A stretch of DNA of 64,000 nucleotides from Apteryx mantelli. Taxonomy: Eukaryota > Chordata > Aves > Apterygiformes > Apterygidae. Position 1 is the stretch's first letter, and the number at the start of each line of letters is the position of its first letter. Positions 1 through 64,000 of this stretch are shown here, one piece after another. The stretch covers positions 52,180,275 through 52,244,274 of the forward strand of contig NC_089979.1 in assembly GCF_036417845.1 (NCBI RefSeq), given 5' to 3'. Both the position numbers and the translations under genes were made by a program. A model generated the notes under the pieces. It ran no database searches and had not been told where the DNA came from. It was given only the letters and a program-made list of their open reading frames with translations.

Positions 1-3000
1 ATATAAACAGCAGTGATAGTTTAGTTTCTTTGCTCTTATCATTATTTGCTATTAGCTACCAAATGCAGGGTTTTTTTTGTTTTGTTTTGTTTTTTTAATA
101 ATCCACACATCAAATAATCCACAAGAAATCAAAGACTGGAGTAGGGGAGCTACAGGGGGAGAGAAATCCAGGTTATTAGGAAAGAGGACTCTGCTGTAAG
201 CTTCTTACTAAATTGCTTTTCCTACCTGTGTAACTGGTGGTCTTGCTAAATTGCAAATTCTTTTTTCCTGTAATGCGTGGATCATACTTACGAAAATATT
301 AACTAAAAGAGAAACAGTTGAAATTTGAATACTGTCTTTTATCCATACTTCAGAGCTTTTGAGAAATAAATTGATAAGTATATCCTTGGCTTCCCTAAAA
401 TGTGTAAAGGAAACAAATCTGGCACTTAAATGCTTAGACACCAGGATAGTAAATGGTGTATAGGAGTGATATCTCACATTTATTAAGTATTTTAGCTATT
501 GCCTCTTTAAATCTCATTTTACCAACAGAGTTAAAATGCATGGTTAAGTATCTTGACTATATTAACAGGACTATAAGAATGCTCCTTTTCACTTCAGTGA
601 AGCTTACTTAATATTTGGTCATACAGTAATAGAGCTTGACTGAACAGCATCTAGGACCTTTGACAAGAAGAAATATGTAGCTTTTTGCTAAGCTACTGGG
701 AGAGGATAAGTAGCTCTGATCTATCGTACTCATACAGATAGCCTTTTTGTAGCTTACTGTGTTAGTAATATTCTTGTTTTCAGCCTGAGAGGAGCATAAT
801 ACTTTTTTTTTCCCCCCACGCTCCCTTTTCAGCAATGAAAGTTTTAAGTTATTCATATAGCAAAATTTTAGAATGTAAAGAATGGATCATCAGTGAAGAA
901 CACTAGGAAAAGTGGAAGAGACCTAGTTTCTTGGGTTTTGTATGTGTTTTTGGAAAATGCAACTGAGCAGCATATTTCATTTAAAATGTGAAAGTTACAA
1001 CCTCATAGTATTTAATATATTTCAGCACTTTATACAGATCAAATTCACTTTGACTTCACTGAATTCAGGTAGACTTTTTGTTCTGTCAGAGGGGTGTTTT
1101 GGCCTGTAGTTCACTTTGCCAAGAGGCCACTGGGTATGGTAGTGGTCTGATACTTGTTTTCCCTGGGGGAAAGCTGGTTTTAGCAATGTCAAAGTATATA
1201 GAGGACCTCAAATACTTGTTAATCCATTTTGTGAAAGTAAAATCTTTAACTTTAAGTACTGTGGAGACAAGACATAGTTATCTCTAGAATAGTTTTTACT
1301 AGTGTCTGGAGGGGGGAAAAAACAAACTGACTTGTACTAAACTTTGCTCAAAAGAGAATGGGGATTCAATATATGTAATAAAATACAGTATATTTTGTAA
1401 TTAAGAGTACTATTTTGCAAATCCATGGTGAATTCTTAAATGTTGACTCTCAATGGCTGCACATTTTCTTTTCTGGTTTTTGAGAAAATATTTTCAAAGG
1501 TGCTTGTGTACTTCTGCAATGATGCTTTGAGAAGAAAGACGAAAGAAGATTCATGTTTTAAAAGCTGTTCTGCTTAGAAGTTCTGTACAAAGAGCAGCCT
1601 TACTATATGCAGCAAAATCACTTAAATTAGCATTTATAGTGTCTATTATAATAGTAAATAGTAAATAATTTTATAGTTAATAGCCAGAAACCATTTTTAT
1701 CTGAAGTTTCTGATATGCTGTATTAAGAGAAACATTTTCATTATTTTTCCTTACCTTGAACAAAGTTGGGAAGTCATATTTTTATTCTTAACTTGAAACA
1801 TTTACTTGCACTTTGATACATTTGTTTAAATACCTGAAAGTTGCAGTTTGGAGTTCTCTACTGTGAGACCTGTCAGTCCCTCTCAATGTGTGTCAAAACC
1901 CCTTTTTTCATCTGTCAGGAGAGGAGGAGTGGGGTGGGGGAGTTGGGCCAAGTTTGACTCCCTGCATGATGTACCATCTCTATTTTACTGTAAGGTTGAA
2001 CTTGCTTAGTCTTTTGGCTTTAAGTGTGTGGGGCTTTTCTGTTATGAAATCTGTTCTTTTAATTGTCTCTGCAGCGCCTGAGGCTCTAAGTTTGAGATGT
2101 TGCAAATACTGTCTGTATATTCTGACCTTTTAACTTTCTAAGCTATGTTTAGATAGAAGTGTTGCAGTGAAACTAGTATTTTCTCCTTAATATGCTTTCG
2201 TTTTTATATTCAGATCATGATGATGTATATTACCTTCCTTCTGCTCCCATATGATAGCTATAGTGAATAGATTCATTTTCTGCTTTTCTCAACTAATACA
2301 GTCTTTAGCAAGCTTGACTTGCTGAATAAGGCATGCATCTTGCATTTAGAAGTTTTGCTATTTGACCGTATCAGAAGTACAGTAATGCAGCTTCTTTTTG
2401 TAGAATATTTAGTAGCTGTACTTGCACCATTCTTTTTCCTGGTACGCATCATTTAATTATCTGAGCACCTTTCAAACATATTAAATTATCTTCATTTTAT
2501 AGAGGTAAAACTAAGACAAAACATGAGTCCTTTCTGTGTTCTTCAGATTTGCTTGCTCTTGCATATCTTGAACAATACTCTTTGAGTATGGAACCTCAGC
2601 TGAAAGCTGCGAGAAATCTAATGCTGCAACGCACTTAGTAAAACTGACTGTAGCAGAAGACAAGTGTTCAAAGAGATGTGCAAAGATTAATCACTGAACT
2701 AGGAGAGTATGATCTGTTTTTATGGAAGAAGGAAATTCAGATCAAGGTCAAAAAGATTTTTATGTTCCACATCCCTGACTTGCTGTTTAGAGAAGTAGTC
2801 TGTTCTGAAAACTGTACAATCTTGCACTCTGTTTAAGTAGTGTATGTTCAGTCAATAGACTGACAGATTACATGAAGTTCTGTATTGGAAGTTTTATAGA
2901 ATAATGCATCAAAATTGTTTTTAGATGCATACTTTTGAACTACTTGAATCTAATGTGGAAATATGAGAACTTGAATATGAAATTATCTGTTCCATAAACT

Positions 3001-6000
3001 TCTGAAATTGAGAGAAATATAAAATGTGCAAAGCATACACTTTCAGTTTTCACAGAATGAGATGTGCTTTATGTCCAAGACAAGGAAAATCAGTTGTTCA
3101 CTTTTTGTAAAATTCTGGTTACTTAAAAGATCTCGGACAAATTTTGGTCATAACAATGTGAACCATTAAAAGCGTTAATGCTACAAAGGAGTGTTTTAAG
3201 TAGTGACCTTTGAGGTACCCATGTACTTCTTCCATTTTATGCCACTAAGGAGATGTGCTCTTTTGAAAATTAAGCTAGTCTTTTGAAAGTAATACTTATC
3301 AGTTTTAGGGAAGAACTTGTAAAGAGAACGAACAGAGAAAACAGATCATTGAAGTGATAGAAAGATAGTATAGGATTGCAGAGATTTTTCTGCCTTTTCT
3401 AGAGATCTGAATTAATGCTTAGATGGGAGGAAACATGGTTAAATGTAGATGATCTTTATGAGTATCAGCAAGTGCATAGATCAGGATTACTTGATGAAAA
3501 ATGCTTTTTACTTCTGAAGTTCGAGTTGGTGCTGTATGTGAAAGGTATGTGCAGACTAATTCAGTTTACACATTTGGATATCATATTTGAATTGCTACTT
3601 ACATATATTTTGGTTAAATTTGAATGGAGTTGCCTGTTTGACTGAAATAGGTAATACATGAAAGAAATACTTTGAGCTACAAACACAGGCCTCAATGAAA
3701 TTAATAAAACAAGCATAGAAGTGATTTCTTATGAACCTGAAAAAGATTGCATAATAGGCACTTTAATTTGTTGTTTTCTTCCTTAAACTAGTATAGTCCA
3801 ATTGGCAATTTCTCTGGAGAAAGGAAAATGGCTTTTGGGCAGTGTTGTGGTGTTCACATTAGTTAAATACTGCCTGTTCTCCCCCCCCCCCCCCAATTAC
3901 CTCAGCAAGAACAAAGCAATGGCTACCATATAAATGATTGGGAGGGAGTTTGGTAGTTCATCTGAAAGCAGTCCCTCTTCCTTTCTTCTCACACAGATCT
4001 TCCCCTTTGGGACAGCTTTGCTTTGAGTGGGGCAGAAGCAGTTATCATTTCTTATTCTCATTCTTTCCCATTTCTACTCCACAGCAGTAGCCTAGCTTTC
4101 TCTAGCAAATTCAGGTGGGTTAAGTTTGATGGCTTTGTCCTGAAGGTGAGAATGTTTCATAAGGTTAGGTGGGACCTGAAACCAGAATTCAAGCACAAGG
4201 GCTGCTGATATTTGATCACTCTCTATGATATACTTGAATTACATTTTTATACATATTGAGAACAGATTGGTCATTCATAGTGTCCTTTGTAAATATTGTA
4301 TTGATTTGGCTTTTAACTTTAATTTTTTTCATATTGTTTTAGCTAATGACCAGTGAGGACATCATTTCATGATGGATAATGACCCTACACTTTTAATTTT
4401 TCAGATATGTTAAATAAGATAAGTTACATCACAGTTCTGCAAGTTTTAAGTAGATTTGTATCCTCTGGCTAAAATAACTTTTGAGAAAGATGGGTATTGG
4501 TGATATGTTTTTTTTGTTTGTTTGCTTTTGTTAAATTCCGCATACCACAGTCTTCATTTTTGAAGTGAAACTTGTTTTTGAGTTGGGTTATGTCTTCTGA
4601 TCCTCCTGGTCAGCAAGGGGATTCACCCATCAGCTTTCATTTTGAATCCTTCTTTTGATGAAATGGCATTCTTTGACTCTTTCATTTTCTGTGGAGATCT
4701 CAAAAATCTTTGTGTTGTTTCTTCCTGCTCTTCTCCATTGTATTTACTTTCCAGCCTGCCTATTTTTACGGCTGGGTTTTATTCTCTGCTCTGTCAGAAG
4801 ACTAGAGGAAAAAAAAAAAATCTTCCTCTAACTAGCACTAGGTAATCAAGAAGGAGGTGACCTAACCTGTGCCTGTAACAAGGGCCCCTTTTCATCTCCT
4901 ACAGAGGCACCAAATGCCTTTTTTGCTTGCAGGGCTCCTTATTCCACATATGGAGGATCAGCAGACATGCACCTTCTCAAAGAAGAGACCTTGGTAAGAC
5001 TTTTCTTTCTGTCTAACACAGAATTAAGAAACCCTTCTGTAGTTTAAGACAACATTGTTGCAACATTCAATTACAATTAGCCTTGAAACAGTAGATCTCA
5101 AGGTTGTGCATCTCCCATGCTCATATTAATGAGGATTGCCTGATATATTGGGAATGCTTAATTGCATTGCTCTCACTTGCAGAATTTGCTTTGGAAATAA
5201 AAGGATCCCTACTTTTTGTTGTTCAGAAAAATGAGGTTTAAATTAAGACAATTTTCAGCCTGCAACCTCATGTTTTCTCAGATATTGCTCTGTGAAAAAA
5301 ACCTTTCCCTGTCAGTTATGAGAGTCAAATTTCTTGCACCTTTCTACAGTTCTGACAAGATGACACTTTATACTCCAATACCCAATGGGCATCAATTTGA
5401 AGCTAAATCAAGCTAAATTAAAATAAAGGAATATTGAAATTAAATTTCAAAAGTATGTATTGTTTTTTTCCAAAATTCCAGTTTCATAAAGGTTTTATTT
5501 ACCCTCGTGTATGATGCATGAGGGTTCTTTTTGGTTTTGTTTTGTTTTCCCCTGTTAGGGAGGACTGGCAACCTTGAACACAGTATTATTGTTTGGGAAC
5601 ACTTTTTAATCTCTCAATGCATGTCCTTTTCCTTTTTGCTTATGTAATGACATTAGGTTAAAAACAGTCAGATTCTTTAGATGTTTTCTTGAAGTACTGC
5701 ATTCTGTATTATTTCTGACTTTATTTTGCATGTCCTCGGTTTGTACTATAGAGTCTGCTTTGGATTTACTGAGCGTATATATATGTTATATCTTATTTTT
5801 TTGTCTGAAGCATGATGCCTTGTGCTGTGTATTTGAAATAGCACTTCAGTAATGCAAAAAGGCTATCATCTGTATTACCATCAGGACACTGCAAAGTGTT
5901 TTGTTTGTTTGTTTTTTTGGGGGGAGAAGTTGGTAATACAGTACACTTTTTCTGGTATTCATATGACAGATTTTTAACAACCTGTGTGTGTAGCCCATTG

Positions 6001-6508
6001 ATGCAACTGAATGCATGTAAAAACAGTAATATCAATGAAATAAAACAAAACCACGAAAAAAACCAGATACCATCAACATGCAGGAAACTGTGAAATATAA
6101 TATGGCAGTATTATTCTAGGGAAATAATCTGTTCTTGGAGACTTGCTAAACAGCATATGCGTTGACAAAGAAAGATGGGATGAGCTAAGGAGCTTGACAA
6201 CTTTGAGGATATCGTTTCCCCTAATTTGTTGAATACTTTCACAGCTAGATTTTTTTGGTTTGAGATTTTTGGTAGTGACCTAATAGATAGCTTGAACTTC
6301 TCAATCATTTGAACAGGAATGTGTTTTGTGAGACTTACTACAGTGCTAATATATACTAAATATTTTAAGAATTGCTTTATGTAGCTGACTTCCAAATTTA
6401 CATGTCTTATTTTTTGAAGTGTACTGCAAGCATCAAAGTAGTTTTCCTCCCTCACCTGTCCTACCCTAAACATTGGGGATATGTTCTTCATCTTCAGGAC
6501 GGGAATTA
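1..6508 (+). other. ESCO1 intron sequence, no gene recognised
   Basis: AT-rich DNA with only short chance open frames. Since ESCO1 is split here, this should be intron between the zinc-finger exon and an upstream exon. The only exon-like structure I noticed is 4905-4993 (see findings). No repeat family was recognised besides simple runs. Confidence 0.6.
3881..3894. repeat. C14 homopolymer
   Basis: Fourteen consecutive C bases in an AT-rich intron; its true length may be uncertain because of sequencing. Confidence 0.95.
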
Positions 6509-6535
6509 CAGGCATACCTCGGAGATATTGCGGGT
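6509..6535 (+). repeat. Left terminal inverted repeat of the Tigger element
   Basis: CAGGCATACCTCGGAGATAT begins the element and pairs imperfectly with 8803-8829. A second subterminal copy of the AATAAAGCGA motif follows, as in Tigger1. Confidence 0.85.
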
Positions 6536-6748
6536 TCAATTCCAGACCACCTCAATAAAGTGAATGTCTCAATAAAGCGAGTCACATGGATTTTTTGGTT
6601 TCCCAGTGCATATAAAGTTATGCTTACACTATACTGTAGTCTATTAAGTGTGCAATAGCATTATGTCTAAAAAAAAAAAAGTACATACCTTAATTAAAAA
6701 ACACTTTATTGCTAAAAAATGCTAACCATCATCTGAGCCTTCAGCGAG

Positions 6749-8416
6749 TCATAATCTTTTTGCTGATGGAAGGTCTTGCCTGGATGTTGATGGCTGCTGA
6801 CTGATCATGGTGGTGGTTGCTGAAGGCTGGAGTGACTGTGGCAATTTCTTAAAATAAGACAGCAATGAAGTTTGCTGCATTGATTGACTCTTCCTTTCAC
6901 AAAGGATTCCTCTGGAGCATGTGATGCTGTTTGATAGCATTTTACCCACAATAGAACTTCTTTCAAAATTGGAGACAATCCTCTCAAACCCTGCTGCTGC
7001 TTTATTAACTAAGTTTATGTAATATTCTAAATCCTTTGTTGTCATTCAACACTGTTCACAGCATCTTCTCCAGGAGTAGATTCCATCTCAAGAAACCACT
7101 TTCTTTGCTCATCCATTCAAGTTTTATCATGAGATTGCAGCAATTCAGTCACCTCTTCAGGCTCCACTTCTAATTCTAGTTCTCTTGCTATTTCTACCAC
7201 ATCTGCAGTTACTTCCTCCACTGAAGTCTTGAACCCCTCCAAGTCATCCATGCGGGCTGGAATCAACTTCTTCCAAACTCCTGTTAGTGTTGATATTTTG
7301 ACCTCCTCCCATGAATCACGAATGTTCTTAATAGCATCTAGAATGGTGAATCCTTTCCAGAAGGTTTTCAATTTACTTTGCCCGGAGTCATCAGAGGAAT
7401 CACTATCTATGGCAGCTATAGCCTTACGAAATGTTTCTTAAATAATAAGACTTGAAAGTTGAAATTACTCCTTGATCCATGGGCTGCAGAATGGATGTTG
7501 TGTTACCAGGCATGAAAACAACATTAATCTCATTGTACATCTCCATCAGAGCTCTTGGGTGACCAGGTGCATTGTCAATGAGCAGTAATATTTTGAAAGG
7601 CATCTTTTTTTCTGCACAGTAGGTCTCAACAGTGGGCTTAAAATATTCAGTAAACCATGTTTGTAAACAGATGTGCTGTCATCCAGGCTTTGTTGTTCCA
7701 TTTATAAAGCACAGGCAGAGCAGATTTAGCATAATTCTTAAGGGCCCTAGGATTTTGGGAGTGGTAAGTAAGCATTGGCTTCAACTTCAAGTCCCCAGCT
7801 GCATTAGCCCCTAACAAGAGAGTCAGCCTGTCCCTTGAAGCTTTGGAGCCAGGCACTGATTTCTCTCCAGCTATGAAAGTCCTAGATGGCATCTTCTTCC
7901 AGTAGAAGGCTGTTTCGTCTACATTGAAAATCTGTTGTTTAGCGTAACCACCTTCATCAGTTCTCTTAGCTAGATCTGGATAACTTGCTGCAGCATCTAC
8001 ATCAGCACTTGCTGCTTCACCTTGCACTTTGATGTTATGGAGACGGCTTCTTTCCTGAAATCTCGTGAACCAACCTCTGCTAGCTTCAAACTTTTCTCCT
8101 GCATCTTCTTCACCTCTCTCAGTCTTCATACAATTGAAGAGAATTAGGGCCTTGCTCTGGATGAGGCTTTGGCTTAAGGGAATGTTGTGGCTGGTTTGAT
8201 CTTCTATCCAGACCACTAGAACTTTCTCCCTATCAGCAATAAGGCTGTTTCGCTTTCTTAGCGTTTGTGCGTTCACTGGAGTAGCCAGTGGAAGTCGAGC
8301 TTTTGGCCCATCTCGGCTTTCAACATGCCTTCCTCACTAAGCTTCGTCATTTCTAGCTTTTGATTTAAAGTGAGAGACGTGGGACTCTTCCTTTCACTTG
8401 AACACTTAGAGGCCAT
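6749..8416 (-). pseudogene. Tigger transposase pseudogene (CENP-B/TIGD-like DDE transposase)
   Basis: The start ATG is at 8416-8414 (MASKCSSERKSPTSLTLNQK). A deletion near 8282 removes part of the N-terminal helix-turn-helix. The main open piece (8276-7647) carries [15 protein letters not shown] (CENP-B-type DNA binding) and [20 protein letters not shown], with the first catalytic Asp. A one-base insertion near 7658 shifts frame. Downstream, in other frames, [14 protein letters not shown] (about 7590-7550) and [11 protein letters not shown] keep the second and third acidic residues. Further pieces are 7371-7117 ([20 protein letters not shown]) and 7045-6749 (SFKK-type C-terminal motif, [10 protein letters not shown]). 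A functional family member would be about 590 residues in one frame. Confidence 0.9.
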
Positions 8417-8802
8417 TGTGGGGTTATTCATTGCCCTAATTTCAGTGTTGTTGTGCCTCAGGGAATAGGGAGGCCTGAGGAGAGGAAGAGAGATAGGGGA
8501 ACGGCCGGTCGGTCGGTGGAGCAGTCAGAACACACACAACGTTTATCAATTCAGTTTGCCGTTTTATATGGGTGCGGTTAATGGTGCGTCAAAACAATTA
8601 CAATAGTAACATCAAAGATCACTGATCACAGATCACCATAACAGATATAGTAATAATGAAAAAATTTGAAACATTGCGAGAATTACCAAAATGTGACACA
8701 GACACATGAAGTGAGCACATGCTGTTGGAAAAATGGCCGCCAATAGGCTTGCTCGACGCAGGGTTGCCACAACCTTCAATTTGTACAAAATGCAATATCT
8801 GT

Positions 8803-8829
8803 GAAGTGCAATCAAATGAGGTATGCCTT
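8803..8829 (-). repeat. Right terminal inverted repeat of the Tigger element
   Basis: GAGGTATGCCT is the reverse complement of the left end. The outermost base is T instead of G. TA follows at 8830-8831. Confidence 0.85.
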
Positions 8830-10480
8830 TACTAGATTCAGTTCAATAGGGGTCTTAAGGTAGTTACCATGCATCCTTCCTCCTCAACTGCCTTTTTCCC
8901 TTTCTCATGTACAAACCCTTGAAATGCAGCATATTGGCCACATGGGCAGCTTGTTTTGAACTATGTTGCTGCTTTAAAGGAAGACTGAAGGTAGAATAAA
9001 ATATGCTGGTTTAGATTTTTACACCTTTGGAAACCTCATCTTATGTTGGCTTTGCAAACCCTTTTGTAGGGATTCTCTCTCATTTTTTCTTTTGGAGAAT
9101 TAGTGTATTCCTGTTTTTCTTTCTGTATACAATAGGAATGTTTAATTTGCATATCAATAATAGAGCAGTGACTTTTCAGGTTCAGCTTCTTTCTTCTTGC
9201 TAAGTTCAGTATATGTGCTCTTAAAGAGAAATTGGAGTCTTTGAATTTACCTGGCCAAAGCAGTTGCACCTCTGTTCTCCTCTTGGAAAAGAAACCAGTA
9301 TCTACATGTTGGGCTTCGCTGATGACTGCTTGAAATAAGTTGCTGTTGTATGGAGAACTGAGCTGTCATCTAGCTTTTAGATGTACTTAAGCATATCTTT
9401 GAAGATGTAAGAAATGATTTGTAAACATCTTGCTGTGTTGCAGAATGTTTTTTCCTGTAAAGTAGACTTTTTGACTATGAATATTTCAGCCATTAAAAAA
9501 TAAAGTTAAATTTAGGTGATCTGTTTTCATGCAATTTGTGCACGTGCAATTTGTGCACTCTAATCAATTTCCTTAAAAGAACTCAAGATTTCTTTTGCTT
9601 ATCTAGTGACCTGTTTTACGGTATAAAATAACTTCCTGTTTTTCTGTTACATGTGTAATGTGTTAAAATAGATTAAAAATGACATTAAATGTTGCTTATA
9701 TAAACTCTATTTCCAAATGTAGTTAAAGGAGGGGGAAAAAAAGTTTGACTATTAAGCCGTAACTTAAAACATGCCTTTTTGGCTAGAGACTTCAGTCTAA
9801 CTGATATTCTTTTTGCTCTTTGCAAGAGACTTGAGACTTTTCTGTGGATTAGTTGCAATGAAAGAAACCCCTACACTTGACACTCCGTTCCATATTAGGC
9901 ACTGATTCCTCAGTCTGTGCATGCTTCCTAATTAATAACACTGTTTTAATGAACAAATTACAAAGCAATATGTACTGAGTAGCACCCTTAATTTGATAAT
10001 GTTTGGTTATAGAATAGGAGGATAACCTAAAGGGTCAAGAGTAAAATTAAATAATCTTCTATTTGTATTGTAGCTGCTGTCAGGTATCTGAAAAATAAAA
10101 GTAATGAAACTCATGCACGTAAAATACGGTAGTTAACTGTTTAGGTTTGTGATTAGGAGTTCAGATATAAATCCTGAGAGTATATTGAATGAGAAGCTTT
10201 TCATCAGTAAAACTTCTGTAAAAGAGTGAAGAGAGAAATGAAAAAACAGCACTGATGGCCTTGAAATATTTGGTGTAACTGATTTTCATAAAAGCCTAAA
10301 ATATCATCATCAAACATTGCAGATGTATTATGAGCCTCATGATTATTTCTCTAACTTTTTGTTTTGTATGGTATCCTTCCAAACATTCAGGAAGGCATGG
10401 CTCACCTTCAAGAACCTCACAGTCAAAGGACAGAGAGCAGTAGAAAAATGGGGAAAAGGGAAAACCAAATAGTGTGGGAC

Positions 10481-10500
10481 TTTATTTATTTATTTATTTT
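10481..10500. repeat. (TTTA)5 microsatellite
   Basis: Five tetranucleotide units upstream of the GT repeat in the same ESCO1 intron. Confidence 0.95.
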
Positions 10501-10552
10501 GTAAAAGATGATTAAATTTACTGCAAATAGTTTAACAAAGGAAGAACTCTGC

Positions 10553-10558
<6 letters not shown>

Positions 10559-10590
<32 letters not shown>
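10559..10590. repeat. (GT)16 microsatellite
   Basis: An uninterrupted run of 16 GT units in the ESCO1 intron, about 330 bp before the zinc-finger exon. An 11-base G-run follows at 10647-10657. Confidence 0.98.
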
Positions 10591-10594
<4 letters not shown>

Positions 10595-10916
10595 AAAGAT
10601 AAGTCATTTGTTCTACTGGTACTGTGCCCATAAATAATGTGTGTGTGGGGGGGGGGGCTACTTTTATTGTTGGGTAGAGTTTGCTCTGTAATAAATATGA
10701 CTCTTGAGGCTGTATAGGGTTTTTTTTTAAGGTGAAATTCTAAATTTTATATTTATTCCTTCTCCTGTCTCCCTCTATTTTAGGCTTCATGTTGAGTCTA
10801 TGGAAGATCAGTTATAAAAGGTGTATCTAATTAGATGAAAGTTCTGTTGAGATGTATTTATTGTGCCTGAAAATGAACAAGTCCTTTTTTACTTTTTTTT
10901 ATTATTTTTTTAATAG

Positions 10917-11048
10917 GATGCAGGACAGAAGAGATTTGGTGCTATTTCCTGTAATATTTGTGGAATGCTTTATACTGCATCAAATCCAGAGGATGAAACC
11001 CAACATCTGCTCTTTCATAACCAATTCATAAGTGCTGTAAAATATGTG
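10917..11048 (+). CDS. ESCO1: ESCO1 exon encoding the zinc finger
   Basis: This 132-nt exon holds 44 complete codons, DAGQKRFG through ISAVKYV. It is preceded by a T-rich tract and TAATAG and followed by GTAAGA. It holds both cysteines (residues 12 and 15) and both histidines (30 and 34) of the finger. Both ends are phase 0. Confidence 0.95.
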
Positions 11049-14000
11049 GTAAGAAAACCTTATCTTCTTAAAGAAATAAGTATGATCTTTTACTTGCTGT
11101 GTACTAATTATAATTCATATTGCATTAAGTCATGTTTTAATAGATTAATATCACAGTAGGCCACAAATCTACTTTTAGAAATAAATGGTTACAGGAGCCG
11201 TAATAGATAGGCTATATGTCACTTATAATGAGTAGGACTGTGGTGCTTCATTTCCACTGTATTCTTTCTGTTACATTTCCTTAATTTGGTGGGGGGAGGG
11301 AGGGTTCAGTAACAAGACAAAGTAATGTCACTGTTTTGAAAGTGCTAAATACAGGTTTCCGTACAATTGGTGTTATGCAGCAGTTGGCTTAATAGCCAGA
11401 TATGGAGCTGACCATTTTCTGTGTAATGTTAGATGACTTCTAAATTACTTAATCGTTTGTAATTCAAAGAGAGACTGCCTAATTGTCCTGTTGATATTAC
11501 ACCATAGTATGTTAAAACTTTGCTGAATTTCTAGTATGATTATAATATTTAAATATAAAATTCAAATTGTTATTCCATACCTTCCTTATATGTGCAGTAA
11601 CTGGGTATCTCTCTCGTATTAAAGCTCAGATTTGAAAAACTTTGTACAGTTGTAAGTATATTGTAAAATCAGCTACTTTATAATAGCTGATATTACAAGA
11701 CTTATAGGAAATACCTGTTCACAGTTCTGAAATGCAGAACAGAATCCACAAAGTCTATTTTCTTTATCACACATGTTACCTTCAGTACTCTACACTCGAG
11801 TAGATAAGACCTCCAGGATAACTGAACTGAGGCCACCAATTCATTTCATGTAGGTACCAAATGGCAGTTGGGCTACTCTTAAATCCTGAGCACAATATTA
11901 TCCCATGATTTATAAATACAAAGATACGTCTTCATAGGTAATATGTTTGAAACCACATGGTAAATAGTTTTAGTATTCATTCTGTTCTTAGTTAGCTTTT
12001 GCTGAATAATCCAGACATTTTAGAAGATCTTTTCTGATACACATTAGCTACATTGTAGGGTGAGAGTGAGCAGAAAGCATGATAGAAAGCAGTACATAGT
12101 AATGGCAGCATATAATAAATGTTCCCCATCTTATTCCTGTCTGCCCCTTCCTCCCCCCACCGCCCAAGCATTTTAAGCTCTCGAATGTTACCAAAGACGT
12201 AAAGATAAGTCACAGAAGATGGTGTTAATTCTTTTGAACAGAAGCTGGCAGATGAGTTCTGTAGTCATTTAAAGCTGCTAGCTTTGCATGGTGGTAGGAA
12301 GCTGCATTGAAGTTTGAATAGTTTGGAAGTTGAAACAGCTAAGATTTCTCACTTGTATGTATGTGTAGAGTAACAACATGATTAACATAAAAATGAAAAA
12401 GACTACCTTAAAACAGTTGTAAACAACTTTATACAAAAGTTAGGGAAACGTTTCTTACTTCAAAAACGTACCCACTGTTTTCTCAGTTCTTAGGCATCTT
12501 TTTAAAACATTATAGTTTGTACTCAAGCAAATTTGTTTTGTCAGTTCAGTGAGTAAACATTTCTGTGTCTGAAATCTGTAAGACTATTTGTGGTTCATGA
12601 AATCTTTGATGGTTGTAGAGTGATGATTTAGATGGTTATTCTATAACAGAAATTGTAGAGGAAGAGGTGAAGGAAGGAGTTTTATGAGTTTTTAAATCCC
12701 CCTCTTTTTTATCAGAAAAATTTCATTGACTCTGTATTTTCCAAATAGCAGAAATAACTTTTGCCATTCTAAATAGACACATCTTTAACTCTGGTCATTT
12801 AACACATATTTGGTTGTTCTTGGTAGATTGTATTGTGGTAATGTCCATGAGGGAGACATGCACATCTCCTCTTAGAAGACAATTTGAACTTTTAGATAAG
12901 CCTTCTGGCTAATGATGTAGTACACCAAGTCTCTATGTCTTAATTCTTAATCTTCTAGAAATACAAGAATGAATGCTAATTATCCTATTTTTGCTAGAAG
13001 GTTTCTGATGGGGACTGTTGGGAGGATGACTTGAGGAGGTATGCTCATCTTCTAAATATACATATATATAGTTAGCAAATTGAAACTGCAACAACCTTTC
13101 TTTCCCTGACAGTGTGTGTTAACTGGGCAGTAGCATCATGGGATTTAAAAAATTGGCTAGAGAGAGCCTTGGTTTGACTTGGGTGACCTTGCGATGTGAC
13201 TTTATTAGCTCTCTAGATATTATTTTTATAGTAGATGACACATTGACATTATTGTTGATTTGAGGGCTGCTTTGAGATATCTCAGAAGCATCTTTTTTCT
13301 CCTGTCATTCACATTTTTCATGCCATATGAGGCATAGCATTTTCCAGTGTTACCTGGGAAGACTTTGCTCGGTTTGCTTTCTCCCTTTTGAGTGTCTCTT
13401 GTTATATGCCTAGTAGTTGCATTGATGATTCATTTCACAGAATCACAAAAAAGACTATATACATTATCATGCTAGAGCTTTTCTTGCTATGAACTGTGAA
13501 AATATACTTTTTTTAATTGTTGGCAAGTATCTTATCCACCTACATTCAGCTGATTTAGGGTTTTTTCTTTGTTTGTTTTTAAAGTGCTGAGTAGCCAGAA
13601 GATAGTCTCTACATAAATAATAAATTATTTGCTATCTTCAGCATCAGGGTTTTTTAATGACTTCTCTTATTTCCTGTAGTAGAAATGTCTTTTTAGACAT
13701 AGAAATTCCAAGTTGCCTTCAGAAGTAGGACAGGCTAACAAGGAGATGGTGTTGAGACACTCATTTTGTCACTGATGTCTCTTAGAGAGACAAAAAAGAA
13801 ATTGAAGGCTTTGAATGGAGAGAGAAAGTTTGGCAAGTGTGATGGCATTTAATGGATCTGGGATCAGAAGATTGGCAGGGGTGGATAAGGGTTTCCTGAA
13901 GGGTGTCATTTATTGTTAACAGAAGAATGCGAACTGAATAAACAAAAAAGTAAGGTGGTGGAGGATAGTACCAGGAGGATAGAAGAGGAACAGGTTGGTG

Positions 14001-17000
14001 TGGGAGATGTCCCCTACTGTAGGTAAATATAGGAATCTCTCGCTATCCTTCTGGTTTCAGACATCTGAAAACCTCCAGAAGAAGTAGGCCATTCTGGCAT
14101 ATACTTGTGTAGAGTGATCACATATGCATAAAATGTTAACTCCATCAATAAATTTTTGTGGGATGGATATGTGGTTTGGTTTTGCTTTAAAAACAAAAAC
14201 AAAAAAACCCCACAACCCTCTAGCTGTCTCTGTGATGCCAGGTGAAATCAATTTAGCATTTCTGCAATTTTTTTTTTTTAGAACAGGACATTATTTTTAA
14301 TAAAGTTTTTAAGTTGCAAAGCCAAATGCTTAAGTTAGGAAGTGCCTGTGGATTCAGGTGCCTGATGTGAACGTGATTAATTTGTCTGAATTTCAAGCTC
14401 ATCCTTTTAGTTAAGAATGTCTTCAGTTGAAGAAATGGGGAGAAACTGTTATTTGGGCTAATATCTAATCTGAGAAGTTTTAAATGGCTGCTCTGGTGTA
14501 ACTGAATCCAAGGCCATCTGTGATAAGATTTTCAAATTGAAAAAGCAACATTTGACTTCCTGGAAGCTGGGGGTTAATAGAATATCAGGGTTGAAGATGA
14601 TGGTGAATTTCAAGTCATCTGAAAAAGACTCCATGCTTCTCTTGATTGCATTGACTCCAAAATTGATCCATTTGTGCAAAATGGAACTCTCTGATACTTC
14701 AGATCAAGTTTGTACCATTACCTATCTTTTGGAGGAATCTTAGTTTTAACAGAGGGTAATACTTAGTAGTTACATCCAAGGATCTTAATGCACTCTGCAG
14801 TGAAAGTCTCATTCTCTGTATTACACTTGTGGGGAATAGAGGCAGAATATCTGTAACCTGATGAAGAACTCGGGAAGAAGAATCCAATAGACCTATTTCT
14901 GTGCTAGAAATTGTCAAGGGTAAAAGTGCATAAAATTTCATAATTAAACTCAATTGTTAGGGGAGAATTTCATAAATACTTAGTGAAGATCAAGAATTAT
15001 ACAGTATTAACCACCTTTTTCCTCACTATCTCAATATTTTTTGAGAGAAATTGGTATAAAAAAAGATCAGCACCAGTTTTATATTTGTTCAAGAAATAAG
15101 GCATGCAGACAAGCCAGAACTGTCACATATAGAAAAATACGAGGTTTTCTGTCACATTTCCTAATCTTACATACAAACTTTTAAAACATGAGAAGCAATC
15201 TATTGTATCTTCTAACTCATGTTTTTAAAGGCAAATCTATGTCAGATGCTATTTTATATTATAAGCAAAGTGAAATTGACTGCTGAACAGTTCAGCTACA
15301 GCACTGTTAATGTTGGAGCCATCTTTCCAACTCTCATCTAAATCATTCATTGTATGCATATCTATAATATCCACTGAAAGCAATGCACTAAGCAGTGTAG
15401 TCATATTTACTGTCCATACTGCTATGTCATGATGCAGTAGAACTGCTCATCTGTATTGCCCTTTTTCTGAGTGATTTCTTTCTTTTTAATTGTATTGCCA
15501 TTGCACTTTAATAAGCAAACCAAAGCAGTCTTCAGTCTTGTTCGAACTGGGGAGACAAATTACAAGATGATTTGAAACATGCAAGTAGATTAAAAATCAG
15601 TTAACTGTTCATTGCAGAGTTGCCTTTTGTTCTCAGACTATTTCAAATACTTGTGGGATAAATAGCCATAAAATGCTAGAGGGAGGAGGGGAGTTGCAAC
15701 AGTTGGGCAGACAGGTGCTATATTACACACCAAATGGGGCTCTACTAATTGTGATTATTGGGTATCTGTGCCATGCTACTGCTAGTTATAGGTAACCTGT
15801 TGCTGAGCATAGGCTTCCAATATCAGGGAGGAATGGTATGATCATGATCTTTTACTCTAGGCCTTACAGAACTTGTATCCTGGCAGGAACAATAGCTTTT
15901 CCTTTTAACTTTTGTTCATTGCAAACAATGTATATCCATCCTTGGGCATCTTGTTTAACAGTAAATATATTTTAATGAATGCCCTAAAATAATGTAAATT
16001 AAAATGAAAGGAAAAGCAAACTTTCCGGCATTGTAGCAGAATACTATAAAGTATTTTGTAGACTAATGCTTTTGTTTCTTACCATAAGTGTGTTCTTGCC
16101 ATCCGTGTTAAAGGAAGTCATCTTCAGATCACATGCAAGACATTGTTATTAAAGCATATTTGATATATTGTAGATATCTAACAGGATCGATCCTAATTGA
16201 AGCTATAGGTTGTTTTCCTTAATAGCTTTAATGTTAGAATATTAAAGGGCGGTGACAATTTTTGTGTATTATTTCCATTAGCATGATTTGAGAGGCACAG
16301 TTCATTCCATATTAAGAATGAACAATAGGGATACTTAAGAGGCAGGTGCTTATGTTAAATGTTAGCTTTTCTTTTTTGAAATGCTTAGAGCTGCTTCAAT
16401 CATGGGGGGATATGTCTTTAAAGTATCTTTTCTGATGTAAACTAAATGAGCTCAAAATCTTAGATGAGCTTAGGGTTTGGAGAAACTTTTTCAAAAACTT
16501 TATCCAGAAAGATGTATTTGTGAATAAATTCTAAAATACTTGAATTCAGAAGCTGCGCCTCCTATGAATGTGATCAGTCCTTATATTCTACCAACTAATC
16601 ACTTAAGAAAATAGACAATAATAAAAATAGTAAGCTCTAAATATTTTCTCTTTGCAATTAATGCATTTTTACTGAATTGCTTGTAGATTTGGTGTCATTT
16701 AGAAATATAACAGCAGTGTGCTATAATTTTAAGTTGTTCAGAAACATTTTTTCATCAAACTTAATTTTGTTGGAAAACACCTGGCTATTACAATAACAGA
16801 ATACCTTGACGTAAAATTTAGATTTGGATTTTCTGCATTAGGAATGCAGCATTCTGGATGCCATAATGATAGGATTACAAGATACATTACACTTGTCAGC
16901 TGAATGATGATTGTAGTTGATTTGAAGTAGGCTATGGAAAGCTTTTGCAGGGCGAGCAGGCAGCCAAAATGCAGTGAAAGACAAAAAATGGAGAGAGGAT

Positions 17001-20000
17001 GGTGTTTAAAGTTGGAGAGCAGTAATCCTTGCCTGAATTTTTTTTGAGAACTTTTCTAACATCATCAAAATGTGGGTCACGTTCCGCAAATGGCACTGTT
17101 CTTCTACCTGAGTATTGTAACACTGCTGTTTGCTGTTGTTTACGTTCAGACCATAATATATATAAAATGAAATAATATACCCCTCTGTGTTGGTATTTAG
17201 TTCAACTGCTACTGAGCAAGAAAGGCAGGATTGAAATGGTATCTGTGTTGTGATCCTTGTCATCCTGGGTGCTGAACTCAAAAAATAGATCCAGGGCTAG
17301 CAGCAAGCAGATAAAATTTCTAGAATTATTCTTAATGTTTTGTTTGGGGTAAAGGGGTAAAATCAGCGTGATCAAAATGAAATACAGATCAAGTATTATA
17401 ACACCTAAGTTTGTCTTTTTTTTGTGGTAGTATATTTGTCATTCCTTCAGTGCCAAATTCCTTGTTTGGTCTTTAGTTGAATGTTACTTTTGTGGGAAGG
17501 TACAGATTTCAATGAGAATTATTCCATCGATATTGTTTCTTCAAAGGCTTTTTTATTTAAAGTTGCTTTGAATAAGACTTGTTGATCAGCCTTTTTAGTG
17601 GCTGAAGTTACTTCTGCATTCAGTATTTTTAGGTCCCGTCAAAGCAACTTGAGTTCTAATATCTCTACCAGTCCCATCTTACTAGATTTAAGTGGCTTTT
17701 TTTGTTTTGTTTTTTTCCATGCAGGTACTGCTCATTATTCACCACGAGTGTGGATCTGAAGAAGAGTTAATTACCTCTATTTTTTTGAGTATGTTTAACT
17801 TCAGATACACACAACGTAGCCTCCTTCCCCATTAGATTCTTAGAAGGTAGTTATAAAATTTTTTATAGTATCCTTCTTGTGACTTTAATAGTTATGATCA
17901 GTAACAAAATAAACTATTCCTTACATTTTGGGCAACTGCATGCCAATCAGTTCATTTAGAACCTCCTGGAGGTCTTTCGCATGCCAAACTTTAAAACTGA
18001 GTGTGTATTTGTGGAGGTAACTATGTTAAAAAGAAATCTTTTAATAAAATTTAGGATTTTTTTCCATTCACTGGACTCTGGAAAATAAATACTACATAGA
18101 TTTGGAAATCAGTTAGGTGAGCTGAGTTTGCTATTCCTGCTTTAAAATTCAGTTTGCACTGCAGTCCTGGGGGAAAGAAAATATAATTGGGAAATTATAA
18201 GACACTTTCACAAATTGTTTTTAGATATAGTTAGGCTATTGTATCCTATAATAAATAAGATCATATATCTGTTGTGTTCATTTAGAAAAGCTAGCTGAAG
18301 TTTCCTTCACTAGCTAAGCAACTGCTAAATAGTTTTAAAGTCTTTGCATAAGTTCAGTGTTTAGAACAATAATATGTAACTAAATATGTAAAAATACATC
18401 TTGTATATGCTTTAGATAAATGTTTGTTTTATTTAGGGGTGGAAAAAGGAGAGAATTTTGGCTGAATACCCTGATGGGAAGATAATAATGGTTCTTCCTG
18501 ATGACCCAAAGTATGCACTTAAAAAGGTATGGTGGCAAGTATACCTCATTTTGCTTGATATTTTAATGGGAATGTCCATAGTACGTTTTGTATAATTTAC
18601 ATAAGAGTGAGGAGCTTTTTCCACAAACAGGTCAGACATTTCACCCTTAGGCACTGTTACTGACTTCATAGAAAGGATGGGTCTGAGCTGGAGTGGAAGA
18701 CAGGAATGGGAACAGCATCAGCCAGCTGACTTATATTTATTTTTAACATGCTTGCTTGCATGTCTGTTAAGTGTTTTATGTAATATAAACTTTCTATTGT
18801 ATTTAAACATATTGAAATATATTGATGTTGTTATACAGCACAAATACTACACCATAAGAAAATTCTCTCTAAATGACATATGATTTTATCATAAAAACAG
18901 ATTTAGGTGAGAAGTGGTTTCAAAGACATCTAGTCCATTCCGTTGTCCAAAATCGGATCAGATGCGTCATAACCAGAGCTGATAACTTTTAAAAACTTCT
19001 ACCTAACTTCTAACTTCTTCAGACTCCATTACAGTGCTTCATTATCCTTAACATTAGGAAGTTTTCCCTAAATGTCCAACTAAATTTCTGTACTGCAACT
19101 CAGGCTCCTTAGTACAAGTCATATCTTCTATAGCTACAGAAAACATCCCTCTTTTCCTCTTTGTAACAGCTTTTATGTGCTTGAACAGACTGTGGTTGTT
19201 TAGCTCTAAGAAGGTTGAAGGGCTGTAATTTTTTTTTTTTTAAGTTTATCCTCTTAAGTAATGTTTTATAGGGCTCTGATTGCTCTCATGCTCTCCTCTA
19301 GATGTTTTCCATTTGTGCCAAGTCTCCTGTCTCTTTTGAAACTTTTTATCTACAACTGGGCGGAGTACATTAGTGAGGGCTTAGGGCAAAAGGATACTTT
19401 GGTGTCTTGTTGGCTGGTCAGTGTTTGTAGCCCTTAATATGGCATTAGGCCCCTCCTCACCCCTTGGGTAGCATAATGTCGATTCATATTTAACTGGTGA
19501 TTTGTTGGGACCAATAGATGTTTCTTATAGTACTACTGTTAGCCATTTATAGCCATCCTGTATTTTTAGAGTTATTCATCTTCAGGACTTTACTGAATAC
19601 TGCAACAAAAATTGTTCCAAGTATATTTTAGTGAGCACACTACCTTCTCTAATATCACAGATTTAGGTTGTATTCTATCAAGAATACGGATGGGGATACC
19701 TTCATGAATGTTACTGATCAACCTTGTTCTCTTGAAACATGATTCTGGGCACATGAAGGAGAATAAGGCCATTGGATGCAAGGGTAAATTATGCCTGACC
19801 AACCTGATTGTCTTCTATGATAAAATGACTGGATTTATGAATGAGGAGAGAGCAGTGAATGTCATTTACCTTGACTTTAGCAAGGCTTTTGATGCTGTCT
19901 CCTGCAATATTTTTATATCCAAGTCAGGATGCTGCAGTCTGGATGGGCAGACAACTGAAAGCATAAAAACTTGTTTGAATGGTTGGACTCAGTGGTTGAG

Positions 20001-23000
20001 GGTAGTGGTTAATGGATTGAACTTTACCTCAATGCTGGTAACAGTTGCAATACCAGACAGGTGTATACCAGGACCTGTCCCGTTTAACATCTTTATCAAT
20101 TACCTGGAGGAGGTGACAGAGTGCACTCTTGTCAAGTTTGCAGATGGCACCAAATTGGGGGAACCAGTCAATAGGCTCAGGGGCAGGACTGCCGTTCAGA
20201 GGGACTTAGGCTTTAAGAACAGGTCAACAGGAATCTCATGAAGTTTGGCAAGGACAAATGCAAAGTCTTGCACTTGGGAAGGAAAGGCACCTTGCAGTGA
20301 AGCAGGCTTGGGGACTGACTTGCTGGGGAGCAGCTCTGCAGAAAAGGCCCTGGGGGCTTGTGCCAGGAGATGGTACATAAGCCAGCAGTGTGTCCTGCAG
20401 CAAGGTGGGTTATTACAGCTTCCTGGCTGCGTTAACAGGAGCACAGCCAGCAGATTGAAGGGAGTGATTTTTCTTTTTTTTCCTGCCTTTGCTTGGCGCT
20501 TGTTAGACCCCATCTGGAATACTGTGCCTAGTTTTGGCCCCACCAGTACAAGAAAGACATTGCCAAACTGGAGTGAGTTCAGTGGAGGGCCACCGGGATG
20601 GTCAGGGCTGGAGCACTTGCCCTGTGAGGAGAGACTGGGGGACCAGGGCCTGTTCAGCCTGGAGACTGGACGGCGTCAGAGGCACCTAAGAGCAGCCACC
20701 CAGCACCTAAGGGGAGGTTATGGAGAAGACGGAGCCAGGCTTTTCACAATGATGCATGGTGGGAGGATGAGAGATAACAGACATAAGTTGAAAAAAGAGA
20801 CATTCAGACTGGATGTAAGGAAAAAGTTTTTCACTGTGAGGACAGCCAGGCCAGGGCACAGGTTGCCCAGAAAGATTTTGTAGTCTCTGTCCCTGGAGGT
20901 TTTCAAGACCTGACTGGGCAAAGCCCTGAGCAACCTGGTCTGATCTCACAGCTGACCATGCTTTTGTGTAGGAGGTTTGGCTAGAAACCTCCTGAGATCC
21001 CTTCCTATTTGAATTATTCTATGATTCTATGGTTTGTGCTCCAGATGGTATAATTCAGAATATTTTTTTGCATCCTTGGTTACACTGCATTTATGTATTT
21101 TAATGTGTTTCTAGTTGTCCTGAAAGCAACAGGCTATAAGGTTAAAAATTAAATGCCCCAAGTCAAGAATTTGAATTGATTCCCAAGACAGCTCTTTCTG
21201 CACTATGAAGTGACTGAAGTGGGTTTTCATTAGACTAGCATAGGATTTTCCAAGTTAGTGTATTGGAAAGTACAGTTTTTCTTCTTATAATATTTAATGC
21301 AGATGTACACTGAATTCATAGCAAGTGCTTTATCTAAGTTTATTTCTCTAATGTTGCTACCTTAATTTTAGTATGATATTAATATAAAGTATGAATATAG
21401 CTGCATATTTTACTAAAAATTTTTACTAAAAGGGCTAAGAAAAAAATTACTTAGAATCTCTAAATGGAGCAGAGGGAAGCAAGACTAGCAAATCAAGTCA
21501 TTTAGGGCAGTTCTGTGTATGAGAACCTTCAGTGTTGAGAGAAGCTACACTTGTCAGCCCTGTGGATGGCTGACACTAGTACTGTATTACAAAGGTAACT
21601 ACCACATGGATTAAAGAAGCTTATGCCACTTAACATACAACGTAGGAAAGGCTGCCTTGTTTCTGTCTGGTATGAGTGATGGGATAGTAAAAGCTGCTCC
21701 AGTGACCAGTTATAGGTACAGGATTCCCCCTGTAAAAATCTCAGCTCATGCATAAGCTTTTATTTACATTCACACTGAAGTTCATACTACTTCTAGTTTG
21801 TGCTAACCTTTCTAATATTAAACATTGAAATTGTTTTTAGTTTGGTCACTCTTTGCAAGCTAATGGAAGAGTGGAAAGCTTGAGGAAAGAGGGAGCAGTT
21901 ATTCATTCCCTTTCAATAAATGCATTCATGATCTCTTTTCTAGCTTCCTTGCATTGCACTTGCTATTATCTGCTCAAAACTTTTAATGGAGGAATTGTTT
22001 CAAGACTTTAAAAATAACAAACAAAAAACCTTCAGCTAGCCTACTTTAACTTTTGACATAGTTCTCATTTATTGGCTAGAGTATCACACTTTCATCTACA
22101 TTCTCTCTGTTAGCCTTTGACTGATAGAAGTTTACACTCAATGGAGGCTGATATAGAGGTATCTACTCTTTTTATTTCCAGCTAAGCATCATTTGAAGAA
22201 CCCTGTGGACCTATTTATTGCAGGTTACTCAGGATAATCCTTAACTTTTGGAATAGCTTTCAGTGTTCCAAATACTGTAGTGTGTTTTTGTAAATCTGTA
22301 ATTTCTATGTATATATAACAAATGTATATTTATACATGTAATTCTCATACAATATTTAAACTTATTTTGACAGGTTGAAGAGATTAGAGAGATGGTAGAC
22401 AATGACTTGGGATTTCAGCAAGCTCCACTTATGTGTTACTCTAGAACTAAAACTCTTCTTTTTATTTCTAATGACAAAAAAGTTATTGGCTGTTTAATTG
22501 CAGAGCACATCCAGTGGGTAAGTGATTAAATTGGAGAAAAGTACTTTGTAAAAATGTCAGTGCTTGGTGGCAGTCGTCTTCAGATATTCTGAAACAGCAG
22601 AATTATTTGAGTTCAACTTTAGCCATTTAGCAAATAAGTAATCTGTGTACTCCTCCTTCGGAGAGGAAAACGTGGTAGACCATTCTGAAATGTAGTTGCT
22701 TGTTTTAGTATCGTTGACCTTGAGCTAAAAGAGATGTATGGTGCAGCCAGTTGGCTCAGACCAGCTCAGGTAAGAGCTTGCTATAGCTGAATGGTAGAAG
22801 TTTTCCTTTGTGCTACTTAGGCTACTTCTGGTGGTGCTCTTGCTTGTTGACAAGCAGGTTGAACTCCCTTCCTGACAGAAATCCCAGCTGGAAGGAAGAA
22901 GTGGCTACTTCATAGGATTATTGAGCTGAGTCACTGAGGGATCAAACAACTCCACAGCTAGCCTGAAGCAGAGAGCAGAGGTGTGTGGTGGAGAGCAGGG

Positions 23001-26000
23001 TGAGGAGTAGGGCTGCCGCTTGCAGCAGTAAAAACTGTTGTCATAACTCTGTCACCTATTCTGTAGGTTCCCTTAAACTGTGGTAATTCCTACTGTCCAT
23101 TAGGATTAGCAGACAAGAAGCAAAATAATCTTTGTCAAAAAGAGAAAGATCAAGGAAAACACTTAACAATAGGTGGTAATAAGAATTGGATTTTGTTTGT
23201 TGCTATTTTAAATCAGATACACCTTAGAGGGTGTTTTTTGGTTCAATTTCTTTCCTTTTATCATCTGTTCTGATTTTGAAACTGTTAAGAGAAATTAAAT
23301 TAGGCACAGTTATGCAATCTTTTTGGTAATGCATTTTAGAATGTAGATATGTTTAACAAACATTTTTACCAAATAGTTATTTTGTTCAATCACTAGCGAT
23401 GCTGTTATAAAGTAACAAATATTTTGACATCACTTGCAGGGCTACCGAGTTATAGAAGAGAAGGTTCCAGAAGTTAGTTCAGAAAATGAAAAAGTCATTT
23501 TTGAAAGACAGAAAGCATGGTGCTGTTCTACTTCTCCAGAACCTGCTATTTGTGGGATTAGTCGAATATGGGTGTTCAGCATGATGCGGCGAAAGAAAAT
23601 TGCTTCTCGGATGATAGAGTGTCTTAGGTAATGTTAAAAAGTCATTTCCTCGGTTATATTGGTTTTAGAGGAACCCCAGTCCAAGACATTTATTGTTTTA
23701 TTTTGTGTGTATCAATCTTGTATTTTTCTGGTGAAACTGGGAATGTAAATTTGAGCACAGTTAACGGTTCCAGTTTTACGTGGAGTTCAAAAACTAACGT
23801 CAGTATTCTGAAATGGCTTGCCTTTAATAGAAATCTTTCTGCTAAGTGCAATTGTAATGAGTCAGTCTAGCAGACTGCGAATGAGCTTGGGTAAATTTCT
23901 CTTAGGTAATTACGAGCGAAGGAAATGAGACTGTCTTTAGTCAAAGTGTTTGAGATTACCAAGGGGTAACTGTGACCTCATCATTGGCCAAATCTCTGTT
24001 CCTTAGAGGTAGAAAGGGAGAAAGAGGGGAAAAAAACAGTGCATAGACCCATTTAATATAGTCTGGTGGACTACAGCTCTACTTGGGTGGTATTTCTTAA
24101 CAGTTTTTTTTCCTTTATCCAGGTCCACTGAACCTTATGAGAGGTTTTTAATTTCCATGGAGCTTTAGTAGCTAGTGATGAGTGTATTTGACTGAATACT
24201 AAGTACTTGATTCATTAAAGGACTCAAACATTTGCAGTACTGTTGAGACAAATATTAAAATGTGGAATCTCCAAACATTTTTTCACCTTCCACCCCTGCC
24301 TCTGGAAGCTCCTAAAGGCCAAGGTGCTTAGGTTTCTTGCAGTGAAATTTCCGGGAAGTCTAAACACCTGTTTAGACTAGGCAAGTGTTATTACTGCTGG
24401 CTCTCGGGTTTGTGCAGGGTGCTTGGCCAGCCCCGTCTGGTTGATCTCTGGCACAGGCGTCCTGTGACTGCCGAGCCTCATGCTCTTGGGCATGTGGAGG
24501 TCTGGTAAAGCTGTTCCACTCTGTAAAATGCATCCACCTGGCTGATGGCACCAGCTAGAAAGTTTGTATCAGATTACCTTCCATCTGAAATACCAGCTGT
24601 AAAGCTGTATTCAGATAGGCATATTAATTTGATAATTTGGTTTTATTTTCAGAGGCTGATTTTTATCTGGGTATTCAGTTGCTTCCTACAAACTATTTCT
24701 AAAGGAAGGATTTCTTCCCCAAAACAATGCCCATTTCCCCCCAACTTCCCCATTTTGAGAATGTCTGCCCCATTTCACTCAAGCTTTCATAGCACACCTG
24801 CAGTCACAAAAACCCAATCAGTCTAAGAACCTTGCAAGATCATCTTCTAATAATAAATATAGTAATGAGAAAACAGTAATGCTAGTAATTTAAAAAGTAC
24901 TTTGTTCCTATTGTCTTTTCATCAAGATTTAGTGGAGATGTCAATATTTGTTAGAGGTTGATAGTTACTCTGCAAGTACCTCTAGGCTTATTTTACAGGA
25001 ATTCAAAAACCTGTCTTTAATGGGAGCTGCATCTGTTTCTGAGGATCAACATTTCCTCCTCCTCTTCCTCCAAATCAAGGTCTTAAAGTCCGAGATCAGT
25101 TTTTAAAATTTGTTTATGTAGCCATCCTCAAAAGTGCAATGGTATCCCTGATTCTCTCATCTTTCTTCAAATAAGGAAAAAACATACATATATAATTGCT
25201 TGAAAAAATTAAGCAAAAATAAATTTTCCTTTTCCTATAATTAATCATCCTGAAAGTGTGTCACTTACGAATTATGTAGTATGGTTGTGTTCTTGGATGT
25301 TCTAAATTAATCCAAAGTGCAATCTTGTCCAAATGTCATATGTTTTTTCAAACCAGGATTTTGAGATTTTGGTCTTTTCAGCCCCCTCTAAACTTGTAGT
25401 TTACCCCTCTAAACTTGTAGTTTACCCAAGTTTTCATTTCTGGTAGTTGTAATCATAGTGCATAGTGCATTATCTTACGTATAAAGAAATAGCTGGAACT
25501 AGTTGGATATATATATATATATTTTTTAACTCTGAACTCCTGATGCAACTTGCAAGAAATTGCCCTGTGCAAACATTCTTCTAAAATATCATATCAAACA
25601 GAATCACAGAATCGCTGAAGTTGGAGGGGACCTCTGGAGATCATCTAGTCCAACCCCCCTGCTCAAGCAGGGTCACCTAGAGCACGTTGCACAGGATTGC
25701 ATCCAGGCGCGTTTTGAATATCTCCAGAGAAGGAGACTCCACAGCCTCTCTGGGCAACCTGTTCCAGTGCTCTGTCACCCTCACAGTGAAGAAGTTTTTC
25801 CTCATGTTCAGATGGAAGTGTCTGTGTTTCAGTTTGTGCCTGTTGCCTCGCATCCTGTCGCTGGGCACCACTGAAAAGAGTCTGGTCCCATCCTCTTGAC
25901 ACCCTCCCTTCAGATACTTGTACACGTTGATAAGATCTCCTCTCAGCCTTCTCTTCTCCAGGCTAAACAGGCCCAGCTCTCTCAGTCTTTCCTCATAGCA

Positions 26001-28643
26001 GAGATGCTCCAGTCCCCTAATCATCTTTGTAGCCCTTCGCTGGACTTGCTCCAGTAGTGCCACATCCCTCTTGTACTGGGGAGCCCAGAACTGGACACAG
26101 TACTCCAGATGTGGCCTCACCAGGGCTGAGGAGAGGGGGAGAATCACCTCCCTCAACCTGCTGGCAACACTCTTCCTGATGCAGCCCAGGATACCATTGG
26201 CCTTCTTGGCCACAAGGGCACATTGCTGCCTCATGCTTAACTTGGTGTCCACCAGCACTTCCAGGTCCTTCTCAGCAGAGCTGCTTTCCAGCAGGTCAAC
26301 CCCCAACCTGTCCTGGTGCATGGGGTTATTCCTCCCCAGGTGCAGGACCCTGCACTTGCCTTTGTTGAACTTCATGAGGTTCCTCTCCGCCCACCTCTCC
26401 AGCCTGTCCAGGTCTCTCTGAATGGCAGCACAGCCCTCTGGTGTATCAGCCACTCCTCCCAGTTTGGTATCGTCAGCAAACTTGCTGAGGGTGCACTCTG
26501 TGCCTTCATCCAGGTCACTGATGAAGAAGTTGAACAAGACTGGACCCAGGACTGACCCCTGGGGGACACCACTAGCTACAGGCCTCCAACTAGACTCTGC
26601 GCCGCTGATCACAACCCTCTGAGCGCTGCCATTCAGCCAGTTCTCAATCCACCTCACTGTCCACTCATCTAACCCACACTTCCTGAGCTTCTCTATGAGG
26701 ATGTTATGGGAGACAGTGTCGAAAGCCTTGCTGAAGTCAAGGTAGACAACATCCACTGCTCTCCCCTCATCTACCCAGCCGGTCATTCCATCAGAGAAGG
26801 CTATCAGATTGGTTAAGCATGATTTCCCCTTGGTGAAGCCATGCTGACTACTCCTGATCACTTTCTTGTCCTCCACATGCTTGGAGATGGCCTCCAGGAT
26901 GAGCTGCTCCATCACCTTTCCAGGGATGGAGGTGAGGCTGACTGGCCTGTAGTTTCCTGGGTCCTCCTTCTTGCCCTTTTTGAAGACTGGGGTGACATTG
27001 GCTTTCTTCCAGTCCTCGGGCACCTCTCCTGTTCTCCATGACCTTTCAAAGATGATGGAGAGTGGCCTAGCAATAATGCCTGCCAGCTCCCTCAGCACTC
27101 GTGGGTGCATCCCATCGGGGCCCATGGATTTGTGGGTGTCAAGTTTGCTTAAATGATCTCTAACTCGATCCTCCTCGACCAAGGGAAAGTCTTCCTTTCT
27201 CCAGACCTTCTCTCTTGCCTCCAGGGTCTGGGGTTCCTGAGGGCTGGCCTGAGCAGTAAAGACTGAAGCAAAGAAGGCATTCAGTAACTCTGCCTTCTCT
27301 GCATCCTTCGTCACCAGGGCACCCACCCCATTCGGCAACAGGCCCACATTTTCCCTAGTCTTCCTCTTGCTCCTGATGTTTTTGCAGAAGCCCTTCTTGT
27401 TGTCCTTGACATCCCTTGCCAGATTTAATTCCAAATGGGCCTTAGCCTTCCTCGTCGCATCCCTGCATACTCTGACAACGTTCCTATATTCCTCCCAAGT
27501 GGCCTGTCCCCCTTTCCACTTTCTGTATACTTCCTTCTTCTGGTTGAGTTTTGCCAGGAGCTCCTTGCTCATCCATGCAGGTCTCCTACCTCCTTTGCTT
27601 GACTTCCTACTCATAGGGATGCACTGCTCTTGAGCCTGGAGGAAGTGATGTTTGAATATTAACCAGCTCTCTTGAACACCCTTTCCTTCTAGGGCCATAA
27701 CCCATGGGATTCCTCCAAGCAGGTCCCCGAAGAGGCCAAAGTTTGCTCTCCTGAAGTCCAGGGTTGCGATCCTACTTAGTGCCCTGCCTCCTCCTCACAG
27801 GATCCTCAACTCCACCATCTCATGGTCACTGCAGCCAAGGCTGCCCCCGACCTTCACATCTTCCACCAGTCCTTCTTTGTTTGTTAGTACAAGGTCCAGC
27901 AGCACACCTCTCCTTGTTGGCTCCTCCACCACCTGTGTCAAGAAGTTGTCACCAATGCTCTGCAGAAGCCTCTGGGGCTGTTTGTGCCTAGCTGTGTTGT
28001 CTTTCCAGCAGATATCAGGGTGGTTGAAGTCCCCCATGAGAACCAGGGCCTGGGATCGTGAGGCTACTTCCAGCTGTCTGTAGAAGGCCTCATCGACTTC
28101 CTGATCAGGTGGCCTGTAGTAAACACCCACAACAGTGTCACCCATGCTAGCCTGCCCTTTAATCCTTACCCATAAGCTCTTGACTCGCTCTTCATCCACC
28201 CCTAGGCACAGCTCAATACACTCCAGTTGCTCTCCCACATAAACCCTTATAGAAACGCTTCTGGAACACATGACTAGATAAGGGATTAAAAGAGAGAGAG
28301 AGAGAGAGAAGCTGATGGAAACAGTTTTTTTTCGTTTGGAGTTTTTTTGTTTAACTCCAAACTTCCATGGAAAATGAAGACACAAATGTAAGGATCAACA
28401 GACCTTAAAGCATTGAGGCAAGATGACTTTCCAGGTAAGAAATACTTCTTGCATTGTTTCCTGAGAGTAATTAATTAACTTTTTCTTTTAAACAGGAGCA
28501 ACTTCATATATGGCTCATACTTAAGTAAAGAAGAAATTGCTTTCTCTGACCCTACTCCTGATGGAAAACTCTTTGCAACACAGTACTGTGGCACCGGCCA
28601 GTTCCTAGTATATAACTTCCTCAATGGACAGCATCACAGCTAA
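10917..28643 (+). CDS. ESCO1: ESCO1, C-terminal coding part (gene-level span; five exons listed separately)
   Basis: N-acetyltransferase of the Eco1/Ctf7 family. In the nucleus it acetylates the SMC3 subunit of cohesin and so helps establish sister-chromatid cohesion and stabilise loops. The five exons (10917-11048, 18437-18526, 22374-22517, 23440-23627, 28496-28643) join in frame to 233 residues plus TAA. Visible residues 12, 15, 30 and 34 form a CxxC...HxxxH zinc finger; the acetyltransferase fold follows. If the C-terminus aligns without gaps to human ESCO1 (840 aa), visible S163, E182 and D203 correspond to human S770, E789 and D810, reported as catalytically important; all three are present. 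The fragment ends [10 protein letters not shown], like the family. The paralogue ESCO2 is less likely: the zinc-finger stretch [20 protein letters not shown] is ESCO1-like and GREB1L lies next door. The N-terminal roughly 600 residues are outside the window. The last intron carries an antisense CR1 and an upstream intron a Tigger element. Confidence 0.95.
11049..18436 (+). other. ESCO1 intron (7.4 kb)
   Basis: Lies between the zinc-finger exon and the GWKKER exon. I see no further exon, no recognisable transposon and no RNA gene. Open frames are short and without family resemblance. Confidence 0.8.
18437..18526 (+). CDS. ESCO1: ESCO1 exon, start of acetyltransferase region
   Basis: This 90-nt exon holds 30 codons, [14 protein letters not shown] through YALKK. 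It has an ATTTAG acceptor and a GTATGG donor and is phase 0 at both ends. The GWKKER segment directly after the finger is conserved between ESCO1 and ESCO2. Confidence 0.95.
18905..19600 (-). mobile_element. Ancient CR1 LINE 3' fragment
   Basis: The region contains diverged but ordered CR1 tail landmarks, read as complement: CATCTAGTCCATTCC, AGGAAGTTTTCCCTAA, ACTGCAACTCAGGCTCC, CTCTTTGTAACAGC and GCTCTCCTCTAGATG. No open reading frame remains. Many indels indicate an old amniote-wide family. It sits in the ESCO1 intron upstream of 22374 and points away from the + strand CR1 next to it. Its upstream end is uncertain. Confidence 0.65.
19745..21033 (+). mobile_element. CR1 LINE, 5'-truncated, decayed reverse transcriptase and 3' end
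   Basis: Reverse-transcriptase landmarks in order are [29 protein letters not shown] (catalytic block A), [11 protein letters not shown] and FADGTKLG (the FADD active site has lost its second Asp). Shifted pieces of the CR1 C-terminus follow ([18 protein letters not shown]). The CR1 3'UTR tail comes next and ends in two ATTCTATG-type octamers (about 21017-21033), the usual CR1 terminus. One open stretch (19708-20241) survives. The element is inactive and older than the copy at 25.6 kb. Confidence 0.9.
22374..22517 (+). CDS. ESCO1: ESCO1 exon, acetyltransferase region
   Basis: This 144-nt exon holds 48 codons, from [18 protein letters not shown] to LIAEHIQW. The acceptor is TTGACAG and the donor GTAAGT; both ends are phase 0. 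It contains the [11 protein letters not shown] strand pair of the GNAT-like core. Confidence 0.95.
22518..23439 (+). other. ESCO1 intron (0.9 kb)
   Basis: Non-coding, with a somewhat GC-richer middle (about 22750-23050). No repeat or gene was recognised. Confidence 0.85.
23440..23627 (+). CDS. ESCO1: ESCO1 exon with acetyl-CoA binding core
   Basis: This 188-nt exon has 62 codons plus two bases. It has a CTTGCAG acceptor and a GTAATG donor. It encodes the [20 protein letters not shown] block, where Eco1 proteins bind acetyl-CoA, and includes the equivalents of human S770 and E789. The split AG|G codon completes in the last exon. Confidence 0.95.
25386..25427. repeat. Perfect 2 x 21-bp tandem duplication
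   Basis: The 21-bp unit (CTCTAAACTTGTAGTTTACC plus C) occurs twice without a mismatch at 25386-25406 and 25407-25427, about 170 bp from the 3' end of the young CR1. Confidence 0.95.
25507..25521. repeat. (AT)n microsatellite
   Basis: About seven AT units in the ESCO1 intron, just upstream of the young CR1. Confidence 0.9.
25600..28260 (-). mobile_element. Young CR1 LINE, 5'-truncated, ORF2 nearly intact
   Basis: The 3' end at about 25600 carries the CR1 tail octamers (CAGAATCACAGAATC on + strand). The element runs 2.66 kb and stops within the endonuclease part of ORF2, so ORF1 and the promoter are missing, as is usual for CR1 insertions. Protein sequence is of the avian CR1 type throughout. 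It lies in the last ESCO1 intron in antisense, with its 5' end about 235 bp before the last exon. An (AG)n run at 28291-28309 lies just outside the 5' break. GC content is much higher than its surroundings. Confidence 0.95.
25677..28260 (-). pseudogene. CR1 ORF2 fragment: endonuclease (partial) and reverse transcriptase
   Basis: Two open stretches share one frame and are separated only by a TGA at 27797-27795, where the family has Arg. The upstream piece is the C-terminal part of an apurinic-type endonuclease: [15 protein letters not shown], then [10 protein letters not shown] with the catalytic Asp-His. The downstream 673-residue stretch (27698-25677) is the reverse transcriptase. It includes [34 protein letters not shown] and FADDTKLGG, with all three catalytic aspartates, and ends in the C-terminal CR1 domain ([20 protein letters not shown]). 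The N-terminal endonuclease and ORF1 are missing, so the copy is not autonomous. Confidence 0.93.
28291..28309. repeat. (AG)n microsatellite
   Basis: About nine AG units just beyond the 5' end of the antisense CR1 in the last ESCO1 intron. Confidence 0.95.
28496..28643 (+). CDS. ESCO1: ESCO1 last coding exon
   Basis: The acceptor is TTTTAAACAG. The leading G completes an Arg codon, then [20 protein letters not shown] through [13 protein letters not shown], ending at TAA 28641-28643. It includes the aspartate equivalent to human D810. The exon starts only about 235 bp downstream of the 5' end of the antisense CR1. Confidence 0.95.
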
Positions 28644-29490
28644 AACGGAACTCCTGCAGGAGCAGTTACTGGAGACTTCTGCCAAAATGTACTGAATTGG
28701 TGCAGACCTTAAGCAGAAGCCAGGGCCATTTTTGTTACAGCGAACTCAGGACTGGTAACAACCAAAAGGTTGTACTATTTTATTAAAATTGTAAACAATG
28801 CAGTAATAGGCTAACTTTGTTTTTTTAAAAAAAAGATATTTTATTAACTTTTACAAAAGTTTGATTGTATTTTATCTAGTTAGTCATGTTTACATGCAGC
28901 AGAAAATTGTTCATAGTGGACTGTAAACTAATGCAAAGACTATAGTCTCGCTGATGAGTACATGCTGAAGTTCTTAATGTGGTGATATACCAGTGCTTCT
29001 TGGTACTGTAAATTATTTTATTTGGTCTCCTCCCACCAGTTCTAGAAGCAGGGTAACGCAGTTAAAAGATTGCTTGCTTGACAGAATTCAAGACTATCCT
29101 CAATTGCATCAGTGCCAGAAACGTTACAGTGCAGTAGTTGTGGTAATAATCTTCACAGATGGTATGGTTGCCTCTAGTGTGCATTACATGCATTACTAGG
29201 TGCATGAGTAACTTGGGTGCCAGCAACATAGGAAACTTTTATCCCCCTCCAAAAATTAGTTGTAGACTAAAAGGTGGAATCAGCCCCCCCAAGGAACTGG
29301 CGTAGGCTTCATTTTTCTTCAAGTACTGTACTGAGTATATACCTTTGTTAGTGGACTTCACTTTGATACTTGTCACTCCTTCATAAAGCTCTCCTCTTTT
29401 AAAGGGTTTGTATGTTGAAAAAACTGCTGTGGCCTTTCTTGATCTGTACATAATGTAGATAGATTAAAAATAAAATACTTGATAGCTTTT
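28644..29490 (+). other. ESCO1: ESCO1 3' untranslated region (probable)
   Basis: AT-rich, non-coding sequence directly after the ESCO1 stop. Overlapping ATTAAA (29463-29468) and AATAAA (29469-29474) polyadenylation hexamers suggest cleavage shortly after. An earlier ATTAAA near 28780 could give a short 3'UTR. The end is inferred from the hexamers only. Confidence 0.5.
29463..29474 (+). terminator. Candidate polyadenylation signal of ESCO1
   Basis: ATTAAA and AATAAA lie back to back on the + strand about 820 bp after the ESCO1 stop codon. They are the first canonical AATAAA I see in the 3'UTR, but no transcript evidence is available. Confidence 0.45.
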
Positions 29491-29499
29491 TTTAAGGTT

Positions 29500-30350
29500 A
29501 CTCTGTATTGATACTACGTGTGAATGAATGTTTAGTATGTTTTTATACTTCTGCATGTGAAATACTACCTTAGTAGCTAAAGGCACTGTGTGTTTTGAAG
29601 CAGTCTTTGGAGAACACAGTGATACTGCACTGTTACCTGCTGCGGTAGGTGAAAATTCCCTTTTTGACAATTGATATATTAGCTTCACCCACCAAGGATC
29701 AGTTCCCTAGTAGCTTTGAGTCAATGCAATATTGCTGTCACGTTTACAGTAAAAAGAGAGGTGGTGATTTCATCCTTGAATAATATCTATCTTAAAACCC
29801 TAATGTGAGACTGGAAAGATTTAATTGGTTTTTAAGGTTTTTTTGGTTTTAATTTTGGAACTAATATGCAGTTATTATACAGTACTTTATATTGTCCTGC
29901 ACACTATTCATGTGTCCTTAACCTTAGTCTAGAGCTGAAGCAAAGAACTAACACTGTGTCTGAAACAAACAATACCAGACTTGTGAACTATACTGCTACA
30001 CATACTGCGTGCCTGCCAGAGCAGTACTTAAAGGTGCCCAGACCAGGATATGTTTTCAGCTCTTCTTGCAATTAAGGTGACTAAAAGTTTTGGTATTTGC
30101 AGCTTGTTTACTCCTACCCATCGTCTGTTTGAAACAAAGCTCTTGTCTCAGATAGAAGTACCCACTTTGTAAAATCTATAATACTGGCATTGTACTAAAT
30201 TAACTTTTTATAAAGGCAACTAATAGCATCACTTTAGCAGTATCAAGTGGGTTTCTCAGGTGCAAGCACTCATGTTTGAAGAGCTGCAGGAATATTGTCC
30301 TGTCCATCCATCAAAGTAACAGTTAAAGGAAAAAAAAAAAGCAGTCTTAA
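29500..30350. other. Intergenic gap between ESCO1 and GREB1L 3' ends
   Basis: Roughly 0.85 kb separates the inferred ends of the two convergent transcripts. I see no long coding frame, no recognised repeat and no RNA gene. A short A-run at 30329-30340 is the only simple sequence. Confidence 0.4.
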
Positions 30351-30357
30351 ATGGTAA

Positions 30358-30377
30358 TTTAATATATTCAAATTTAA
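30358..30377 (-). terminator. Candidate polyadenylation signals of GREB1L
   Basis: Two ATTAAA hexamers on the - strand lie 14 bp apart, about 2.6 kb after the stop codon. No transcript end is available to confirm them. Confidence 0.3.
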
Positions 30378-32760
30378 TGAAAGCACATTATAAACATACC
30401 ATAGCCACAACTGCAGACAGTTTCAGTTCATAAACAATAACATGAGGTAGACTGACTAGTGAAGCTAAATTCACCAAGTTTTTGGTTAAGAAAACTTTAC
30501 ACTAGGAAAGCAACATTTTTAACCCTCTTCCAAAAGTCACAAAAAGCAATTACATAAGTTAAGCAAAAAGCATCTGAATATGATTCTTTCTTTAAATCTT
30601 AGTTTACATTCAAATTTAACCTGTGAATAGACAACAACATCTACAGGTAAAATATAATGCTGGCCAATGTAATACATTCATAAGAAGAGCCTTGATGGCG
30701 AGGCTTAAAATCAAAAGGGAATAGCAATAATCTAGTTGTCAAATAAATGGTCTCCTTTCCAGAAGTGAGCTAAAACTTTGAGCTAGACAGGCCTGCAGCT
30801 TTTGAGCTTTTTTTTTTTTTCAAATATACTTTGAAAACTCCCTGCCTCTGCACTGGAAAGAGTTACAGAAGTTGGTTTACAATTATTTGGTAATGGAAGG
30901 CAAATATGCTGACTTTCTGATTTAATTCTCAACCTTCAGGACAATTTCGCACTGCTTCACAAGAGGGCTGACTCATCATCGTAGTCTCAGCACCTGGAAT
31001 TTTAAGAACTTAGTGCAAACATCAAATAGACAAAAAGGAAACCATATTTGAACACTTCATACCTGGAACTTTTACACCAAATTAAAACTCTGGGTCAACC
31101 TTAAGCCCTTCTGGCAAAAACAGAATTATTGGAATACATTCAGGTATATATCAAAAGCTTCAAGAAGCATCTTCTATATCCCTACTTCTGTCAAGTGTTA
31201 GACTATATAAGGCAGGTTGCATCTGAAGAAGAATAAAAAATGAATCTAAAGAAATGGGTTGTTCATTTGAAAGTTGCTAATTTACAGCATCAGAATTAAG
31301 CTACATTAACACAGGCATCTGCAAGCCACTTTCCTTTAGCCTCAGTCTAATATATTATGTTTTTCATTTGTAAACATCTCTTCACAAGATAAAAAAAGGT
31401 TGCTCAATTAACACTATGTTTAAAAAAAAAATGCAGCTTTGGCAGATCCTTCTCTGATGAGTTGCAGGTCAAGTTAAGAGATATGTTGATTTCATTACAT
31501 TTTCAGGGAGTAAATTAAATTAATATTCCTGAATCAATCTTAAAAGCATGCTGCATTTTTCTTTTTGGTAAGGGAATCATGATCAGGAAGGTTTTTATTT
31601 TAGTAACATACAGAACATCAATTGGGTAACCAATGTTAACTGCAGAAGTAAAACAATACCATTCTGATTTAACCCTGACAACCAAATTCTGCTGCACCAA
31701 GTTCCTTCTGGAACAACTTAACAAGATTCAGCAACATGTTGTAATATGTTATAAGAAGAACAATGCATGATTAGCTCTACAACCAATATTTTAAAGAAGT
31801 TAATCAAAATAAAAGGGCCAACAGTGTTAGGTGATGCATTCAAAGACCTTTGCTTCTGGACAGAGTCTCTTCTGAGCAGTCCCAGCTCATGAGGAATTCT
31901 CTCCCCACTTGCCATTAGGCATCGTAAAATATGTCCAGTTTCAGACTCACTTATGTCTCTCAAACCCAGCTCAAGCAGTGCTGCCTTCCTGCACACTTTG
32001 ATATTTTCTGATTCACATATGGTTATGAATTGAAAGAAAAGGGTTTTCTGATCTTAGGTCTGCAGCCAATTGGAGCTGAGTGAAAAAGGACACAGAGTAA
32101 ATTGCATAAAGCACCCCACAAAGGCATTTGACATACAGCAGAACTCATTTCCATAACCAAAGGAGGATGAACCACAAATTTTAAAAACTTTGACAAGAGT
32201 GGAAACTGAGGGTATGTTGCTGGCAAGCTATTCTGAACTCTAACTGAAGAGAGAGCGTCTATAAGGAGGCTTGTTTGCTGAGTGGGCAGTTCACTTTTTA
32301 TCCCTGGAGTCAAGGAGGAGGTAACTAAGGGGGTGAAAAATTATGCTGCTATGAGAACCTGCGTGCACAGTGCCTGCCCTGCTTTTACTGATTTGTTCAG
32401 GTTTAAGTAGTAAACTTCTTTAAACACCTGTGGAAATTTTGCCAAAGACAGTTTCAATACATACACAATTACAAATTTTAAACTAACACTGCACAGAGAA
32501 CAAGACTATTCCTTTTAATACAAATAGCTAAGTTATATTGTAGTTTCAAACCCCTGAGTATTACTGTACCAAAGTACAGATCTGAAGAGAAACAGTGGGC
32601 TCTCCTCCACATATCTTCAATAAATTCCATATGCTATGTTGAGTCTCATATAACACATTCAAGCTAGCGGACGCTAAAAGCGGCTTCTTCCCTAGCTCAG
32701 CTGAATATTAAAAAAAAAAAAAAAAACTTCAACCAAATTACATTCTCTTCCTATACCCTA

Positions 32761-32885
32761 CAACTTGGTTGGCTATGTAATTAGTGTCATTGACTGTGAC
32801 GGATGTGAATATAACTTGAATCCATGATCCTTTAAATTATAACAGATGTGATAATTTTTTACCTAAGAATAAAGCCTACTTTAGA
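32761..32885. repeat. Diverged direct repeat, copy 1 (GREB1L 3'UTR)
   Basis: This segment resembles 33470-33580 in the same orientation. Shared landmarks are GATGTG, AACTTGAATCCA, GATCCTT and AGAATAAAG in the same order and similar spacing. I judge the similarity to be about 70 percent by eye. Confidence 0.6.
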
Positions 32886-33003
32886 ATTTTGGGAATCCTT
32901 TAGAGTAGTCTAGATAAATATTGGTTGCACTTTGCTCCACAGTGATTGTACTTTTAAAAAAAAAAGTTCTTTTTTTCTTTTGTTATCAGTGTCTTATCAA
33001 AGC

Positions 33004-63854
<30,851 letters not shown>

Positions 63855-64000
63855 TCAACAACAGGATTCAGACAAATCCCTGAGACGCCCTAGTAAGAAG
63901 AGCATTATCAGAATGCATTTTCTCTCAAAATGGGGACTGAAATTTGCTTCTTGGCTTCTAGATCTCTTCCAAAAAGCACTCAAAGACTTCTCACATTGCC

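Follow-up and report, generated by a model that had tools for sequence, protein, structure and literature searches.

Tigger1 has been described as a mammalian pogo transposon, of the Tc1/mariner type, from human and, as Tigger1_MNa, from the bat Miniopterus natalensis. It has TA target-site copies, short terminal inverted repeats (TIRs) and a transposase with CENP-B_N, HTH_Tnp_Tc5 and DDE_1 domains and a DD32D triad, and cut-and-paste movement with duplication of the target TA is known for pogo and Tc1/mariner transposases. Its occurrence in kiwi was published in 2016, so that part of our finding is already known: Platt et al. (PMC4971623) reported insertions in kiwi with a similarity of at least 97% over at least 92% of a bat Tigger1, and the passages concerned state that their mutation load may fit the neutral expectation and leave the choice between transfer and contamination open. 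Patchy sharing of transposons between distant animals is documented elsewhere. Reptile-mammal Tigger transfers have been reported by a study that counts Tigger in one bird species and, unlike the case below, describes no bird-mammal event in the passages concerned (PMC9219625). The AviRTE bird-nematode transfer (PMC4844689) is patchy in the same way, but AviRTE is a retrotransposon. In the RepeatMasker table of the spotted owl, 528 TcMar-Tigger pieces amount to 39,074 bp in all (PMC5629816); Tigger-like DNA of unspecified kind is therefore annotated in a neognath. A literature search on Tigger or horizontal transfer in kiwi, ratites and birds, mostly outside subscription journals, found no further kiwi case among the papers listed.

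Here we analyse a window of 64,000 nucleotides of Apteryx mantelli (contig NC_089979.1). It holds a dead, TA-flanked Tigger1-type transposon near the zinc-finger exon of ESCO1, of a family likely to have entered the kiwi-emu ancestor horizontally. It shares the features of Tigger1 listed above and differs in its kiwi host, in being a dead copy and in the residues Leu542 and Ser588 that mark the bird rows; the comparison with Tigger1 was made at the level of protein.

Results

The element occupies 2,321 bp, a length taken from its end positions, and carries its transposase on the minus strand. Its parts are as follows.

6507..6508, no strand: left TA target-site copy (direct reading)
6509..6520, plus strand: left terminal inverted repeat (arm 6507-6520, 12-mer scan)
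6509..8829, minus strand: Tigger1-type pogo element, 2,321 bp (ends, domains, transposase relatives)
6725..8416, minus strand: transposase pseudogene with four reading-frame changes and two stops, DD32D kept
7424..7603, minus strand: catalytic core piece, DDE_1 positions 76-134 (Pfam, E 1.7e-17)
7647..8276, minus strand: uninterrupted piece carrying HTH_Tnp_Tc5 and the beginning of DDE_1 (Pfam, E 1e-12 and 1e-15)
8273..8431, minus strand: N-terminal piece with the CENP-B_N DNA-binding domain (Pfam, E 1e-7)
8818..8829, minus strand: right terminal inverted repeat, one mismatch against the left (arm and 12-mer scan)
8830..8831, no strand: right TA target-site copy (direct reading)

The ends form inverted arms (6507-6520 and 8818-8831) of 14 nt including the flanking TA, 93% complementary to each other. 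Short TIRs of the pogo type are thus present, TA can be read directly on both sides as a target-site duplication, and the length falls within the span of 1018-4525 bp given for Tigger (PMC9219625). The terminal 12-mer alone is nothing special, with five matches in the window at up to two mismatches against 4.2 expected; what counts is that both ends, in opposite orientation, frame a transposase remnant. A sequence-only reading of this DNA had assigned it both termini, a TA duplication and pogo-family identity, and the arms, the TA copies and the transposase domains bear all three out. Rfam gave no match in the whole window and NCBIfam just weak IS630/IS21 matches far below the cut-offs. DNA relatives of Tigger1 were absent from viral contigs, prokaryote genome contigs, phages and plasmids, and the terminal 12-mer used as a literature query matched papers unrelated by title.

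All three domains are present, in separate pieces of a broken frame. Alignment with the kiwi protein P0001 yields five blocks separated by four frame changes, with a 7-residue gap; residues 49-71 of P0001 are unmatched, between 8297 and 8285, and stop codons lie at 7117-7119 and 6749-6751. The uninterrupted transposase frame of an intact, mobile Tigger is therefore missing, and the copy is dead. The window transposase is 89.4% identical (387/433) to the human putative transposase Q13537 (P0056), which we take to stem from the published Tigger1 consensus; the difference of about 10 percent that the sequence-only reading gave for the catalytic segment comes close to this value. Since the window copy is just 90.1% identical (493/547) to the majority of the bird transposases as well, its 10% difference appears to stem mostly from decay after insertion. 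The three catalytic aspartates are all kept, with 32 residues between the second and the third, and this DD32D arrangement is the triad given for TIGD1 (PMC7325037).

Transposase protein searches returned 1138 and 1009 relatives, of which the best 120 of each were listed. P0001, from Apteryx mantelli itself, has the best E-value among the relatives listed in the larger search. Among the matches listed, all 21 bird proteins come from kiwi or emu (one from A. mantelli, 14 from A. owenii, six from Dromaius), and the other close rows belong to mammals, the gharial, the boa Candoia and the gecko Euleptes. The sequence-only reading had Tigger1 as characteristic of placental mammals; the gharial, snake and gecko transposases belong to the same family. 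The gharial (Gavialis gangeticus) protein P0008 is 98.7% identical (448/454) to Q13537, a value that none of the 21 bird rows attains; P0001 reaches 96.5% (438/454) and the other 20 bird rows 80-94%. P0001 has an open frame of 601 aa, 96.5% identical to the bird majority, where the other bird rows reach 81-96%, and is possibly kept by selection or young. Relatives from frog, crayfish and whipworm are more distant, at 70-74% identity to the bird majority. P0087, one of the skink, fence-lizard and monitor proteins, is 60.3% identical to P0001. Four proteins of the pig whipworm Trichuris suis (P0069, P0084, P0124, P0125) are Tigger1-like transposases. P0069 was considered as a direct source or carrier and is out, being just 70.0% identical to the bird majority; it is 70% identical to the mammal majority.

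We compared founders through majority sequences built over 21 kiwi and emu rows and over 16 mammal rows, with P0056 and 14 of the 20 listed vervet rows as further references. The bat Myotis row P0051 was placed with the outgroup and not with the mammals, and P0087, P0098 and P0234 (skink, fence lizard and monitor) were left out. The bird and mammal majorities agree at 564 of 572 residues (98.6%). The bird majority is 97.3% identical (437/449) to Q13537 and 97.6% identical (527/540) to the majority of the 14 decayed vervet rows, which puts it at 97-99% to the three mammalian references; the six emu rows alone, few and partly near-duplicate, agree with the mammals at 93.9% (520/554). Single bird rows are 81-96.5% identical to their own majority, that is, 3.5-19% different from it. 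The yardstick was the catalytic domain of ESCO1, 94.6% identical (192/203) between the window and human. At the protein level, and with one host domain as yardstick, the transposase similarity (98.6%) thus lies above that of the host gene (94.6%). The case for transfer rests chiefly on a freely decaying transposase being closer between birds and mammals than a single enzyme domain under constraint.

Transposase trees were built from 48 and 26 of 61 rows, with bootstraps that had not settled. In both trees the amniote copies form a star of near-zero depth. Approximately unbiased (AU) tests left unrejected a clade of birds (p 0.53), of birds plus gharial (p 0.45), of sauropsids (p 0.50) and of mammals (p 0.43); amniotes plus frog against the rest were rejected (p 0.0145), because the frog row groups with the crayfish row. 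Among amniotes there appears to be no topological conflict, and the signal would reside in the near-zero depth of the star. A transposase tree had been proposed as a check on horizontal transfer; the star neither follows nor rejects the host tree, and the one grouping it speaks against is that of amniotes with the frog.

A residue scan of bird against mammal rows over 593 columns found two that separate them best, with best p values of 4.5e-6 and 1.3e-5 when related rows are counted as independent. Leu542 occurs in 9 of 12 bird rows, including the window copy, both kiwis and emu, versus 1 of 30 mammal rows. Ser588 occurs in 8 of 12 bird rows versus none of 25 mammal rows; boa and gecko both have Ser (2/2) and one gharial row has Pro. 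Leu542 and Ser588 are carried by the window copy, by P0001 and by several rows of A. owenii and emu. Leu542 is found in frog and crayfish too, and could therefore be an old state and no innovation of birds. A source common to squamates and birds is hinted at by Ser588.

The element lies 2.1 kb upstream of the zinc-finger exon of ESCO1. The features of the host locus are listed below.

10917..11048, plus strand: ESCO1 zinc-finger exon, the nearest ESCO1 exon found on the right side of the element (tblastn, splice sites, PDB match)
starts at 18437, 22374 and 23440, plus strand: three middle ESCO1 exons (tblastn, splice sites)
25677..28394, minus strand: CR1 frame of 906 codons, interrupted by a single stop (93-95% protein identity to Apteryx owenii rows)
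28496..28643, plus strand: last ESCO1 exon, with the stop codon (tblastn, splice sites, PDB match)

The ESCO1 exons, on the plus strand from 10.9 to 28.6 kb, were located by tblastn with human pieces as queries, their splice sites were read in the sequence, and the joined exons match human ESCO1 in the PDB. No plus-strand frame of at least 110 aa was found left of 19.7 kb; we infer that the N-terminal coding part of ESCO1 must lie to the left of the window and that the element is intronic. An insertion inside ESCO1, as the sequence-only reading had it, is thus supported by the exons on the right of the element, and its intronic position depends on the N-terminal part beyond the window. Beyond ESCO1, at 50-58 kb, the minus strand carries GREB1L exons, the two genes being arranged tail to tail; one of the GREB1L exons gave no match against the PDB.

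The CR1 frame lies within the last ESCO1 intron, about 100 bp from the last exon. Among the 120 best matches listed, its closest relatives by identity are from Apteryx owenii (94.6% over 496 aa and 92.9% over 705 aa), followed by matches of 81% over 337 aa and of 75%; the top three by score are long wood-stork (Mycteria) proteins, 62-70% identical. The frame looks young and kiwi-type, and as a host marker it makes a kiwi the likely host. CR1 is reported to have expanded recently in kiwis and to be near-inactive in emu and cassowary (PMC8665684). Another ESCO1 intron holds a CR1-like reverse transcriptase fragment on the plus strand (19708-20883), whose first part matches RVT_1 weakly. At 25383-25427, about 250 bp beyond the end of the 906-codon CR1 frame, lies a perfect 21-bp tandem repeat of 2.1 copies.

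Discussion

A majority identity of 98.6% is higher than freely decaying copies should keep by descent over 300 My, which makes horizontal transfer the best explanation. On the protein comparison it appears well supported: the claim that the family was transferred gains from the 98.6% identity of the majorities set against 94.6% for the ESCO1 domain, and the tree gives no decision on it. Descent from the amniote ancestor, with an old family surviving in birds, crocodilians, squamates and mammals but disappearing from other lineages, would account for its presence in several amniote lineages and for the bird, sauropsid and mammal clades that the tree leaves unrejected; moreover, an ancient insertion has been inferred for the TIGD genes, TIGD1 included, which are described as syntenic and widely spread in tetrapods (PMC7325037). 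We nevertheless consider such descent very unlikely, given that the majorities are more alike than a constrained enzyme domain, that the bird rows lie too close to their majority for 300 My of free decay, and that the frog falls with the crayfish. Also against it, a study found TIGD1 to be multi-copy and excluded TIGD1-like rows as akin to pseudogenes (PMC7386202). Another reading makes P0001 a host gene, domesticated and orthologous to TIGD1, with the window copy as its pseudogene. The open frame of P0001 and its closeness to the bird majority would fit, but the window copy has both TIRs and the TA copies and is thus a transposed element and not a gene duplicate, and the 14 A. owenii rows differ from one another, at 81-96% identity to the majority, as those of a repeat family would; there is hardly a chance that this reading is correct.

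Mammalian DNA misplaced in a bird contig, by contamination or chimeric assembly, was an explanation that Platt et al. could not exclude for the kiwi genome (PMC4971623). In the present assembly we regard it as extremely improbable. Both TIRs and the TA copies mark a single insertion, and the ESCO1 locus around it contains a CR1 of kiwi type, which bears out the earlier argument from a clean insertion; P0001 is listed with an 88.5-Mb contig; and kiwi and emu rows share residues that are rare or absent in mammal rows. Transfer straight from placental mammals to birds has the near identity of the majority proteins in its favour and is a less remote prospect, though still an unlikely one: the Ser588 of birds is common to boa and gecko and absent from the 25 mammal rows, the gharial protein is nearer the human one than any bird row is, and the tree gives no direction.

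Horizontal entry of the family, as we prefer to read these data, would have proceeded as follows. While alive, the element would have moved by cut-and-paste, its N-terminal CENP-B/Tc5-type helix-turn-helix domains binding the terminal inverted repeats and its DDD catalytic domain excising it and inserting it at a TA, which would be duplicated. We infer this mode from the domains, the triad and the TA copies, together with what is known of pogo and Tc1/mariner transposases. One or a few founder elements may have spread through the germ line of the birds before dying out, and the window copy, about 10% of its residues off the bird majority and with four frameshifts and two stops, would be a fossil of that expansion. 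Entry would predate the kiwi-emu split, as presence in both suggests. The source may have been a shared wave of invasion, to judge by the very similar transposases of placental mammals, gharial, boa and gecko. As a tentative proposal, which we put forward at less than even confidence, a single Tigger1 founder could have reached animals of different landmasses within a short time by way of a carrier: placental mammals, squamates, the gharial line and the ancestor of kiwi and emu. The birds would then have drawn on a reptile-type strain (Ser588) and not on mammals.

The insertions of Platt et al. (PMC4971623) are very likely of the same family and from the same host group. Our analysis differs from theirs, as far as the passages concerned go, in that transfer is favoured by a joined host locus, by the rows from emu and by comparing the majorities. 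What is new is the clean insertion in a host locus, the presence of the family in emu and the two residues separating bird from mammal rows. Surveys record few transposon transfers involving birds or mammals: of at least 975 vertebrate events, 24 concern these two groups (PMC7070016). With the joined host locus and the emu rows, the 2016 remark on kiwi becomes a testable case in which mammals, ratites, a crocodilian and squamates would all have received one founder. The insertion site in ESCO1 could serve as a marker for dating the invasion of birds.
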